NCBI RefSeq assembly: GCF_014332515.1
Contig: NZ_VFSD01000002.1
Span: forward strand, 310,001-374,000
Origin: Pontibacter beigongshangensis
GTDB lineage: Bacteria; Bacteroidota; Bacteroidia; Cytophagales; Hymenobacteraceae
Length of the DNA stretch: 64,000 nt
Direction of reading: 5' to 3'
Position 1 is the first letter of the stretch. Each line of letters starts with the position of its first letter. Positions 1 through 64,000 of the stretch are shown here, in pieces. The notes beneath the pieces are model-generated. The model did no database searches and was not told the origin of the DNA. It worked only from the letters and a program-made list of their open reading frames with translations. A program made the translations under genes and the position numbers.

Positions 1-147
1 ACCGTATCGTTTGCGCATGCGCTGGCTGCCCAGGTGCTGCACGCGGGGCAGACCTCTTCCTTTACCTTAAACCACACCAAAATAGCGGTGGTAGATGAGG
101 CCCTGGACTTCCCGTTTGCTGTTCCGGCTGATTACAAGAGGCTGTAA
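1..147 (+). CDS. 3' end of a LolA-like (DUF4292-type) protein, truncated by the window
   Basis: The first frame is open from base 1 to the TAA at 145-147 and gives 48 C-terminal residues ending in LDFPFAVPADYKRL. A short beta-rich tail with a final FPF-x-(I/V)P-x-x-Y pattern next to an EnvC-like gene resembles the DUF4292/LolA-like lipoproteins that often precede EnvC homologues in Bacteroidota. The family call is inference from the tail and the neighbour. The start and most of the gene lie outside the window. A copy of the CCTCCGGAGG repeat begins 30 bp after the stop. Confidence 0.5.
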   Translation, partial: TVSFAHALAAQVLHAGQTSSFTLNHTKIAVVDEALDFPFAVPADYKRL

Positions 148-176
148 TTAGAAGAGCAAGAGCAGCAGCAGACGAT

Positions 177-209
177 GCCTCCGGAGGGCAGTTTTCATTC
201 AAATAATTT
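177..209 (+). repeat. CCTCCGGAGG 3'-end element, copy 1
   Basis: Palindrome CCTCCGGAGG followed by a GTTTTCATTCAAATAATTT arm, 30 bp after the stop of the upstream gene and in its sense orientation. It is preceded by a GCAGCAGCAG run, a companion of many copies. Confidence 0.8.
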
Positions 210-417
210 GTCCCGGAACAGCTATAACCGGCTGTCTTCACTGCACTAAACAGCGGCAACAATCTCTATTGTGAAATTTATTTTTAAGATGAACCATGCC
301 CTGCAGCCCTTTCCTGCAAACTAATTTTAACTTCCTGTCTAAAAACAATAAAGCGTTTGGTTCTTCGTGTTTAGATTTGCCATATTTGTAGCCCACGAGC
401 CGAAGCATTCCATATAA

Positions 418-1656
418 ATGAAGCCCTTTCACATATTCCTCTTTTTTATTTCTTTGCTCCTGCTGCCATTCACAGGCGTTGCCCAAAGCAAGACCAAGTC
501 GAAGGCACAGCTGGAAAAAGAGAAAAAAGAAAACCTGAGGCGCATACAGGAAGCCAACCGGGTGCTGCAACAGACCAAGGTGAAGAAAGAAGCCTCGCTT
601 GGCCAGCTCAACGCCATCAAAGAAAAAATCACGGTGCAGAAAGAGGTGATCGGCACCATCTCCAAAGAAATAAAGTACATCGAGTCTGATGTAAAAGAGA
701 ACGAAGGAATTGTGAATGCGCTGCAGCACGACCTGGAGCAGCTAAAGGCAGAGTATGCCCGCATGGTGTATGCCGCCTCCAAAACGGCCAACAGCTACAA
801 CAAGCTCATGTTCCTGTTCGCGGCCGAGTCGTTTAACCAGTTTGTGAGGCGCATGCGCTACCTGCAGCAGTACTCCGAAGCCCGTAAAAAGCAGGTGGAG
901 CAAATAAGCAAGGTGCAGGCCGCCCTAAACGGGCACCTGACCATACTGGAAGCCAAAAGGCGCGAAAAGCAGGGCCTGCTGAGCAAGCAGCTCGTAGAAA
1001 ACAAAAACCTCCTCACCCTCAAAACGCAGCAGGACAACATGGTGCAGCAGCTCAGCAAACAGGAGGAGAGCCTCAAAAAAGAAGTGGCACAGCGCCAGCA
1101 GGCCGTTAAGAAGCTCGACAACCTGATTGCCGACATGGTGCGCGAGGAGATGGCAAGAGCTGCCAGGGCAGCCCGCGAAGAAGGCCGAAAAGCCAGTGGC
1201 AGCCCCAACAAGATTACGCTTACGCCGGAGGCGGCCCTTATATCATCTAACTTCTCGGGCAACAAAGGTCGCCTGGCCTGGCCGGTATCGCGCGGATTTA
1301 TCTCGCAGCGCTTCGGCCGGCACAACCACCCGGTTCTGAAAGGGGTAGTGGTAGAGAACCGCGGCATAGACATCCAGACAGCCAACGGAGAAAATGCCCG
1401 CGCCATTTTTGAAGGCAAGGTTGTGACAGTGGCCAGCGTGCCGGGTATGAACAATATTGTGATGATCCAGCACGGAGAGTTTTTTACGGTGTATGCCAAA
1501 CTCAAATCGGTGAGCGTATCAGAAGGGCAGAATGTGAAGCCCAACGACCCTATCGGCTCCGTTTTCACAGATGCCAACGGCACCACCGAGCTGCAGTTCC
1601 AGATCTGGAAAAACAGCGAAACCCTGAACCCGGAAGGCTGGATCAGGGCGAAGTAA
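418..1656 (+). CDS. EnvC-like murein hydrolase activator with a degenerate M23 (LytM) domain
   Basis: This 412-aa protein has a signal peptide (about residues 1-22), a long Lys/Glu/Gln-rich coiled coil (about 25-255) and a C-terminal LytM/M23 domain (about 285-400). The active-site positions are replaced. The first zinc His is Asn314 (N-R-G-I-D, Asp318 kept) and the H-x-H pair is E-L-Q (391-393). It should therefore not hydrolyse peptidoglycan itself. Like E. coli EnvC, it more likely activates amidases at the division site from the periplasm; that role is inferred from family knowledge. ATG at 418 is the natural start because the signal sequence begins there. It follows a LolA-like gene, the usual Bacteroidota context. 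Confidence 0.88.
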   Translation: MKPFHIFLFFISLLLLPFTGVAQSKTKSKAQLEKEKKENLRRIQEANRVLQQTKVKKEASLGQLNAIKEKITVQKEVIGTISKEIKYIESDVKENEGIVNALQHDLEQLKAEYARMVYAASKTANSYNKLMFLFAAESFNQFVRRMRYLQQYSEARKKQVEQISKVQAALNGHLTILEAKRREKQGLLSKQLVENKNLLTLKTQQDNMVQQLSKQEESLKKEVAQRQQAVKKLDNLIADMVREEMARAARAAREEGRKASGSPNKITLTPEAALISSNFSGNKGRLAWPVSRGFISQRFGRHNHPVLKGVVVENRGIDIQTANGENARAIFEGKVVTVASVPGMNNIVMIQHGEFFTVYAKLKSVSVSEGQNVKPNDPIGSVFTDANGTTELQFQIWKNSETLNPEGWIRAK

Positions 1657-1732
1657 GGAAATTTTATGGGGTGGTAAAAGAAGGGGGGAAGCTGAAACCG
1701 GCCTGGCAGGGCCTTTTGAAACAAACGGAAGC

Positions 1733-1772
1733 AATTATGCTAATGAAAAAGGCCCTCCGGAGCACTTTCTGC
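1733..1772 (-). repeat. CCTCCGGAGG element, copy 2
   Basis: AATTATGCTAATGAAAAAGG followed by CCCTCCGGAG and a CTGCTGCGCTG tail, 77 bp after the EnvC-like stop. It is in the reverse orientation relative to that gene, one of the minority arrangements. Confidence 0.75.
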
Positions 1773-1828
1773 TGCGCTGTGAGGCTCTAGGGCTCCGGGA
1801 AATTAGGATACCCCTAAAAGTAAAAAAA

Positions 1829-1847
1829 CACCCTACAGCGCAGGGTG
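1829..1847 (-). terminator. Hairpin with an A-tract on the left; possible minus-strand terminator
   Basis: CACCCT (1829-1834) pairs with AGGGTG (1842-1847). On the minus strand the stem is followed by a run of seven T. No minus-strand gene ends here, so its use is uncertain; on the plus strand it may only cap the EnvC-like transcript. Confidence 0.35.
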
Positions 1848-2383
1848 CCTTTCCAAGCTATGAAAACAAACTTAATAAATTCTTTATATAAAACAGGAGC
1901 GTTTATTGCTCTTCCTGTATTAGTTTCAAACTAATGTAAATCTAATTTTTTTCTTATCCAACAACAGGCAGTTTTGCACCAGCCAAATTAGTAAAAAACT
2001 GCAGAAGGAAAAAACAATTCTATATATATTATAGCTAGGTGGATTATGCAATTTCCCACATTAGTACTTTAACAAATTCCGGGCCAACTTCCATAAAAAT
2101 TATAACTCACTTACTATCAAACTTATAATGCCATATACCACCCTGTTTTGTTCCCATTTACGGAATCTGAGACCCAAAAAGGGACAATTCATTTCACAAC
2201 AAATCGCTTAAAAGTCAAATTACCGACTCTGCCAGTTCTTTAGAGGCAAACAGGTAGAAGGAGCCTGCTATCTGCGCTGTTCCTCACTACGTTTCTGAGG
2301 CCACTCCCCGGCTGCAGGGCCAAACAAAATACCTGCAAGTAAACTAAAGTCAGGTTTTATGGGTTTTAATAAAATATATACCG

Positions 2384-2391
2384 TAATTTTG
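2384..2391 (+). promoter_or_regulatory. Candidate -7 box for tatA
   Basis: TAATTTTG fits the Bacteroidota -7 consensus TAnnTTTG and lies 30 bp before the tatA ATG. I see no clear TTTG box at -33. Confidence 0.4.
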
Positions 2392-2421
2392 TCGTAATTT
2401 CATCTTCAAATTTTTAATACC

Positions 2422-2634
2422 ATGGCAATCACCAACGCATTTCTTTTTATAGGAGGCCTCGGAGGCACTGAAGTTATTTTGATTCTGTTTGCAATCCTTC
2501 TTCTTTTCGGTGCAAAGCGAATTCCTGAGCTGGCAAGAGGCCTGGGCAAAGGCATACGGGAGTTTAAAGACGCAACTAAAGAAATTAAGAGCGACATCGA
2601 GAACTCGGTGAAAGACGACAGTACCACAAAGTAG
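2422..2634 (+). CDS. tatA: Sec-independent (Tat) translocase subunit TatA/TatB-type
   Basis: A 70-aa protein with the TatA plan: short N-terminus, one membrane helix (about residues 15-31, [14 protein letters not shown]), the hinge FGAKRIPEL, an amphipathic helix with [18 protein letters not shown], and a charged tail. TatA forms the pore or membrane-thinning assembly that exports folded proteins across the inner membrane with TatC; tatC is not in the window. The start ATG gives a normal length. It precedes gatA, with a decayed second tatA-like copy between them. Confidence 0.95.
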
Positions 2635-2683
2635 CAGCAGCTTACTTATAATTCATTCTTAATCTTATACCCAGGGGTTAGCC

Positions 2684-2882
2684 TGACTATTGCCGGTATA
2701 CCTGGGAGGAGGCGGACTGCCTGTTATCCTGACGGCAGTTCTCTTATCTGTTTGGCGATAACACCCTCCGGGCCCAGCCACAGCGTTGGCAAGGGCATCC
2801 GGGCGCGTAACTCGCTTCAAACAAGATCGAAAACGAATTAGAAAAACATATCGATTACGATAACAAACCTAAGGCAGTTTGA
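2684..2882 (+). pseudogene. Decayed tatA-like gene (frameshifted relic)
   Basis: No single frame is open, but TatA-like pieces appear in order. GGGGLPVILTAVLL is at 2705-2746, LFG starts at 2748 after a one-base shift, VGKGIRA is at 2785-2805 in a third frame, and KIENELEK is at 2823-2846, continuing to a TGA at 2880-2882. Spacing and order match the helix, FG hinge, GKGIRE and basic tail of the intact TatA just upstream. At least three indels are needed to join them, so it looks dead. Sequencing errors could explain some shifts. The relic's stop overlaps the TTG start of gatA, suggesting it was once coupled to gatA. Confidence 0.5.
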
Positions 2883-4318
2883 AAAAGTATAATTCGCTCC
2901 GCGCCGTACGCACGGATATAGAGAGCGGGCAGGTGACATGCCGCCAGCTCGTAGCGTACTACCTGCAAAACATTAAAGAGAAAGCCGAACTAAACGCTTT
3001 TCTGGAAGTATTTGAGGAAGAAGCCTACGCACAGGCCGAGGCCGTGAGCAGGAAAATAGCGAACGGCACCGCCGGCAAGCTAGCCGGCATGGTCATCGGC
3101 ATAAAAGATGTGCTTGCTTACGAGGGCCACTCCCTACAGGCCTCCAGCCAGATACTGAAAGGTTTTAAATCGCTCTACACGGCTACGGCCGTAAAGCGAC
3201 TGCTGGCAGAAGACGCCATTATTATCGGGCGCCAGAACTGCGATGAGTTTGCCATGGGCGGCTCCAACGAGAACTCCTCTTTTGGCCCGGTGCTCAACGC
3301 CGACGACCCTACACGCGTGCCGGGCGGTTCTTCGGGCGGTTCGGCAGCTGCCGTGCAGGCAGACATGTGCCTGGCCTCCATCGGCTCCGACACGGGCGGC
3401 TCTGTGCGCCAACCCGCCTCCTTCTGTGGCATTGTAGGTCTTAAGCCAACATATTCCCGCATTTCGCGCTTCGGGCTTGTCTCCTATGCCTCCTCTTTCG
3501 ACCAGATTGGCGTGATTACACACAGTGTGGAAGACGCCGCCCTGCTGCTTGAGGTAATGGCCGGGCCAGATGACCTCGACAGCACCGTGAGCCACCGCGA
3601 AGTGCCGGCCTACAGCCAGGAACTTGCCACCGGCGACAAAAAATTTAAAATCGGCTATATCAGGGACTGTTTCGAGCGCGAAGGTCTGGATAAAGAGGTG
3701 AAAGACTGCATATTGGGTGTGAAAAGCATGCTCAAAGATGCAGGGCACGAGGTAGAGGCGGTAGACTTCCCATACCTCGACTACATCGTTCCCACCTATT
3801 ACATCCTGACAACGGCTGAGGCTAGCTCTAACCTGGGGCGCTACGACGGCGTGAAGTACGGGTACCGCAGCCCAAACGTAACCGATCTGGAGTCACTTTA
3901 CAAAAAAACGCGCTCCGAAGGCTTTGGCGACGAAGTGCAGCGCCGCATTATGCTGGGCACCTTTGTACTCAGCGCCGACTACTACGACGCCTATTATACT
4001 AAGGCTCAAAAAGTTAGGAGACTCATCAAGGAGAAAACCGATGAGCTGCTTCAAACGTACGACTTTCTTATATTACCCACTACTCCAACTACGGCTTTCA
4101 AGATAGGGGAGAATTCGGAGAACCTGCTGGCCATGTACCTGGCCGATATATTTACTGTGCAGGCCTCACTATCCGGTGTTCCGGCTATTTCTATTCCTGT
4201 AGGGCGCGACCAAAAAGGTCTGTCTATCGGTCTGCAGCTTATGAGCCGTTCATTTGAAGAAGCCTCCTTGCTGGCTTTCTCAAATCATATCCTTGAAAAG
4301 ATCACCGTAGAAGTGTAA
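2879..4318 (+). CDS. gatA: Glutamyl-tRNA(Gln) amidotransferase subunit A (amidase)
   Basis: A 479-aa amidase-signature protein. The Lys-cisSer-Ser triad is visible as Lys76 (GIKDV), Ser151 (GGSSGGS) and Ser175 (DTGGSVRQPA), with the same spacing as characterised GatA enzymes. It releases ammonia from glutamine to convert Glu-tRNA(Gln) to Gln-tRNA(Gln) with GatB and GatC, which are not in the window. TTG at 2879 is chosen because MKKYNSLRAV is the usual GatA N-terminus and no ATG fits. It is followed after 9 bp by the MltD-like gene and probably shares its transcript. Confidence 0.93.
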   Translation: MKKYNSLRAVRTDIESGQVTCRQLVAYYLQNIKEKAELNAFLEVFEEEAYAQAEAVSRKIANGTAGKLAGMVIGIKDVLAYEGHSLQASSQILKGFKSLYTATAVKRLLAEDAIIIGRQNCDEFAMGGSNENSSFGPVLNADDPTRVPGGSSGGSAAAVQADMCLASIGSDTGGSVRQPASFCGIVGLKPTYSRISRFGLVSYASSFDQIGVITHSVEDAALLLEVMAGPDDLDSTVSHREVPAYSQELATGDKKFKIGYIRDCFEREGLDKEVKDCILGVKSMLKDAGHEVEAVDFPYLDYIVPTYYILTTAEASSNLGRYDGVKYGYRSPNVTDLESLYKKTRSEGFGDEVQRRIMLGTFVLSADYYDAYYTKAQKVRRLIKEKTDELLQTYDFLILPTTPTTAFKIGENSENLLAMYLADIFTVQASLSGVPAISIPVGRDQKGLSIGLQLMSRSFEEASLLAFSNHILEKITVEV

Positions 4319-4327
4319 TACAACAGC

Positions 4328-5812
4328 ATGACGTACTCAAAATTTCTTACTATACTAACAGCTATAGTTGGCAGCGCCTTGGCCTTTAGTGCCAACGCTG
4401 CCAATTATGGTTTTAGGGTTAACAGTTTTATTCCGGAAGATTCGCTTAAACCTAAGCTGGATACTGCCTTGCTCGGGCAGGAGGAGCTGGTTGAATACAT
4501 ACCCAACGTGCCGCACGAGGTGATTCAGGACAGGCTAAGCTGCATTGAGTCTGAGATTCCGCTCACCTTTAATCCGTTTGTAAGGAGTTTTATCGATTAC
4601 TTCACCATCCGTAACCGCAAGTACACCCGCACCATGATCTCGCGGCAGAATGTGTACTTCCCCATCTACGAGCGCTACCTTAAAAAACACAACATGCCGC
4701 AGGAGCTCAAGTATCTCTCTGTGGTGGAGTCGGGCCTTAACCCCAAAGCGGCCTCCTGGGCGGGCGCCGTCGGGCTCTGGCAATTTATCAGAACAACCGG
4801 CAAAGAGTACGGGCTGGACCAGAACCAGTACATAGATGAGCGCATGGACCCCGAAAAAGCAACGGAGGCCGCCTGTCGGTTTCTGAAGCGGCTCTACCAT
4901 GTGTACGGCGACTGGGAACTGGCCATGGCTGCCTACAACTGCGGCCCGGGCAACGTGAACAAAGCTATCAGGCGTGCAGGAGGCGGGAAAAAAACGTTCT
5001 GGCAGGTGTTCCCTTACCTGCCAAAGGAAACCCGCAGCTACGTGCCTTCCATGACCGCCGTAATATACGCCATGAACTACGCGCCGGAGCATAACATCTT
5101 CTCAGATTCTATTCTGTACGCCACTCCTACGGAGCACCTGGTCATCAACCAGCACCTGGACCTGGAGCGGTTTGCCGAGGAACTGCACATAGCACCGGAA
5201 AAACTGATGGCACTGAATCCGGAGATCAAGAAAAGTGAGCTTCCGGGAAATATTAAAAACTATAAGCTGCGTGTGCCAGCAAACAGCCTCGCCCTGCTAA
5301 AAACGGATCAGGAGTGTATCCTGCTTGCCTCGCTGCCTGGTTCTGAACTTTATGCTCCGGTACCTGTAACTGTTCCAGACGAAACTCCTGCCCTGCTGGC
5401 TTCTTCCGCTGAGGCAGATACCGTGCAGAAAGTAACGTATGTAGTAAAACGCGGGGATAACCTGGTAAGAATAGCTTTAAGGCATCAGGTAACAGTAGCA
5501 GATCTGATAAAGTGGAATGAGCTGGAGAACAACTATATCCTGCCTGATCAAAAACTGACCATCCTGCAACCCGTAGCTGAAAATACCACCACGCTGCTTG
5601 CTTCTGCTGCACCTGCCAGATCAGCACAGCCAGCCGCCAAAAAAGCAGCTGCGCCAAAGCCGAAGATGAAAAAGATTCATCATGTGCAGCCAGGCGACAC
5701 GCTCTGGGACATTTCGCAGAAATACAATGGCATTACCGTAGAGCAGATAAAAAAGGTGAACAACCTGAAATCCAACAGGCTGAAGCCTGGCCAGAAGCTG
5801 ATTATCAGCTAA
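4328..5812 (+). CDS. mltD: Lytic murein transglycosylase D-like protein with two LysM domains
   Basis: A 494-aa secreted protein: signal peptide (about 1-24), SLT/lysozyme-like domain (about 100-260) and two LysM peptidoglycan-binding modules (about 368-413 and 450-494) joined by an Ala/Lys/Pro-rich linker. The catalytic Glu is Glu134 in SVVESGLNP, followed by the typical GAVGLWQFI and AAYNCGPGNV motifs. It should cut the glycan strand to 1,6-anhydro-muropeptides in the periplasm. It starts 9 bp after gatA and ends before a strong terminator. I see no lipobox, so it may be soluble in the periplasm. Confidence 0.92.
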   Translation: MTYSKFLTILTAIVGSALAFSANAANYGFRVNSFIPEDSLKPKLDTALLGQEELVEYIPNVPHEVIQDRLSCIESEIPLTFNPFVRSFIDYFTIRNRKYTRTMISRQNVYFPIYERYLKKHNMPQELKYLSVVESGLNPKAASWAGAVGLWQFIRTTGKEYGLDQNQYIDERMDPEKATEAACRFLKRLYHVYGDWELAMAAYNCGPGNVNKAIRRAGGGKKTFWQVFPYLPKETRSYVPSMTAVIYAMNYAPEHNIFSDSILYATPTEHLVINQHLDLERFAEELHIAPEKLMALNPEIKKSELPGNIKNYKLRVPANSLALLKTDQECILLASLPGSELYAPVPVTVPDETPALLASSAEADTVQKVTYVVKRGDNLVRIALRHQVTVADLIKWNELENNYILPDQKLTILQPVAENTTTLLASAAPARSAQPAAKKAAAPKPKMKKIHHVQPGDTLWDISQKYNGITVEQIKKVNNLKSNRLKPGQKLIIS

Positions 5813-5840
5813 GTCGGGTACAATCAGAGTTACTATACAA

Positions 5841-5871
5841 CAGCACCTCCTGGAGCAGGGGGTGCTGTTTT
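5841..5871 (+). terminator. Intrinsic terminator of the gatA-mltD transcript
   Basis: CAGCACC (5841-5847) pairs with GGTGCTG (5861-5867) and is followed by TTTT. It lies 29 bp after the MltD-like stop. Confidence 0.75.
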
Positions 5872-5936
5872 GCATTAGAGTTACCGGCATGCCCATGCTC
5901 GCTGCCTCCCTGAGGTTTCCGGAACAGGGGCAGGAA

Positions 5937-5968
5937 GCTCCGGAGGGCCATTTTGATTAGCATAATTT
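5937..5968 (+). repeat. CCTCCGGAGG element, copy 3
   Basis: GCTCCGGAGGGCC then TTTTGATTAGCATAATTT, between the convergent MltD-like and DoxX-like genes. It is in the sense direction for the former. Confidence 0.75.
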
Positions 5969-5986
5969 GGTCTGTCTGCACGATGA

Positions 5987-6421
5987 TCAGGATATCAGAT
6001 TCGTCGCCACGGATCTGCGGTGCTCAGGCTGCAAGCTACGGGTATGGCGCAGCTTATCGAGCTTGTGGTAATAGAGGTAAGAAATAACCAGAATGCCAAA
6101 TACCACCAGCGGAAAGAGCGTTTGTCCGTGGAAGCCGTCTACCATGCCATGACTCACAAAGGCTGAGATCATGGTAAACCCGAAACCGGCATACGCCCAC
6201 TCTTTATACCGGCCACTCACAAAGGGGAGCACCAAAGCCAAAGCACCCGCCACTTTAAATACCGTTAGCATCACTCTGAAATAGTCGGGGTAACCCAGAT
6301 GCCGGATGCCTTCCACAGCAAGTTCTGTATGTGAAGTAAAGGCTGGCATAACGCCTTCAAAAAGAAATATAATTCCGGTGGTGGTCCAGTAAATAATTTT
6401 GGTTGTTTTAGTTGCTTTCAT
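5987..6421 (-). CDS. DoxX-like membrane protein
   Basis: A 144-aa protein with four predicted membrane helices (about 8-26, 46-68, 74-92 and 98-117) and a basic, cytosolic-looking tail. The pattern Y-W-x-T-T-G-I-I-F-L-F-E-G followed by H-L-G-Y-P fits the DoxX-like family of small integral membrane proteins, whose biochemical role is mostly unknown (some act with thiol-redox or quinone partners). It is a single gene, convergent with the MltD-like gene and divergent from the OleC-like ligase. A small inverted repeat sits 38 bp upstream of its start. Confidence 0.8.
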   Translation of the reverse strand: MKATKTTKIIYWTTTGIIFLFEGVMPAFTSHTELAVEGIRHLGYPDYFRVMLTVFKVAGALALVLPFVSGRYKEWAYAGFGFTMISAFVSHGMVDGFHGQTLFPLVVFGILVISYLYYHKLDKLRHTRSLQPEHRRSVATNLIS

Positions 6422-6459
6422 ATCTCCTGAAGTTTTGGTTATGACAAAGGAAGTAAAAT

Positions 6460-6477
6460 CCGCCCACTTGTAGGCGG
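6460..6477. promoter_or_regulatory. Inverted repeat upstream of the DoxX-like gene
   Basis: CCGCC (6460-6464) and GGCGG (6473-6477) with an 8-nt spacer lie in the divergent region between the DoxX-like gene and the ligase gene. It could be an operator; there is no direct evidence. Confidence 0.3.
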
Positions 6478-6616
6478 TATGATTATGACATTGTAAGGGG
6501 GCTTTTGCGGCCGGTTAAAAATAAGAGATTGGCAACGGCAGCAGCGTTATCAGAAAGCTTTCCAATTATTTTCTTACCTTATATTATTCTTTTTGAGAAC
6601 CTGCGCCTATCCCCCT

Positions 6617-8062
6617 ATGACACACAACTTTTTCCAGAACATACACGAGGCGCTGAACAGGCTTCCGGAGGAGGAACTTATCGTTTGGCCATCAGGAGAA
6701 GCAGGTACCGCTGCCGTTTCATTTACAGGCAACGATTTACAAAAGCAGATTGCTGCTACCAGGCATACCATAGAAAACGAGCAGGTACAAAAGGGTCAGC
6801 AGGTGATGCTGGCAATACCAGTCAGCATTAGTCTTATCTGCTCTTTGTTAGCCGTAATGGCCGCAGGCGCTGTGCCTGTTCTACCGCCTGCCAAGGCTTC
6901 TAAATTCATGCTGCTCAAGCTGTTGTACCACAGCAATGTACAAGCGATCTTAACAATAGGGAAACGATCTCTCACCTTCCGTTTGCTGGCCAGAGTCCTT
7001 AACATCAAACTTATCTCTTTAAACCAGGCAGCAAACAGCATTACGGCAACCTGGCTTCCTCCTACACCTGTTTCTCCTGAACAGCCTGCCCTTATTTCCC
7101 ATAGTTCCGGTTCTACAGGCAAGCCAAAGGCCATCTACAGGAGCCATCGTATCCTGCAGGCGCAACACCAGGTGCTCACCCAAATCTTCCCGCCATGGCC
7201 GGGGCTGCGCGACTTTCCGCTCTTCCCCAACATCCTGCTCCACAACCTGTCGCTGGGTACTACCAGTATTTTACCTGATCTTCCCTGGGCTGATCTAACC
7301 CAACTGAATCCGGCACGAATTGTGGAGCAAATAAAAAAGCAGCAGATAGATACAATTACCGGGAATTTATATTATTTTAGAAAGTTGCTTCAGTACCTGC
7401 AACAGCATAACATAGTACTATCGCAGGTGAAGGCAGTCGGCCTAGGAGGCTCTCCTATTACAGAAAGGCTGGCGCATGACCTTAAAACTGTTTTCCCGCT
7501 GGCAACGGTTTACATCATTTACGGGTCGTCGGAGGCAGAGCCTATCGCCGTACGGGAAGTGGGAGCTGTGAGGGAGGACCCGCAGAAGGGATATGCGGTT
7601 GGGGCCGTACATGCTTCGCTGGAATGTAAAATTGAAAGCATAGGCGAAATCGTGCTGCCCGGTGGTGGTGCTTTTAGTGTAGGGGAAATTCAGGTGAGAG
7701 GTGCTCACGTGGTGGCATCAGGAAAAGACGGTTGGCTCAGCACCGGCGACTTCGGCTACCTGGATCGTAATAAAAACCTGTATTTGACAGGCCGCAAAGG
7801 AAACGAGCAACTTCACCAGGGCGTGCAGCATTACCAGTTGGAGCACGTGCTCCAGCACCAGCCAGGTATTTTGCAGGCAGCGGCAATCGCTACGGCAACA
7901 GGCTTTGATATTTACCTGGAAGGAACAGCAAAAGAGGCTGACATCAGGGAAGCGCTGCGGCAGTATTTTCCTGTTCCGGTTATTAAGGGCATATATTTCA
8001 GGGAGCATTTACCAGTAGATTCGCGCCATCATTCAAAAATACTTTACGCCAAAATTACCTAA
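6617..8062 (+). CDS. OleC-like adenylate-forming ligase (acyl-AMP/beta-lactone synthetase type)
   Basis: A 481-aa ANL-superfamily enzyme from ATG 6617; a TTG at 6593 would add 8 residues without homology value. Visible motifs are the P-loop SHSSGSTGKPK (161-171), YGSSEAEPIA, GWLSTGDFGYLD and a C-terminal DSRHHSKILYAKI that carries the A10-type lysine. The block PLFPNILLHNLSLGTTSILPD and the tail PVDSRHHSKI look more like OleC and its fatty-acyl ligase relatives than acetyl-CoA synthetases. OleC makes beta-lactones from beta-hydroxy acids in olefin synthesis, but oleA, oleB and oleD are absent here. The substrate is therefore open. It heads a block with a BtaA-like gene. Confidence 0.75.
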   Translation: MTHNFFQNIHEALNRLPEEELIVWPSGEAGTAAVSFTGNDLQKQIAATRHTIENEQVQKGQQVMLAIPVSISLICSLLAVMAAGAVPVLPPAKASKFMLLKLLYHSNVQAILTIGKRSLTFRLLARVLNIKLISLNQAANSITATWLPPTPVSPEQPALISHSSGSTGKPKAIYRSHRILQAQHQVLTQIFPPWPGLRDFPLFPNILLHNLSLGTTSILPDLPWADLTQLNPARIVEQIKKQQIDTITGNLYYFRKLLQYLQQHNIVLSQVKAVGLGGSPITERLAHDLKTVFPLATVYIIYGSSEAEPIAVREVGAVREDPQKGYAVGAVHASLECKIESIGEIVLPGGGAFSVGEIQVRGAHVVASGKDGWLSTGDFGYLDRNKNLYLTGRKGNEQLHQGVQHYQLEHVLQHQPGILQAAAIATATGFDIYLEGTAKEADIREALRQYFPVPVIKGIYFREHLPVDSRHHSKILYAKIT

Positions 8063-8145
8063 GTGCCACTGCGATTCAATTTTAAAAAAATTTTATACCT
8101 GCATAAGAATTCCCAGGCGGCCAGAGGTCGCGGAATAGCGGTCAC

Positions 8146-8159
8146 GAGCGAGGACGCTC
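8146..8159. repeat. Small hairpin GAGCG-AGGA-CGCTC plus AT-rich tail
   Basis: A 5-bp stem with a 4-nt loop is followed at 8168-8194 by a TTTTTAATTTCTAATTTTTA run. The same run type is found just after both acetylesterase genes at 53.0 and 54.4 kb. Confidence 0.4.
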
Positions 8160-8207
8160 ACGCCATCATAATTTTTAATTTCTAATTTTTAATTTGCGAA
8201 GCAGCGT

Positions 8208-9314
8208 ATGTACTCAGAGTTTTATAACGTGGAGCTGGACAGGATACGCTATTCTTTGGTTTGGGAAGACAGCAACACCCTGTATAAAGCACTGGACATT
8301 AGGCCCGCTGACCACCTGCTAATCATTACATCAGCCGGCTGCAACGTGCTCAACGCGCTACTTAAAGCCCCTGCCCAGATCACGGCTATCGACCTGAACC
8401 CGGTCCAGAACAGGCTGCTGCTGCTCAAAAAGCACCTTATCCTGCATTACGAATACCCTGTCTTCCGGGCACTTCTGGGCCTGGATGGTGCAGCGAGTGT
8501 CAGAAAAACCTGGCAACAAGTGGCTCCTACGCTACCCGAAGACATGCTCCGCTACTGGACACCCTTCTTCCAGAACCACCCCAACGGGCTACTGGCCGCA
8601 GGAAAACTGGAAACATACCTCCATATCTTTTACCATACGCTAAGCAAGCAGCTGAAGGAAAAGCTACAGAAATTAATAACATTTGATAAGGTAACCGAAC
8701 AGTACGACTTCTTTCTGAATGAGCTGCACCTAACGCCATTCCAGCAGCAGTTCACCGATTATTTCGACGAGGCGAACCTGAGCAAAGGCCGCGACCCGAA
8801 GCTGTTTAAGTATGCTGAAGAATCAGGAGGCGCCACATTTTATAAACGGCTGGTGGCGCAGGTGGCGTCGGTGCCGGTAAAGCAGAACTTCTTTTTCCGT
8901 TTTTTCTTTTTCGGACCAACAAACATACCGCCACACCTCCTGCCGCCGTGCTACCAGGAGCAACATTACGAGCAACTACGGCAGCAACTACACAAGCTAA
9001 AGGTAGTAAATGCCGAAGCCATCGATTATCTGCTGTCGGAGGAAGGGCGGCAGCTAAACAAGGTCAGCTTGTCGAACATTTTTGAGTATACCAGTCCCGA
9101 AGAATTTGAGCATGTATACCACAAGCTGTTCTCAGACCCGAACCGAAACCTCCGCATGGTTTTCTGGAACCTGTTGCAGGAGCAGGGAGCCGGTTTACCC
9201 TCCGACCCGTGGTTGAACAGTTCACTTTCAGAAGCGCTTACGGCCACAGATGCCTGTTTTTATTTCAGGAATGTGCGGGTGCAGGCAAATTCATTTTCAG
9301 CTGTAAAAGGCTGA
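8208..9314 (+). CDS. DUF3419/BtaA-like S-adenosylmethionine:diacylglycerol aminocarboxypropyltransferase family protein
   Basis: A 368-aa protein with the BtaA-type start: YSLVWEDSNTLYKAL, then the SAM-binding stretch LLIITSAGCNVLNALL (about 53-68) and AIDLNPVQNRLLLLKKH. BtaA moves the aminocarboxypropyl group of SAM onto diacylglycerol, giving the homoserine head group of betaine lipids. BtaB then N-methylates it. No BtaB-like methyltransferase is present here, so an unmethylated or otherwise decorated product, or another acceptor, is possible. It lies 145 bp downstream of the OleC-like ligase on the same strand. The family assignment is good; the exact reaction is inferred. Confidence 0.78.
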   Translation: MYSEFYNVELDRIRYSLVWEDSNTLYKALDIRPADHLLIITSAGCNVLNALLKAPAQITAIDLNPVQNRLLLLKKHLILHYEYPVFRALLGLDGAASVRKTWQQVAPTLPEDMLRYWTPFFQNHPNGLLAAGKLETYLHIFYHTLSKQLKEKLQKLITFDKVTEQYDFFLNELHLTPFQQQFTDYFDEANLSKGRDPKLFKYAEESGGATFYKRLVAQVASVPVKQNFFFRFFFFGPTNIPPHLLPPCYQEQHYEQLRQQLHKLKVVNAEAIDYLLSEEGRQLNKVSLSNIFEYTSPEEFEHVYHKLFSDPNRNLRMVFWNLLQEQGAGLPSDPWLNSSLSEALTATDACFYFRNVRVQANSFSAVKG

Positions 9315-9366
9315 ACAGACACCGGATTACGGCAAAGGCCCTGGGCAGCAGCAGGTGCAGAGATGT

Positions 9367-9394
9367 CTGGAGGGCACTTTTCATTAGCATAATT
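9367..9394 (+). repeat. CCTCCGGAGG element, copy 4 (degenerate)
   Basis: CTGGAGGGCAC then TTTTCATTAGCATAATT, 53 bp after the BtaA-like stop in sense orientation. The left half of the palindrome is eroded. Confidence 0.65.
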
Positions 9395-9624
9395 CCGGCA
9401 TGCTTGTGTGCCGGTGCTCTTCCGGATTTTCTAATCCGAAAGTTCACTGCCGGGGATTTCCAGACTGAGAAGTCTGGAAGAGCAGAAGAGCAGTAAACCA
9501 GTATGAAAGCCAAGTTATGATACGGTTGCCTGAACTAGCAGATTTCTCCCTGTGTCGAAATGACAAAAATGGAATTAGGCATTCTATAATAAGATTATGA
9601 CTGCAACGCCACTGCCGACAAACC

Positions 9625-9655
9625 AATTATTTGAATAAAAACAGACCTCCGGAGC
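9625..9655 (-). repeat. CCTCCGGAGG element, copy 5
   Basis: AATTATTTGAATAAAAACAG then ACCTCCGGAGC, 82 bp before the APH-like ATG. Confidence 0.7.
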
Positions 9656-9736
9656 TAATGGTGCTGTTGTACAACCTATAGCTAAAACATTGTCAAGTTC
9701 CGGAGCATTAAAATATTGCACCCAAACAACATCCTT

Positions 9737-10933
9737 ATGGAGAGCCACTATTTCACCGCCCCTTTTATACAGCAGCTGATGCGGGAGCACGCGCCGGCCC
9801 AGAACATTACAGTACACAAAGTCACGCCCATACCCGTAGATAACTCTGCGAGTATACTGGTAGTACTGACTGCCGGAAGCACTGATAAATTTATGGGCCA
9901 CTTTGGGCTGGAGGTGACCTACGAGGCAAACGGCATAGCAGAAAAGCGTCGTATGGTGCTGAAAGCCAAGCCCCATGGCGATGAAATTGTTACCATGCTC
10001 AACACCCTGGCACAACTATGCGGCGGCGAGCTGGCTGCGGTATACCCACAGTACAAAGCCCTTACCGGCTTTCAGCATACCCACATGCGCGAACTGGAGG
10101 TGTATGGCAAGCTGCCCAACCACCTGAGCCCGGAGATCTATGGCCTGCGTGCCGAACCGGAGCATGGCGTTTACTTGATTTTGATGGAATACCTGGAGGA
10201 GGTGGAGCTGCTGAATGCCGTAATGCAACCCCAAAAATGGACCGACGCCCACATCAGAACAGCCCTGAAACAGATAGCCCTGTGGCACGCCGCCCACCTG
10301 GAGCGACAGCTGCCATTAGATAAAACCCATTGGACAGACGTACCCTCCAAAGCTTACATGCTGCAGCTGGAGCCCCTGTGGCAGGCACTTCTACAAAATG
10401 CGGCCGACAAGTTTCCGGATCTTTACACGCCAGCCCGGGTGGCGCTGCTGCAACATGCCATTGATAACCTTCCTGCTTACTGGCAGGAGCTAGAGCAGAT
10501 GCCCAAAACATTTATCCACAACGACCTGAACCCGCGCAACACCTGCTTCAGAAGATATGGTTCGGAATTTGAATTCTGCGTGTATGATTGGGAGCTGTCT
10601 ACCTGGCACGTGCCGCAGTACGATGTGGTGGAGCTCCTTAGTTTTGTGCTCGATGCGGAGAAGTACGACCTGCGGGAGGAGTACCTGGAGTTTTACAGGC
10701 AGGAGCTGCACCATCTCACAGGGCAGTTTGAGGACAAGGCGCTCTTTGCCAAAGGCTTTTACCTTGCTGCCTACGATTTTGGGTTGCACCGCCTGGGCAT
10801 GTACATGATGGCACACTCCGTTAGCCCCTACCCTTTCCTGCCGCGCGTGGCAAACAGCTTCTTCAATACACTGGAGCAGGCTCAGGAGGCGTCGATGGAT
10901 TTTCCGAATAAGGCGTACTTAGCCAATTCGTAA
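9737..10933 (+). CDS. APH/choline-kinase-like phosphotransferase
   Basis: A 398-aa protein kinase-like fold enzyme. Brenner's motif is HNDLNPRN (His261, Asp263, Asn268) and the metal-binding Asp is Asp284 in CVYDWELSTWH. Such enzymes phosphorylate small molecules (aminoglycosides, choline, homoserine and others); the substrate here is unknown. ATG 9737 is preferred to TTG 9716, which adds only 7 residues. Placed after a BtaA-like gene, it might act on an amino-alcohol or lipid head group, which is inference. Its last 52 bp overlap antiparallel with the 3' end of the GNAT gene. Confidence 0.8.
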   Translation: MESHYFTAPFIQQLMREHAPAQNITVHKVTPIPVDNSASILVVLTAGSTDKFMGHFGLEVTYEANGIAEKRRMVLKAKPHGDEIVTMLNTLAQLCGGELAAVYPQYKALTGFQHTHMRELEVYGKLPNHLSPEIYGLRAEPEHGVYLILMEYLEEVELLNAVMQPQKWTDAHIRTALKQIALWHAAHLERQLPLDKTHWTDVPSKAYMLQLEPLWQALLQNAADKFPDLYTPARVALLQHAIDNLPAYWQELEQMPKTFIHNDLNPRNTCFRRYGSEFEFCVYDWELSTWHVPQYDVVELLSFVLDAEKYDLREEYLEFYRQELHHLTGQFEDKALFAKGFYLAAYDFGLHRLGMYMMAHSVSPYPFLPRVANSFFNTLEQAQEASMDFPNKAYLANS

Positions 10934-11952
10934 GGCAGCGAATTGGTGAAGTGGGTGGAGTAGTTGTCGGAGCGCATGAGGCAGAAGATCACCTCCTCGT
11001 ACAGCTCCTTAAAGGTTAACATGGTGTAGGCGCCGAGGTACGTCATGAGCCCCTGCTGCCTGAAATCCGGATGCACGCCCACTGTTTTTACCAGCAGCAC
11101 CTTTTCCCGCAGCCTCGGGTAATCGCGGGCAAAGGTTGGTGAAACCCCGGCGGGCAGCGGCAAGCTCTGGTAATTAGGGTGGCAAAAGCTCATGGCTACA
11201 AATTTCTCTGTCTCTTTATGCCGGAACAGCACGGAGGAGTTCGGACAAAGCTTCTGGGCAAAAGCCAAATTATAAAGCATGTTAAACTGCTCCCTGGGCA
11301 CCGGCTTGTAAGCAGGGTTGCTGCCGAATACCTCGTGCACCAGTTCAAAGATTTCCTGCTCGTACTGCTGCCAGGTTTCGGGCGTGAGCGGCACAAAATC
11401 ATACGGAATTTTCTGCACCTCCTCCAGGTACAGTTTCTTGTTCATGTACACAGCTGGTATGTCTTCTTTGCAGATGCACCTGCTCTCAAACAGGCTCTGG
11501 GGGGCGTACCCCAGTTGCTCCAGCAAGCACCCATAGTACACCGGGTTCACCGGCTCCCGATCGAACACACCCCACGAGGGCAGCTCTACCAGCCGCAGCC
11601 GGTAGCGCTGAAACGTATTGAAATGCAGCGGACCTGTGATGTTGGCCTTACCTCTGGCCTTCGCGTCAGCTTCGAACAAAGCAAAAGCCTCCTGGTTTAT
11701 AGAGAGATTATCTGTCGTTTCCCAAAAGCCAAAATGAGCCTCTGCCGAATCTTTCGGGAAGATGCCCACCAGCCGCAACCGCCGATGATCGGTGTAAACG
11801 ATGATCTCGTTTCGTGCGGACTCCAAATCAAACAGCCGTTGTACGGCAGCCGGATCTTCGTGCAGGGTATAAGGCAGTTCCGCATAGAGCGGCGGCACGA
11901 GTGTAAAGAAACTTGCTGGCAAGGTGCCGGTATAGCCAAAGCGGTCTATCAT
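10882..11952 (-). CDS. GNAT-family acyltransferase
   Basis: A 356-aa protein whose C-terminal half carries a GNAT acetyl-CoA loop, KTVGVHPDFRQQGLMTYLG (about residues 287-305). The N-terminal half (about 30-150) has a second GNAT-like alpha/beta layout, so it may be a tandem GNAT. The acceptor is unknown. Its ATG overlaps the stop of the dikinase gene by 4 bp (ATGA), indicating translational coupling and a linked function. Its 3' end runs 52 bp into the convergent APH-like gene. No signal peptide is seen, so it should be cytosolic. Confidence 0.75.
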   Translation of the reverse strand: MIDRFGYTGTLPASFFTLVPPLYAELPYTLHEDPAAVQRLFDLESARNEIIVYTDHRRLRLVGIFPKDSAEAHFGFWETTDNLSINQEAFALFEADAKARGKANITGPLHFNTFQRYRLRLVELPSWGVFDREPVNPVYYGCLLEQLGYAPQSLFESRCICKEDIPAVYMNKKLYLEEVQKIPYDFVPLTPETWQQYEQEIFELVHEVFGSNPAYKPVPREQFNMLYNLAFAQKLCPNSSVLFRHKETEKFVAMSFCHPNYQSLPLPAGVSPTFARDYPRLREKVLLVKTVGVHPDFRQQGLMTYLGAYTMLTFKELYEEVIFCLMRSDNYSTHFTNSLPYELAKYALFGKSIDAS

Positions 11953-14561
11953 GCTACTACTTTTATTTCTCCTGAGCTGCCATTCATCAGCACCCGCTCT
12001 CCAGATTTCAGATGCTTTGTTAGCCCGGGCACATTAATAATAGTGGGAATTCCCAACTCCCGCAACAAAATAACCGAGTGCGAGAGCGAAGAGCCTTTCT
12101 CGATCAGTACGCCCAGGCATGTCGGGAAGAGAGCCGCCCAACCCGGGTCGGTGCGGAGGGCACACACGATCTTTCCGGAAACGTTCAGATCACTACCGGG
12201 TTCTGTGATCACGACCACCTCCCCCGTTACCACTCCCTGAAAACAGCCGGTGCCGCGCAAGAGACCATCGGTCCAACTGGCTGCCTCCACCTGCGCTACC
12301 GGCGGACTTGGCACCACTACCCTTGCCGGCACCTCCACGTTTCTGTACAACTCAAATTCCATTTTCCGGCTCTCCGCTACACCTGCTACTCCGGTTTCAG
12401 CCTCCGCAAGCAATGCCTGCTCTATTTCCTCCTCTTCCAGGTAAAACACATCTGCCGCTGCTGTCAAAGCTCCCTGCTCCTGCAGGTAATGGCCCATGCG
12501 CACATACAGCGCCCGGTACATGCCAAACAGCCGCGTACGCTCCAGCCGCAACGATTCCCGGTACCGGATCGCCTGCTGCAGCTTCTGCAGACTTTCCCTA
12601 ACCTTTTTCTGAAATATGGCTCCCCTGCTGCTGAGTAAATCCTGCAGCTCTGCCTCTGCGGCTGTCTTAAAGTTGGTGTTACTGTCTGTAACAAGGGAAG
12701 GCGCCGTGGTGGAGGCCAGGTAGTTGCACAAGTATTTGTAGAAGATGAGCGGCTGCAGGCGCATGGTCTGCGTTTCCAGCTTCAGTTCGCCTACAGTGCG
12801 GTCGCCGTACTGTGCTATAAAAGCTGCTACCCCGGCATGGAATTCAGAGAACTTTTCCTGCACCTGCTGATGGATAGTTTCGGGCAAATCAAGAATCAAC
12901 TGCTTCAGCTCCTGCTGTTGCCAGGCCTGGTAGGCCAGCTTTTGCATGGCGCGGGTGGGCTGCGTGCTTTCTATCTGGTGATCACCGGAAAGGTAGCGGC
13001 TCAGGAATTCGTCAGTGTCTTTTAAGCCTGCTTTCTTCAGGTGGCGCGCTACCCGGCCATTCATCATCATCACATAAAAATCGTTGATGATGGGCGTGGT
13101 CCAGTTTTGCAGGAGTTCCTGGTCCAGCAGCTTTTTGAGTTTGAGCAGTTCTTCAGGATTTAGAGCCTCTAGCTGCTGCCGGTAGAAATAATGGTAGTGC
13201 TTCTGGAAATGCGCCTGAAAAGCCGGAACAGATTTAGGGAGCCTGCTAAAAGCCCATAGCAGCCGCGACAGGTTCACCAGCAGGCCCGGCAGGAGCTTTA
13301 CTTTTTCTAGCAGTGTCTTTTCCCGGTCCTCCACAAAGTCTACGGGTTCCTCCAGCCCCATCATCCGCTCCATGTCGGCTTTGTTTTGTTTAAAAGACGG
13401 GAGGAGCTGCAGCCCTCTGTACCAGTTGTTGATGTTGTAGTATATGCGCCCCTGCACCAGCCCCAGCAGCTGCGTAACCACCTGCTCCTGTGCCTGCACT
13501 TCCTGCTCCGATAAGCCCAGCACCTGCATAGTTTGCCGGTAAACAGTGGCGTAGGCGCGCCTGGCAAAGCTGAAGGTAAGCGGAGTGGTTACACCGCAAT
13601 AGCTCTCCTGTATGTTGGAGTTGTCGTACACTACTATCTCCGGAATTGCCTGCGTGATAGGCCGTGACTGCACGATAAACAGCTGCTGCTCCGTTACCAC
13701 AAACTCAATGTCCTGCGGAGCACCAAACGCTTTTTCTATTTTTATGCCAGTATTGTAAAGCTCCTGAAGCTGCGGGATGGTTAAACAGGCCGTTGTTTGT
13801 TGTTGTACAGCTACGGCTGCTGTTTGCAGGCCTGCTGCCTCTGCTGCCAGCAACTGTTCCTCTTTTTGGGCCAATACTTCACGATGCAGCTTACCGGCGC
13901 TTTTCAGAAAATAGAATTCGTCCGCATCTGTTGTTCCCTGCACCAGCCCCTCCCCGAAGCCCCAGGTGGCATGAACCGTCAGCTCCTGTGGGTACTCCGG
14001 GAAGGTGGTAAAAAGCACGCCGCTGGCAACTGGCTGCACCTGCTGCTGCAGGATTACAGCCGGTCTTGCTCCGAGTGTCAGGCCTTTCATGTTCCGGTAG
14101 GCGACAGCCCGGTCGCCGTAGGCACTGGCTGCGCATTTTTTGATGGCTGTCAGCACGTCTTCCAGAGTCGTCAGGTTCAGGAACGAATCCATGATGCCGG
14201 GGAAGGCGTCATGCTGCCCGTCTTCATCAGCGATGGAAGACCGCACCACCACCGGCTGCTCCGGGAAATTCCAGCTTTTCAGCACTGCTTTGATCTCTGT
14301 TAAAGTTGATTCAGGAAGCACAAAATCCAGCAACCGCGTCTTTCTTTCTGCAGTAGCAGTGGCAGGCAAATCCTTCAAGGCAGCATCAAACACTTCGGCA
14401 GGAATAACCGCAAAAGGTGGCACGTTCAGGCCAGCGCCCTGCAGCCTGAAAAGTCCACTGGCTTTGCCGCCTATGGTAAAGGCCTTTGCTTGTTGCTGGT
14501 TCTGTAGAAGCATGTTTTTTAAAGGGACAAAGTTATCAAGACCCAGGACTTTTATATTCAA
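11949..14561 (-). CDS. PEP-utilising/rifampin-phosphotransferase-like dikinase
   Basis: An 870-aa protein. The N-terminal ATP-grasp domain (about 1-320) shows IGGKASGLFRL, VVRSSIADEDG, FPGIMDSFLNL and FIVQSRPIT. A long helical middle (about 330-760) of unknown specificity follows. The phosphohistidine swivel domain is at the very end (about 775-865), with the catalytic His828 in SSLSHSVILLRELGIP. PEP synthase and PPDK have a C-terminal TIM barrel that this protein lacks. Its order and length instead match rifampin phosphotransferase, which passes the beta-phosphate of ATP to a small molecule. The middle domain would set the acceptor, which is unknown. It is coupled to the GNAT gene. Confidence 0.8.
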   Translation of the reverse strand: MNIKVLGLDNFVPLKNMLLQNQQQAKAFTIGGKASGLFRLQGAGLNVPPFAVIPAEVFDAALKDLPATATAERKTRLLDFVLPESTLTEIKAVLKSWNFPEQPVVVRSSIADEDGQHDAFPGIMDSFLNLTTLEDVLTAIKKCAASAYGDRAVAYRNMKGLTLGARPAVILQQQVQPVASGVLFTTFPEYPQELTVHATWGFGEGLVQGTTDADEFYFLKSAGKLHREVLAQKEEQLLAAEAAGLQTAAVAVQQQTTACLTIPQLQELYNTGIKIEKAFGAPQDIEFVVTEQQLFIVQSRPITQAIPEIVVYDNSNIQESYCGVTTPLTFSFARRAYATVYRQTMQVLGLSEQEVQAQEQVVTQLLGLVQGRIYYNINNWYRGLQLLPSFKQNKADMERMMGLEEPVDFVEDREKTLLEKVKLLPGLLVNLSRLLWAFSRLPKSVPAFQAHFQKHYHYFYRQQLEALNPEELLKLKKLLDQELLQNWTTPIINDFYVMMMNGRVARHLKKAGLKDTDEFLSRYLSGDHQIESTQPTRAMQKLAYQAWQQQELKQLILDLPETIHQQVQEKFSEFHAGVAAFIAQYGDRTVGELKLETQTMRLQPLIFYKYLCNYLASTTAPSLVTDSNTNFKTAAEAELQDLLSSRGAIFQKKVRESLQKLQQAIRYRESLRLERTRLFGMYRALYVRMGHYLQEQGALTAAADVFYLEEEEIEQALLAEAETGVAGVAESRKMEFELYRNVEVPARVVVPSPPVAQVEAASWTDGLLRGTGCFQGVVTGEVVVITEPGSDLNVSGKIVCALRTDPGWAALFPTCLGVLIEKGSSLSHSVILLRELGIPTIINVPGLTKHLKSGERVLMNGSSGEIKVVA

Positions 14562-15041
14562 TTGATTTTCAGGAAGCTAAATCTTACTTCGACTTAAGAA
14601 ATCATAGTCTTATTTCATCCAGCTACTTAGCATTTTTTGTCCCCCTTTGAAGGGGTAGGGGGATGATTGCCAGTGCAAACAGGTGAAAGTATAGTTTTAA
14701 GGCACCTGAAACAAAAATCAAAATAAACAGCAAAAGCTTTACGGCAGAAATAATTCATTCCCAATCCCTTTCAAAGCTCATCTTGCAGAAAAAGGCAGCT
14801 TGTAGGCCGCTGGAGAGAGCTTGCAGCTCGTATCTTTTTCTCTTTGAACTAAAGCATGTAAAGAATCAACCCTTAACAACTTGATCTTGCCCCTTTTAAA
14901 TTGCCAGTGGGATAAAAGTAAGAGCTGCAAGCTCGCACCAGCGAACGAAACTTAGCGTTTAAGCTTGATTTTCCCTTGTAAGATCCGCCTCAAAAGAGGG
15001 AACAATTAGCACTATTTCCGCTTTGACCAGAGCATCCGCTA
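14562..15041. other. 480-bp gap upstream of the dikinase gene
   Basis: It contains a G/C-tract hairpin-like stretch (CCCCTTTGAAGGGG, 14643-14656) and a long-spaced inverted repeat at 14808-14943. No small gene or clear promoter is seen. Confidence 0.5.
14808..14943. repeat. 22-nt inverted repeat with a 92-bp centre
   Basis: CGCTGG-N3-GAGCTTGCAGCTC (14808-14829) is mirrored by GAGCTGCAAGCTC-N3-CCAGCG (14922-14943). It may be a MITE-like or REP-like palindromic unit; no coding content lies between the arms. Confidence 0.7.
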
Positions 15042-15932
15042 TCAAAAATGCACCTCCACGATAATCGACAAGTAACTAACCAGCATGAAGAGCGAAACGA
15101 ACACCTCTGCCAGCTTCAGCGTTTTTTCCTGTGGCCTGCGGAGCGAGAACAGGTACAGGCCAAGGGTAAGGAGGTACAGCAGCCCCAGCAGCACAAAAGG
15201 CCAGAGCCGGGCTTGCAGCAGCCAGAGCAGGTAACTCTGCACTGCCACCCCCAGCAGCAGAATAACCAGCACCGTTATGATGGCCAGCCCGAAGCCCATC
15301 GATTTGGAGTAGGAATCTACCAGCTCCCGCTCGGCCTCCTGCGCGTGTATCTTGCGGGCTATCTCAAATGAAAAACCACCCAGCAGGCTGAGCATGGCCA
15401 GCATAAAAAAGGTGGTGGAAAGGCCATAGTCTGGCACATAAGCCGACCAGATCCAGAGAATCACCAGGGGCATGATGAGCATGTGCGTGATGGCGTAGAG
15501 CACCAGCCGTTTCTTGAGGTAGTCGCTTACAAAAAACTCGTACCGCATGAGCAGGCTATAGCCTATCGCCAGGGCCCAGCAAACAAAAGTTGGCACGCCC
15601 ATCAGCCAGGCCCAGATTAGCTCTAGTGCCACCCCAGCCAGCGCCAGCACCACCAGTTGCCTGATCGTGACCCGGCCCGACTGCAGCACCCGCTGCGGAT
15701 GGTTGATGGCATCGAGGTCGTAGTCTTTTATCTCATCGAACACCCGCAACCGGAAGAAAAAGGAAATGGTTGCCACCATGCCCAAAACTTCTTTCCAGCC
15801 AAAAACCGGGGGCTCCGCAGCCGCCGAGAAATAGGTTGCCACCGCATGCACCGTCAGGAACAGGATGGCAAACAGAGCCATGTTGATGACAGGGAATCTT
15901 TCCTTAAAATAAGCCCACAGGTTACTGGCCAT
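15042..15932 (-). CDS. UbiA-family prenyltransferase
   Basis: A 296-aa integral membrane protein with about 8-9 helices. The first Asp-rich motif is RVFDEIKDYDLDAINHPQR (Asp66, Asp70, Asp72, Asp74, then HPxR). The second polar loop is FEIARKIHAQEAERELVDSYSKSMG. These fit UbiA enzymes that transfer a prenyl chain to an aromatic or polar acceptor at the inner membrane. The acceptor is not apparent: the gene stands outside a quinone operon, upstream of the RPH-like/GNAT pair on the same strand and divergent from an MMPL exporter. It may belong to a lipid pathway with them (inference). Confidence 0.8.
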   Translation of the reverse strand: MASNLWAYFKERFPVINMALFAILFLTVHAVATYFSAAAEPPVFGWKEVLGMVATISFFFRLRVFDEIKDYDLDAINHPQRVLQSGRVTIRQLVVLALAGVALELIWAWLMGVPTFVCWALAIGYSLLMRYEFFVSDYLKKRLVLYAITHMLIMPLVILWIWSAYVPDYGLSTTFFMLAMLSLLGGFSFEIARKIHAQEAERELVDSYSKSMGFGLAIITVLVILLLGVAVQSYLLWLLQARLWPFVLLGLLYLLTLGLYLFSLRRPQEKTLKLAEVFVSLFMLVSYLSIIVEVHF

Positions 15933-16676
15933 ACTGATGTGTTCTGTAAAATATTTCTTTGGGTTCGGGAGTAATTATTTTATTCATTTGTGCGGCAGCA
16001 AACTACGAAGCAAATGCAGTTGCCCGGTGCACCATTTGAGGCTCCACTCTCTGAGCGTTCAGCGAGTTTTAGAGCATCTTGATTCTTTTGGTTCTTTTTG
16101 TATCAAGACCAAAGTCGTCAGGCTAAGCAAAACGCTTTCGTACTGTTACTTCAGAAAAAGCTGCACCGCTGGCCCTTGTTGGGTGTTTTTCACCAACAAG
16201 CACCGCGGCTGCCCAATATGCAAAAGTATTAAATAAGCGTCTGAAGGCCTTTCTCCTACTTAGTCTGACGGCTATGGTCTTGATAAATAAAGAACAAAGA
16301 ATTCGGCAATGCAATAAGCTGCCCCTGCAGCCAAAGCGGAAAAAGTCTCTCTGCTAACTCAGACAAAAAGCCAATAGTTTTTGCTGTTGCCTCTCGCCCA
16401 CAAGATCCCTTCCGGATGACAAAAGTGGGATGGCTGTTTAGCAACAAGATACTTTCGCCTACCACACAAATGAATTATTCTAATGAAAATGGCCCTCCGG
16501 AGGCTTCTGCTGCTCACACCTGGCAGACAACAAAAAGGATTCGCGCTGTTCGGTATAAATTTCTATATTTAATTCCATCTAGGTATAGAGACAGTTTCAC
16601 CTGATAAAGAATCCTATGTCCTGTGGCTTGATACTTGTGTCTTATTATACTTGTGTCTCTTTACTTACACCCTCCT
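15933..16676. other. 744-bp divergent region between the UbiA and MMPL genes
   Basis: The left part (15985-16115) shares modules with 54.0-54.3 kb: CATTTGTGCGGCAGCAAA (15985-16002), TGAGCGTTCAGCGAGTT (16052-16068) and GTTCTTTTTGT (16091-16101). The right part has a CCTCCGGAGG element at 16473-16515. Open frames here do not look like proteins. Confidence 0.6.
16473..16515 (-). repeat. CCTCCGGAGG element, copy 6
   Basis: AATTATTCTAATGAAAATGG then CCCTCCGGAGGC and CTGCTGCTC, in the divergent UbiA/MMPL region. It is not at a gene end. Confidence 0.8.
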
Positions 16677-18899
16677 ATGCTCCGTCTGCTACACAAGTTC
16701 CGCTATGCCTTTCTGCTGCTTACGGCCGTGGCATGTGTACTGCTGTGGCCGGGGGTAAAAGCGGCCCTGGTCGTGGACAACAGCCTCACCGTCTGGTTTC
16801 TGGAAGATGATCCTGCCCTCGTGCCATACCACACGTTTCAGGAGCGCTTCGGCAACGACGAGGTGGTGATATTGGTAGTCAAAGATAAAAAAAGTCTGCT
16901 CTCGCAGCAGCACTTCGATGCATTTATAAAGCTGAGCCAGGAACTGGAGGCTATACCAGAAGTAGCCGGTGTGATAGGCCCCGGAAATGCCGCTGTGAGC
17001 TCCTACTCCGCCCTTGGCTCCACCACCAAACCACTGCTTGCCGCCAACACCGATACGGCCTGGGTAAAACGGTCACTGGCCGGGCAGCAGGTGCTGCGGC
17101 AGCAGCTGTTTACCGCCGACTATAAAGCTGCCCGCTTACTGATTGTGCTCAAAACCTTGCCCGATTTCGACATCAGGAGAGGCGAAATACTGGACCGGGT
17201 GCAGCAGGTAATTGCCAGGCACCTGCCAGCAGACAGTTACCACCTGGGAGGCGTGGGCATTATTTATGCGGGGCTGAACAAGCTTTCGCAACAGGACTTT
17301 GGTTTCTTTCTGGGGATAGGTTACCTGGTGATGTTCCTGCTCATCCTGTTCATTTACCGAAAACTGCTGCTGCTCGTGTACGCCCTCGGCACGGTGGCGC
17401 TGGCTACCTATATTACGCTGGGTATTTATGGTGCGCTGGGTTTTAGATTAAACCTGATGACGACACTGCTGCCCATCATTATCATTCTGCTCGGCATTAT
17501 GGATGTGCTGCACGTGCTGAACGAACGCAACCAACTAAAGGAGGATCAGGCAAGGCCCACAGAAGCCGCGCTTGCGGCCCTGGCCAATGTTTTCAGGCCC
17601 TGTCTTTTCACCACCCTCACCACTATGGCGGGTTTTCTGGCGCTGGTGGCAAGCCCAATGGCCATTCTGCAGAGTTTTGGAGCGTTTGCGGCATTGGGCA
17701 TTTTCCTCAGCTTTGTATTTACGTTTGTGCTGGGGGTGCTGCTGCTGCCCCATGCACGGCCAGCTACGCAAGCAACAAAAGCAGTCAGTACAGGCATGGC
17801 ACATTTGCTAGGCGTGGTCCTGCAGCGGCCGTGGTGGTTTACGGCTCTTTCGCTGCTCCTTCTGGCAGCCAGCATCCTTGGCATTTTCCGGTTGAAGAAC
17901 GACACCTATACCCTCGGCTACTTTCCGCAGCAGCACCAGGTGGTAACAGATCATCAGGCCATGGAGGCGGCTTGGGGACCTTACATGCCACTGGAATTGC
18001 TGGTGCAGCCAACAGCAGGGAGGCAGCTGCATGATAAGGAGGTAGTGCAGGCCGCAGCCGCTTTTGCTGACTCGGCACAGCAGCTAAACGGGGTGGGGCA
18101 GGTATTCGGTTTCCACTCGCTGTACCAGGCGGGACTGGAGGCACAGTATCAGGAGAAAGGCCCGCTCATGCTGCAAAGCCAGTTTTACCTGGCGCAGGTA
18201 CAAAAGCAGCTAAGCTCCGACTATCCGGAGCTGATGCAGCAGTTTATGCACCTGCCCACGCAGACCGGCCGTATCACCATTTTCGGATCTATGTCGTCGG
18301 CCAGGGAGTTGAGCGCTAAAATGGACTCGCTCCTGCTCCTCTCTACCGCTACGCTGGGCCAGGTGGCCACTGTTACGCCGTCTGGATACCAGCCCATGTA
18401 TGCCGCCATTGTGCAGTACGTAACAGAGTCGCAGGTGAAGAGCCTGCTGCTGGCGCTGGTGCTGGTTTTTCTGCTGGTGTGGCTGTTTATCCGCAACCTG
18501 AAGCTGGCCTTGCTGGCGGTGGTGCCCAACTTTTTCCCGGTCATCCTGATGATGGGATTTATGGGCTGGATGCACATTTACCTCGACACGGCCACCGCCA
18601 GTATCGCCGCCATCGTGCTCAGCTTCTGCATCGACGACACCATTCATTTTATTAACCACTACCAGCAGGCGCGCAAACAAGGGCAAACCGCCGCCCAGGC
18701 CCGCCTCTCTACCATGACGCACGTAGGCCCCGCCATCGTGATTACCAGCCTGGTGCTTTTCCTGTGTTACGGCCTCATGATTTTCGGTTCGCTGAAAACG
18801 GTGGAGCTTTTCGGCATCCTCACTGCTGTCGCCATTGCAGGTGCCCTGTACAGCCAGTTGTTCATTTTTCCGTTGCTGCTGAAGCGGTTTGATAAGTAA
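16677..18899 (+). CDS. MMPL/RND-family membrane exporter
   Basis: A 740-aa protein from ATG 16677 (a TTG at 16635 would add 14 residues). It has the two-fold MMPL plan: TM1 near residues 8-28, a periplasmic loop, a helix cluster at about 205-365, then TM7, a second periplasmic loop and a final cluster (about 595-735). Polar TM residues appear in SFCIDDTIHFINHY and in the GIMDVLHVLNER segment, which are usual for proton-driven RND/MMPL pumps. Relatives often export lipids or hopanoids, which fits the lipid-like enzymes nearby, though the genes are not in one operon with it. Repeat copy 7 lies 51 bp after its stop. Confidence 0.85.
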   Translation: MLRLLHKFRYAFLLLTAVACVLLWPGVKAALVVDNSLTVWFLEDDPALVPYHTFQERFGNDEVVILVVKDKKSLLSQQHFDAFIKLSQELEAIPEVAGVIGPGNAAVSSYSALGSTTKPLLAANTDTAWVKRSLAGQQVLRQQLFTADYKAARLLIVLKTLPDFDIRRGEILDRVQQVIARHLPADSYHLGGVGIIYAGLNKLSQQDFGFFLGIGYLVMFLLILFIYRKLLLLVYALGTVALATYITLGIYGALGFRLNLMTTLLPIIIILLGIMDVLHVLNERNQLKEDQARPTEAALAALANVFRPCLFTTLTTMAGFLALVASPMAILQSFGAFAALGIFLSFVFTFVLGVLLLPHARPATQATKAVSTGMAHLLGVVLQRPWWFTALSLLLLAASILGIFRLKNDTYTLGYFPQQHQVVTDHQAMEAAWGPYMPLELLVQPTAGRQLHDKEVVQAAAAFADSAQQLNGVGQVFGFHSLYQAGLEAQYQEKGPLMLQSQFYLAQVQKQLSSDYPELMQQFMHLPTQTGRITIFGSMSSARELSAKMDSLLLLSTATLGQVATVTPSGYQPMYAAIVQYVTESQVKSLLLALVLVFLLVWLFIRNLKLALLAVVPNFFPVILMMGFMGWMHIYLDTATASIAAIVLSFCIDDTIHFINHYQQARKQGQTAAQARLSTMTHVGPAIVITSLVLFLCYGLMIFGSLKTVELFGILTAVAIAGALYSQLFIFPLLLKRFDK

Positions 18900-18950
18900 A
18901 AAGGTGCGTTGCTGGTTGCTTGGTGCAGCAACATCAGGAGCAGTAATATG

Positions 18951-18981
18951 CTCCTAAGGGGCTTTTTGATTGGAATAATTT
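18951..18981 (+). repeat. CCTCCGGAGG element, copy 7 (degenerate)
   Basis: CTCCTAAGGGGC then TTTTTGATTGGAATAATTT, 51 bp after the MMPL stop in sense orientation. The upstream AGGAGC pairs with GCTCCT to give a stem before the T-tract. A second stem, GTTGCTG/CAGCAAC, sits at 18908-18932. Confidence 0.65.
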
Positions 18982-19058
18982 AGGAAGGTTAAATTTGGGA
19001 GTATTTGTTTACACCATGTGTTTTTTGAGTGAACCAAGCGACCTATCGTTATTTTGGA

Positions 19059-19382
19059 TTAGTCAACAAAGGTTTCCTTAATCACACTCTTGCAAGCAGC
19101 TACTTCTGAAGGGCTCAGATTCCCTAACACTTTTATGATACGGACTTTACCAATGGTTCTGATCTGGTCAATCACTACCCACCCCGTTTGATTATTATGC
19201 TTCACTTTCACACGGGTTGGATAGCTACGACTCTTTGTAGTCATCGGAGCAATAACTACTGTTTTTAGGTTATGATTCATCTCATCCGGAGATATTACCA
19301 CACAGGGCCTTGTCTTTTGTATTTCACTTCCCATTGTGGGGTCCAGGTTCACCAGGATTATCATATATTGGCTTATTTCCAT
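19059..19382 (-). CDS. mazF: MazF/PemK-type mRNA interferase toxin
   Basis: A 107-aa protein with the MazF fold signature: VNLDPTMGSEIQKTRPCVVIS near the N-terminus and VVIAPMTTKSR. The catalytic pair seen in MazF is present as Arg25 and Thr48. WVVIDQIRTIGKVRI completes the dimer/active-site strand. It should cleave mRNA when free of its antitoxin. The start overlaps the last 10 bp of mazE, the usual coupled order of antitoxin first. Confidence 0.92.
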   Translation of the reverse strand: MEISQYMIILVNLDPTMGSEIQKTRPCVVISPDEMNHNLKTVVIAPMTTKSRSYPTRVKVKHNNQTGWVVIDQIRTIGKVRIIKVLGNLSPSEVAACKSVIKETFVD

Positions 19383-19618
19383 TCTTCGAAGTTTTCATCC
19401 CCAAAAACATCATCCAATAAAAGTTGGTCCTCCCCGTTTTCATGCATTTGCCTGAATGCCTTATCCCAGCCTTTTCTTGGCTGCTCAACAGGCTTTAAAA
19501 TAATCTGGCCCTTCTCTAGAATTAGCTCAACTTTATCCTTGATGTTATACCTTTCCAGAATGGACTTGGGCAGCCGAAGTCCTTTTGAATTTCCTATTTG
19601 GATGATTGATATTTCCAT
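19373..19618 (-). CDS. mazE: MazE-type antitoxin (AbrB/SpoVT DNA-binding)
   Basis: An 81-aa protein with an N-terminal AbrB swapped-hairpin domain (about 1-45: IIQIGNSKGLRLPKSILERY) and an acidic, probably unfolded tail (about 50-81) that would wrap and block MazF. It is the first gene of the minus-strand pair and overlaps mazF by 10 bp. A palindrome that contains a -7 box lies 12-40 bp upstream of its start and is the expected place for autorepression. Confidence 0.92.
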   Translation of the reverse strand: MEISIIQIGNSKGLRLPKSILERYNIKDKVELILEKGQIILKPVEQPRKGWDKAFRQMHENGEDQLLLDDVFGDENFEEWK

Positions 19619-19629
19619 TGTTTTTTAAT

Positions 19630-19658
19630 TTAATGTAACTACAAAGTTATTACATTAA
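19630..19658 (-). promoter_or_regulatory. mazEF promoter/operator palindrome
   Basis: TTAATGTAA (19630-19638) and TTACATTAA (19650-19658) form a perfect 9-bp inverted repeat. The 11-nt spacer holds CAAAGTTA, which is TAACTTTG on the minus strand, a -7 match. A protein bound here would cover the core promoter. Confidence 0.6.
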
Positions 19659-19785
19659 CGTCTGACTTAAAGATAAAGTTCTATAAATTTGGTATGATAG
19701 GAACGGCAGCTAATATAACAAATTCTTAAACAAGTGCTCCTGCTGCACCAACCTATTACTCCTACCCTTAATGGAACAATATTCT

Positions 19786-19913
19786 GAGCAGCAGCAAAAG
19801 CAGCAGCAGTTCCGGAGGGCCGTTTTCATTAGAAAAATTGCCGGAGCCTCAGAAATTATTCTAATGCTTTTGCCCCTCCGGAGATACACCTGCTTTTGCT
19901 GCTCCTGCTGCTC
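19786..19913. repeat. Head-to-head pair of CCTCCGGAGG elements (large inverted repeat; copies 8 and 9)
   Basis: Left arm: GAGCAGCAGCAAAAGCAGC then TCCGGAGGGC (19786-19820). Right arm: GCCCCTCCGGAG then CTGCTTTTGCTGCTC (19872-19913). The A/T arms meet in the centre. The pair could fold into one long stem. It is not at the 3' end of any gene. Confidence 0.75.
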
Positions 19914-20000
19914 CCATAGCTAATATAGTTAATTTTGAATGGAAACTATTGTGAAATTTCAATAGCAAAGGGCTTTGTTTTTTGCTCAAAAAACCAAACA

Positions 20001-20035
20001 TTGTAAGTATATAAATAAGAGAGACAGTATCTTTG
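20001..20035 (+). promoter_or_regulatory. maeB promoter candidate
   Basis: TTG at 20001-20003 and TATCTTTG at 20028-20035 (24-nt spacing) fit the Bacteroidota -33/-7 pattern. The leader would be about 120 nt. Confidence 0.5.
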
Positions 20036-20159
20036 TTTCTGGTTTCTTATAAGAGGCCGGAAATTCTTCGGAAATTGTTGTCTATCTTCCTTTATACTGA
20101 AGTTATAGGAGCAACACAAAGACCAGCGCTATCTGATTCATACACCTACTACACGGAAC

Positions 20160-22433
20160 ATGACTAAAGTCAACAAGCAAGATGCCTTAAATTACCATAG
20201 CCAGGGGCAGCCTGGCAAAATTGAAGTAGTACCCACCAAAATGCTCAGCACCCAGCACGACCTGGCCCTGGCCTACTCGCCTGGTGTGGCCGAGCCCTGC
20301 AAAGAAATTGCCGCCAACCCCGAAAACGCATACAAATACACCGCCAAAGGAAACCTGGTGGGCGTAATCTCTAACGGCACAGCCGTGTTGGGTTTAGGCA
20401 ATATCGGCCCCGATGCCTCCAAGCCTGTGATGGAAGGAAAGGGAGTCCTCTTCAAAAAATTTGCCGGCATCGATGTTTTTGACATTGAAATAGACTGTAC
20501 CGACCCGGAAGAATTTATCCGGATAGTAAAATCGCTGGAGCCAACCTTTGGCGGCATTAACCTCGAGGACATTAAAGCGCCCGAAAGCTTTGAGATCGAA
20601 ACTGCCCTGAAGGCGCAGATGAACATCCCCCTTATGCACGACGACCAGCATGGCACGGCCATTATCTCGTCGGCGGCCCTGCTAAATGCCCTGGAACTGG
20701 CTGGCAAGAAAATAGAGTACGTCCGGATTGTGGTGAATGGTGCCGGGGCAGCAGCTATTGCCTGTGCCAAACTGTACGTGTCGTTGGGAGCAAGGACCGA
20801 GAACATGGTGATGTTCGACAAAGACGGCATTATCAGCACCTCCCGTCCCGATCTGGACAGCTTTCAGACGCAGTTCGCAACCGACAGGCCCATCAGCACC
20901 CTGGCCGAGGCCCTTACAGATGCGGACGTGTTTATTGGCCTTTCGGCAGGCAACGTGCTGGCACCCGAGCTGGTAAAGCTTATGGCAAACGACCCGATTA
21001 TTTTTGCCCTGGCCAACCCTGACCCTGAAATTCCTTACGACGTGGCCATGGCCACCCGCGAAGACATCATTATGGCGACCGGCCGCTCCGACCATCCGAA
21101 CCAGGTAAACAACGTGCTGGGCTTTCCTTATATTTTCCGGGGCGCGCTTGATGTGCGGGCCACCGAGATAAACGAGGCCATGAAACTGGCTGCCGTGTAT
21201 GCCCTGGCCTCGCTGGCCAAAGAACCGGTGCCCGAAATCGTGCACAAGGCCTATGGTGACAACTCCATTATGTTTAGCCGCACCTACCTCATCCCCAAGC
21301 CCCTGGACCCGCGCCTGATCACCACTATTTCGCCGGCCGTGGCAAAGGCAGCCATGGAAACCGGTGTGGCCCGGCTGCCGATCACGAACTGGGAGCTGTA
21401 CGAGGAGGAACTGCAGGAGCGCATCGGCATAGACCAGAAGCTGATGACCCGCATCACCATCCAGGCAAAAAAAGACCCGCAGACGGTGGTGTTCACAGAG
21501 GCTGATAACTATAAGATACTCAAAGCGGCCCAGTCGGTACGGGAGCAGCGTATTGCCAACCCCATCCTGCTCGGCGACCGCAAAGCGATAGACGCTATCG
21601 TGGCCGAGCACAACCTCGACCTGAGCGGCTGCCGGATCATGGATCCCTACGAGGAAGACGGCAAGCGGGAGGAATTTGCCCAGCTGCTCTACAAGCAGCG
21701 CCAGCGCAAAGGCCTCACCCTCTCAGACAGCCGCCGACTGGTGCGCGACCGCAACTACTTCGGCAGCATGATGCTGCAGGTTGGCGAGGCCGACGCCCTT
21801 ATCTCCGGCCTTACCCGCGACTACTCCAAAACCATATTGCCGGCCCTGCAGGTTATCGGGGTGGAGCAAGGCATCAATAAAGTGGCTGGCATGTACATCA
21901 TCCTGAATAAAAAGGAGCCGTACTTCTTTGCCGACACCACCGTGAACGTGAACCCCACCGCCGACGAGCTGGTGGACATTATCGGCCTCACAGCCCGCGC
22001 CGTGCGCTTTTTTGATACAGAGCCGCGCATCGCCATGCTTTCGTACTCCAACTTCGGATCGGTGCAGGGCGATATCCCGAGCAAGGCCGCAGAAGCTGTA
22101 CGCAAAGCCAAGCAGCGCTACCCGCAGCTGCTCATCGATGGCGAGATGCAGGCCAACACTGCCCTGAACCGCGACCTGCTCCGTGAGGTGTACCCTTTCA
22201 GCGAGCTGGCCGACAAAGGCGCCAACACCCTTGTTTTCCCAACGCTTACCTCGGGCAACATCGCCTATAAAGTGCTGCAGGAAATTGGTGGCGCAGAGGT
22301 AATAGGCCCGGTGCTGATGGGAATGGGCAAACCCGTGCACATCCTGCAGCTCGGCAGCTCGATCCGCGAAATTATTAACATGGTGTCTATTGCCGTGGTA
22401 GATGCCCAGAACCATTATAAACGCACCCGATGA
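20160..22433 (+). CDS. maeB: NADP-dependent malic enzyme with C-terminal phosphotransacetylase-like domain
   Basis: A 757-aa protein in two parts. The malic enzyme region (about 1-425) has AYSPGVAEPCKEI, GKGVLFKKFAGIDVFDIEI, INLEDIKAPESF and the Rossmann segment VVNGAGAAAIACAKLY. The rest (about 430-757) is a PTA-like domain ending in LVFPTLTSGNIAYK and a helical tail. It decarboxylates malate to pyruvate with NADP. In MaeB proteins the PTA-like part is regulatory and binds acetyl-CoA, without transacetylase activity. It is the first gene of a probable maeB-ruvA-sprA unit and overlaps ruvA by 4 bp. Confidence 0.95.
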   Translation: MTKVNKQDALNYHSQGQPGKIEVVPTKMLSTQHDLALAYSPGVAEPCKEIAANPENAYKYTAKGNLVGVISNGTAVLGLGNIGPDASKPVMEGKGVLFKKFAGIDVFDIEIDCTDPEEFIRIVKSLEPTFGGINLEDIKAPESFEIETALKAQMNIPLMHDDQHGTAIISSAALLNALELAGKKIEYVRIVVNGAGAAAIACAKLYVSLGARTENMVMFDKDGIISTSRPDLDSFQTQFATDRPISTLAEALTDADVFIGLSAGNVLAPELVKLMANDPIIFALANPDPEIPYDVAMATREDIIMATGRSDHPNQVNNVLGFPYIFRGALDVRATEINEAMKLAAVYALASLAKEPVPEIVHKAYGDNSIMFSRTYLIPKPLDPRLITTISPAVAKAAMETGVARLPITNWELYEEELQERIGIDQKLMTRITIQAKKDPQTVVFTEADNYKILKAAQSVREQRIANPILLGDRKAIDAIVAEHNLDLSGCRIMDPYEEDGKREEFAQLLYKQRQRKGLTLSDSRRLVRDRNYFGSMMLQVGEADALISGLTRDYSKTILPALQVIGVEQGINKVAGMYIILNKKEPYFFADTTVNVNPTADELVDIIGLTARAVRFFDTEPRIAMLSYSNFGSVQGDIPSKAAEAVRKAKQRYPQLLIDGEMQANTALNRDLLREVYPFSELADKGANTLVFPTLTSGNIAYKVLQEIGGAEVIGPVLMGMGKPVHILQLGSSIREIINMVSIAVVDAQNHYKRTR

Positions 22434-23020
22434 TAGCCTATATCGATGGCAAGTTAGCTTACAAAGATCCGACCTATGTTATTATAGATGTAAATGGCGT
22501 GGGGTACCAGATCAAAATACCGCTAAGTACCTATTCTGCTTTACCTACAGGCGAAAGATGCCGGCTGCAGACCTTCCTGCATATAAAGGAAGATGCGCAT
22601 ACGCTGTATGGCTTTACCACCACCGCCGAGAAAGAAACATTCCTGCTCCTGATCTCTATTTCAGGAGTGGGCCCTAATACGGGGCTCATGATTCTGTCGT
22701 CGCTCTCGGTGGAGGAAATTCAGCAGGCCATTGTGCGCGAAGATGTGCGAACCATACAGCAGGTAAAAGGCATTGGCGCCAAAACAGCCCAGCGCGTGAT
22801 CCTGGAATTAAAAGATAAAATTAAAAAAGACACATTTACTGACACCGCTTCGATTCCTGCTGCTGCGCACAATACTAACAGAGCAGAGGCGTTATCAGCT
22901 TTGGTGACTTTAGGCTTTGCTAAGACCGTAGCAGAGAAGACACTGGATGCCATTATCAAGCGTGAGGGCAGAAATCTGAGTGTGGAAGAGCTGATAAAGT
23001 TTGCGTTGAAATCTTCTTAG
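22430..23020 (+). CDS. ruvA: Holliday junction branch-migration protein RuvA
   Basis: A 196-aa protein with an OB-fold N-terminus (MIAYIDGKLAYKDPTYVIIDVNGVGYQI), tandem helix-hairpin-helix motifs around 70-130 (ISGVGPNTGLMIL and VKGIGAKTAQRVILELKDKI) and a C-terminal domain III (about 150-196, NRAEALSALVTLGF) that contacts RuvB. It forms tetramers that hold the Holliday junction. The ATG overlaps the maeB stop (ATGA), so translation is coupled. SprA starts 15 bp after its stop. Confidence 0.97.
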   Translation: MIAYIDGKLAYKDPTYVIIDVNGVGYQIKIPLSTYSALPTGERCRLQTFLHIKEDAHTLYGFTTTAEKETFLLLISISGVGPNTGLMILSSLSVEEIQQAIVREDVRTIQQVKGIGAKTAQRVILELKDKIKKDTFTDTASIPAAAHNTNRAEALSALVTLGFAKTVAEKTLDAIIKREGRNLSVEELIKFALKSS

Positions 23021-23034
23021 AATAATATCCGATT

Positions 23035-26000
23035 TTGATCTGGAAAAGTAAAAAGCACAACCTGCTCCTGGCAGCAGTTGCTACTATATCTATGCTGGCC
23101 TGGATGTCGCAGGCAGAAGGAGTCCGCTCGCGCAGGCAGTTTCGGTTACTGGCACTCAACCACCTGTTTACACTACAAGACACGGTAAAGTCAGATACTG
23201 CCAACGTAGCGTATATTCCCAGCCGCAGGCCTACCTTTGTGCCCCGCGACAGGCGCGGGAACCCGTTCAGTACCCGTAGCAACTCCTCTCCCCTGCTGCT
23301 CGGCCAGCCCGGCAACCTGAAAATGGAGGTAGAGTTGGACGATAGCCTTGATCTTTATAACATTACCGAAAAAATAGGCGACCTGGATTACCGCATGCCC
23401 TCCTCCATGTCGCTGCAGGAATACTCGGAGTGGCAGCAGAAAGAAGCCGTCCGCAACTACTGGCGCTCCAAGTCTGCCAGCCTCGATGGCGAGAGTGTGC
23501 TCAGCAGCAACCGCCTGGTACCCAAAATTTACCTGAGCCCTGTTTTCGACCGCATTTTTGGCGGCAGCTATGTAGATATTCAGCCTAATGGTAACATCGC
23601 CCTCAAGTTCGGGGCTCGCTTTAACCGCAACGAAAACCCCAACATCCCGCTGCGCCAGCAGCGCACCGGCGACTTCGACTTCGACCAGAACATTTCCCTG
23701 AACCTGGTAGGCAAGATCGGTGAGAAAATGCGCCTCAACTTTAACTGGGATAACAACGCCAACTTCGACTTCGAAAATAACATGAAGCTGGACTATACCG
23801 GCTTCGAAGAGGAGATTATCCGCAAAATAGAGGCTGGTAACGTCAGCCTGCCCCTCAACAACTCGCTGGTAACAGGTGCCCAGAACCTCTTTGGCATTAA
23901 AACCCAGCTGCAGTTCGGACGCCTCGGCGTAACAGCCATTGCCGCCAACGTGCGGGGCCGCAACGATGAGATCGTGATACAGAACGGTGCGCAAAACAAG
24001 CCCTTCGAGATCAGGATTGACCAGTACGACAACAACCGGCACTACTTCCTTTCGCATTTCTTCCGCAACCGCTACGACAATACCCTCAGCAACCTGCCCC
24101 TGGTAAACTCAGGCATCGTGATCAGGCGTATCGAGCTCTATGTTACCAACAACAACCGCTCTTCCGAGAACCTGCGCAACATGGTTACCTACATGGACAT
24201 GGGCGAGGCCACTCCCTACCGGCAGCAGTTCGGCGGCAGGCCTAATGCCCCCGCCGCCAACGACATCAACACCCTCTACAGCCAGATTGCCAATAATGGC
24301 GCCGCCCGCGACAATAACCGGGTAGATGCCTACCTGGCCGGGCTGGGCCTGCAGAAAGGCGTGGATTTTGAGCACGTGCGGGCTCGCAAACTCGATAGCC
24401 GCGAATTCAAGTTTAACCCGCAGCTGGGCTACATCTCCCTGAACACGCCGCTCCTGCCAGACCAGGTGCTGGGTGTAGCCTTTGAGTATACCTACAACGG
24501 CAAAACCTATAAGGTAGGGGAACTGATGGATGATTACCAGAACCTGCAGGACGACCAGGTGATCCATATGAAAATGCTGCGGGCCACCAACCCTTCGCTG
24601 GAGTACCCCACCTGGGACCTGCTCATGAAGAATGTGTACCGCCTTGATGCCACCCAGCTAAGCAGAGAGAACTTTCAGCTGCAGATTGTTTATAAAGACG
24701 ACGAAACAGGAGTAGATATTACCAGCTTAAAGGAGGCAAGCCCCATCCAGAACATTCCGCTGATAGAGGTCTTTAACCTGGATAATGTAAACACCAACAA
24801 CGACAAACCGCGCGACGGCAACTTCGACTTTTTATCGGGCATTACCATAGACCCTGAAATGGGCACCGTCATCTTTCCGATTGTAGAGCCATTTGGCAGC
24901 TACCTGGCCGAACAGTTTACCGGCCGGCCTGAACTGATAGAGCGCTATGCCTTTAATGAACTGTACGAGCAGACACAGACCGATGCGCAACAAATCACCT
25001 CAAAAGCCAAGTTCTTCCTGAAAGGCCGTTTTCAGGCTACCTCCACTGACGAGATCGTACTGCCCGGCTTCCGGATCGCGGAGGGCTCCGTGGCGGTTTA
25101 CTCCGGTGGCACCCGCCTGACCGAGGGCACCGATTACCAGGTGTTTTACGACATGGGCCGCATCAAGATCCTTAACCCCAGCTACATAAGTTCTGCCAGC
25201 GACCTCCGGGTGACCTACGAGAAGGCGGAACTGATGAACATACAGCCCCGTACGCTGCTCGGCGCCCGCTTCGATTATGCCGTGAGCGACGACATTAATA
25301 TAGGCGCCACCGTACTGCACCTGCAGGAGCAGCCCTATATCAACAGGGTCAGCATAGGCGACGAGCCCAGCAACAACACCATATACGGCCTGGACGTGAA
25401 CCTGAGCAAGGAGTCGCGCTTCCTGACCAAACTCACCGACCGCATACCATTCATTCAGACCAAAGCACCCTCCAGCGTTACATTTAGCGGGGAGTTCGCA
25501 CAGCTGGTGCCGAACAAATCCAAATCGCCCGTAAACGAGGATGGCACGTCGTACATCGATGATTTTGAAGGGGCCGAGACGCCGTTCAGCCTGGGCGGGT
25601 TTAACAACAACAACTGGCGGCTGGCGGCTACACCGGCACCGCTGGTGCAGGGCGAAGGGCTGGCCTACTCTTACAACCGGGCCAAACTTGCCTGGTACAC
25701 CGTAGACCAGATCTTTTACCGCGAAAGCGATAACCTGCGCCCTTCTAACATCACCAAAGAAGAAGTTGCCAACCACTATGTGCGTGGAGTGCGCCGCACA
25801 GAAGTATTTCCGGGCCGCGACCTGCAGGTAGCCAACACCTTCGAATATACCTTTGACCTGGCTTACTACCCGCGCGACCGGGGCCAGTATAACTATAACC
25901 CAAACCTCGATGCGCAGGGCCGGCTGTTAGGCGACCCTCGCAACAACTGGGGCGGTATCAGCCGCGACATCACCTTCGACACCGACTTCGACAACGCCAA

Positions 26001-29000
26001 CATAGAGTATGTGGAATTCTGGATGATGGATCCGTTTATAGGAGGACCGAATGGACGGAAAGACGACATGGGCAACCTGATCACCAGCAACGAAGGCGGT
26101 GAACTGGTGCTGAACCTGGGAAGCGTATCAGAAGACATTATGAAAGATGGCCGCTACTCGTTTGAGAATGGTTTGCCGGCCTCCGCTACCGATGTGCAGA
26201 ACCTGCAGGAAACGATCTGGGGCCGTGTAACGTCGCAGCAATTCCTTACCGATGCCTTTACAGGTGTGCCAGGCGGCCGCCAGCTGCAGGATATTGGTCT
26301 GGATGGTCTGAACGACGAGGCCGAGCGCCAGCATTTTGCCTCCAGCTTCCTGAACCAGATTCCGGGCGCACCGCCCCAGTCTGTAGTAGACGACCCATCG
26401 GCCGACAACTTCAACCACCACCTCGATGCGATTTATGACCAGCAGGGGGCAGGTATCCTGCGCCGCTACAAGAACTTTAACGGCATGGAGAACAACTCTC
26501 CCGAGAACAGCCGTTTCTCCAACTACGCTTTCCCGGATAAGGAAGACCTGAACCGCGACAACATCATCAGCGACCTGGAGCAGTACTACGAGTACAAAAT
26601 AAACCTGAAGCCCGGCCAGCTGAATGTGGGGCAGAATTATATCGTAGACCGGATTGTACAGAACATCAACGGCGATCAGGTGAACTGGTACCAGTTCCGG
26701 ATTCCGGTTCGCCAGCCTACAGGCAGCGTGGGCAATATCAACGGCTTTAAGTCGATCCGGTTTATGCGGATGTACGTCACCCAGTTCGCCGACCCGGTGG
26801 TGCTGCGTTTCCTGCAGTTCCAGTTCGTGGCCAACCAGTGGCGTACGTACCTGCAGCCGATCACCGATGGCAACCCCTGCCTTTCGTGCACCGACGATGC
26901 CCGTGGTTTTACAGTCTCTACGGTTAATATCGAGGAAAACGGACAACCTGTGGAAGGCAGCATCCCGTACGTAGTGCCGCCCGGCATTGAGCGTCTGCGC
27001 GATTATGCTTCCACCAACAACAGGCGCCAGAACGAGCAGTCGCTGCAACTGTGCGTGGAAGACCTGAAAGACTCTTTCTCCAAAGCAGTTTACAAGAACA
27101 TTTCGCTCGATATGCTCATTTATAAGCGCATTAAGATGTTTGTGCACGCAGAGAGCAGCAACCCAAACACCAGAGACGATGACACGGAAGTCTTCATCCG
27201 TATCGGTACAGACTATTCACAGCACTATTACGAGTACATTGTTCCGCTGAAACTTACAAGGCCGGGTGCCACCACCCGCGAGGAAATATGGCCATCTGAA
27301 AATGAAGTAGACATTGCCATACAAGACCTGGTTAACGCGAAAATGGAGCGTAACAAAATTCCGGGCTATGATATGCGTCGGCCTTTCGACACGGTGATAA
27401 ACGGCAAAACGATCCGGATAATGGGTAACCCTGACTTCAGCGAGGTGCAAAGCGTGATGCTCGGGGTCCGGAACCCCTCCAGGCCGAATGAAGACAGCAG
27501 CCCGCACTCTGTTTGTGTGTGGATGGATGAGCTGCGTGTAACTGATTTCCGGAACCAGACCGGCTGGGCAGCCAATGCACGCCTGAATACCAAACTGGCC
27601 GACTTTGCCAGCATTACGGCTACAGGCAGCTATACCACCATCGGTTTTGGCGGGCTGCAGCAAAAAATTGCGCAACGGGCACGGGAGAATACCGCCATGA
27701 TGGATGTAAGCGCCAATGTGGCTGCCGACAAGTTCCTGCCTGAAAAGTCTGGTATTAAAATTCCGGTAAGCGTGCAGTACGGCACCCTGAACAGCCAGCC
27801 ACAGTTCGACCCACTCGACAAGGACGTGCCGCTGGACCAGTCGCTGGAACGGTTTAACTCGGATGATGGCGAGCGGGAATACCGGCAGAAGGTAACCACC
27901 ATGGAGACCCGCAAAAGTATAAGCCTGCTGAACGTACGGAAAGAACGGACAAACCCGGAGGCGAAGGTAAGGCCCTACGACATAGAGAACCTCTCCTTCT
28001 CCTACGCATATGCCGAACGCCTGTTTACGAACATCGAAACGGAGCGGGACTTCACGAAGTCTTATACCGGTGGGGTTGCCTATACTTATAATAACACACC
28101 TAAAAATTACGCACCGTTTGCACAGGCAGAGGCTATTAAATCGCCGTACCTGCGCCTGATCAAAGACCTGAACTTTACGCCGCTGCCAAGCAGCTTCTCA
28201 TTCCGGGCCGACCTGGACCGGCGCTACAACGAGACTTTCCTGCAGCGCCGCGAAGCCGGAACCACTGTGATCAGCTCAAGAGGCATTGCCCCAACCTTCC
28301 AGAAATACTTCTTCTTCAACCGCATCTACGACATGAAGTGGGACATCACCAAGAGTATTTCGCTGGACTACACGGCCTCTAACCGCTCGGTGGTAGACGA
28401 ACCAGACGACCGCATTAACAGCGACATAGACTCCATTGCCTATAAAAACGCGATCATCTGGGACAATCTGCGTAACGGGGGTCGTAACACCAACTTTAAC
28501 CAAGTAATTGCCCTGAACTACAAGTTGCCGCTCGACAAGTTTCCGCTAACCGACTGGATGGAGGCAGAAACCCGCTATGCCGCCACCTATATCTGGACGG
28601 CAGGCTCTACTGCCCTGAACCAGGATGCGAATTTCAGACTGGGGAATATTGCCGAAAACAGCACCGACTTCACGCTCAATGGCAAATTCGACCTGGTGAA
28701 GCTGTATAACAAAGTACGGTTCCTGAAAGATGTGAATACGCCTCCTCCTCCACAGGCACAGCGGCCACCTGTGGCACCTAACGATACCACAGCACAGAAG
28801 CCACGATCGGAAATGAAATTCGCCAAATCGCTGGCACGCCTCCTGATGATGACTCGCTCCGTTAACTTTGTGTATGAGCAGGACAAACGCAGCATGATAC
28901 CGGGCTTCCTGCCTTCCAGCCACATGTTTGGCCTCGACAAAGGGTTTGAAGCGCCAGGTCTGCCATTTGTGCTCGGCCGGCAATACGAGCTCGATGAGCT

Positions 29001-30204
29001 CTACAACAGAATATCAGGCAACGGCTGGTACACTGATAGCAGTCAGTACCTGAACACGCCTTTCAGTGCGGAGCTGGCCGAGATCATGACGGTGCGCGCC
29101 AACCTGGAGCCGATAAAATCTTTTAATGTGCAGGTAGATGCGCGTCGTAACCTGTCGAGAATAGAAGAAGTGTTTTACCGCAAGGAGTACGATGATTTTG
29201 GAGGTGTAGGGGCAACAGACATGCGCCAGAACCCGATCAACATGGGCTCTTTCAGCACCTCGTTCATGGCGCTGGGCACCCTGTTCCAGTCTACTTCGGG
29301 TGGCACCTCGCAGGCTTTCGACGATTATATCCGGAACCGGCATAACGTGCGCCAGAAACTCACCGATGCCAATGCCGCAGCCTCTGACTCGAGCTACAGG
29401 CTCAACTCGCAGACGGTGCTGATGGAGTCGTTCCTGTATGCGTATCAGGGCAGAGATGTGAACGGCTACCAGGCAAGGCCCTCGAAACCATTCAGCCGCC
29501 TGCCGATCCCGAACTGGCGGATAGATTATAATGGCTTGTCGCAGCTGGAGTTCTTTAAGCGCTGGTTCAGCCAGGTTAACCTGAGCCATGCTTACAACTC
29601 CTCTTACAACATTACAAACTTTACCACCTCGCTCGCCTACGATCAGGAACCAGCTGAGTTCCCATCGTTGAGAAATGAGTTTGGGCAGATCATACCGTTC
29701 TACATCGTGAGCCAGGTTACGATCATGGAGCGACTGGCCCCGCTGCTAGGAGTGAACTTCAGAACCAAGACCAACTTTACCGGCCGCCTGGAGTATAAGG
29801 TGGAGCGTAACCTGTCGCTGAACCTGACGAACGCACAGGTAACGGAGACGAACGTGACGGATTACGTATTTGGCTTTGGCTACACCAAAACAAACTTAAA
29901 GCTGCCGTTCATGACCAAAGCGCTGGAAAATGAGGTGACCATGCGGATGGACTTTTCGGTGCGCGACAACCAGACAGTGCAGCGGGCCATAGCCCAGGAT
30001 GAGTTCGGAAACGAGTACAGCCAGAACCAGATCACGAACGGCACCAAGCAACTGACCATGCGCCCGACGGTGGATTATGTGCTAAGCCAGCGCGTGAACC
30101 TGCAGTTTTACTTACTGCGCACCGTGTCGGACCCCAAAATATCCACTTCTTTCCGAAACAGCGTAACGGAGGGGGGCATTCAGCTGCGAGTAAGTTTGCA
30201 ATAA
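23035..30204 (+). CDS. sprA: Cell-surface protein SprA, the outer-membrane translocon of the type IX secretion system
   Basis: A 2389-aa protein with an N-terminal signal sequence (about 1-28) followed by repeated beta-rich segments typical of SprA/Sov, such as FNWDNNANFDFENNMKLDY, YIDDFEGAETPFSLGGF and a C-terminal run of barrel strands. In Flavobacterium, SprA is the giant 36-strand barrel through which T9SS cargo passes to the cell surface. It is needed for gliding and for secretion of surface enzymes and adhesins. TTG at 23035 is chosen because it supplies the whole signal peptide; the next ATG (23092) would cut into it. Placement after ruvA and before gcvH is common in Bacteroidota. Other T9SS genes are not in the window. 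Confidence 0.96.
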   Translation: MIWKSKKHNLLLAAVATISMLAWMSQAEGVRSRRQFRLLALNHLFTLQDTVKSDTANVAYIPSRRPTFVPRDRRGNPFSTRSNSSPLLLGQPGNLKMEVELDDSLDLYNITEKIGDLDYRMPSSMSLQEYSEWQQKEAVRNYWRSKSASLDGESVLSSNRLVPKIYLSPVFDRIFGGSYVDIQPNGNIALKFGARFNRNENPNIPLRQQRTGDFDFDQNISLNLVGKIGEKMRLNFNWDNNANFDFENNMKLDYTGFEEEIIRKIEAGNVSLPLNNSLVTGAQNLFGIKTQLQFGRLGVTAIAANVRGRNDEIVIQNGAQNKPFEIRIDQYDNNRHYFLSHFFRNRYDNTLSNLPLVNSGIVIRRIELYVTNNNRSSENLRNMVTYMDMGEATPYRQQFGGRPNAPAANDINTLYSQIANNGAARDNNRVDAYLAGLGLQKGVDFEHVRARKLDSREFKFNPQLGYISLNTPLLPDQVLGVAFEYTYNGKTYKVGELMDDYQNLQDDQVIHMKMLRATNPSLEYPTWDLLMKNVYRLDATQLSRENFQLQIVYKDDETGVDITSLKEASPIQNIPLIEVFNLDNVNTNNDKPRDGNFDFLSGITIDPEMGTVIFPIVEPFGSYLAEQFTGRPELIERYAFNELYEQTQTDAQQITSKAKFFLKGRFQATSTDEIVLPGFRIAEGSVAVYSGGTRLTEGTDYQVFYDMGRIKILNPSYISSASDLRVTYEKAELMNIQPRTLLGARFDYAVSDDINIGATVLHLQEQPYINRVSIGDEPSNNTIYGLDVNLSKESRFLTKLTDRIPFIQTKAPSSVTFSGEFAQLVPNKSKSPVNEDGTSYIDDFEGAETPFSLGGFNNNNWRLAATPAPLVQGEGLAYSYNRAKLAWYTVDQIFYRESDNLRPSNITKEEVANHYVRGVRRTEVFPGRDLQVANTFEYTFDLAYYPRDRGQYNYNPNLDAQGRLLGDPRNNWGGISRDITFDTDFDNANIEYVEFWMMDPFIGGPNGRKDDMGNLITSNEGGELVLNLGSVSEDIMKDGRYSFENGLPASATDVQNLQETIWGRVTSQQFLTDAFTGVPGGRQLQDIGLDGLNDEAERQHFASSFLNQIPGAPPQSVVDDPSADNFNHHLDAIYDQQGAGILRRYKNFNGMENNSPENSRFSNYAFPDKEDLNRDNIISDLEQYYEYKINLKPGQLNVGQNYIVDRIVQNINGDQVNWYQFRIPVRQPTGSVGNINGFKSIRFMRMYVTQFADPVVLRFLQFQFVANQWRTYLQPITDGNPCLSCTDDARGFTVSTVNIEENGQPVEGSIPYVVPPGIERLRDYASTNNRRQNEQSLQLCVEDLKDSFSKAVYKNISLDMLIYKRIKMFVHAESSNPNTRDDDTEVFIRIGTDYSQHYYEYIVPLKLTRPGATTREEIWPSENEVDIAIQDLVNAKMERNKIPGYDMRRPFDTVINGKTIRIMGNPDFSEVQSVMLGVRNPSRPNEDSSPHSVCVWMDELRVTDFRNQTGWAANARLNTKLADFASITATGSYTTIGFGGLQQKIAQRARENTAMMDVSANVAADKFLPEKSGIKIPVSVQYGTLNSQPQFDPLDKDVPLDQSLERFNSDDGEREYRQKVTTMETRKSISLLNVRKERTNPEAKVRPYDIENLSFSYAYAERLFTNIETERDFTKSYTGGVAYTYNNTPKNYAPFAQAEAIKSPYLRLIKDLNFTPLPSSFSFRADLDRRYNETFLQRREAGTTVISSRGIAPTFQKYFFFNRIYDMKWDITKSISLDYTASNRSVVDEPDDRINSDIDSIAYKNAIIWDNLRNGGRNTNFNQVIALNYKLPLDKFPLTDWMEAETRYAATYIWTAGSTALNQDANFRLGNIAENSTDFTLNGKFDLVKLYNKVRFLKDVNTPPPPQAQRPPVAPNDTTAQKPRSEMKFAKSLARLLMMTRSVNFVYEQDKRSMIPGFLPSSHMFGLDKGFEAPGLPFVLGRQYELDELYNRISGNGWYTDSSQYLNTPFSAELAEIMTVRANLEPIKSFNVQVDARRNLSRIEEVFYRKEYDDFGGVGATDMRQNPINMGSFSTSFMALGTLFQSTSGGTSQAFDDYIRNRHNVRQKLTDANAAASDSSYRLNSQTVLMESFLYAYQGRDVNGYQARPSKPFSRLPIPNWRIDYNGLSQLEFFKRWFSQVNLSHAYNSSYNITNFTTSLAYDQEPAEFPSLRNEFGQIIPFYIVSQVTIMERLAPLLGVNFRTKTNFTGRLEYKVERNLSLNLTNAQVTETNVTDYVFGFGYTKTNLKLPFMTKALENEVTMRMDFSVRDNQTVQRAIAQDEFGNEYSQNQITNGTKQLTMRPTVDYVLSQRVNLQFYLLRTVSDPKISTSFRNSVTEGGIQLRVSLQ

Positions 30205-30207
30205 TAT

Positions 30208-30237
30208 TTTGGCATTACGAAAAAGAGAGTACTTTTG
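30208..30237 (+). promoter_or_regulatory. gcvH promoter candidate
   Basis: TTTG at 30208-30211 and TACTTTTG at 30230-30237, spaced by 18 nt, match the Bacteroidota sigma consensus closely. The ATG follows 30 bp later. This makes gcvH at least partly independent of sprA. Confidence 0.65.
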
Positions 30238-30267
30238 AAAAGTCATTCCATCTAAACTAACGAAAAA

Positions 30268-30648
30268 ATGAACCTACCTGAAAACCTGAAGTATTCGAAA
30301 GACCATGAGTGGATCCGTGTAGAGGGAGACGTGGCCTATGTTGGCATCACTGACTTTGCCCAGAGCGAACTCGGCGACATTGTGTACGTTGACGTGGACA
30401 CCATAGATAAGCAGATCAGCCAGAATGATGTGTTTGGCACTGTAGAGGCTGTAAAAACAGTATCTGACCTTTTCAGCCCGGTTAGCGGCACTGTGCTGGA
30501 GCTTAACGAGAAACTGGACGCCAGCCCGGAACTGGTGAACTCAGACCCATACGGCGACGGCTGGATCGTGAAGCTATCCCTAGATGATGCCAGTGAGTTG
30601 GAAGGCCTGCTGACGGCTGCCGCATACCGTGAGCTAACCGGCCAGTAA
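30268..30648 (+). CDS. gcvH: Glycine cleavage system H protein
   Basis: A 126-aa lipoyl carrier protein. The lipoylated lysine is Lys63 in [15 protein letters not shown]. The typical start [15 protein letters not shown] and the motif [19 protein letters not shown] are complete. It shuttles the aminomethyl group between the P, T and L proteins of glycine cleavage. Their genes are not nearby. It has its own promoter and is followed by a VanZ-like gene. Confidence 0.96.
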
Positions 30649-30672
30649 TAACCACCGCCACGCCAGTACGAC

Positions 30673-31047
30673 TTGATTCTACGGTACAACCTCTTTACAA
30701 TAATGTGGGCAGCAGTGATCATGATCACCACACTGCTGCCCTCTACTGCTCTGCCATCCACCTCGGCCTGGGATCTTCTTACCTTCGATTCGTTTGCCCA
30801 CATCTTTTTGTTTGCCGTGCTCACTTTCCTGATGATTGTGGGGCTCAAAAAACAATTTACCAATACAAAGCTACGGCACTACGCCATCCGGTACTCCCTG
30901 CTGATCTGCACCCTGTATGGCATTGGTATTGAGCTGCTCCAGGAGTTTGTTGTGTACGGGCGCCAGGGCGATATTATTGATGTCATCAGCAACACGATCG
31001 GCTGCCTGGCAGGCATCCTTGCCTTTAAATGGATTTACAAGGTTTAG
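30673..31047 (+). CDS. VanZ-like membrane protein
   Basis: A 124-aa protein with four predicted helices. The VanZ-like pattern includes the N-terminal helix ending TTLLPS, FDSFAHIFLFAVLTF and the polar motif IELLQEFVVYGRQGDIIDVISNTIG. The molecular role of the family is not settled; VanZ itself gives low teicoplanin resistance. TTG at 30673 is used because it supplies the first helix. An internal ATG near 30703 would remove part of it. It lies 24 bp after gcvH and is probably cotranscribed. Confidence 0.78.
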   Translation: MILRYNLFTIMWAAVIMITTLLPSTALPSTSAWDLLTFDSFAHIFLFAVLTFLMIVGLKKQFTNTKLRHYAIRYSLLICTLYGIGIELLQEFVVYGRQGDIIDVISNTIGCLAGILAFKWIYKV

Positions 31048-31111
31048 TGTTTTAAGGTAAAGGGCAGTAGATAAAACTGCTGTTTATTCGGAGCAGCAGC
31101 AGCAGGAGAAA

Positions 31112-31143
31112 CCTCCGGAGGGGCTTTTTGATTAGCAAAATTT
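31112..31143 (+). repeat. CCTCCGGAGG element, copy 10
   Basis: CCTCCGGAGGGGC then TTTTTGATTAGCAAAATTT, 65 bp after the VanZ-like stop in sense orientation, preceded by a GCAGCAGCAGCAGGAG run. Confidence 0.85.
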
Positions 31144-31230
31144 GCCTCAGGGCACAGCTCCGGAGCGCATTGCCCTGCCAATGGGTTTTCCTTTACGCCA
31201 TAAACCACACCATCCTACCAAACAAAAAAC

Positions 31231-32505
31231 TTGAACCAACAAACCCTCCTGCTCCTCCTCTTCCTGATCACCAGCTTCCCGGCCAGGGCGCAGGACATGA
31301 GCAGGGTACGCCAGACCATCGACACGCTCTGCTCCCCCACCATGCACGGCCGGGGGTACATCTTTGAAGGCGACACCAAAGCGGCCAGCTATATCCGGGC
31401 ACGTTTTGAGGCTGCAGGGCTCCAGCCTATTGGCTTCAGCTATTACCAACCCTTCTTCCTGCCCGTAAACCGGATTACCCACACGCCACAGCTGCAGCCA
31501 GATGGCAAACGGCTGAATCCAGGAACAGATTTTGTGGCACAGGCAGCCTCTCCTTCCGGCCAAGGAAAAGCTAAAGTACTACCTCTCGATACACTTATTT
31601 TTACTGATGCTACAGCAGCAAGCCGGTTTTTTAATCAGGACTTCCAAAACAAAGCGCTTGTTTACAGCCGGCAACACCAGCCACTGCTGCAAAAATTACC
31701 TTCAGCTTATCAGCAGCAGCTACAGCGTGCCAAAGCCCATATTGTGCTGCAGCCCAAAGCACTTATGACCTCCGTGGCACGGCAGCAGAGCGGGGCTCCT
31801 GTTTTTGAGGCATTGGCCACTGCCTGGCCCAACAAGGTAAAAAAGGTAAAATTTGATGTTACCGCCAATTTCGAGCCCGCTTACCAGACTCAGAATGTGA
31901 TAGCGGTAATAGAGGGCAGTATCGAACCAGACTCATTCCTGGTTTTTACGGCGCATTACGATCATTTAGGCGGTCAGGGCAAAGACGTTTACTTTCCGGG
32001 TGCCAACGACAATGCCAGCGGCACGGCCATGCTGCTGGAGTTAGCCGCCCACTACAGCAAACCAGAAAACAAACCGGCTTATAGTATCGCCTTTATGGCG
32101 TTTGCCGCCGAGGAGGCTGGCTTGGTGGGCTCCTTCTTTTACACTCAAAACCCGCTTTTCCCGCTTAGCCAGATCAAGTTCCTGGTAAACCTGGATTTGC
32201 TTGGCACCGGAGACGACGGCCTGATGGCTGTGAATGGCAGCATTCATCCGGAGGAGTTCAGGTTGCTAACAGACCTGAACAAGGCAGGCAATTACCTGCC
32301 CCAGATCCGGAGCCGGGGCAAAGCAGCCAACTCCGACCATTACCCCTTCTCCGAAAAAGGTGTTCCGGCCTTCTTCTTCTATACCCTTGGCGGCACCACC
32401 GCCTACCATAATGTGCACGACAGGCCGGAGCAACTGCCCCTTACCCGATTCCCGGAAGTATTTAAGCTCCTTACAGATTTTGCGGCCGCTCTGCAGACCG
32501 AATAA
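31231..32505 (+). CDS. M28-family zinc aminopeptidase, secreted
   Basis: A 424-aa protein with a signal peptide (about 1-21) and an M28 catalytic domain (about 215-420). The zinc ligands and acid are visible in order: AHYDHLG (His), GANDNASGTA (Asp), AAEEAGLVGS (Glu-Glu), NLDLLG (Asp) and YHNVHD (His). The segment before it (about 100-210) resembles the PA-like insert region of such enzymes. It likely trims peptides in the periplasm or outside the cell. TTG at 31231 gives the signal peptide; no ATG fits. It is a single gene. Confidence 0.9.
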   Translation: MNQQTLLLLLFLITSFPARAQDMSRVRQTIDTLCSPTMHGRGYIFEGDTKAASYIRARFEAAGLQPIGFSYYQPFFLPVNRITHTPQLQPDGKRLNPGTDFVAQAASPSGQGKAKVLPLDTLIFTDATAASRFFNQDFQNKALVYSRQHQPLLQKLPSAYQQQLQRAKAHIVLQPKALMTSVARQQSGAPVFEALATAWPNKVKKVKFDVTANFEPAYQTQNVIAVIEGSIEPDSFLVFTAHYDHLGGQGKDVYFPGANDNASGTAMLLELAAHYSKPENKPAYSIAFMAFAAEEAGLVGSFFYTQNPLFPLSQIKFLVNLDLLGTGDDGLMAVNGSIHPEEFRLLTDLNKAGNYLPQIRSRGKAANSDHYPFSEKGVPAFFFYTLGGTTAYHNVHDRPEQLPLTRFPEVFKLLTDFAAALQTE

Positions 32506-33031
32506 GATGATTATTAAGCAGTTAGCCATTAGGCACCGATGGTGCCGTGTAGAAGAGAGGAAAGGAGCTATGGCAGCAGAATGCTCCGGAGGGGTGTTTT
32601 TATTCGAATAATCGCCGCCGGAGAGGCCACGTTGGTTTTATAGCAGCCCCTTGCCTGCCAAACCGGAACACAAACACAGGTTAAACGGAGGCCCGGTAAT
32701 TTGCCGAATCCTATGCTGCAAATTACTTTAATTCGACACAAACGAAATATAACTGTCTGTAAAACAATTACATACTTTACTTTAAAAGAACGATTGTTAG
32801 CTTAAAATCATGGCTTAAGTCTAAAATAAATCGTATACTAATTGAAGTGAATCCAAATACAAGACTGCGGCTGTTACCAGTTCGAAGAAAAGGTTGAAAA
32901 AACAGCAGACATGCTACCTATCAGATAAAAAGACAAAATAAAAATATTTTAGGACTCCGGAGCAACTTTCAGATTGCTCGCACCATCTATAGAGTAACAA
33001 ATAAATTTTTTAACCCTAAAATCATATCGCC
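32506..33031. other. 526-bp region upstream of the first 54-aa micropeptide gene
   Basis: It contains a short stem GGCACC-GAT-GGTGCC (32532-32546), repeat copy 11 and AT-rich sequence. No clear -7 box for the micropeptide gene is found. Confidence 0.5.
32583..32612 (+). repeat. CCTCCGGAGG element, copy 11
   Basis: GCTCCGGAGGGGTG then TTTTTATTCGAATAAT, 78 bp after the M28 stop in sense orientation. Confidence 0.8.
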
Positions 33032-33196
33032 ATGAAAATCATCACTTTATTATGCGCCATAGTTCTGATGTTTGTCGGCATTATTAAAAAAACAGCAGAC
33101 GATGTAAATGAGATCGCTGTAAGAACCGAGATGAAGCAATATCCTAATTTGCTGCCTACAGTAGAGGTAATAGCAAAACGTTTGCCTAAGTCTTAA
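33032..33196 (+). CDS. 54-aa membrane micropeptide, paralogue A
   Basis: ATG to TAA encodes 54 residues: a hydrophobic N-terminal helix (about 3-18, starting MKII and ending GIIKK) and a polar part with TADD, EIAVRTE, KQYPNLLPT and AKRLP. A near copy lies at 39376-39540 and shares 42 of 54 residues. Most codons differ only at the third base and all changes are mild, which is what selection on the protein leaves behind. The KK after the helix suggests an inner-membrane peptide with a cytosolic tail. I do not recognise the family, and no function can be given. Confidence 0.75.
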   Translation: MKIITLLCAIVLMFVGIIKKTADDVNEIAVRTEMKQYPNLLPTVEVIAKRLPKS

Positions 33197-33940
33197 TACC
33201 GTTCCTGTTTACGGAAGTTAGAACGAGTACTACTTCCGCAACCAGATCACCGATTTTTCTGCTCCTGCTCCTTCCCCGGCCTCAGCCCTGCCTGTTACCA
33301 ATCCTTTTTAATCAGCCATCAGGCTCAACAAAATTACTGCCACTCCGCCAACCACAGCCCATAGCCCTGTGTGCCCCCGGCACATAGCTGAAGATGAATT
33401 TATTTCGGGGCAGGTTGCTGATGATCATTGCGTTATATAATAATATAATTATTTTGTGCTGAGGGATTTCATCAGGGCAGGAAAGCAAATTCAGGTTTAG
33501 CTACCACCGTACTCTATTTCCCTGCCATGGTTGAAAACATTCCATTCTAAAATACAATCCTGTTTTAGTGGAGTGGTGGCTCATCATTGCCATCGGATAC
33601 CAAGCACTAAAATGGAGGTTCGTTAGGCTTTCGCTGGTCAGGGAATAAGCTACAGGAGCTACCAGGAAAAGGCTGTTGCCCGGTACTCAGCCTGACGATT
33701 TTTTGTTGAGGAAAGGTGCCACCGAAAAACAAAAATGCCCTGTTTCTTTTGGCATCTCCATCCTTTATCAAGAAGGGCAGGCATTTCTGTCTAAAAAGCT
33801 AAAAGCCCCCGTAGCCATTAGGCTACGGGGGCTTTTAAAATAACTGGTCCAGTTGGTGCAGCAGACAGTTTTGCTGGCCTGTAGCTGCACAGGATTTATC
33901 TATTCATAACGGAACCTTCTGTTTTCGGCATGGCCTGAAA
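33197..33940. other. 744-bp region between micropeptide A and the SGNH lipoprotein gene
   Basis: Apart from the terminator at 33801-33836 and an imperfect stem (ATGCC/GGCAT near 33735-33760), I see no gene, RNA or repeat. Confidence 0.5.
33801..33836. terminator. Strong bidirectional intrinsic terminator
   Basis: A perfect 16-bp stem AAAAGCCCCCGTAGCC/GGCTACGGGGGCTTTT with an ATTA loop. It ends the minus-strand fadL-like/SGNH transcript, about 105 bp past the stop, and can also stop plus-strand transcription. Confidence 0.9.
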
Positions 33941-35353
33941 CTAAGGCAGCAGCACGGCACGGTATTGTGTCTCATCCACAGTCGGGATTCTGGCACCGTA
34001 TTTCGAGTTGATGGCTTTTATCATTTCATTGGCGATAAAAGCATACCCCCTTGGCGTAGGATGCACCCCGTCGAGTGAAAACAGGTTGCCAGTAATAAAG
34101 GCTGGAGAATAGGAGACCCCATCGCGCGAAAAACCACTGGCGACGCTCTTAAAGTAAGCATCGGAATCGAACAGGGCCAGTCCTTTGGCATCAGCCACCG
34201 ACTTGATAATGGTGTTATAATCATTCGTAGCCGCCGTTACGTTTGCCTGCTCGGCTGCATCCAGCACCAGTGCGCTTGGCAGCGGGTTCCTGTCTGACAG
34301 ACCAAACATCTGGGTAGTATCTATTTGGTATGTTGCCAGCAGGGCCACTAAAGTGCCTCTGATAACAAGGGCATTCTGACTGGGGCTTACCTGCTTGGCC
34401 AGATCTCGCCAATACAAGCCAGTTGGCTGGCCAACCAGCGTGGCATAAGGCGAGGCAGTAAGCGGGATAAGCACGCCATCCTGAGGCGTGTTTATTTGCG
34501 AAGGCGCAAACGAGATACGGCTGGCTCCTGCACCAGTAATGGCAAAAAGCCTTGTAATAGCCGGATTCAGGCCTAACAGTTGCCTTATAGATGCTCCGAC
34601 CGTGGTGAAGAACGGGAGAGAAGTCACATTCGGAATAGTAGCCACTATGCCTTTCTGGCCCTCAGCTGTCAACGCATTCACCATATCGGAGAAGCGGACA
34701 TCAAAGGTGTTGGTAGGCGTAATGTTATACACCGGATCGCTGGAGGCCCCACCGGAAGTAGCATATCCTAACACATCGTTGCTGCCCAGCCACATGCTGA
34801 AAAACGTGTGGTCGGCGGCCTGCACGCGCTGCAGGTAGGTCTGGTTTGCGTCGTTTTCCGGCGTAATACGCTCAAAGTAGCGGTTGCCCTGCGCGCCTCC
34901 GTAGCCGGGTGTCGTGATGTCGGCCAATCTTATATCCGGAATGCCGAAGTTCTGAACAGGGCCTGTGTACTTGGCAAAGCGCCCCGCCTGGTTGGTGGCC
35001 AGCTTATCGGTAACGGGCACAATAGTAGGCGCACCCTGGGCCGAAAGCCCGGCAAGGCGCAGGTAGCCGGAACCGTTTGCCTGCTCTTCGGAGAACAGCG
35101 GCTGCGCAAACTCGCCGCCCCCAACCGATCTGAACTGCTGTGCTAATATAGCGGGGTATGAGTTAAGCTGTCCTTCGCGGTACAGGCCTCTGTCGCCATA
35201 GCCAGCCGTAAGGGAGTTGCCTACGGCTATGTAGGTAGAGAAATCAGCCTCGCCGGGACTGGTGGTGGGTACATCTATTTCCGGTTCGCAACTGGCAAGA
35301 AATATACCGGCAGCAAGAGCCAGCATGCCTGGTTTATAGAAGAATTTTTTCAT
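33941..35353 (-). CDS. SGNH/GDSL-family hydrolase lipoprotein
   Basis: A 470-aa lipoprotein: signal with lipobox FLASC (Cys22), then an SGNH hydrolase. Block I is GNSLTAG (Ser47), block III is LGSNDVLG and the catalytic Asp-His block is DGVHPTPRGYAFIANEM near the C-terminus. It likely hydrolyses esters at the outer membrane. ATG 35353 is chosen because the signal peptide starts there; an upstream in-frame ATG at 35374 overlaps the previous gene and adds a non-signal stretch. It lies 17 bp after the FadL-like gene, so the pair is probably an operon for hydrolysis and uptake of a lipid or ester (inference). Confidence 0.85.
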   Translation of the reverse strand: MKKFFYKPGMLALAAGIFLASCEPEIDVPTTSPGEADFSTYIAVGNSLTAGYGDRGLYREGQLNSYPAILAQQFRSVGGGEFAQPLFSEEQANGSGYLRLAGLSAQGAPTIVPVTDKLATNQAGRFAKYTGPVQNFGIPDIRLADITTPGYGGAQGNRYFERITPENDANQTYLQRVQAADHTFFSMWLGSNDVLGYATSGGASSDPVYNITPTNTFDVRFSDMVNALTAEGQKGIVATIPNVTSLPFFTTVGASIRQLLGLNPAITRLFAITGAGASRISFAPSQINTPQDGVLIPLTASPYATLVGQPTGLYWRDLAKQVSPSQNALVIRGTLVALLATYQIDTTQMFGLSDRNPLPSALVLDAAEQANVTAATNDYNTIIKSVADAKGLALFDSDAYFKSVASGFSRDGVSYSPAFITGNLFSLDGVHPTPRGYAFIANEMIKAINSKYGARIPTVDETQYRAVLLP

Positions 35354-35370
35354 ATTCAGGATGTAGCTAA

Positions 35371-36612
35371 TCAAAATTTATAGTTCAGGGCAATACCAGG
35401 AATGTAAGCAATAGACTTGTAAGTGCCTGCTACGCCGCCAGACAGGTCAGAGGCATCGGTCCTTTTCTTTTTGTTGATGTACAGGAAAGACGCATCTACG
35501 CTCATGTCTTCAGACAGTTTGTAGCCAAAACCTACAGACACGCCACGAGAATCTGAGTCAGGCGTCTCGGGGGTGAGGTAGCCCTCCTGCACCGGGGTGC
35601 CATCGTAGTAACCGCCTGCCCGCAGGGCAAAGGCGTCAGATACCTTATATTCAGCGCCAACGCGGTAGATATAGGCATCTTCGTAGTTCCGGGCATTTTC
35701 TGCAAAATTGCTTCCGTTCACATCTTGGCTATAGTCAAAGCGCAGGCTCTTGTAAGCGCTCCAGCCTACATGGCTTACATCTACGGCAATGGTCAGGTCT
35801 TCGGATGGCATAAATCCTGCACCGAAGGTAAGGGTAGCCGGCAGAGGCAGCGTGGCATCGAACTCGGTGCCTGCCGGGAAGCGCCCTGCAATGGCCGGCG
35901 AGGTAGGCAGGTTCGAGAACATCACATCGCCGCCGTCTACTTTCATGTCTACTTTAGAGCGGTAGCTCAACCCAAACGACAGTTGCTCAGAAGGCTTAAA
36001 GAAAATGCCTGCGTTAAAGCCGATGCCGTTTGCTTTGCCATCCAGTTCTGCCTTGCCGTAAGCCCCTTCGGAGTTCTGGAGCGGAATATTGCGTTGCAGG
36101 TTCACACCACCTACCGCATACACAAAGCCGGCGCCGATGCCCAGCTGGTCGGTGATCTGGTAGCTAAGCGTTGGCTGAATAAAAATGGCCTGTAACGAAA
36201 GCTCTGACAAGCCAAAGCGCCCGTTCCAGTCGTTGCCCCAGTTCACAGTGCTGCCAAAAGGTGTATACACGCCCAAACCTGCCTTAAGCCTGTCGTTGAT
36301 GCCAAACACGCCGTACACGTGAAAAGGAGTGCCCAGCGGGTTATCGGCTTTGGCAGTTGCTCCGCTTGGCTCCGGCGCCCGGTACGCGATTTTGGAAATG
36401 ATACCGGAAGCGCCGATGGTTACGCCATTCTCCCGCAGGAAACTCATAGCACCCGGGTTAAAGAAGATACTGGAGGTACCGGTAGTGATGCCTGTGCCCG
36501 TATGGCCCATCCCGATCTGGCGCTGACTGGCCAGGTTTACCTGGTAGCCTCCTGCCATAGCCGCCCCCGATAGCAAAGAGCCACCGATCAAAGCTAAAAT
36601 TTTTCGTTTCAT
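35371..36612 (-). CDS. FadL/OmpP1-family outer-membrane transporter
   Basis: A 413-aa barrel protein with a signal peptide (about 1-20) and the FadL N-terminal hatch pattern GGYQVNLASQRQIGMGHTGTG, TSSIFFNPGAMSFL. Many alternating strands follow, and it ends ALNYKF with a C-terminal aromatic. FadL proteins pass long-chain fatty acids or hydrophobic compounds across the outer membrane. It is first in a two-gene unit with the SGNH lipoprotein. Confidence 0.9.
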   Translation of the reverse strand: MKRKILALIGGSLLSGAAMAGGYQVNLASQRQIGMGHTGTGITTGTSSIFFNPGAMSFLRENGVTIGASGIISKIAYRAPEPSGATAKADNPLGTPFHVYGVFGINDRLKAGLGVYTPFGSTVNWGNDWNGRFGLSELSLQAIFIQPTLSYQITDQLGIGAGFVYAVGGVNLQRNIPLQNSEGAYGKAELDGKANGIGFNAGIFFKPSEQLSFGLSYRSKVDMKVDGGDVMFSNLPTSPAIAGRFPAGTEFDATLPLPATLTFGAGFMPSEDLTIAVDVSHVGWSAYKSLRFDYSQDVNGSNFAENARNYEDAYIYRVGAEYKVSDAFALRAGGYYDGTPVQEGYLTPETPDSDSRGVSVGFGYKLSEDMSVDASFLYINKKKRTDASDLSGGVAGTYKSIAYIPGIALNYKF

Positions 36613-37215
36613 AAAAGTTGTTTTGATTTTTTTGATAGCATTGGGTGTTATTCAACAATTTCCTACTTAAAACTGCTACTTATTGTTATTATAATTTGCA
36701 GTAAAAAAATCAGAATAATTTAAAAGGTTAATACGCGAAGACTAAGCAGAAGCAAATCAATATTTAAATAGATGAATATTAACTGTGTAGCTAGCAAACC
36801 TACTCAATATTTTTTAAGTGTTGCCATATTTTTCCTGCTAATTATTTTTCCCGGACTCTGCCAATGCCTCTGCCACTAGATCATCAGAAATGCATTAATT
36901 TATCTGTCCGGCAATGGTGCACCAACCGCCTGGTGTTTAGCCAACTAATTTAAGCGCCTGGAAACAAAAAGACCTGGTGAGGCGATAAGGTATATAAATT
37001 ACCTGGTAACGCATTTCTGCCATGGTTTTGCCGCACCAGAGCAATTTATTTGAATTTTGCCCTTAACACGTTCTGCCATTCGGTGTAGTGTCAAAACTTT
37101 TTAGTTAAGAAGCTGCGGGTGCATGCCTTTATTTCGTTCCAAAAAACTTTCTGAGCATGCGGCATTATCTTTAACCTCCGCAATCCGTTAAACTACTCTC
37201 AAAAGAAAAACTGAG
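36613..37215. other. 603-bp divergent region between the FadL-like and TrxR-like genes
   Basis: AT-rich. CAAACCTA at 36795-36802 is a minus-strand -7 match (TAGGTTTG) but has no good -33 partner. No gene or repeat copy is seen. Confidence 0.4.
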
Positions 37216-38145
37216 ATGTACGATGTAATAATTATAGGTGGCGGACCGGCTGGCCTGAACGCTGCCATGGTGCTGGGGCGCTGCAGGCGCAGGGTCCTTT
37301 TGTTTGATACAGGTAAGCCCCGCAACCGGTGGTCTCACAGCATGAACGGGTTTATCTCGCGTGATGGCATTAACCCGCAGGAGTTTTTGGAACTGGGAAG
37401 GGCCGAACTTCAGAAATACAAGGTTGAAGTTGTGTGCAAGCTTGTGAAAACGGCCACCTACAGCAAAGGGCATTTTGTGGTGAACGACGACGAGGGCACC
37501 GTATATACCTCGCACAAGCTATTGCTGGCCACTGGCTTAAAAGACAAGTTGCCGAACCTACCTGGCCTGGAAGAACTGTACGGCAAAAGCGTGCACCACT
37601 GCCAGTACTGCGATGGCTGGGAGTCGAGGGATAAGGCGATTGCTGTTTATGGGCAAGGCAGGCGGGGAGTAGGGCAGTCGCTTGCCATGAAAACCTGGAG
37701 CGACAGCGTGACACTCTATACCGATGGCACCAACAAACTGACGCAGAGCGACTGGGACAAACTGAAGCTGAATGGCATAGCTGTTTGTACTGATAAAATT
37801 GCCCGCCTGGAAGGCGAAGACGGCAAACTGCAGCGCATTGTCCTGCAAAACGGAGAAGTGCAGGAGCAGCAGGCTATGTTCTTCAACACCGGCACCAAAC
37901 AGCAGTGCGACCTGGGAACACAGTTAGGCTGTGAGTTTACAAGCAAAGGTGTAATAAAAACCCGCAGGCTGCAGAAATCAAATATTCCGGGGCTTTTTGT
38001 AGCCGGAGATGCCGCCCGCGATGTGCAGATGGTTATTGTTGCTGCTGCCGAAGGCATGAAAGCAGGCGTAGCCATCAACATGGAGTTGGAGCAGCTCTAC
38101 CTGAAGCGTGAGCCGCAGGCCGGCAACAAGCCTGTGGCTGTATAG
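37216..38145 (+). CDS. Thioredoxin-reductase-like NAD(P)/FAD oxidoreductase
   Basis: A 309-aa two-dinucleotide-binding flavoprotein. FAD site: IIIGGGPAGLNAAMVLGR (about 5-22). Redox pair: Cys129 and Cys132 in HHCQYCDGWE. C-terminal FAD motif: GLFVAGDAARDVQMVIVAAAEG. The second Rossmann loop reads YGQGRRGVGQ, altered from the usual GxGxxA. The YCDGWE form is typical of the TrxR-like subgroup that is not the housekeeping TrxB and includes dithiol oxidases of secondary metabolism. The partner thiol is unknown. It is convergent with the cyanophycinase-like gene, with a 50-bp gap. Confidence 0.85.
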   Translation: MYDVIIIGGGPAGLNAAMVLGRCRRRVLLFDTGKPRNRWSHSMNGFISRDGINPQEFLELGRAELQKYKVEVVCKLVKTATYSKGHFVVNDDEGTVYTSHKLLLATGLKDKLPNLPGLEELYGKSVHHCQYCDGWESRDKAIAVYGQGRRGVGQSLAMKTWSDSVTLYTDGTNKLTQSDWDKLKLNGIAVCTDKIARLEGEDGKLQRIVLQNGEVQEQQAMFFNTGTKQQCDLGTQLGCEFTSKGVIKTRRLQKSNIPGLFVAGDAARDVQMVIVAAAEGMKAGVAINMELEQLYLKREPQAGNKPVAV

Positions 38146-38195
38146 CATACTAAAGGCCGGGGAGCTGTGACACAAGGATGTGCCTGACCTTAATT

Positions 38196-39026
38196 TTACA
38201 GGGAAAGAGGCGCATCCTGACTTACCAGACCAGTGTCTGAAACTGCCTGGAACAGGTGCTCTTTCAGGCAATAGCGGTAACCTCTCACCAGCAGGTGCAT
38301 GATCAGGTGCTCTACGGCTATGGGCTCGTTTTCCTCTACCTGCCGCGTGTTCGAGAACCGCACCTTGCTGGCATCAATGATCGTGACCACTCCCGTGCCA
38401 AACACTTCTACCTGATCGCCGCCTTTTATGATAATGCCTGTTTCCTCGCTCAAACCGATACCGGTATACTCCTGGTCGTGTGCCACGGCATGTGCCAGGC
38501 GACCAAAGCGGCCACGTTCAGCAAAATGGGTATCGATGTATACCTGCCGTATAAAGCCAAAGCCCTGCGTTGTCTTCATCTCGCCTTTTATGAGCGAGTA
38601 ATGTCCATATCCATCATAGATCATCCTGTCAGACATAACGGCTGCCCCGGCACTGGTGCCGGCTATTATAATATCGTCCTCGATATACCGGCGCTGCATA
38701 ATCTCCAGAAGCCTGGTTCCGCCCAGGAAACTGGCTAAGCGCACCTGATCGCCTCCCGTAAAAAATATAACCTCGGCTTCCTGTATCGCCTTCAGATTTA
38801 GGGAAGTGTCTGCATCGTTTGATTCGTCGATATGCAGGAGCATCACGTTGCTGCAGCCAAACTCCTCAAAGGCAGCTTTGTAGGCATTGCCTGAGTCCTC
38901 TACCTCTGTGGCAGCCGTAGCTATAACTACGATATGCGACTGCGCACTGCAAATCTGCGAGCGGATCAGCTTCAGCAACCCATCGTCGTCTCCCCCGCCT
39001 AGAGCTATTAATCTGCCTTTAATCAT
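38196..39026 (-). CDS. Cyanophycinase-like S51 peptidase
   Basis: A 276-aa serine peptidase from ATG 39026 (MIKGRLIALGGGDDDG); an earlier ATG at 39140 adds 38 residues with no family match. The nucleophile is Ser125 in AGTSAGAAVMS. FFTGGDQVRLASFLGGT and THFAERGRFGRL complete the S51 pattern. Cyanophycinase cuts cyanophycin to Asp-Arg dipeptides. No cyanophycin synthetase or isoaspartyl dipeptidase gene is in the window, so the substrate might be another beta-linked peptide. Confidence 0.85.
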   Translation of the reverse strand: MIKGRLIALGGGDDDGLLKLIRSQICSAQSHIVVIATAATEVEDSGNAYKAAFEEFGCSNVMLLHIDESNDADTSLNLKAIQEAEVIFFTGGDQVRLASFLGGTRLLEIMQRRYIEDDIIIAGTSAGAAVMSDRMIYDGYGHYSLIKGEMKTTQGFGFIRQVYIDTHFAERGRFGRLAHAVAHDQEYTGIGLSEETGIIIKGGDQVEVFGTGVVTIIDASKVRFSNTRQVEENEPIAVEHLIMHLLVRGYRYCLKEHLFQAVSDTGLVSQDAPLSL

Positions 39027-39375
39027 ATGCCTCCCTGAGTTATTGTAGTAAAAATGTATGTTATACTGAAGGTAAGGCTTTAGAGTTAATAATAATAACC
39101 TTGGGACCTTCTTCTCAGGCAACCCGTGTGGCATTTGCACGCTGCCTGCAGGCTACTGTTCGTACCCGGACAGTAGCCTGTTCGGTTATGTACACAGCAA
39201 TGGTGCCGGCAGGCCCGGAAATGCCTTTTGCGAGCCGGTAAGGGGCACAACAGATATTGGCACAGATCATGTATTACACAAAACACGCTCACGCTGATCA
39301 GCCATGCCCTTATAACCAGCTGATTTTCAAAACAATGAACTCAAAACAAAAACCTGAATCAAAAAAAATAAAGCC
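39027..39375. other. 349-bp region upstream of the cyanophycinase-like gene and of micropeptide B
   Basis: It holds a perfect hairpin at 39149-39180 and AT-rich sequence before the micropeptide ATG. No -7 box is evident for either gene. Confidence 0.5.
39149..39180. repeat. 11-bp perfect hairpin without a T-tract
   Basis: CAGGCTACTGT (39149-39159), a 10-nt loop and ACAGTAGCCTG (39170-39180). No U-run follows on either strand, so it is more likely a structured leader or operator than an intrinsic terminator. Confidence 0.6.
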
Positions 39376-39540
39376 ATGAAAATTATCATCTTGTTAGTAG
39401 CCATTCTTATAATGCTTGCCGGTATTATCAAAAAAACAGCCGATGACGTGCAGGAAATTGCCATCAGAACAGAGCTGAAACAATATCCGAACTTGCTGCC
39501 TACCATAGAGGTTGTCGCAAAGCGCCTGCCCCGTTCCTGA
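39376..39540 (+). CDS. 54-aa membrane micropeptide, paralogue B
   Basis: Same length and plan as the gene at 33032-33196: hydrophobic helix (MKIIILLVAILIMLAG), KKTADD, EIAIRTELKQYPNLLPT and a basic AKRLPRS end. The differences from paralogue A are I/V/L/M-type swaps plus K/R and N/Q. The surrounding DNA is not alike except for a short A-rich stretch before the ATG, so only the reading frame is conserved. The following composite repeat begins about 60 bp after the stop. Unknown family. Confidence 0.75.
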   Translation: MKIIILLVAILIMLAGIIKKTADDVQEIAIRTELKQYPNLLPTIEVVAKRLPRS

Positions 39541-39913
39541 TCTGATTCCCCAGTGAAGCACCGCAAAGCCAGGCACACCCTCGCAAAACCTGCCGCAGCA
39601 GAACCTCCGGAGAAGCGGGGTAATGTGCTGATGTGCTAATTTGACAATGGTTGATTGTTGAATGGTTGATTTGAAAATTTGGAGATGAAGGGTGCACCTT
39701 ACCACATCTCTTAACTCTTTAAAAGGCCTTATGCCCTGAGTTGTGCTACGTGCGAGTATCGGGCTACTGAAATCCTGTTTCCTGTTGTGCTCCTGAGCCG
39801 CCAAAAGCCAGCCAATTTTTTTCTGGGCTATCCTGCTACAGCCATCTCAAAATTTATGCTACTTTTGCCTCTGGAAGCGAGATGCCAGGTGAGATTAATT
39901 TTTTGCAGACCAT
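39541..39913. other. Composite 3' repeat, copy C1, and promoter region
   Basis: From 39604 to about 39800 the region runs through the composite modules in sense orientation for micropeptide B: CCTCCGGAG, TAATGTGCTGATGTGCTAAT, TTGACAATGGTTGATTG, AATTTGGAGAT, GGTGCACC, CTCTTAACTC, GCCCTGAGT and a degenerate TACGTGCGAGTATC. The end lacks the AATTATT arm. A -7 box for the next gene follows at 39860. Confidence 0.65.
39860..39867 (+). promoter_or_regulatory. -7 box candidate for the 137-aa gene
   Basis: TACTTTTG matches TAnnTTTG, 46 bp before the ATG at 39914. The -33 region is weak (TTCTG). Confidence 0.4.
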
Positions 39914-40327
39914 ATGGGAAAAATACTGAGGCTCAATGAATACAATCATAGTGCCTTCCTCTATAAAGCGCAGCAGTTAGTGCTGAATCTGCTAACGCCT
40001 GCCAGGCATATAGCGGCGCAGCCTCCTGCACCTGAGCTATGCAACACCACCGGCACACTTGCCACAAAGACTGCCTATAGCCAGGAAACCCTGGAGAAAC
40101 TGGAGCTTTCTGCCTTGCTTGCAAGTGCTGCTCAACCTGCCAGATTATATGATTTATCTAAACTGCTGACGCTCGAAGAGCAAAGTAAAGCGTTTTCATT
40201 TGATCTTGGCGAGGGCATGGCCCGGAAGGGACTGGCCGAGACCTGCTTCAGGGCAGGCAGGATATGCATAAAAATAACGCCGGAAGGCCTGAATTACTTA
40301 AAAGAACAGGAAAGCGAACATCTATAA
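39914..40327 (+). CDS. Hypothetical protein, 137 aa
   Basis: No family recognised. The N-terminus is MGKILRLNEYNHSAFLYKAQ, the middle is Ala/Leu/Pro-rich (about 30-90) and the end is GMARKGLAETCFRAGRICIKITPEGLNYLKEQE, which looks like a small alpha/beta or winged-helix-like end. There is no signal peptide or membrane helix. It has a plausible own promoter and a strong terminator 150 bp downstream, which supports a real single-gene unit. Confidence 0.6.
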   Translation: MGKILRLNEYNHSAFLYKAQQLVLNLLTPARHIAAQPPAPELCNTTGTLATKTAYSQETLEKLELSALLASAAQPARLYDLSKLLTLEEQSKAFSFDLGEGMARKGLAETCFRAGRICIKITPEGLNYLKEQESEHL

Positions 40328-40478
40328 ACCCTAAGACTTTAGCACAGCTAATACCCCTCCTGCTGGGCTTTGGCAGGCGCGACGGCCCCCACCGAAGCGG
40401 CAAAGCGCAGTAGCAACAAGTAAAAACAAGCTTAAAAACAGGAATTATACTGTCGCAAAAGTCATTTGTAGCTTTCCA

Positions 40479-40513
40479 CAGCAGTCTGGCCCCCAGCCGG
40501 ACTGCTGTATTTT
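40479..40513 (+). terminator. Intrinsic terminator of the 137-aa gene
   Basis: CAGCAGTC (40479-40486) pairs with GACTGCTG (40500-40507), extended inwards by GGC/GCC, and is followed by TATTTT. Confidence 0.75.
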
Positions 40514-40591
40514 AAGCCCCTGCCGGTTGCCACAGCACGTGCTCCGGCAGGCTCCTGCCGCAGCTCTTAGCAAATGTCAGGTGCCTCGTTC

Positions 40592-40623
40592 AATTATTCT
40601 AATCAAAACGCCCCTCCGGAGGC
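40592..40623 (-). repeat. CCTCCGGAGG element, copy 12
   Basis: AATTATTCTAATCAAAACG then CCCCTCCGGAGGC. It is the far end of composite repeat C2 and in sense orientation for the gene ending at 40820. Confidence 0.85.
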
Positions 40624-40819
40624 TTTTTCAGGACACAAGACGCAGGATACAAGTATCAAGACATTCGTAGCACGATACTCGTATCACGTAGCATGACTCA
40701 GGGCACAAGACCTTGTAACGAATTAAGAGTTTTCAAAGCTTGCTCTGGCAATTCATTTCCAGATCTTCAAATCTCCAAATTGAAAAATTAGCACATCAGC
40801 ACATTAATCCATTAGCACA

Positions 40820-41494
40820 TTACTCCTTCTTTCTGAAAATATCGAGCGGACCGGACTTTTTCTCCTCCTTGGGCGGCTCCTTCTTTTTGAAGATATCCCG
40901 AAGGCCAGATTTTTCTTCTTCCTGTGGCGGTTCCTCCTTCTTTTTAAAGATGTCCAGTAAGCCGGATTTCTCTTCCTGCTTCTGGTTTTTATTCTTTTTT
41001 GTGTCTTCTTCTTTGTTGCCGAATGGCCACAGGCTTTTTTTCTTCTTTTTCTCAGGCAGGATAACGTACCGGATAGATATGCCTGTAGACAAGGCCACCC
41101 AGTCTTCGTGGTTGATGTGGAAAGCCGGTTTTATGTCCGCAGAAAGCAGGATGGGCAGGCCGTTTACTTTATACTCCACCCCCAGAATAGCATCCAGCCC
41201 GGTAAATGTGCCGTGGTCTTTCAGGTGCCCGATATGGCCTCCGGCACCTACATAATAGTTAAGGCGACGGCCGAGTATAGGCCGGTGCCATTCATAGAGC
41301 CCGGTGGCGCTAACATCGCGGGTGCCCACTGCAAAAATGCCTTCTATGGTCGATTTCTCGAATACCCGCTGCTGCACCGTGAGCCCAAGCCGCTCACCAT
41401 CTAACCGAATACCGGCAGCCGTACGGTATACCTGCGCCTGACTAACATAGGCTGCTCCTATCAGCAGGAGGCCTATCCAAAAGCTTTTCTTCAT
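40820..41494 (-). CDS. Secreted hypothetical protein with four C-terminal KSG-x-x-DIF-KKE repeats
   Basis: A 224-aa protein with a signal peptide (about 1-20) and a beta-rich region (about 22-145) that looks like a small outer-membrane or periplasmic barrel: RLGLTVQQRVFEKSTIEGIF, ATGLYEWHRPILG, YYVGAGGHIGH. A charged tail follows. The tail has four related units: KKSLWPFGNKEE, EKSGLLDIFKKKEE, EKSGLRDIFKKKEP and KKSGPLDIFRKKE, alternating with Pro/Glu linkers. The repeat is visible in the DNA too (about 54-63 bp period). The tail may be a binding or anchoring segment. The family is not recognised. Confidence 0.7.
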   Translation of the reverse strand: MKKSFWIGLLLIGAAYVSQAQVYRTAAGIRLDGERLGLTVQQRVFEKSTIEGIFAVGTRDVSATGLYEWHRPILGRRLNYYVGAGGHIGHLKDHGTFTGLDAILGVEYKVNGLPILLSADIKPAFHINHEDWVALSTGISIRYVILPEKKKKKSLWPFGNKEEDTKKNKNQKQEEKSGLLDIFKKKEEPPQEEEKSGLRDIFKKKEPPKEEKKSGPLDIFRKKE

Positions 41495-41918
41495 GCTATA
41501 AAAATTCTACTGCTGCCCCTGCAAATACCTTACCTAATGCGGTGCCATGCGCCCTGTGCGGCAGGCGAAGTATCTGTTTTATAGGAAAGGGCATGAGTAT
41601 CAGGGTGTAAGTTTCTTTTTGTACTGTTTTTGTGAAGAGGCCGTACATGATCAGCACCAACTGGCCAGTCCCCCTTCCGGTAAATTATTTGAATCAAAAC
41701 GCCCCTCCGGAGGCAAAAAGAGACACAAGACGTAAGACACAGGTATCAGGATTTTAGTAGGCCGATACTCGTATCAGGTAGCACAACTCAGGGCTCAAGC
41801 CCGTTTAAAGAGTTAAGAGATATGGTAAGGTGCACCATGCATTTCCAAATCTCCGAATTTTCAAATCAACCATTCAGCAATAAACAATCAACCATTGTCA
41901 AATTAGCACATCAGCACA
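41495..41918. other. 424-bp region with composite 3' repeat, copy C3
   Basis: From 41683 to 41918 the composite modules follow each other up to the arfB stop: CCTCCGGAGG element, GACACAAGACGTAAGACAC, CCGATACTCGTATCAGG, CAACTCAGGGCTCAAG, GTTAAGAG, GGTGCACC, TTCCAAATCTCC, TTCAAATCAACCATTCAGC and TTAGCACATCAGCACATTA. The left part (41495-41682) has nothing I can name. Confidence 0.75.
41683..41714 (-). repeat. CCTCCGGAGG element, copy 13
   Basis: AATTATTTGAATCAAAACG then CCCCTCCGGAGGC, the far end of composite C3, sense for arfB. Confidence 0.85.
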
Positions 41919-42335
41919 TTACTCTGCATCACCCCTGAACCGGCCACGACCAGACTTTTTCTCGCTTTGCCGGCGCTTGCTTTCCAGCCGTTGCTTTACG
42001 GAGCCGTAGGTGGGTTTGGTTGGCCTGCGCTTTTTCTGTTTCGTAAGTGCCTGGCGCAGCAGCTCATAAAATTTGCGGATGCACTCCTCCTTGTTCTGCA
42101 GTTGGCTCCGCTCCGCCTGGCACACCACCTGCAGGAACCCGTCGCTGGTAATGCGGTTGGCCAGCTTTTCGTGCACCAAGGCTTTTTCCTCTTCTGAGAG
42201 CAGGCCGGAGGATGCCACATGAAACCGCAGCTCCGCTTTGCTGGACACCTTGTTCACATTTTGTCCGCCAGCGCCTCCGCTACGGGAGGCCTGAAACTCC
42301 AGTTCCCTGGCAAAGTCTCTTTCACCTAAACGCAT
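41919..42335 (-). CDS. arfB: Alternative ribosome-rescue factor ArfB (peptidyl-tRNA hydrolase)
   Basis: A 138-aa protein with the release-factor GGQ motif at 23-25 (SGGAGGQNVNKV) and a Lys/Arg-rich C-terminal tail (RRPTKPTYGSVKQRLESKRRQSEKKSGRG) that enters the empty mRNA channel. It frees ribosomes stalled on truncated mRNA by hydrolysing peptidyl-tRNA. Length and layout match ArfB (YaeJ). A composite repeat directly follows its stop. Confidence 0.94.
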   Translation of the reverse strand: MRLGERDFARELEFQASRSGGAGGQNVNKVSSKAELRFHVASSGLLSEEEKALVHEKLANRITSDGFLQVVCQAERSQLQNKEECIRKFYELLRQALTKQKKRRPTKPTYGSVKQRLESKRRQSEKKSGRGRFRGDAE

Positions 42336-42646
42336 ATCTGTTCTGTTTCTTGCTCTGGCTGTGGCACCCGATCAGGTTTATCACAACCATACAACTCCTA
42401 ATTACCGTAAACCGGATACGAGTTCCGGCAGCATTGGAGACAAAGAAAACACAAACAGCTAAAACCGCAGCTATGAAAAAAGAAATCGTGCCTAAAAAAG
42501 GCTCATTGGCCGCAGCGCGCATTCCTACTACAAGAACGGGTATGGGCAACCTATACTGCCAGCCAACCATTTCCGGTTCAACACCTCGCTGCCTATACCG
42601 TGCGGCCCCGCAACCCATTCATTAACTGCCTTACCGTATTAAGCTT
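42336..42646. other. 311-bp divergent region between arfB and the first GH13 gene
   Basis: A 50-codon frame at 42473-42625 (MKKEIVPKKGSLAAARIPTT) is open but has no support from length, family or neighbours. A Gly/Tyr-rich frame also crosses it. It could hold the remains of a small gene. No repeat or promoter is clear. Confidence 0.4.
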
Positions 42647-44275
42647 ATGCAAGAAAAAGACCATTGGTACAAAGCCGGCGTCTGGTATGCCCTCGACGTG
42701 GAAACTTTCCAAGATTCTGACGGCGATGGTGTGGGCGATTTTCAGGGCCTCATCAGCCGCCTCGACTACCTGGCCACCCTGGGGGTAACCTGTATCTGGC
42801 TGCTGCCCTTCTACCCCAGCCCCGGCCTCGACAACGGCTACGATGTAATGGATTATTATGACGTAGACAAGCGGCTGGGCTCTCTCGGCGATTTCACGGC
42901 TTTTGTGCGCGAGGCGAAGGAGCGGGGAATGCGCGTGCTCATCGACCTGGTGGTGAACCACACCTCGCATGAGCACCCCTGGTTTCAGGAGGCCCGGAAA
43001 GACAAAACCTCCAAGTACTACAACTACTATATCTGGCGGAAGGAAAAACCAGAAGACTCGCATGCTGAGCCGATGTTCGGTGGCGAGGAAGACGACATCT
43101 GGTCTTACGACGAGGTGGCGCAGGAATATTACCTGCATCGTTTCTACAGTCACCAGCCCGACCTGGAGATCACCAACCCCGACGTGCACAAAGAGATCTT
43201 CAACATCATGGGTTTCTGGCTGGCGCTGGGCGTGTCCGGGTTCCGGGTAGATGCTGCTCATATTTTGGTGCAGGACGACAACAACGAAAGCAGAGACCAC
43301 TTTTACGAGCTGCTCGAAGACATGCGCTCTTACATCAACACCCACAGCCAGGATGCCATATTGCTGGCCGAGGCCACCGGGCCGCCAGAAATGATCGGCA
43401 ACTTCTTTAAAGATGACAGCCGCATGCACATGGCCTTTAATTTTCTGATGAACCAGCACCTGTTCCACGCCATGGCCATACAAGAGGCGGAGCCGCTGAA
43501 GAAAGGCTTCGCCCTGCTGCCTGACAAACCCGAGACCTGTACCTGGCTCAACTTTTTGCGTCATCACGACGAGCTGACGCTGGTAGACCTCGACAGAAAA
43601 TATATTGAAGAGACTTTCGCCGCCTTCGCCCCGGAAAAAGACATGCAGATTTTCGGGCATGGCATACGCCGCCGGCTGGCCCCCATGCTGGGCAACAACA
43701 GGCAGCGCCTGGAGCTTTGCTACAGCCTCATGTTCAGCCTGCCCGGCACCCCGCTCATTCAGTATGGCGCCGAAATTGGTATGGGCGACGATTTGTCGTT
43801 GCCTGGCCGGGTAAGCGTTCGTACAGCCATGCAGTGGTCTTCCTGCTCCAGGAACGGAGGCTTTTCCACTGCCCCAGCCGATAAGCTGGTGCGGCCCGTG
43901 ATTAGTGGTGGCGAGTATGGCTTTGAAAAGATTTCGGTGCTGGAGCAGCAGAACGACAGCTCATCCTTGCTGGACTGGATGGAGCGCATGATCCGGATAC
44001 GGCGGCAGTGCCACGAACTTGGCCGCGGCAACTGGGAACTGATTGAGACCGGGCACAAAGCCGTGCTGGCGCATAGCTGTACGTTACAGCACACCATGGT
44101 CATTTTCCATAACCTCAGCGACAAATCCTGCTCCGTCGCAGCCCCCGCACTGCTAAAAGAAGCAGCGGAGATGTCAGAATACCTGAGCGACCAATCCTAT
44201 AGCCGTCCCGAGGCCACGCTTGAGCTCGGCCCATACGGCTACCGATGGTTCAGAATCGTGGGCGAAAAGAAGTGA
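42647..44275 (+). CDS. GH13 alpha-amylase family enzyme (trehalose-synthase-like), copy 1
   Basis: A 542-aa enzyme with a GH13 (beta/alpha)8 barrel. The catalytic residues are Asp202 (GFRVDAAHIL), Glu242 (LLAEATGPPE) and Asp308 (FLRHHDEL). DLVVNHTSHEHPWF and the start YALDVETFQDSDGDGVGDF are characteristic of trehalose synthase (TreS) and amylosucrase-type transglycosidases rather than secreted amylases. There is no signal peptide, so it is cytosolic. A C-terminal beta-sandwich (about 450-540) completes it. The TreS-like reaction is inferred. It is separated by an LLM oxidoreductase gene from a close paralogue. Confidence 0.85.
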   Translation: MQEKDHWYKAGVWYALDVETFQDSDGDGVGDFQGLISRLDYLATLGVTCIWLLPFYPSPGLDNGYDVMDYYDVDKRLGSLGDFTAFVREAKERGMRVLIDLVVNHTSHEHPWFQEARKDKTSKYYNYYIWRKEKPEDSHAEPMFGGEEDDIWSYDEVAQEYYLHRFYSHQPDLEITNPDVHKEIFNIMGFWLALGVSGFRVDAAHILVQDDNNESRDHFYELLEDMRSYINTHSQDAILLAEATGPPEMIGNFFKDDSRMHMAFNFLMNQHLFHAMAIQEAEPLKKGFALLPDKPETCTWLNFLRHHDELTLVDLDRKYIEETFAAFAPEKDMQIFGHGIRRRLAPMLGNNRQRLELCYSLMFSLPGTPLIQYGAEIGMGDDLSLPGRVSVRTAMQWSSCSRNGGFSTAPADKLVRPVISGGEYGFEKISVLEQQNDSSSLLDWMERMIRIRRQCHELGRGNWELIETGHKAVLAHSCTLQHTMVIFHNLSDKSCSVAAPALLKEAAEMSEYLSDQSYSRPEATLELGPYGYRWFRIVGEKK

Positions 44276-44335
44276 ACAACAGATAGCAAGCCACAGGAAT
44301 TTAGCTGATCATAAAAAAAAAGAGACAGAAGAAAG

Positions 44336-45298
44336 ATGATACGAATAGGATACCAGGCATCGCATGAGCAGTTTAAGCCCAGCGCCTTACTCAACTATGT
44401 AAAAATGGCCGAGCAGGCGGGCTTCAAGGCCTGCAACTCCTCCGACCACTTTCACCCGTGGAGCCACGACCAGGGCGAGAGCGGTTTTGCCTGGTCGTGG
44501 CTGGGAGCTGCCATGCAGGCCACCTCCCTCGATTTTGGCATTGTAAATGCGCCCGGGCAGCGCTACCATCCCGCTATTATCGCGCAGGCCGCCGCTACCC
44601 TGGCCGAAATGTTCCCGGGTAGATTCTGGGTGGCGCTCGGTACGGGCCAGAATCTGAACGAGCACATTACAGGCGCGGTCTGGCCCGTAAAACAGGACCG
44701 CAACACCCGCCTTAAAGAGTGCGTGGACATTATCCGGGCCTTATGGGCTGGCGAAACCGTAACGCACCACGGCCTGGTAACGGTAGAAGATGCCACCCTG
44801 TTCACCAGGCCCGACACGCCACCGCCGATCATTGGTGCCGCCATTACAGAGCCAACTGCCAAGTGGGTCGGAGGCTGGGCCGATGGCCTGATAACGACGG
44901 CACGCCCGCCGAAAGAACTGAAAAAGATGGTAAACGCCTTTCAGGAAGGCGGTGGCGAGGGCAAGCCCATGTTCCTGAAGGTAGAGGTGTCTTTTGCAGA
45001 AACTGAAGCTAAAGCATTAGAAGGTGCCTACGAGCAGTGGCGCTCCAATATTTTTACCAGCAACGTGCTCACAGAGCTTCGCACTGCCAAACAGCTGCAG
45101 GAGGCAGCCCAATTTGTTCCCAAAGAGATCATGAAAAAGCACGTGCTTATCTCTACGGAGCCGCAGCAATATGCCGAGTGGCTGCAGCAATACATAGACC
45201 TTGGCTTTACGACCCTGGTGCTGCACAACGTGAACCTGGAGCAGGAGCGGTTTATCGAGGTGTTTGCAGACAAGGTGCTGCCGCAGATACAGAAATAG
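44336..45298 (+). CDS. LLM-class flavin-dependent oxidoreductase (TIGR03885-like)
   Basis: A 320-aa luciferase-like TIM-barrel protein. It opens with MIRIGYQASHEQFKPSALL. SDHFHPWSHDQGESGFAWSWLGAAMQAT and LGTGQNLNEHITG are the hallmark segments of the F420/FMN LLM family. Its start and the NEH motif match the subgroup I know as TIGR03885, a non-F420 flavin enzyme of unknown substrate. It lies 60 bp after the first GH13 gene and likely shares its transcript. Association with GH13 genes suggests a sugar-linked oxidation, but that is inference. Confidence 0.75.
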   Translation: MIRIGYQASHEQFKPSALLNYVKMAEQAGFKACNSSDHFHPWSHDQGESGFAWSWLGAAMQATSLDFGIVNAPGQRYHPAIIAQAAATLAEMFPGRFWVALGTGQNLNEHITGAVWPVKQDRNTRLKECVDIIRALWAGETVTHHGLVTVEDATLFTRPDTPPPIIGAAITEPTAKWVGGWADGLITTARPPKELKKMVNAFQEGGGEGKPMFLKVEVSFAETEAKALEGAYEQWRSNIFTSNVLTELRTAKQLQEAAQFVPKEIMKKHVLISTEPQQYAEWLQQYIDLGFTTLVLHNVNLEQERFIEVFADKVLPQIQK

Positions 45299-45334
45299 AA
45301 CCTATCGGGCCAAGACCTGAGAAAAGCCGAAAAG

Positions 45335-45366
45335 CTCTCCGGAGGGCCGTTTTGATTAGAATAATT
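45335..45366 (+). repeat. CCTCCGGAGG element, copy 14 (proximal end of C4)
   Basis: CTCTCCGGAGGGCC then GTTTTGATTAGAATAATT, 37 bp after the LLM stop in sense orientation. Confidence 0.8.
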
Positions 45367-45560
45367 CGGTTGCTGATTGTTAATTGTTGGTTGCTGATGG
45401 TTTAAGGGCTACATGGCTGATTTGGAAATGCATGGTGCACCTTACGTTATCTCTTAACCAGTCTAATCAAAGGTGTTTTGCCCTGAGTCGTACTACGTGA
45501 TACGAACATCGTGATATGTGAATCCTGATACCTGTGTCCTGCGTCTTGTGTCCTGAAAAA

Positions 45561-45592
45561 GCCTCCGAAAGGCCATTTCCATTAGAATAATT
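45561..45592 (+). repeat. CCTCCGGAGG element, copy 15 (distal end of C4)
   Basis: GCCTCCGAAAGGCC then ATTTCCATTAGAATAATT, a direct repeat of copy 14, 226 bp apart. Confidence 0.75.
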
Positions 45593-45645
45593 GCTTTTGC
45601 CCAAACAGTAAAAACAAACCTTACACCCTGATTACAAAATAAGAC

Positions 45646-47310
45646 ATGATAGAAAAAGACTTCTGGTATAAAAACGCGGTGATGTATACCTTGGATGTAG
45701 AAACCTTCCAGGACTCCAACAACGATGGCATCGGCGATTTCAGGGGCCTGATCAGCCGGATGGATTACCTGGCGACCTTAGGCATTAACTGCATTTGGCT
45801 GCTGCCTTTTTACCCCTCTCCCAACCGCGACAACGGCTACGACATAATGGATTATTATAGCGTAGACAGCCGCCTGGGCAACCTGGGCGATTTTGCCAGC
45901 TTCATACAGGCAGCACGCGAGCGGGGCATTAGGGTAATCATAGACCTGGTCATTAACCACACGTCTAACCAGCACCCCTGGTTCTTGGAAGCCCGAAAAG
46001 ACAAAAACTCCCCTTACCGCGACTACTACACCTGGAGCAAAGAAAAACCCGAAAACCCGGAGTACGAGCCCGCCTTTAAAGGCGAAGATAACAGCATCTG
46101 GGAGTACGACGAAGTGGCTAAAGAATACTTTCTGCACCGCTTTTACAACCACCAGCCCGACCTGAACCTGGCCAACCCTGCCGTTCGTAAAGAAATTCAC
46201 CAGATCATGGGCTTCTGGCTGGCGCTCGGGGTTTCAGGTTTCCGTGTAGATGCGGCCCATATCCTGGTCGAGAACGACGACCCGAAGGACCAGGGCGAGT
46301 TCCACGACCTGATAGAGGACATGCGGGAGTTTATCACCACGCACAGCCGCGATGCCATTCTGCTGGCCGAAGCCTCCGGCCCTCCGGAAGTAGTGGGCAA
46401 GTTCTTCAAAGGAAAAGAGCGCATGCACATGATGTTCAATTTCCTGCTCAACCAACACACATTCCTGGCATTAGCTACCGAAGAGGCCGAACCAGTACGG
46501 GAAGGTATTGCGATTCTTCCGGAAAAGGACTTTTCATCGGCCTGGCTCAACTTCCTGCGTCACCACGACGAACTGAACCTCGAAGACCTGAAGCCGGACC
46601 AGCAAAAAGTCGTGTTCGAGAAGTATGCCCCTAACAAAGACATGCTTATTTTCGGCCGGGGCATCAGGCGCCGGCTGGCCCCCATGCTCAACGGCGACCA
46701 GCGCCGCCTGGAGCTGGCCTACAGCCTGCTGTTCAGCTCGCCCGGAACGCCTGTGATTCAGTACGGAGCCGAAATAGGCATGGGCGACGATATTTCGCTG
46801 CCCGGCCGCAACAGTGTGCGCACGGCCATGCAATGGTCGCCGGAGCGCAACGGCGGCTTTTCAGAAGCGTCTCCTTCCAAACTGCCGCGCCCGTCCATCA
46901 GCCAAAGCGACTACTCCTACAAACGCCTCAATGTTATTCAGCAGCAGTGCCAGCCGGGCTCCCTGCTCAACTGGATGGAGCGCCTGATCCGGCTGCGCCG
47001 CCAGTGCCCCGAAATTGGCAACGGGGAGCTCGAGGTGCTCAAGGTAAAGCACAAAGCCGTGCTGGTCTGCGCTTACAGGCTAAATTTTGAGCTGGTTGTG
47101 GTGCACAACCTAGGCGGTGAAGCCTGCGAGGTTACCCTGCCGCTGCTGAAGGAAGACCACGAGAGCCTGATCGAAATCTTTAGCGACAGCGCCTACCCCG
47201 CCCCAAAGGAAAGCGAGGTGGAGCTGAACCCCTACGGCTACCGTTGGTTCAGAATCCGGAAGAAAGAGGTGCATGAAGAAGCGCAGCAGAAAAAAAAGCA
47301 GCAGAAATAA
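45646..47310 (+). CDS. GH13 alpha-amylase family enzyme (trehalose-synthase-like), copy 2
   Basis: A 554-aa close paralogue of the 42647-44275 gene. Start, barrel motifs and catalytic positions are the same (Asp202, Glu242, Asp308). They differ mainly in loops (RDNGYDIMDYYSVDSRLG, GEDNSIWEYDEV) and in a C-terminal tail EVHEEAQQKKKQQK that copy 1 lacks. Either they split substrates (for example maltose and a longer or modified sugar) or one is a recent duplicate in use under other conditions. A strong terminator follows. Confidence 0.85.
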   Translation: MIEKDFWYKNAVMYTLDVETFQDSNNDGIGDFRGLISRMDYLATLGINCIWLLPFYPSPNRDNGYDIMDYYSVDSRLGNLGDFASFIQAARERGIRVIIDLVINHTSNQHPWFLEARKDKNSPYRDYYTWSKEKPENPEYEPAFKGEDNSIWEYDEVAKEYFLHRFYNHQPDLNLANPAVRKEIHQIMGFWLALGVSGFRVDAAHILVENDDPKDQGEFHDLIEDMREFITTHSRDAILLAEASGPPEVVGKFFKGKERMHMMFNFLLNQHTFLALATEEAEPVREGIAILPEKDFSSAWLNFLRHHDELNLEDLKPDQQKVVFEKYAPNKDMLIFGRGIRRRLAPMLNGDQRRLELAYSLLFSSPGTPVIQYGAEIGMGDDISLPGRNSVRTAMQWSPERNGGFSEASPSKLPRPSISQSDYSYKRLNVIQQQCQPGSLLNWMERLIRLRRQCPEIGNGELEVLKVKHKAVLVCAYRLNFELVVVHNLGGEACEVTLPLLKEDHESLIEIFSDSAYPAPKESEVELNPYGYRWFRIRKKEVHEEAQQKKKQQK

Positions 47311-47316
47311 CAGAGG

Positions 47317-47367
47317 TGAGAGCCATGTGTTGAATAGGGTAGCCCTTAGAAACACGTGGCTCTCTTC
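47317..47367 (+). terminator. Intrinsic terminator after the second GH13 gene
   Basis: GAGAGCCATGTG (47317-47328) pairs with CACGTGGCTCTC (47352-47363) with one mismatch, with an inner AGGG/CCCT stem, then TTCT. Confidence 0.65.
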
Positions 47368-47438
47368 TAACCGCCTTTTCTGAATCTCATATATAATGCT
47401 GAACTTTGCGCCGTAATAATAATTTAGCGCGCAGCCGT

Positions 47439-48074
47439 ATGCGGGAGAAGGTAGTACAGTACGTTTTTTTCTTTTCAGGATTAATTCTCATAGCCTTTGG
47501 CAATGCGCTGGCTGTGAAGGTGAAGTTTCTGGGGCTCAACCCCTGGGAGGCCCTGAACGTGGCACTGTTTCAGAAGTTTGGCCTCACCATCGGTGCCTGG
47601 AGCACCATTATAGGCTTGCTGCTGCTGGTAGTGGCCCTTTTCGTGAAACGCACCTACGTCAACATCGGTACTGTCCTGAATGCCCTGCTGCTTGGCCCGA
47701 TGCTGGACGTGTTCCTTTGGCTCGATTACCTCCCGGATGCCACCCATACGCCCCTCGATTATGTAATACTGGCCTTTGCTATTTTACTGGCTGGCCTGGG
47801 TGGTGGCTTGTATGTATCTGGCGGGGTAGGGGCAGGCCCCAGAGACGGCTTTATGCTGATAATAGCGGAAAATACGAAGCTCTCGGTAAGCCGTGCCCGT
47901 GTGGCGGTAGAACTGGTAGTGCTTGCGATCAGCTATTTTCTGGGTGGACCTGTATTTATCGTTACATTTTTCTACACGCTGCTCCAAAGCCCGATTTTCC
48001 AGGTAAGCCTTAAATTTTTCGGCAGGCTACGGATGTCGCTTACAGAGAAATGGCAGGTGCAGGAGGCGAATTGA
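47439..48074 (+). CDS. YczE/YitT-like membrane protein
   Basis: A 211-aa protein with five or six membrane helices. The start RYVFFFSGLILIAFGNALAV-like pattern (here QYVFFFSGLILIAFG) followed by LNPWEALN and a Gly-rich loop GGLYVSGGVGAGPRDGFMLII are the marks of the YczE/YitT group, whose function is unknown. ATG 47439 is chosen over TTG 47406, which would add 11 polar residues. It is a single gene, downstream of the GH13 terminator. Confidence 0.75.
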   Translation: MREKVVQYVFFFSGLILIAFGNALAVKVKFLGLNPWEALNVALFQKFGLTIGAWSTIIGLLLLVVALFVKRTYVNIGTVLNALLLGPMLDVFLWLDYLPDATHTPLDYVILAFAILLAGLGGGLYVSGGVGAGPRDGFMLIIAENTKLSVSRARVAVELVVLAISYFLGGPVFIVTFFYTLLQSPIFQVSLKFFGRLRMSLTEKWQVQEAN

Positions 48075-48271
48075 TGGATAATGATCTTGCTCGTTTACAG
48101 GCCATCTTATACTCTGTCGGGAATTGCACCTGTGCCTAAATTGCTGTAGTCAATTTTTATGAAAACTGGTTGGTAACGTATCAGGAGATTCATAAAACAT
48201 TATGTGTTAAAATAATTCCTGAGTCAGAAAACATACCATTAGCCAGCCTGTTTCTATCTGTTCAGAAATTA

Positions 48272-49687
48272 TCACACCTTCACCAACACCTCTTCTTTTT
48301 CGCCGGTGTGCGGATCTACTGTAAATAGCTGGTGGCTGTTGGTGCTGGTCACCCAGAGCTTCCCGGCCAGGTAGAGGATGTCGTTCGGTTCAGAAAAGCC
48401 ATTGGCCAGGGTGCTTACGCGTTTTTGCTTCAGGTCGAGTACCTTTACCTTGCCATTGTAGGTGTCGGCAATGTAAATGTTGTGGTCTACTGCCTCCACG
48501 CCTACACAATGCTGGAGCAAGGCCTCTTCTGCGGGTCCGTCTACATCACCGAAATCAAAAAGTCCCCAGCCAACCAGTGTCAGCACCAGGCCCGATTTCA
48601 GGTTCAGGGTGCGGATGGCGCTGGCCTCGGCATCGGCAATGTACAGCACGTCGCCTTGTAGGGCCAGGCCACTGGGCTGGTTAAAGGCTGCCTCCAGCAA
48701 GTGTCCATCCGTAAGTGCTTCGCGGCCGCTTCCGGCAAAGCGGTATGCCTTGTTAGTGCCAGTATCCAGGCGCAGAATCTGGTGGTTACCGGCGTTGGCT
48801 ATGTAGAGGTCGTTGCCCATCAGGATAAGGTCCCAGGGGCTGTTGGGGTTTACGGGTTTCCCGATTTTGTCGTCTAAGAAATAATACCCTAGCTCGCCAG
48901 TGCCTGCCACCGTAGTTACTTGCTTCTGTTGCAGGTCTACCTTCCGGATAACGTTGTTTTTGGAGTCGGCTATGTAGAGCATGTGCCCCTGCAAAGCCAG
49001 CCCGTGCGGCTCCCGGAAAGTGGCCTCTGAGAAGTTGCCGTTGGAGAAACCCGCGCTTCCGCTACCGATCACCTCCAGCACCTGCCCCTGTTGGTTTAGC
49101 TTCAGCACACGGTTATGGCCGCTGTCGGAAAGGTAAAGGTTGCCTTCTTCGTCGCTGATGAGCTTAGATGGAAAAGACAGAACTGACTCCTGCCTTTGTT
49201 CCCTGTAGAAACCAATGGGCTCAAAATTCAGAACTTCTGCAAACTCCTCCTTCAGCCCCTGAATATAAGGCCGCACTTTGTCATACACCCCCTCGCCCGC
49301 ATGCTGGCCAATAACCTTTCCGTTTGGGTCTATGAGCACCACCGTAGGCCAGGCCCGGATGCCATACTGGTTCCAGAGATAATAGTCGGCGTCGTTTACC
49401 ACCGGGTGCTCCACGCCAAACTTGAGGATGGCTTGCCGAATGGCTTCGTCCTTTTTTTCGGCATCGAATTTAGCGGAATGCACCCCGATCACCACCAGTA
49501 CGTCGGCAAATTCCTGCTCCAGCCGCTGCAGGTCCGGTACTATGTGCTGGCAGTTTATGCAGCCGAATGTCCAGAAATCGAGCAGCACAATTTTGCCTCT
49601 CAGGCCTTTAACAGACCAGCTCCGGTCGGTGTTGAGCCAGCCGAAATGCGTGTGTAGTTCTGGTGCGTTTACGCGTCCGGTGAGCAT
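48272..49687 (-). CDS. Thioredoxin-like protein with NHL repeats (NHLRC2-like)
   Basis: A 471-aa protein. An N-terminal thioredoxin/TlpA-like domain (about 1-150) has the redox pair Cys43 and Cys46 in TFGCINCQ and the cis-Pro region RAWPTVVLIDPNG. An NHL six-bladed propeller (about 165-460) follows, with repeated blades such as ISDEEGNLYLSDSGHNRVL, LALQGHMLYIADSKNNVIRKVD and VLYIADAEASAIRTLN. The plan matches NHLRC2-type proteins. There is no signal peptide, so it should be cytosolic. The target is unknown. It is on the minus strand, downstream of yicC. Confidence 0.87.
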   Translation of the reverse strand: MLTGRVNAPELHTHFGWLNTDRSWSVKGLRGKIVLLDFWTFGCINCQHIVPDLQRLEQEFADVLVVIGVHSAKFDAEKKDEAIRQAILKFGVEHPVVNDADYYLWNQYGIRAWPTVVLIDPNGKVIGQHAGEGVYDKVRPYIQGLKEEFAEVLNFEPIGFYREQRQESVLSFPSKLISDEEGNLYLSDSGHNRVLKLNQQGQVLEVIGSGSAGFSNGNFSEATFREPHGLALQGHMLYIADSKNNVIRKVDLQQKQVTTVAGTGELGYYFLDDKIGKPVNPNSPWDLILMGNDLYIANAGNHQILRLDTGTNKAYRFAGSGREALTDGHLLEAAFNQPSGLALQGDVLYIADAEASAIRTLNLKSGLVLTLVGWGLFDFGDVDGPAEEALLQHCVGVEAVDHNIYIADTYNGKVKVLDLKQKRVSTLANGFSEPNDILYLAGKLWVTSTNSHQLFTVDPHTGEKEEVLVKV

Positions 49688-49800
49688 AAGCGGTGCAGCT
49701 TTTATGTTGAAATAAAGGAGCCATTCTTTTCGGGTAGAGCAACCCAGGCTACCCTAGCCAACTACGGGCGCTCTTCAGTTTGCCCAAATCCTGCAGCCGC

Positions 49801-50682
49801 CTACAGAATATTATTGATCTGCTCTTTTATCTTCTCCAGTTCTTCTTTCATTTCCACCACGTATCGCTGGATAACGGCGTCGTTGGCTTTAGAACCGATG
49901 GTGTTGATTTCGCGGCCGATCTCCTGCGAGATAAAGCCCAGCTTTTTGCCGGTTGGCTCCGGCAGGTACACCGTTTCGGTAAAATAATGCAGGTGGTTGA
50001 TCAGGCGCACTTTTTCTTCGGCAATATCCAGCTTTTCCATAAAGTAGATCATCTCCTGCTCAAAGCGGTTCTGATCGAACGACTCCGAGGATGATATCTC
50101 GGAAAGATGGCTTTTGATGCGGCTTCGGATATGCTCCATCCGCACCGGGTCGCGCTTCTCTATTTCGGCCAGCAGAATCCGGATACGGTCTATATACGAA
50201 ACAATCTCGGTGGTGAGCGCCTTGCCTTCATCGGCCCGGAAGGCCTGTATGCTCTCCAGAGCCTCCTGCAGCAAAGGCTGCACGGTTTCCCAAAAGGTTT
50301 CTACGCTTTCGTTTTCGCTCTGCTCCTGCTGCAGCACATCGGGCATCTGCAAGGCCAGCCGGAAAAGGTCCTGCTTCTGGCCGCCTACTAGGTTGGCTGC
50401 TTCTTCGAGTTGCTGATAATATGCCTGCAACAATTCCTTATTGATGGAGCTTTGTGCTTTCTGGGCCTTGTTGGTGGTATAGTCGATGCAGATACTCACT
50501 TTGCCACGCACCAGCGACTTGGTGAGCAGGTTCCGGATTTCGTACTCCCGCTCGGCCAGAAAGCGCGGCAGGCGCACACTCAGATCCATGGTTTTAGAGT
50601 TTAAAGAACGTATTTCTACAGAGATGGTGTATTGGTCAGCATCGAGACGGGAACTGCCAAAGCCTGTCATGGAGTGCAACAT
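49801..50682 (-). CDS. YicC-family endoribonuclease
   Basis: A 293-aa protein. It starts MLHSMTGFGSSRLDADQYTISVEIRS, the invariant YicC N-terminus (MTGFG). It contains RNLLTKSLVRGKVSI and a C-terminal catalytic region with FMEKLDIAEEKVRLINHLHYF and GKKLGFISQEIGREINTIGSKANDA. E. coli YicC is an endoribonuclease acting on sRNA/mRNA. It begins a minus-strand unit with the NHL protein (113-bp gap), though the link may be chance. Confidence 0.9.
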   Translation of the reverse strand: MLHSMTGFGSSRLDADQYTISVEIRSLNSKTMDLSVRLPRFLAEREYEIRNLLTKSLVRGKVSICIDYTTNKAQKAQSSINKELLQAYYQQLEEAANLVGGQKQDLFRLALQMPDVLQQEQSENESVETFWETVQPLLQEALESIQAFRADEGKALTTEIVSYIDRIRILLAEIEKRDPVRMEHIRSRIKSHLSEISSSESFDQNRFEQEMIYFMEKLDIAEEKVRLINHLHYFTETVYLPEPTGKKLGFISQEIGREINTIGSKANDAVIQRYVVEMKEELEKIKEQINNIL

Positions 50683-51168
50683 AAGCTATTATTTTAAAAT
50701 GATATTGGCCAAATTAGCTATAAATATTCAATTTTACGCAGCAGCGGCCACAAAAGCCACTTTACCAAAGTTATGGCAAACGCCTGCCCCGCTCCCGTGA
50801 ATCTGCAGGCGGCGCTTTTTGCTGTTTTACAGGCGTACTGTTTTTATTACGGGTATTAATTTTTAATTTTGCACCTCCAAAATGAAAACCGACGTTCCAC
50901 ATACCCCGGTGACTCCACCCTGATTTTTTGATCAGTCAATCCTTTCTCTTTCTTCGGTGCAACCAGGTGCAGGTGCTGTGGCCACCCCGTATGTTGCTGG
51001 GTGCTGCCTGAAACAACTGTTGGGAACATGTGCCAACCATGCCTGGCGGAGCAGGAGTACCTCCGAAGGTCCCTTTTTATTTAAATAATTTGATTTTAGC
51101 CGGCATACATGCTCTCTGCTGCTGCCGAGCTATTTTGCCGGTTTTTGTAATATTCTTCAACTTAACAT
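50683..51168. other. 486-bp divergent region between yicC and sulP-like genes
   Basis: CAAAGTTA at 50766-50773 reads TAACTTTG on the minus strand and may be the yicC -7 box, without a visible -33. Repeat copy 16 lies at 51060-51091, upstream of the SulP gene. I see no small gene. Confidence 0.5.
51060..51091 (+). repeat. CCTCCGGAGG element, copy 16
   Basis: CCTCCGAAGGTCCC then TTTTTATTTAAATAATTT, upstream of the SulP gene; not at a gene end. Confidence 0.7.
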
Positions 51169-52710
51169 ATGAAGCCATTTTTACACCTGTTCGACTTCAG
51201 CAACAAAGTCGATTATAAAATTGAGGTATTGGCTGGCCTTACAGTGGCCATGACCATGATTCCGGAGTCGCTGTCGTTTGCCATTTTAGCGGGCTTTCCG
51301 CCTTTAGCAGGCCTGTATGCGGCCTTTATCATGGGTTTGGTTACGGCGGTGCTGGGTGGCAGGCCAGGCATGGTATCGGGTGGGGCTGGTGCAACCGCCG
51401 TGGTGCTCATTGCCCTGATGCAGTCGCATGGGCTGGAGTATGTGTTTGCCGCAGTGGCCCTGGCCGGCATTTTACAGATTCTGGTGGGCCTGTTCAAGCT
51501 GGGCAAGTTTATCCGGCTGGTGCCGCAGCCTGTTATGTTCGGTTTCGTGAACGGTTTGGCCGTTATCATTTTTATGTCGCAGATCGAGCAGTTCAAAACT
51601 GTGGTAAACGGAGAGAGTACCTGGCTTACGGGCAGCGCCTTATACATTATGGCCGGACTGGTGGCCCTTACTATCGCCATTATCATATTGCTGCCTAAAA
51701 TTACGCAGGCTGTGCCGCCATCTCTGGTTGCCATTGTGGTAGTGTTCGGCATTGTGTTCGGCTTCGGCATAGACACCAAAGTAGTAAAAGACATTGCCTC
51801 GGTGAGCGGCGGCCTACCGCCATTCCATATGCCGGACGTGCCGTTTAGCCTGGAGATGCTGCAGGTAATATTCCCTTATGCCCTGATTATGGCCGGTGTG
51901 GGCCTTACAGAAAGTTTGCTTACGATAAACCTGGTCGATGAAATTACCGGTACCCGTGGCAATGGCAACAGAGAGTGCGTGGCCCAGGGCAGCGCCAACC
52001 TGCTGAACGGCTTCTTCTTTGGCATGGGCGGCTGCGCCATGATTGCCCAAACCCTGGTAAACCTATCGGCAGGTGCCAGGGCACGATTGGCAGCTATTGT
52101 GGCTGCTTTCACCATTCTTATCATTATTCTGATAGGAGCCCCGGTAATTGAACAGGTACCTATGGCTGCCTTAGTAGGCGTTATGATTATGGTGGCCATC
52201 GGGACGTTTGAGTGGATCAGCTTTAAGATTATAAACAAAATGCCCCGGCACGATGTGTTTGTAGGCATACTGGTGGCCGTAATTACGGTTTGGCTGCACA
52301 ACCTGGCGCTGGCCGTGCTCATAGGGGTTATTATTGCGGCCCTGGTGTTTGCCTGGGAAAGCGCCAAGCGCATCAGGGCCCGGAAATATACCGATGCCAG
52401 CGGCGTGAAGCATTACGAAATGTACGGCCCTTTGTTCTTCGGTTCGGTTGCCACGTTTACCGAGAAGTTTGATGTGCAGAACGATCCGGAAGAAGTCATT
52501 ATCGATTTTAAGGAAAGCCGGGTGGCCGACATGTCGGGCATAGAGGCGCTGAACAAGCTGACGGAGCGTTACCACAAAGCAGGCAAAAAACTGCAACTCA
52601 AGCACCTGAGCCCCGATTGCCTGGTGCTGCTCAAAAATGCCGATGCAGTAATTGCCGTGAATATCCTGGAAGATCCCACCTACCATGTGGCCTCAGACAA
52701 GATGGAGTAG
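51169..52710 (+). CDS. SulP-family inorganic anion transporter with STAS domain
   Basis: A 513-aa inner-membrane protein with about 10-12 helices. SulP signatures: TVAMTMIPESLSFAILAGFPPLAGLYAAF near the start, then TGTRGNGNRECVAQGSANL and the Gly-rich stretch FGMGGCAMIAQTLVNLSAGARARL. A cytosolic STAS domain ends it (about 415-500: EVIIDFKESRVADMSGIEALNKL). Members carry sulfate, bicarbonate or other anions by symport; the ion is not set by sequence. It has its own strong terminator. Confidence 0.92.
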   Translation: MKPFLHLFDFSNKVDYKIEVLAGLTVAMTMIPESLSFAILAGFPPLAGLYAAFIMGLVTAVLGGRPGMVSGGAGATAVVLIALMQSHGLEYVFAAVALAGILQILVGLFKLGKFIRLVPQPVMFGFVNGLAVIIFMSQIEQFKTVVNGESTWLTGSALYIMAGLVALTIAIIILLPKITQAVPPSLVAIVVVFGIVFGFGIDTKVVKDIASVSGGLPPFHMPDVPFSLEMLQVIFPYALIMAGVGLTESLLTINLVDEITGTRGNGNRECVAQGSANLLNGFFFGMGGCAMIAQTLVNLSAGARARLAAIVAAFTILIIILIGAPVIEQVPMAALVGVMIMVAIGTFEWISFKIINKMPRHDVFVGILVAVITVWLHNLALAVLIGVIIAALVFAWESAKRIRARKYTDASGVKHYEMYGPLFFGSVATFTEKFDVQNDPEEVIIDFKESRVADMSGIEALNKLTERYHKAGKKLQLKHLSPDCLVLLKNADAVIAVNILEDPTYHVASDKME

Positions 52711-52827
52711 TGCTTCGCCAAATTAAAAATTATGGCAGATATGTTCTCTGGCAGATTTTTAAATATTGAACCTCTTTAAAAATAGAATTGGAGGAGTGAC
52801 AGGCTTTTTAGTTAAGAATTAAGAGGA

Positions 52828-52872
52828 GCAGCACCAGAAGCAAAAAGGCTATTGGTGCTGCTTTTTTTTTTT
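52828..52872 (+). terminator. Intrinsic terminator of the SulP gene
   Basis: GCAGCACCA (52828-52836) pairs with TGGTGCTGC (52853-52861), followed by eleven T. Confidence 0.9.
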
Positions 52873-52963
52873 GTCCGAATCAGAATTTAAAGATGAGCAG
52901 AATAAGCAGCCCGTAAGGCAGAAAATGTTCCCTCTTCAAATTAGCACATCAGCCCATTAATTA

Positions 52964-52994
52964 AATTATTCTTATGAAAATGCCCCTCCGGAGC
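52964..52994 (-). repeat. CCTCCGGAGG element, copy 17
   Basis: AATTATTCTTATGAAAATG then CCCCTCCGGAGC, in sense orientation for the acetylesterase gene ending at 53049. Confidence 0.8.
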
Positions 52995-53048
52995 GTTCCG
53001 CAACTGCTACACTACAGCCATCCATTTCTAATTTTGAATTTCTAATTT

Positions 53049-53873
53049 TTAATTCTTCAGAAGGTACCTGTTCAGGCGCAGCTCTTTCTTTTCTCTGATG
53101 CCTTGCGCTACCGCTTCTGCATTTACTCTAGCTCCTGCCTCTATGGTATGGGTGTGGTCTTTGGTGTTGAAGTAGGTGCTTCTTACTTTTGCCTCGCCTT
53201 CTCTTTCGTAGCGATCTGCAATAATCCTGTTCAGGTCTATGAACGTGACGCCCTCCTGGGCGGCCGCTTCGGCGCCCCACTTGCCGTAGCTGTCGGCGTT
53301 GCGGTTGGCCCTGCCGTCGGCCCACTGGTTGCGGGGTACCGGCGACAGCACGACCGGTATGGCTCCTTTGGCTTTGGTGTCTTTTATAAACTCGCGGAGG
53401 TACCAGCCATACGAGTGCACCACTTCGTGCTTTTTGGTGATCAGGTTCTCGATTTCCTCGGTGTCGTCGGAGTTGTTTTTAAGGGTGCCACGGGCGCGGA
53501 GGGTATCGTTTACGGGGCTGCTGTCGTTGTGCCCGAACTGCATGAGCACATAATCGCCGGGCTGTAGCCTGGCCAGCACCTTGTCCCAGTGCCCGTAGGT
53601 ACGGAAGGTGCGGCTACTGGTACCGCCCAGCGCATGGTTCTCTATCGACACTTTGGTGGTATCGAAGTGGGCATCTAAAAAGTTGCCCCAGCCCCACAGG
53701 CCGCCATCGCCTTTGCCTTTTCCGTTCTTAACAGTAGAGTCACCAATCAGAAAGACGGTGGGTTTTGCCTGGTCATTCTTTCTCACTACCGCACAAGAGG
53801 CGCCTGCCAGCAATATGCTCAGGAGTAATAAATAGGCTCGTGCTGATTTTCTGAAGAGTAGTATTGATTTCAT
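53049..53873 (-). CDS. Rhamnogalacturonan-acetylesterase-like SGNH esterase, copy 1
   Basis: A 274-aa protein with a signal peptide (a lipobox-like AGASC is near residue 27). SGNH blocks: FLIGDSTVKN (Ser46), ENHALGGTSSRTF, MQFGHNDSSP and the C-terminal DHTHTIEAGARVNA with the catalytic Asp-x-x-His. It deacetylates pectic rhamnogalacturonan in characterised relatives. It is 577 bp downstream of a paralogue (54451-55242) on the same strand. Confidence 0.85.
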   Translation of the reverse strand: MKSILLFRKSARAYLLLLSILLAGASCAVVRKNDQAKPTVFLIGDSTVKNGKGKGDGGLWGWGNFLDAHFDTTKVSIENHALGGTSSRTFRTYGHWDKVLARLQPGDYVLMQFGHNDSSPVNDTLRARGTLKNNSDDTEEIENLITKKHEVVHSYGWYLREFIKDTKAKGAIPVVLSPVPRNQWADGRANRNADSYGKWGAEAAAQEGVTFIDLNRIIADRYEREGEAKVRSTYFNTKDHTHTIEAGARVNAEAVAQGIREKKELRLNRYLLKN

Positions 53874-53932
53874 TGTATTGGTTAAGAGTTACATTTATGA
53901 GTGAAGAGCAGCAGCATCAGGAACAGTCGGGC

Positions 53933-53964
53933 GTCAGGAGGGCTGTTTTCATTAGATTAATTTT
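53933..53964 (+). repeat. CCTCCGGAGG element, copy 18 (degenerate)
   Basis: GTCAGGAGGGCTG then TTTTCATTAGATTAATTTT, just upstream of the first acetylesterase start; not at a gene end. Confidence 0.6.
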
Positions 53965-54205
53965 AGAGCATTCTGCACATTCCTGCATTCTGTAAATTCT
54001 GATTCAGATGATAAAGTATTCTAACCCATTTGTGCGGTAGCAAATAGCTTCTTATTTCTACTTGCACCACCTCCTTTCTGCCATCCCACTTGGAATTTTT
54101 AGGCAAAAGCCATAAGCAACGGCTACAGGCAAAGAAGTCTAAGTTAGCATAATCTCTGGTAGAGCTGTGACAGCTGCGGGATGATATTTCATTGCCCGTG
54201 TCTTT

Positions 54206-54233
54206 GTTCTTTTTGTCTTGATACAAAAAGAAC
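54206..54233. repeat. 11-bp perfect hairpin GTTCTTTTTGT/ACAAAAAGAAC
   Basis: Arms 54206-54216 and 54223-54233 with a CTTGAT loop. A partner with only one arm exists at 16091-16101 in inverted orientation. Confidence 0.75.
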
Positions 54234-54366
54234 CAAAAAAATCAAGACGATTTTGAACTCGCTGAACGCTCAAACAAAAAATCGTCAGTCGGTGCACTTG
54301 GCAACCTTATCTGCCTTGTCGCTACCTGCCGCAATACCTTTCTTTAGGGTAACTACCGCATTGAGG

Positions 54367-54397
54367 AATTATTCTAATCGTTTGCCCCTCCGGAGGG
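54367..54397 (-). repeat. CCTCCGGAGG element, copy 19
   Basis: AATTATTCTAATCGTTTG then CCCCTCCGGAGGG and CTGCTGCTCCTG, in sense orientation for the second acetylesterase gene. Confidence 0.85.
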
Positions 54398-54450
54398 TTC
54401 TGCTGCTCCTGATGCTGCTCCCTCCATTTCTAATTTTGAATTTTTAATTT

Positions 54451-55242
54451 CTAATTCTTCAAAAAGTACTTGTTCAGCCCCAGTTTCCTGTGCTGCTTTA
54501 TACCTTCCGCAACAGAAGCTGCGTTTATGCGGGCACCTGCTACATCGGTGTGTGTATGGTCTTTAGGAAAATATTTCTTCACCTGGTCCGGCCCCCAGGC
54601 ATCGTACTTGTCGGCAGTGATCTGGTTGAGGTCTATAAAATAGGCTCCTTCCTGCTCGGCTATTTCTCTGGCCCATTTTCCGAAGGTGTCGGTGGCGCGG
54701 ATCACTTTGCCGTCTTTCCACTGGTTGCGGGGAATCATGGAGGCGATGATGGGAGTTGCCCCTTTGGCTTTGGCATCGTGCACGAACTTGCGGAGGTACC
54801 AGCCATAGGTGTGCACGGTTTCGAGCTGGCCGTCTTTCCAGGTAAGTTCTTTTGTTTCGTCGCCAATGCCTCGTAGCACGCCTCTGTAACCTGCCCGCGT
54901 AGTGTCTGGCTCGCTGCCTTCGTTGTGGCCAAACTGCATGATCACGTAATCGCCTGGCTTGAGCGTGGAAAGCACTTTGTTCCAGCGGCCTTCTTTAATG
55001 AAGGTGCGGGTGCTGCGGCCGGCCATGGCCTGGTTGCTTACGGCCAGCTTGGTACTGTCGAAATGCGCTGCGATATAAGACCCCCAGCCGCCTGCTCCTT
55101 CGCCAGTGTTGCGCACGGTAGAGTCGCCTATTATATAGAGCGTTGGTTTCTCGGTTGATTTGTTGCCGGTTCCTACGGCACAGGCTGCACATACCAGAAC
55201 CAGCGAAAGAAAAGCGTAAAAAGAGTTTTTCTGATTAATCAT
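54451..55242 (-). CDS. Rhamnogalacturonan-acetylesterase-like SGNH esterase, copy 2
   Basis: A 263-aa protein from ATG 55242 (an upstream ATG at 55272 adds 10 residues before the signal sequence). Signal peptide about 1-21. SGNH blocks: YIIGDSTVRN (Ser41), SNQAMAGRSTRTF, MQFGHNEGSEPD and the C-terminal DHTHTDVAGARINA. It starts 32 bp after the GH2 gene on the same strand, so the two should form one operon. Its last residues (LNKYFLKN) and the 3' flank match copy 1 (LNRYLLKN), so the duplication included the flank. Confidence 0.85.
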   Translation of the reverse strand: MINQKNSFYAFLSLVLVCAACAVGTGNKSTEKPTLYIIGDSTVRNTGEGAGGWGSYIAAHFDSTKLAVSNQAMAGRSTRTFIKEGRWNKVLSTLKPGDYVIMQFGHNEGSEPDTTRAGYRGVLRGIGDETKELTWKDGQLETVHTYGWYLRKFVHDAKAKGATPIIASMIPRNQWKDGKVIRATDTFGKWAREIAEQEGAYFIDLNQITADKYDAWGPDQVKKYFPKDHTHTDVAGARINAASVAEGIKQHRKLGLNKYFLKN

Positions 55243-55274
55243 ACCATGCTTATTTGAGTAAAACAACAGCAAAC

Positions 55275-57620
55275 TTACGGCTTAACGGCCACGCTTACTG
55301 TGCCGGCGGTTAGGCCATCGGCAGTGGCTGTTATGGTCATTTTGCCTCCTGGCTTACTGGCTTTGATAATAGCCACACTTTTGCCCCGGTAGGCTCTGCG
55401 CTCCGATGCCTGGTATGGTTCATGGCTCAGGATGTTGCCATTATCCACGGCTGTTATTACGCCCGGGCCTGAGATATCGAACTTCACCATTTTATCGGCA
55501 TTGGGGCATACCACGCCATTGGCATCTACCACGGTGGCGGTGATAAAGGTAACATCGTCCCAGTTGTGGCTGATGGTTGGTTTGGTGGCGCTCAGCACAA
55601 GGTGGGCAGGAGCCCCGGCCGAGGTAAACGATTCCGAGGCCGCTTCTTTTCCTTTGTTTCTGCCTACTGCTTTAATGGTGCCTTCCTCAAAGGTCACATC
55701 CCATTCGCAGGGCGAATCGTTGGCTGGCTTGGGTTTGGTGCCCAGCGATTTGCCGTTCAGAAACAGTTCCACCTCCTCGCAGTTGCTGTATACCTGCACC
55801 CTGGCGTTGTCGTAGGTGTCGAAATCGATGGGAGTCCAGTCGGCTACCCAGTCACCGGCTCCGGCATTGTCTGATTTGCGCACGATGTGCACCACCGGCT
55901 CCTCCGACCACCAGCTGTGCCGCTGCAGCCCCTGCTGCTTCCAGTTGCCTACACGGTCGAAGAGGCCCGAATTATTGGTTGTTTCCGGCCAATTGGCCTC
56001 GCCCAGGTAATCGAAACCGGTCCATAGAAACTGGCCAGCCATATAAGGTTTGTCGCGGAGCACCAGCCACTGCTCCAGCACGTGCGCATTTTCTGTTCCG
56101 AGCACTTTCCAGTGGGGGTTGGCTTCGTGCGCCGCCACCAGCTCCGCCTCGCGGTAGTTCTGGCCTACCACATCCATCATTTCTGCGAACCCGTTGGTGT
56201 ACACTTTGGAGCTGTTTGGCCTGAAAAGGCCCATGGTAACCGGCCGTGTAGGGTCCAGGCGGTGCAGGAGGTCCTGCTGGTCTTTGTATTTCTTAAAGCC
56301 TTCGGGGCTGTCGAGGTTATCGCGGATTTCGTTGCCCACGCTGTAAATAACCACAGACGGATGGTTACGGTCGCGAAGAGCCAGGTCGCGGGTGTCTTTT
56401 TCCCACCACTCCGTAAAGTGCAGGTTGTAGCCTTTCTCCCCGTGGTTTTTGGCGGCCGTCCAGGTATCAAATGTTTCGTTCATCACCAGAAATCCCAAGC
56501 GGTCGCAAAGGTCCAGAAACTCGGGTGCGAAAGGGTTATGCCCTACCCGGATGCCGTTTACGCCTGCTTCTTTTAATAACTTAAACCGCTGCTCCCATAC
56601 GCCCAGGGGCACCGCCGCCCCCACAGCGCCACCATCGTGGTGCAGGCAAACGCCTTTTATTTTCAGGTTCTCGCCGTTCAGCCAGAACCCGGTAGCGGCT
56701 TCGAACCGGGCCTCTCGTATACCGAAGGTTGTTATCTGCTCGTCTACCACCGTTTTCCCGGATTTTACGCGGGTAAGGGCCTGGTATACATTTGGCTGCT
56801 CCACCCCCCAAAGCTTCGGATTGCTGAGCTCGAGCTGCTGCTCTACATCGATTATTTTGCCGGCCGGTGCTGTTTGTTTTGTCTCGGTTTTTTGCACCTC
56901 TTTGCCAGATGGGTCCAAGATGGTGGTTTCGAGGCTATACTCCCCGCTGGCAGCAGACTGGTTGTTTACTTGCGCCTTCAGGTTAACGGAAGCTTTCTGG
57001 GCAGTGGCGACGGGCGTAGTTACAAAAACACTCCATTTAACCAGGTGCACCGGATTTACCGACACCAACCGCACATGGCGGTATAGGCCCGCTCCTGTGT
57101 AGTAGCGCGAGGCGGGTTGTATGCTGTTATCGGCCCGCACGGCAATTACGTTTGTTTTGCCTTTGCCGAAGTTAAGGTGTTTGGTGAGTTCATAGCCAAA
57201 GCTGATGTAGCCAAAAGGCCGTTTGCCCAGGTGCACACCATTTATCCAGACATCGCTGTTGGCCATAACGCCATCAAACTCTATAAAATGCAGCTTCCTG
57301 GCATCTGCATCGGTTAGGGTAAAGGCTTTGCGGTACCAGCCTATGCCGGCCGGCAGGTACCCTCCGCCACGCCCGGTGGGGTTGTTGCGGTCGTAGGGTC
57401 CTTCTATGCTCCAGTCGTGCGGCACGTCCAATTTCCGCCAGCCGGCATCGTCGAAGGCTACTTTTTCGGCTCCGGCGGCGTCTGCTTTCAGAAATTTCCA
57501 GTCTTTATCGAACGAGGTTATTTTCCGGGCGTCGGCCTGCGCCAAAACCGTACTATGTGTTCCCGCCCAGCAGATAAAGCCCAACAGGAAGAGGTATACC
57601 AAAGGAGCGATTTTCATCAT
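55275..57620 (-). CDS. GH2-family glycoside hydrolase (beta-galactosidase-like)
   Basis: A 781-aa secreted enzyme: signal peptide (about 1-29), sugar-binding domain (about 35-190), Ig-like domain (about 195-300), TIM barrel (about 305-600) and C-terminal beta domains (about 605-781, DUF4982-like then Ig-like). The acid/base is Glu431 (YSVGNEIRDN) and the nucleophile Glu510 (VLGTENAHV). It likely cleaves beta-galactosides or related side chains of pectin, together with the acetylesterase that follows it by 32 bp. The precise sugar is not set by sequence. Confidence 0.9.
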   Translation of the reverse strand: MMKIAPLVYLFLLGFICWAGTHSTVLAQADARKITSFDKDWKFLKADAAGAEKVAFDDAGWRKLDVPHDWSIEGPYDRNNPTGRGGGYLPAGIGWYRKAFTLTDADARKLHFIEFDGVMANSDVWINGVHLGKRPFGYISFGYELTKHLNFGKGKTNVIAVRADNSIQPASRYYTGAGLYRHVRLVSVNPVHLVKWSVFVTTPVATAQKASVNLKAQVNNQSAASGEYSLETTILDPSGKEVQKTETKQTAPAGKIIDVEQQLELSNPKLWGVEQPNVYQALTRVKSGKTVVDEQITTFGIREARFEAATGFWLNGENLKIKGVCLHHDGGAVGAAVPLGVWEQRFKLLKEAGVNGIRVGHNPFAPEFLDLCDRLGFLVMNETFDTWTAAKNHGEKGYNLHFTEWWEKDTRDLALRDRNHPSVVIYSVGNEIRDNLDSPEGFKKYKDQQDLLHRLDPTRPVTMGLFRPNSSKVYTNGFAEMMDVVGQNYREAELVAAHEANPHWKVLGTENAHVLEQWLVLRDKPYMAGQFLWTGFDYLGEANWPETTNNSGLFDRVGNWKQQGLQRHSWWSEEPVVHIVRKSDNAGAGDWVADWTPIDFDTYDNARVQVYSNCEEVELFLNGKSLGTKPKPANDSPCEWDVTFEEGTIKAVGRNKGKEAASESFTSAGAPAHLVLSATKPTISHNWDDVTFITATVVDANGVVCPNADKMVKFDISGPGVITAVDNGNILSHEPYQASERRAYRGKSVAIIKASKPGGKMTITATADGLTAGTVSVAVKP

Positions 57621-57752
57621 GCTATTTATTTAAAGTGATTTTGTTTCTGTACAATTATTCGAGTGCCTAACATATTTCGGGGGAGCATTATATATGAATG
57701 TAAAAAACTTATGCCGCAAGTTTAGCGAAGCGTAAATGTGATTTAGTATGAT

Positions 57753-57803
57753 GGCAAGTTTTCAACTTGCGCAAACCACCATTTCGCAAGTTGAAAACTT
57801 GCC
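57753..57803. repeat. Perfect 19-bp inverted repeat
   Basis: GGCAAGTTTTCAACTTGCG (57753-57771) and its exact complement at 57785-57803, with a 13-nt loop. The flanks also pair loosely (TTTAGCGAAGCG on the left, TTAGGCGCAGCC on the opposite strand at right), extending the palindromic unit. Confidence 0.85.
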
Positions 57804-57893
57804 TCATTTTTCCCACTAGTTACGGCTGCGCCTAAACTAGCGGTATGGAGAGATACATTAATAAATTCATTCCACTTTTATTCTATGCGCTCC

Positions 57894-57925
57894 AATTATT
57901 CCAATGAAAATGCCCCTCCGGAGGC
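57894..57925 (-). repeat. CCTCCGGAGG element, copy 20
   Basis: AATTATTCCAATGAAAATG then CCCCTCCGGAGGC, the far end of composite C5, sense for the aldo/keto reductase gene. Confidence 0.85.
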
Positions 57926-58096
57926 TCCGCTGCCCCTGCTGCTTCCTAAAAAGGACACAAGACGCAGGACATAAGACTTTCTAAGTGAATGGTTGCTCGT
58001 TGTTTAGGCCTGCTCAGAAGATTCATCTCCAAATCTTCACATCTCCAAATTTTCAAATTTAAGAATTAGCACATCAGCACATTAATTTCTTCGGTT

Positions 58097-59086
58097 TCAA
58101 CCCAGGATGCTGTTAATGGCCTCCAGTTCTTCGCTGCTGAAGTTGGTATTCTCCAGCGCCTTTAAGGAGTCGGTGATCTGCTCGGGTTTGCTGGCGCCGA
58201 TCAGGACAGAGGTAATGCGCGGATCTTTGAGGATCCAGGCAAGGGCCATGTGGGCCAGCTTTTGCCCCCGCTGCTGCGCTATGTCGTTTAGTCTGGTTAT
58301 GGTTTCGAGTTTTTCGGGAGTCAGGTGGCTCTCTTTCAGGAAAACGCCGCTCGTGGCTACCCTCGAATCGGTGGGAATGCCCTTCAGGTACTTATCAGTG
58401 AGGAGGCCCTGGGCAAGCGGCGAAAACGGAATGCAACCCACGCCTTTGTTAGCGAGCAGGTCCAGCAGATCTTCTTCCACCCATCTTTCGAACATGGAAT
58501 ATTTGGGCTGGTGGATCAGGCAGGGGGTACCTAGCCGGTTCAGGATTTCGATCGCGCTGGCCGCCTCTGCTGGTTTATAATTAGAGATGCCCACATACAG
58601 CGCCTTGCCCTGCCGCACCATCAGGTCGAGGGCCGTCATGGTTTCTTCGAGGGGCGTATCGGGGTCCGGGCGGTGGTGGTAGAAGATATCCACGTAGTCC
58701 AGCCTCATTCTTTTCAGGCTTTGGTCGAGGCTGGAGATAAGGTATTTCTTGGAGCCCCAGTCGCCGTAGGGTCCCTCCCACATGGTATAGCCGGCTTTGG
58801 ACGAGATGATCATTTCGTCGCGGTAGCCCCTGAAGTCGAGGTGCAGTATTCTGCCAAAGTTCTCTTCGGCCGAGCCTGGTGGCGGGCCGTAGTTGTTAGC
58901 CAGGTCGAAATGCGTGATGCCGCTGTCGAAGGCGGTTTTGATCAGGTCGCGGCTGTTCTCAAAATTATTGACATACCCGAAGTTATGCCATAAGCCCAGC
59001 GACATGGCCGGCAGCAGCAGGCCGCTGTTGCCGCAGCGCCGGTACTGCATGGCCTGGTACCGGGTTTCGGATGGTTTATGTGCCAT
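58097..59086 (-). CDS. Aldo/keto reductase (YghZ-like)
   Basis: A 329-aa NADPH-dependent TIM-barrel oxidoreductase. The catalytic tetrad appears as Asp in THFDLANNYGPPPGSAE, Tyr in the same stretch, Lys in IISSKAGY and His in DIFYHHRPD. The GYTMWEGPYGDWGSKKYL loop is typical of the YghZ / L-glyceraldehyde-3-phosphate reductase subgroup. It may reduce a sugar-derived aldehyde. A LacI-type operator candidate lies 109 bp upstream of its start, next to the lacI gene, so it is a likely target of that regulator. Confidence 0.88.
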   Translation of the reverse strand: MAHKPSETRYQAMQYRRCGNSGLLLPAMSLGLWHNFGYVNNFENSRDLIKTAFDSGITHFDLANNYGPPPGSAEENFGRILHLDFRGYRDEMIISSKAGYTMWEGPYGDWGSKKYLISSLDQSLKRMRLDYVDIFYHHRPDPDTPLEETMTALDLMVRQGKALYVGISNYKPAEAASAIEILNRLGTPCLIHQPKYSMFERWVEEDLLDLLANKGVGCIPFSPLAQGLLTDKYLKGIPTDSRVATSGVFLKESHLTPEKLETITRLNDIAQQRGQKLAHMALAWILKDPRITSVLIGASKPEQITDSLKALENTNFSSEELEAINSILG

Positions 59087-59194
59087 AGTTCTTCAAATAA
59101 TTAGTAGGCAGCCAATTTACAAGCCTGCAGCGATATTACCACACATGCCTGCCAGTTTCCTGATTCCGCAGCGCAGGCCTATGCAATAGGCCTA

Positions 59195-59208
59195 TGCAAT
59201 CGATTACG
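59195..59208. promoter_or_regulatory. LacI-type operator candidate upstream of the aldo/keto reductase gene
   Basis: TGCAATCGATTACG fits the TGnAAnCGnTTnC pattern bound by LacI/CcpA-type regulators. It shares all but one of its 14 bases with the second site at 60669. It is 13 bp past the lacI stop. Confidence 0.6.
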
Positions 59209-59220
59209 CAAACTCAGGCC

Positions 59221-60249
59221 CTATACTTTCGCTGCTCTTAAAGACGATTCTCTGATAACCGGAACAGGGTTGAGCACTACTTTGGCAGGCTGGTAACTGG
59301 CATCGTCGTTATCGATGATATTCAAAATCATTTTAAAGGATTCCTGCCCCATCAGGATGGTTTGCTGGTCTATGGTAGAGAGGCCCGGGGTAATGTGCTC
59401 GCTGAACAAATCGTTGCAAAAGCCGAATACGCCCATGTCTTTCGGCATGCGTATACCCCGCTCCTTCAGTTTTTTAATAACGCCAAGCGCCGCAAAATCT
59501 TCTACGGCAAAAATGGCATCCGGCGGAGCGGGCAAAGCCAGGAAGTTCTCTGCGGCACACTTACCGGCTTCTATGCTGATATCTCCTGCAAACACCAGCG
59601 CCGGGTCGTATTTGATGCCGTTTGCCTGCAGGGCGCCCATGTATCCTTTCAGGCGGTCGTAAAAAGCTTTGATGTGCTGCGGCCCCGACACATGGGCAAT
59701 GCGCTTATAGCCCTGTTCTATAAGATGTTCGGTGGCCAGGAAACCGCCCTGGTAATCGTCTACGGTTACGGAAGGGATATCCAGGTCGTTGTTTACTCGG
59801 TCGAACAGCACCACCGGTATGCCGTTGCGCTTGGCATGTAAAAAATGGGAGCAATCTACCGTGTCTTTTGAGATGGAAGCCAGAATACCGTCTACGCGGG
59901 CACTGATAAACGCCTTTATACCTTTAATCTCGTACTCATGCGACTCGTTTGACTGGTAAATAATGACATCGTAGCCATTGCTGTTGGCGATGTTGGTAAT
60001 ACCGTGTACTACCGAGCCGAAAAAAGCAGGCTCAGCCGTAGGAATGAGCACCCCGATCACATGCGTTTTGCCTGACCTCAGCGACGAAGCTATTTTGTTC
60101 CGGTTATAATCGAGCCGAATGGCTGTCTCCTCCACCATTCTCTTTGTCTTATCGCTTATTTCCGGGTGGTTGTTCAAAGCTCTGGACACCGTGGCAGGCG
60201 TAAGGTTCAGGTCAAGGGCGATATCCTGTAAAGTGATTCTACGCTTCAT
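59221..60249 (-). CDS. LacI-family transcriptional regulator
   Basis: A 342-aa protein from ATG 60249 (a TTG at 60273 would add 8). N-terminal HTH: RRITLQDIALDLNLTPATVSRALNNHPEIS (about 2-31) with the hinge helix ASSLRSGKT. A periplasmic-binding-type sensor domain follows (about 60-340: HVIGVLIPTAEPAFFGSVVHGI, ARVDGILASIS, IPVVLFDRVNNDLDIPSVTVDD). It would bind a sugar ligand. Local targets are suggested by the operator-like sites at 59195 and 60669. Confidence 0.92.
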   Translation of the reverse strand: MKRRITLQDIALDLNLTPATVSRALNNHPEISDKTKRMVEETAIRLDYNRNKIASSLRSGKTHVIGVLIPTAEPAFFGSVVHGITNIANSNGYDVIIYQSNESHEYEIKGIKAFISARVDGILASISKDTVDCSHFLHAKRNGIPVVLFDRVNNDLDIPSVTVDDYQGGFLATEHLIEQGYKRIAHVSGPQHIKAFYDRLKGYMGALQANGIKYDPALVFAGDISIEAGKCAAENFLALPAPPDAIFAVEDFAALGVIKKLKERGIRMPKDMGVFGFCNDLFSEHITPGLSTIDQQTILMGQESFKMILNIIDNDDASYQPAKVVLNPVPVIRESSLRAAKV

Positions 60250-60851
60250 TTCTTCTTGCCGTAATTTATTCAAATGTAGGTATCTGTTCAGGAAAACCTA
60301 ACCTGCCATATCATGCCTGTCATTTTCAAATTAAAAGGGTTATAGCGGCATCTATGTATAAGGCCATCTGCTTTTGCAGCAGAACACTTTTGGTCAGCGA
60401 CACCACGTATCGGAATTTGTTCACCCTTTATACCAATAATAAAATGTCGTGCTACGTGTGTCGTTTTTCTTCAGGTGATGCCATGTATGGTTCCGGTAAG
60501 GTAAGTCGCAGGCTATAGCACCAATAACCTATCTATGTCTTTGTTTCATCAGGCAGGCGACACCAGGTCTTGCTATGATTTGGAAGAGCCCGCTTTTTAT
60601 TGATTATGCTTAAAATTTACCGGCAGTATTAACTAACATTTGTTTATTTAGCAAAAACACTATATCTATGTAATCGATTACGACAAGCTTGCAACCAACT
60701 GATTTCTAATATAAAGAAGGTTTTTACTGGTGAATTTACCAGGTTTTACTGGCACTTAGCTTCCAACTCCACAGGCTACCAAATGGAACTTCCGGCCTTT
60801 GTAGCCGGCAAGAGGTAACTCAAGAGATTTTTCATTGTAAAACTGCATTTT
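60250..60851. other. 602-bp divergent region between the LacI and GntR regulator genes
   Basis: It contains the operator at 60669-60682 and two copies of the phrase GCGACACCA (about 60397 and 60555). No gene, CCTCCGGAGG copy or clear -7 box is seen. Confidence 0.5.
60669..60682. promoter_or_regulatory. LacI-type operator candidate upstream of the GntR regulator gene
   Basis: TGTAATCGATTACG has the perfect palindrome GTAATCGATTAC at its core and lies 170 bp before the gntR ATG. It would let LacI control the second regulator. Confidence 0.6.
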
Positions 60852-61865
60852 ATGGAACTCCTGGACCGCATCGACACCACATCTTCTATGCCTGTATATA
60901 TGCAGGTGGCCAATGCCATTGTTACCGATATCGAGTCTGGTACATTAAGGCGCGACCGGCAGCTGCCTTCTATCAACGAGCTGAGCGAGAGCTATTACCT
61001 GTCCAGAGATACAGTAGAAAAGGCGTATCAGGTGCTGCGCAAGCGCGGCGTAATCGTTTCTGTTAAGTGCAAGGGCTGCTATGTAAGCGAATCGTTTACT
61101 CCTGGCAAGTTGCGCGTGCTGCTGCTTTTCAACAAACTGAGCACCTACAAAAAGAACATTTACTACGCTATTCTCGATTCGTTTGGCGAGGATGCCGAAA
61201 CAGACCTCCAAATTCATCACCTAGACGGCAAAATATGTGAGAGCCTGCTGCAGGAAAGCCTGGGCAAATACCACTATTATGCCATTATGCCTCATTTCGA
61301 CAAAAACATGGAGCAGGCCAGGCAGGCCATCAGTAAAATACCGCACGAGCAGCTGCTTTTCCTGGACAAGAATTTTGAGGGCTACGAAGGAAAATGCGCA
61401 GCTGTTTTTCAGGATTTCGAACGTGACATCCGCCATGCCCTCCACCTGGGCAAGGACCTGCTGGGCAAGTACAGCAGGATGGTGATGGTGTACCCCGACG
61501 ATGTGCCCTACCCGCTGGAGATCGTGAAAGGCTTCCGCCATTTCTGCCGCGAAATATCGTTTGAGCACAAAGTGGTTGGCAACGGCAGCCGAGAGGAACT
61601 TGCCGGCACTGTTTTCGTGACCCTGAACGAACTGGACCTGGTAGATATAATCGAGCGGAGCAGAGCAGAAGGATTGGTAGCCGGCAAAGACTTCGGCATT
61701 ATTTCTTATAACGACACGCCGCTCATGGAAGTGCTCGAAAATGGCATTACGGTTGTCTCTACCGATCATGAGAAAATGGGGCAGACAGCAGCCTACATGA
61801 TGAAAAACAAACTGAAAGACAGTATCAAAAACCCGTTTACGCTCATCAGGCGCAATTCGCTTTAA
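60852..61865 (+). CDS. GntR-family regulator with a sugar-binding-type sensor domain
   Basis: A 337-aa protein. The winged HTH (about 1-85) shows PVYMQVANAIVTDIESGTL, RQLPSINELSESYYLSRDTVEKAYQVLRKRGVIV. The remainder (about 90-337) is a LacI-type ligand-binding domain (FRHFCREISFEHKVV, GLVAGKDFGIISYNDTPLMEVL, GITVVSTDHEKMGQTAAYMM). Bacteroidota use such proteins for fucose, rhamnose and pectin sugar genes. It faces away from lacI. A composite 3' repeat follows. Confidence 0.9.
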   Translation: MELLDRIDTTSSMPVYMQVANAIVTDIESGTLRRDRQLPSINELSESYYLSRDTVEKAYQVLRKRGVIVSVKCKGCYVSESFTPGKLRVLLLFNKLSTYKKNIYYAILDSFGEDAETDLQIHHLDGKICESLLQESLGKYHYYAIMPHFDKNMEQARQAISKIPHEQLLFLDKNFEGYEGKCAAVFQDFERDIRHALHLGKDLLGKYSRMVMVYPDDVPYPLEIVKGFRHFCREISFEHKVVGNGSREELAGTVFVTLNELDLVDIIERSRAEGLVAGKDFGIISYNDTPLMEVLENGITVVSTDHEKMGQTAAYMMKNKLKDSIKNPFTLIRRNSL

Positions 61866-61884
61866 GGGCAAGAAGCGGCAGAGA

Positions 61885-61916
61885 GCTCCTGAGGGGCCAT
61901 TTCATTAGAATAATTT
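61885..61916 (+). repeat. CCTCCGGAGG element, copy 21 (proximal end of C6)
   Basis: GCTCCTGAGGGGCC then ATTTCATTAGAATAATTT, 20 bp after the GntR stop in sense orientation. Confidence 0.8.
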
Positions 61917-62125
61917 GGTTGCTGGTCGTTAATTGCTAATTGTTTGTTGCTGATTGTTGAATGGTTGAATGGTTGATTTGGAGATGTGGAGATGTGGAGA
62001 TTTGACAATGAATTACCAGAGCAAGCTCAGAAAACTCTTAACTTTTTAAAAGGTCTTGTGCCCTGAGTCGTGCTACCTGATACGAGTATCGTGATACGTG
62101 ATGCCAGTGTCTTGTGTCCTAAAAA

Positions 62126-62157
62126 GCCTCCGGAGGGGCGTTTTGATTTGAATAATT
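62126..62157 (+). repeat. CCTCCGGAGG element, copy 22 (distal end of C6)
   Basis: GCCTCCGGAGGGGC then GTTTTGATTTGAATAATT, a direct repeat of copy 21, 241 bp apart. AAAAA before GCCTC can pair with the TTTT after it. Confidence 0.85.
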
Positions 62158-62184
62158 GCTGTGTTGGGTTATCCTATTCTCCTG

Positions 62185-63336
62185 CTAAGGCACCACTTCA
62201 TTTACCGCATCGATCATGGCCAGTACTTCTCCCGGATGCTGCCCTACTTTGTCAGCACGCTGCTTGCCCAGGCGCACAATCACAATCTCTTTCTCCGGCA
62301 TTACAATAATATACTGCCCCAGTATGCCACGGGCATAAAAGATCTCCTGCCCTTTATAATCAGGTATCAGCCACCATTGGTAGCCGTAATAATCTACTTT
62401 CTGATTATCGGTGGCGGCGGGTAGCCAGTGGGGGCTAAGGGAGGTTCTAACAAAAGCCGGATCCACGATGGTATCGCCGTGCCACACGCCGTTGTTTAAA
62501 TACAGTTTTCCTAAGCGGGCAAAGTCGCGGGCATTGGAGAAGAAACAGCAGTAGGCTTTCTCTATGCCCTCTTCATGGTCAACGCTCCATTCGGCATCGT
62601 GGGCGGCTCCTATCCGGTGCCAGAGCTTCTCTTCGGCGTAGGCGCTTATGGTTTTGCCTGTAGCGGCCTCCAGCACAAATGCCAGTAGCTGCGTATCGCC
62701 GCTCTTGTAGCTGAACTGCTGCCCCGGTGGCTCCACGGCCTCCAAGCGCCCGACTACTTTTTTAAGGTCGGTGCCATAGTATGCCTCCGTCGTAATCGAT
62801 AACGGGCTGCTATACGACTCCTCCCAGTTCAGGCCTGAGCTCATCCAGAGCAGGTGCTTCAGCCGGATCTTTGCCTTGTCGCCCTCGCGGAAGGCTGGCA
62901 AAAAATCACTAACCGGCTGCTCTACACTCTTAATTTTTCCTTCCTTAATAGCCACCCCCACCAACAGACTGATGATACTTTTGGCTACCGAAAAAGAGTT
63001 GCTCAGCGACTTGTCGGAGTAGCCTTGCCAGTATTGCTCGTGCAGAATGGAGTCGTGCCTCACCACCAGAAAAGCCACCGACTCCAGCTCCTGGTGCAGT
63101 TGCTGCAGCGAGGCGGGCATAGTTAACTTGTTGTAGTGTGCGGCCAGTGGCCAGGGCTGTGCATGCGAGGGAGCCGCAATGGTGCGCTGCTCAAATATGA
63201 GATGATCGTCGATATCGGCAAAGTTATAGCGCAGGGCACGGTACACATAATTCCTGTCGGTGAGGTGAAGCCACAAAGCCAGCCCTCCCAGCAGCAGCAC
63301 CATAAAAAGCAGGATGTAGGTTGCTTTTCGGCCCAT
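62185..63336 (-). CDS. Beta-lactamase-related serine hydrolase, membrane-anchored
   Basis: A 383-aa protein with an N-terminal membrane anchor (about 5-24) and a class-C-beta-lactamase/DD-peptidase fold. The SxxK motif is SVAK (Ser116, Lys119 in SNSFSVAKSII), and YKSGDTQLL takes the YxN place with a Ser. The third motif region is less clear (ARGILGQYI). Such proteins are usually esterases or peptidases, not drug-resistance enzymes. It lies 6 bp after the barrel gene and is likely cotranscribed. Confidence 0.85.
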   Translation of the reverse strand: MGRKATYILLFMVLLLGGLALWLHLTDRNYVYRALRYNFADIDDHLIFEQRTIAAPSHAQPWPLAAHYNKLTMPASLQQLHQELESVAFLVVRHDSILHEQYWQGYSDKSLSNSFSVAKSIISLLVGVAIKEGKIKSVEQPVSDFLPAFREGDKAKIRLKHLLWMSSGLNWEESYSSPLSITTEAYYGTDLKKVVGRLEAVEPPGQQFSYKSGDTQLLAFVLEAATGKTISAYAEEKLWHRIGAAHDAEWSVDHEEGIEKAYCCFFSNARDFARLGKLYLNNGVWHGDTIVDPAFVRTSLSPHWLPAATDNQKVDYYGYQWWLIPDYKGQEIFYARGILGQYIIVMPEKEIVIVRLGKQRADKVGQHPGEVLAMIDAVNEVVP

Positions 63337-63342
63337 ACGGGA

Positions 63343-64000
63343 TTAGAAGTCGTAACCGAGTGTTACATAAAACTTAGGGCCATTTCGGGTAAAATCGTCT
63401 TCGCTCCAGGCTACATCCAGTTTGCCATACACCCCAAACAAGGCAGAGCGCGCGCCAAAGCCATAACCTACCAAAAAGGGACTTCTGTAGTTGATCACCG
63501 TGACCTCAAAAGGATCGGAGCCGCCGCCAACGGTGCGGGTGTTAATGGAGTTGTTGCCGGTAAACGGGTTGCTGCCGCTATAGGCAGATCCGGCATCGGC
63601 AAAGGCAGTCAGCTGCAGGTTCCGGAAAAAGCCCGAAGGGATCTGCCCATCGTACAGGTACTGCACAATTGGGATGCGCAGTTCGGCGTTGCCGATCACG
63701 TATTTATCGCCGGTGCGGGTATTAAAGTTGAAGCCGCGCAAAGGTGTTACATACTGCAGGTAAAATAAATCGGCAGGGGCACCAATAGGCACCGAGTTAC
63801 GTTCGCTTTCTTCGTCTTCGGAGGCAAACAGCCAGTTATCCATGCCACCTATCAGGAAGCTTTTCGGGGCATTGCCAAAGAAGGCGCCGTAGCTCAGGCG
63901 CGTGGCCAGCACGATCTGCTTGTGCAGCTTCTGGTAGTGGCGTATGTCTACGTAGAATTTATTGAAGCTGGCCGCGTTGTCGTTTATGCTTTTCAGACTC
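63343..64000 (-). CDS. C-terminal barrel of an outer-membrane protein (TolB/PD40- or BamA-like), 5' part outside the window
   Basis: The frame is open from the window end to the stop at 63343. It gives about 218 residues of alternating strands: SFNKFYVDIRHYQ, LSYGAFFGNAPKSFLIGG, LRGFNFNTRTGDKYVIGNAELRIP, LTAFADAGSAY and a C-terminal FYVTLGYDF with a final Phe. The RGF/GDKYVIGNAELR pattern is the surface-antigen (BamA-like) barrel end. In Cytophagales it also ends long proteins with an N-terminal PD40/TolB region. Which one it is cannot be told from this part. Confidence 0.75.
   Translation of the reverse strand, partial: SLKSINDNAASFNKFYVDIRHYQKLHKQIVLATRLSYGAFFGNAPKSFLIGGMDNWLFASEDEESERNSVPIGAPADLFYLQYVTPLRGFNFNTRTGDKYVIGNAELRIPIVQYLYDGQIPSGFFRNLQLTAFADAGSAYSGSNPFTGNNSINTRTVGGGSDPFEVTVINYRSPFLVGYGFGARSALFGVYGKLDVAWSEDDFTRNGPKFYVTLGYDF

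Follow-up and report, generated by a model that had tools for sequence, protein, structure and literature searches.

In this work we asked whether seven neighbouring genes of Pontibacter beigongshangensis belong together and, if they do, what they might make. The genes, here called A to G (Table 1), lie in a stretch of 64,000 nucleotides (the window), which is part of a 5.75-Mb draft genome. An earlier reading made from the sequence alone had described seven open frames in three transcription units. All of them are found at the coordinates that it gave, with A, B and C on the forward strand, D, E and F on the reverse strand and G on the forward strand again, and its family assignments agree with Pfam for A, B, C, E, F and G. 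No Rfam RNA was found in the window. Judged by B, the nearest named relatives are Pontibacter pamirensis (75% identity) and P. diazotrophicus (74%).

Table 1. Genes of the cluster, in positions of the window
Gene	Position	Strand	Length	Predicted product
A	6617..8062	+	481 aa	AMP-forming acyl ligase, PRK09274/OleC-like
B	8208..9314	+	368 aa	DUF3419 (BtaA-like) SAM:3-amino-3-carboxypropyl transferase homologue
C	9737..10933	+	398 aa	APH-fold kinase
D	10882..11952	-	356 aa	tandem-GNAT acyl- or acetyltransferase
E	11949..14513	-	~854 aa from ATG at 14513	Rph-type dikinase
F	15042..15932	-	296 aa	UbiA-superfamily transferase
G	16677..18899	+	740 aa	MMPL/HAE3 RND-type exporter

The three transcription units and the long gaps between genes in the window would suit a chance adjacency of unrelated genes, against which the sequence-only reading had cautioned. 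Gene order in relatives, which that reading had named as a check able to refute the grouping, speaks clearly against chance. B is present in 22 of 150 family genomes, namely that of the window, 19 others with a close copy (type I), one whose more distant copy has a cluster of its own (L049, type II) and one with B in another context (L050). A to F all lie within about 12 kb in 18 of these 19; the exception, L045, has B and C only. G is intact or clipped by the region edge in 15, and L046 keeps only a 76-residue remnant of it. In a wider set of 84,980 species genomes, which overlaps with the family genomes because the same species are sampled by both, 51 loci were found, of which 37 are type I. 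Among these 37 named loci we find A in 35, B in all 37 (36 detected and one fused B-C frame), C in 35, D in 36, E in 35, F in 34 and G in 22; several contigs stop inside the cluster, which cuts some of the loci. The hosts belong to the Hymenobacteraceae, Spirosomataceae, Sphingobacteriaceae, Flavobacteriaceae and Saprospiraceae, with genera including Pontibacter, Hymenobacter, Pedobacter, Gramella and Nonlabens, and the full or nearly full set is found in more than 30 species.

The gene order itself varies, from ABC/DEF/G in the window to ABCFEDG, ABCEDFG and versions with D-E-F and G inverted, so the arrangement has been remade while the genes stayed neighbours. The flanking genes are not common to the relatives. 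In several relatives all seven genes are on one strand (L082, L084, L092 and L094), and some Hymenobacter genomes carry compact one-strand operons. Pairwise distances of A to F correlate at 0.86-0.94 across 26 loci, as expected for co-inherited genes, although species kinship contributes to this figure. With the same set kept through inversions, reordering and changing flanks, we consider chance adjacency refuted, its probability being practically nil, and the seven genes almost certainly form one functional unit. Our best explanation is a biosynthetic cluster that has spread horizontally. Two Pedobacter clusters lack C, and in many loci G is missing or out of view, so neither seems to be strictly needed. 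In Hymenobacter rubripertinctus B and C form one frame of 806 aa; this fusion is known from one draft genome and could be a sequencing slip.

The individual proteins belong to known families. A reaches 111 bits with Pfam AMP-binding, and its closest NCBIfam model is PRK09274 of the OleC-like group (220 bits, cut-off 478); OleC models give 79-103 bits, with cut-offs of 850-900. The P-loop, the TGD and DxRHxxK motifs and the A10 lysine are retained, the motifs being present in 34-35 of 35 relatives. Enzymes of the OleA, OleB and OleD kinds (thiolase, hydrolase, reductase) are absent from the cluster. C matches Pfam APH (53.8 bits) and EcKL (43.6 bits) and keeps the catalytic HNDxNxRN and YDWE motifs in 34 of 34 relatives. 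Its predicted model (pLDDT 91) has a generic fold of small-molecule or alcohol kinases, and the fold search matches homoserine, choline, ethanolamine and steroid kinases, with no substrate singled out. D scores 16 bits with Pfam Acetyltransf_1, which is below the cut-off, and no other Pfam family passes, but the best PDB fold matches of its AlphaFold model (pLDDT 90) are tandem GNATs. The earlier assignment of D as a GNAT protein is thus upheld by its predicted fold, and we describe it as a predicted tandem GNAT. PDB sequence searches with C and with D gave no match. G passes the cut-off of Pfam MMPL (90.5 bits, cut-off 20.5) and stays below that of NCBIfam HAE3 (169 bits).

E matches Pfam PPDK_N (187 bits) and PEP-utilizers (60 bits). 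The top-scoring NCBIfam models, all below their cut-offs, call it a phosphoenolpyruvate synthase. This naming is contradicted by the lack of a pyruvate-binding domain in E and by its rifampin phosphotransferase architecture, in which an ATP-grasp domain is followed by a middle substrate domain and a C-terminal swivel histidine domain. The closest solved structures to a profile of the E family are rifampin phosphotransferases (385 bits), and equivalents of Arg666, Glu667 and His825 of Rph are retained; the Arg-Glu pair and the swivel histidine are essential in Rph (PMC4844700). The Rph-specific NCBIfam model is not reached (246 bits, cut-off 999), and the prodigiosin ligases PigC and RedH give similar scores of 237-250 bits.

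F passes Pfam UbiA (56.3 bits, cut-off 34.2), and its closest solved structure is DGGGP synthase (6m31). In the alignment the first Asp-rich motif, DExKDxxxD, is kept with D66, D70 and D74 invariant. The second, DxxxD, is replaced by E190xxR193K194 followed by E201, and the E, R and K of this ExxRK are invariant in all members, including archaeal ones. This replacement marks F as a distinct UbiA subfamily, and makes it doubtful that an ordinary prenyl diphosphate would serve as donor.

B reaches 154 bits with Pfam DUF3419, the family of BtaA, and its SAM-binding motifs are retained, with AxDxN and SNIFEY conserved among relatives; a PDB sequence search gave a chance match only. On the basis of its family, the cluster could be read as a route to a betaine lipid, either classical DGTS or a modified form of it, whose methylation would depend on a gene at some other place in the genome. 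In the tree of B, however, the proteins of type I, type II and most type III clusters form one clade (97/89) separate from the canonical BtaA proteins that the same searches turned up (99/99), while archaeal B found no placement. Four of the five genes checked beside canonical BtaA copies encode methyltransferases, that is, BtaB-like proteins. As had been noted for the window, BtaB is absent, and no methyltransferase is found in any cluster of type I, II or III. A betaine lipid would also leave A, C, D, E and F superfluous, and we regard it as very unlikely. The separate clade and the restriction of BtaB-like neighbours to canonical BtaA argue that B is a sister lineage of BtaA which would function without BtaB.

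Further evidence on the product comes from related clusters. A profile of B run over the order and a profile of F run over the phylum revealed two further layouts, types II and III, in which the core A, B, D, E and F recurs at 20-32% identity; for D, the identity between the window and these two types is only about 20-25%. Type II clusters comprise an HMGR-like gene, F, E, B, a phytol-kinase-like gene (a weak match to PF01148), D and A, and the HMGR-like and phytol-kinase-like genes are found together in L055, L057 and L122-L126. Type III clusters comprise a DAG kinase (or a kinase of the PhyK type), F, E, D and B, often with genes for PS decarboxylase and a fatty-acyl-reductase-like (male-sterility-type) protein. 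L127 has the DAG kinase, the PS decarboxylase and the fatty-acyl-reductase-like gene; L128 has the PS decarboxylase and the male-sterility-type reductase, with a PhyK-type kinase replacing the DAG kinase. A is not in view at either of these two loci, which, like the low identity of D, counts against the pathway proposed below. Two Thermoplasmata MAGs also fall in type III. The cluster is complete in one of them (L107), with B, a DAG kinase, F, E, an amidotransferase of the WbuX type, A and D. The other has a 3-kb contig with DAG kinase, F and E, which share 53-69% identity with those of L107, so contamination of one bin is an unlikely source of the archaeal cluster.

These contexts also bear on the idea of a resistance or detoxification island, in which the APH-like, GNAT, Rph-like and RND proteins would act against antibiotics. 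It is true that resistance enzymes are known in the superfamilies of four of the seven genes. Their scores nevertheless fall far under resistance-specific cut-offs, as seen for E with the Rph model, and no NCBIfam resistance model applies to C or D. Such a function would also leave A, B and F unexplained, and the core recurs beside lipid genes, archaea included. Antibiotic resistance is, if anything, even more improbable than a betaine lipid.

The HMGR-like protein of type II might be taken for a plain supplier of mevalonate, but its genomic context contradicts this. Six type II genomes (G125, G193, G281, G207, G411 and G662) carry the MEP gene ispG, and in these six mevalonate-diphosphate decarboxylase gave only weak partial matches. 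In five of the six the cluster gene is the sole member of the HMGR family, and the two type II genomes that have the mevalonate pathway (G458 and G548) carry a second HMGR elsewhere. We take the roles of the serine in HMG binding and of the histidine in catalysis from human HMGR. Glutamate stands in place of the serine in each of the nine type II copies that were compared. Two of these, L055 and L066, are nearly identical and belong to sister genomes. In four of the nine the catalytic GH motif departs from its usual form. Together with the genome context, these changes indicate that the HMGR-like protein is probably an enzyme of the pathway itself and not a mevalonate supplier. This suggests that in type II an alcohol may arise by reduction of an acid or thioester from A, as the reductase of type III would do. 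Type I clusters hold no reductase, so there the alcohol must come from elsewhere.

Taking these results together, we propose with moderate confidence that the cluster produces a lipid or lipid-like compound which bears a 3-amino-3-carboxypropyl (homoserine-type) group and leaves the cell through G. The genes, their retained catalytic residues and their lasting association are observed; the substrates, the sequence of steps and the product are what we infer, as follows. A kinase would phosphorylate a hydrophobic alcohol; this would be C in type I, the phytol-kinase-like protein in type II and the DAG kinase in most type III clusters. E, as a small-molecule dikinase (ATP to AMP and Pi), might add a further phosphoryl group, either to the already phosphorylated alcohol or to a partner substrate. 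The activated alkyl or prenyl chain could then be moved by F onto an acceptor, giving an ether or ester, and B would transfer aminocarboxypropyl from SAM to a hydroxyl. A would activate a carboxylic acid, whose acyl group D would transfer, the homoserine amino group being the simplest acceptor, before G carries the product out. In type III the PS decarboxylase could strip the carboxyl from the same amino acid group. It is rather improbable that the steps run in exactly this order. A homoserine-type lipid with an exporter had already been suggested by the sequence-only reading and is still the most natural interpretation, but we see no sign that phosphorylation falls on the head group, as was also suggested. 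The layouts differ in which lipid kinase they use at this step, and this points to a lipid alcohol as the phosphorylated substrate.

Instead of a membrane lipid, the product could be a small secondary metabolite for export, carrying an amino acid and a prenyl or alkyl group, with the dikinase and the adenylating enzyme working as in the assembly of prodigiosin-type or other natural products. The patchy, transfer-prone distribution, the dedicated exporter of RND type and the likeness of E to PigC and RedH would all agree with this, and small aromatics are often prenylated by UbiA enzymes. On the other hand, no polyketide, NRPS or aromatic-forming enzyme is found in any cluster, the related clusters hold DAG kinase, PS decarboxylase and phytol-kinase-like genes, and diacylglycerol is the substrate of those relatives of B that have been characterised. 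We therefore judge a secondary metabolite to be unlikely, if well worth keeping in mind.

Returning to the lipid, the parts of the cluster are known families and their combination appears to be undescribed. In the open literature that was searched we met no description of a cluster like it, and the papers on ebo and lipocone that came up are unrelated; the earlier statement that no described pathway fits thus agrees with what is published there. There is some chance that the cluster defines a distinct lipid class. More specifically, and only tentatively, the core F-E-B-D(-A) may build an undescribed class of amino-acid-headed, probably ether-linked lipids in Bacteroidota and, by transfer, in Thermoplasmata. 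In such a pathway a previously unrecognised UbiA subfamily would work together with lipid-alcohol kinases that can replace one another and with an Rph-like dikinase serving in lipid building; type II would further have drawn an HMGR homologue away from isoprenoid synthesis. If this is true, bacteria that are common in soil and water, as well as some archaea, possess a lipid class without a known structure, and the families of Rph-type dikinases, UbiA proteins and HMG-CoA reductases have an unrecognised role in lipid building.

Several known systems resemble parts of this cluster. The ebo operon is likewise a patchy bacterial cluster with a UbiA-like gene (EboC), but F scores 22 bits with the EboC model (cut-off 250) and no further gene is in common. 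Archaeal ether lipid synthesis includes DGGGP synthase, the UbiA protein whose solved structure is closest to F, and related clusters occur in Thermoplasmata; however, G1P dehydrogenase, PcrB and CarS are all missing from the cluster. All 39 family genomes examined for PcrB (GGGP synthase) have it, whether they carry the cluster or not, so its co-occurrence is uninformative. With Rph and the small-molecule dikinase family (PpsAB, HpeHI), E shares the domain order and the three key residues of Rph, whereas its score lies far under the Rph-specific cut-off, its middle-domain sequence differs and its gene belongs to a cluster of the lipid type. Plants salvage phytol with the kinases VTE5 and VTE6 and the UbiA-type VTE2, and our cluster likewise pairs a UbiA transferase with two phosphorylating enzymes, one of them an alcohol kinase; the resemblance is one of logic only, as E is unrelated to VTE6 and F lacks the usual second Asp-rich motif. 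The BtaA/BtaB route to DGTS is a further comparison, since B is a DUF3419 homologue of SAM-dependent aminocarboxypropyl transferases with its SAM motifs kept, but B of the window belongs to a separate clade and is accompanied, in place of BtaB, by six other conserved enzymes.

Several copies of the cluster show signs of decay. The BtaA-like (DUF3419) and APH-fold kinase genes are the only cluster genes remaining in Hymenobacter ginkgonis (L045/L088), the MMPL exporter is reduced to a remnant in L046, and the APH-fold kinase or Rph-type dikinase gene is apparently broken into two frames in L041 and L035/L101. In Hymenobacter rubripertinctus one 806-aa frame spans the BtaA-like and kinase genes, possibly through a sequencing slip in this single draft genome. 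The portion composed of DAG kinase, UbiA-superfamily transferase and Rph-type dikinase is present in two Thermoplasmata MAGs, L145 (a contig of 3078 bp) and L107 (JAGGZU010000086.1), the latter also having the BtaA-like, acyl ligase and tandem GNAT genes.

BtaA-like genes are found in a second setting without the methyltransferase BtaB, next to acyl-ACP-reductase-like, fatty acid desaturase, aldehyde-decarbonylase-like and GNAT genes, and in L063 additionally a patatin gene. Downstream of the window's MMPL exporter lies a small pair which reads like a MazF/PemK toxin with an AbrB/MazE antitoxin. The window also holds nine copies of a 27-bp interspersed repeat, CCGGAGGGCCATTTTCATTAGAATAAT (at most 3 mismatches; 0 expected), and all four within its first 20 kb are intergenic.

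Positions of the features within the window or compared locus (L-numbers)
Feature	Position	Strand	Basis
BtaA-like context without BtaB	L050 8689-13573; L063, L064, L065 around 9.4-14.4 kb
CCGGAGGGCCATTTTCATTAGAATAAT copies	window 1734, 5940, 16474, 19812, 40593, 45339, 45565, 52965, 57895
MazF/PemK + AbrB/MazE-like pair	window 19059-19620	minus	sequence only
Frame spanning BtaA-like and kinase genes	L080 9917-12337
Additional HMGR-family gene, 518 aa, Hymenobacter	L142 4207-5763; L143 4132-5688

An HMG-CoA reductase (HMGR) homologue is found in the type II clusters L049, L055, L057, L058, L066 and L123-L126, a layout that also includes a phytol-kinase-like gene, and their hosts are mostly MEP-pathway bacteria. 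The additional HMGR-family gene lies in an unrelated neighbourhood in Hymenobacter genomes that have the MEP pathway. In type II, Glu replaces the HMG-binding Ser in all nine copies compared and the usual catalytic GH is gone in four, these roles of the Ser and the His being those in human HMGR.

Follow-up and report, generated by a model that had tools for sequence, protein, structure and literature searches.

What are the two similar short reading frames that lie 6.3 kb apart in the 64,000-nucleotide stretch of Pontibacter beigongshangensis DNA analysed here (the window), and what might their products do? An initial annotation, made from the letters of the sequence, took them for two copies of a membrane micropeptide that may belong to an overlooked small-protein family.

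33032..33196, + strand: copy A (P0001), 54-aa small protein, ATG to stop, adjoining a gene for an M28 peptidase
39376..39540, + strand: copy B (P0002), 54-aa small protein, ATG to stop, at the ancestral genus-wide site

Both frames are exactly as described there, with 42 of 54 residues identical (pairwise BLASTP, E 1e-25), and a whole-genome search found them to be the sole two copies in the 5.75-Mb assembly. The 45 nucleotide differences between them are distributed 11/5/29 over codon positions 1/2/3, in line with the remark that many of their codons differ at the third base only; NG86 estimates are dN 0.146 and dS 2.72, the latter saturated. The surrounding DNA is unlike, as had also been stated, and the flanks share nothing beyond A-rich leaders 5' of the ATG.

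The same pattern extends over the whole family. Differences at codon positions 1, 2 and 3 number 2704, 1574 and 5226 over 183 pairs, and the median dN/dS of the 57 pairs with dS <1.5 is 0.22, well below 1 as the initial annotation had expected of genuine genes. It had also reckoned that indels and stops in homologues would speak against a family. Every one of the 50 genomes from the genus has matches free of internal stops, with one apparent exception: in genome G030 (locus L051, near position 9143) the usual start is missing from the first tandem copy and a TGA is reported inside its leader, so that this copy may be broken or affected by a sequencing error. Both frames of the window are intact genes under purifying selection, and the existence of the small-protein family itself is near certain. 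That they might be chance open reading frames or part of a conserved non-coding repeat could be argued from their shortness and from a dispersed DNA repeat family nearby. The repeats fall outside the frames, however, and neither the third-position excess and low dN/dS nor the stop-free matches throughout the genus fit such an origin, whose probability is negligible and which we regard as refuted in practice.

The dispersed repeat is intergenic, about 240 bp long, with a palindromic CCTCCGGAGG core. It occupies 39609-39785 (- strand), 40587-40826 (+ strand) and 41678-41933 (+ strand) in the window, where its core AAAACGCCCCTCCGGAGGC is also found at 177, 16486, 31111, 57907 and 62126. At least 52 places genome-wide match it at E 1e-5 or better, and its 5' part and its 3' part (CAAATTAGCACATCAGCACATTA) are also found separately.

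Next, we examined how far the family reaches. A single-sequence search detected it in each of the 50 genomes searched from the genus (Pontibacter as broadly defined by GTDB, a group that includes Pontibacter qinzhouensis and Botryobacter ruber), 44 of them having two copies and six having one. The same search found it in none of 150 genomes from five other genera of the same taxonomic family. The 49-row profile of the small-protein family, A1, retrieved no further full-length relative from 291 genomes of the order or from 395 genomes of the phylum. Full-length relatives are restricted to the genus.

Profile matches restricted to the leader led to two additional groups. One, in sister genus g27, is a 57-70-aa protein whose leader reads MKxIILLFAMCIGSGLALKDALSG, encoded at the same chromosomal place, with a peptidase S51 gene a few kilobases upstream and an M56-like gene downstream (loci L133-L135). 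Its leader half alone is recognisable, the leader being its most conserved part and the tail not conserved. The other is a paralogue ending in LLDTVEITxxAP (type sequences), present in 25 of 28 genomes of the genus, mostly at another locus, and missing from the window genome, Botryobacter and G007. In profile comparisons, A1 aligned at both ends with A2 (97%, E 5e-11) and over the leader only with A3 (95.5%, E 1.5e-8). The family thus predates the genus, and its middle part changes fast. The initial annotation had proposed that a lack of homologues in other Cytophagales would speak against it; the family passes narrowly, since full-length members are confined to the genus and, at the corresponding locus of a sister genus, only the leader half can be recognised.

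Comparison with collections of known families gave no name. No curated match above cut-off was obtained for the family in Pfam or NCBIfam, and there was no significant match among PHROG, PADLOC or PDB sequences, nothing significant in plasmid records and no match to curated toxin families; Rfam gave no match in 31000-42000. Matches to DUF5305, DUF2555, E2 and spanin were discarded as noise. The nearest likeness is to DUF6520 (PF20130), itself of unknown function, which one of 49 members matches weakly at a marginal E-value (0.0098), whereas the window proteins do not match it. The literature search, with the terms used, returned nothing relevant on small TonB-binding proteins or on Pontibacter small proteins. 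The family is unnamed in curated libraries, and, being present throughout the genus under purifying selection, deserves to be called overlooked.

Chromosomal localization of the family turned out to be well conserved. The genes needed to follow it in the window are:

31231..32505, + strand: peptidase M28, upstream of copy A, also adjoining the orthologue of A in P. qinzhouensis
33941..35374, - strand: GDSL/SGNH lipase, with which the conserved SGNH-OmpP1-TrxR-S51 block lying between A and B starts
38196..39140, - strand: peptidase S51 (cyanophycinase-like; Pfam PF03575, E 1e-22), the divergent upstream neighbour of the genus-wide site, identified also by synteny
40820..41494, - strand: 224-aa outer-membrane-protein-like gene without Pfam match, the convergent downstream neighbour, conserved in synteny

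In most genomes of the genus a tandem pair of copies, separated by some 50-70 bp, precedes a third short open reading frame, which has the same leader and lacks the PNLLP tail. This array is flanked by the divergent S51 gene and the convergent outer-membrane-protein-like gene, within the order SGNH lipase, OmpP1/FadL, thioredoxin-reductase-like, S51, (sterol-desaturase-like), family, OMP-like, ArfB-like, M50/BlaI/M56; neighbour genes without a Pfam call were named by eye. Copy B occupies this genus-wide site between the S51 and OMP-like genes. Copy A adjoins the M28 peptidase gene downstream of an SprA-like gene, and one copy of P. qinzhouensis (locus L070) is placed likewise. The block that comprises the M28 gene and copy A is joined, in the window, to the SGNH-OmpP1-TrxR-S51 block; elsewhere this position is taken by DNA polymerase I or by two c17 genes. 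The two copies lie so near each other because this rearrangement brought the blocks together.

In the tree, copy A clusters with its counterpart from the matching site of P. qinzhouensis (98/87), and a single clade (98/92) contains all six copies of the window genome, P. qinzhouensis and Botryobacter. On this tree the pair in the window stems from a duplication inside its own small clade. A recent segmental duplication was considered and rejected, the flanks being unlike and the copies old (dS saturated). An ancient genus-wide split into first and second paralogues would require several changes on the tree (seven for the first, six for the second), which is built on only 54 columns. Copies have dispersed independently in G004, G008 and G118. 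Three species (L061, L064 and L067) carry a second family array at a different conserved locus, with a downstream partner of the LLDTVEI type in place of the usual third open reading frame, as if the subfamilies exchanged places. In the OMP-like neighbour of copy B, three imperfect direct repeats of 54-57 nt (40820-40987) encode a lysine/glutamate-rich C-terminal tail (KKEEPPQEEEKSGLRDIFKK).

The peptide itself has a clear anatomy, a hydrophobic N-terminal helix, a charged helix and an extended conserved tail PNLLPxVE[VI]VAxR, with the consensus MKIIILLFAxxxGFGAxxKKSADDxKEIxxRxELxxYxxYPNLLPxVEIVAxRx. Within the 49-row alignment M1, N39 and L41 are invariant and P38, P42 and V44 nearly so, conservation peaking over residues 1-20 and from residue 36 onward. 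The sequence fits the proposed membrane location: a single hydrophobic stretch of about 16 residues follows MK, and AlphaFold2 run on A1 predicts a helix over residues 2-35 that gives way to an extended tail (mean pLDDT 77.6, pTM 0.35). The hydrophobic core is followed by KK, with a mean net charge of +1.5 over 15 residues. By a crude rule, a candidate signal-peptidase site (small residues at -3/-1, near residues 14-21) occurs in 45 of 49 members and in all members of the other two groups; the putative sites of the window copies (VGIIKK, AGIIKK) are poor. The N-terminus is predicted to be either a membrane anchor or a signal peptide.

The conserved tail resembles the TonB box of TonB-dependent transporters:

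33152..33184, + strand: TonB-box-like tail of A, LPTVEVIAKRL (residues 41-51)
39496..39528, + strand: TonB-box-like tail of B, LPTIEVVAKRL (residues 41-51)

This genome encodes 61 plug domains versus five TonB C-terminal domains. TonB boxes were read from the residues just ahead of this domain in 50 of the 61 transporters that contain it. An example of the SusC type is LDEVVVVGYG, and examples from other transporters are LGTVEVVAQQ, LKEVEVVGNR, LREVEVVSQR, LQEVEVVVNR and FGAVEVVGGR; the family tail LPTVEVIAKR is close to this second kind, sharing the strand pattern L-x-x-V-E-V-V-[AG]-x-[RK] that precedes the plug (PF07715) in Bacteroidota. Scored with a matrix built from the transporters only, A and B rank first and second of the 219 small open reading frames of the window, and random 54-mers from neighbouring proteins attain the median score of the family in 0.96% of cases, shuffled tails in 0.05%, copy B alone standing at 2.6%, in a test that was post hoc, run after the motif had been noticed. 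The scores themselves have medians of 21 for transporter boxes versus 11 for the family. An earlier, SusC-dominated matrix had given a weaker result (P 0.02) and was replaced by this one, which covers more transporter types. Genome-wide, a degenerate DNA pattern that encodes [LF]Px[VI]E[VI]xA has only four occurrences; apart from A and B it falls in a periplasmic-binding sensor protein (FPDIEIVA, away from the C-terminus) and in a frame that makes no evident sense.

There are also differences from a transporter box. The family has neither plug nor barrel (no Pfam plug match, and a length of only 54 aa), so its members are not TonB-dependent transporters; the motif lies at the C-terminus; and none of the transporter boxes read has a counterpart of the near-invariant proline P42 (of LP). 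The motif is missing from the third member of the tandem array and from the relative in the sister genus. The resemblance is suggestive rather than conclusive.

Our best single guess, a tentative one that we consider possible rather than probable, is that the peptide is anchored in the membrane or exported and offers a TonB-box strand to TonB. The hydrophobic N-terminus would put the product into or across the inner membrane, leaving the charged helix and the extended tail in the periplasm, where the tail could act as a TonB box and join the TonB C-terminal domain by strand addition. If so, the tail peptide PNLLPTVEVVAKR would bind TonB C-terminal domains, and a peptide occupying TonB would tune or buffer the competition of many transporters for few TonB proteins. 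Two tandem genes and a third relative would supply dosage or differently tuned variants. This guess agrees with the presence of TonB machinery in the genome and with the paralogue of different middle part, which ends in LLDTVEIT and is aligned with the family at both ends. Against it, the KK after the hydrophobic stretch gives no clear preference for a periplasmic tail, and no TonB-system gene is found among the conserved neighbours.

Many known bacterial small proteins act as single-span subunits or regulators of membrane complexes, and the peptide might serve another complex of this sort (a transporter, respiratory enzyme or protease), its leader helix packing on the partner and its tail docking, with the TonB-box look a coincidence of short beta-strands. 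Summed over all conceivable partners, this has a substantial chance of being correct, though one short of even. The leader is common to all paralogue groups, beyond the needs of a generic signal peptide, and the sister genus preserves the leader half best and not the tail. In size, in the single hydrophobic N-terminal helix and in the short soluble tail the family is similar to regulators of the AcrZ, KdpF and MgtR kind; it differs from them in lacking curated-library similarity, in its restriction to one genus, in tandem arrangement and in a strongly conserved tail. Moreover, no membrane complex is conserved next to it, the neighbours being the S51 gene and an outer-membrane-like protein gene on the other strand, and the [LP/LD]xVE[VI] tails of two paralogue groups would be left unexplained.

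Removal of the leader could instead release a subfamily-specific mature peptide as a signal or antagonist. Tandem copies, a leader conserved across subfamilies with differing middle parts, and the -3/-1 small residues found by the crude test would suit this, but the conserved neighbourhood contains no dedicated exporter, maturase or receptor, the mature part is conserved genus-wide, unlike antagonistic peptides, and the cleavage sites of the window members are poor; we think it unlikely. Far less credible still is a type I toxin silenced by antisense RNA. Size, hydrophobic helix and tandem copies do recall toxins of the Ldr, Hok and Fst kind; yet the family is universal in the genus and kept at one place, its extramembrane part of 35 residues is strongly conserved, and Rfam (31000-42000) and curated toxin families returned no match.

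In kind, this is one more lineage-specific family of small membrane proteins, and only a role with TonB would add more to it. Taken further, the TonB-strand proposal would make the family an endogenous competitor for, or allocator of, TonB at the inner membrane or in the periplasm, regulating TonB-dependent uptake at the protein level; we offer this extension as a doubtful one. To our knowledge, no such TonB-box-presenting regulator is known. Bacteroidota possess dozens of TonB-dependent transporters per handful of TonB proteins, and for the management of this competition a small peptide that is kept universally and ends in a TonB-box-like tail would be a directly testable candidate. Even without a role in TonB function, every searched genome of the genus keeps, mostly at one place, a small-protein family that is not named in any of the curated libraries.
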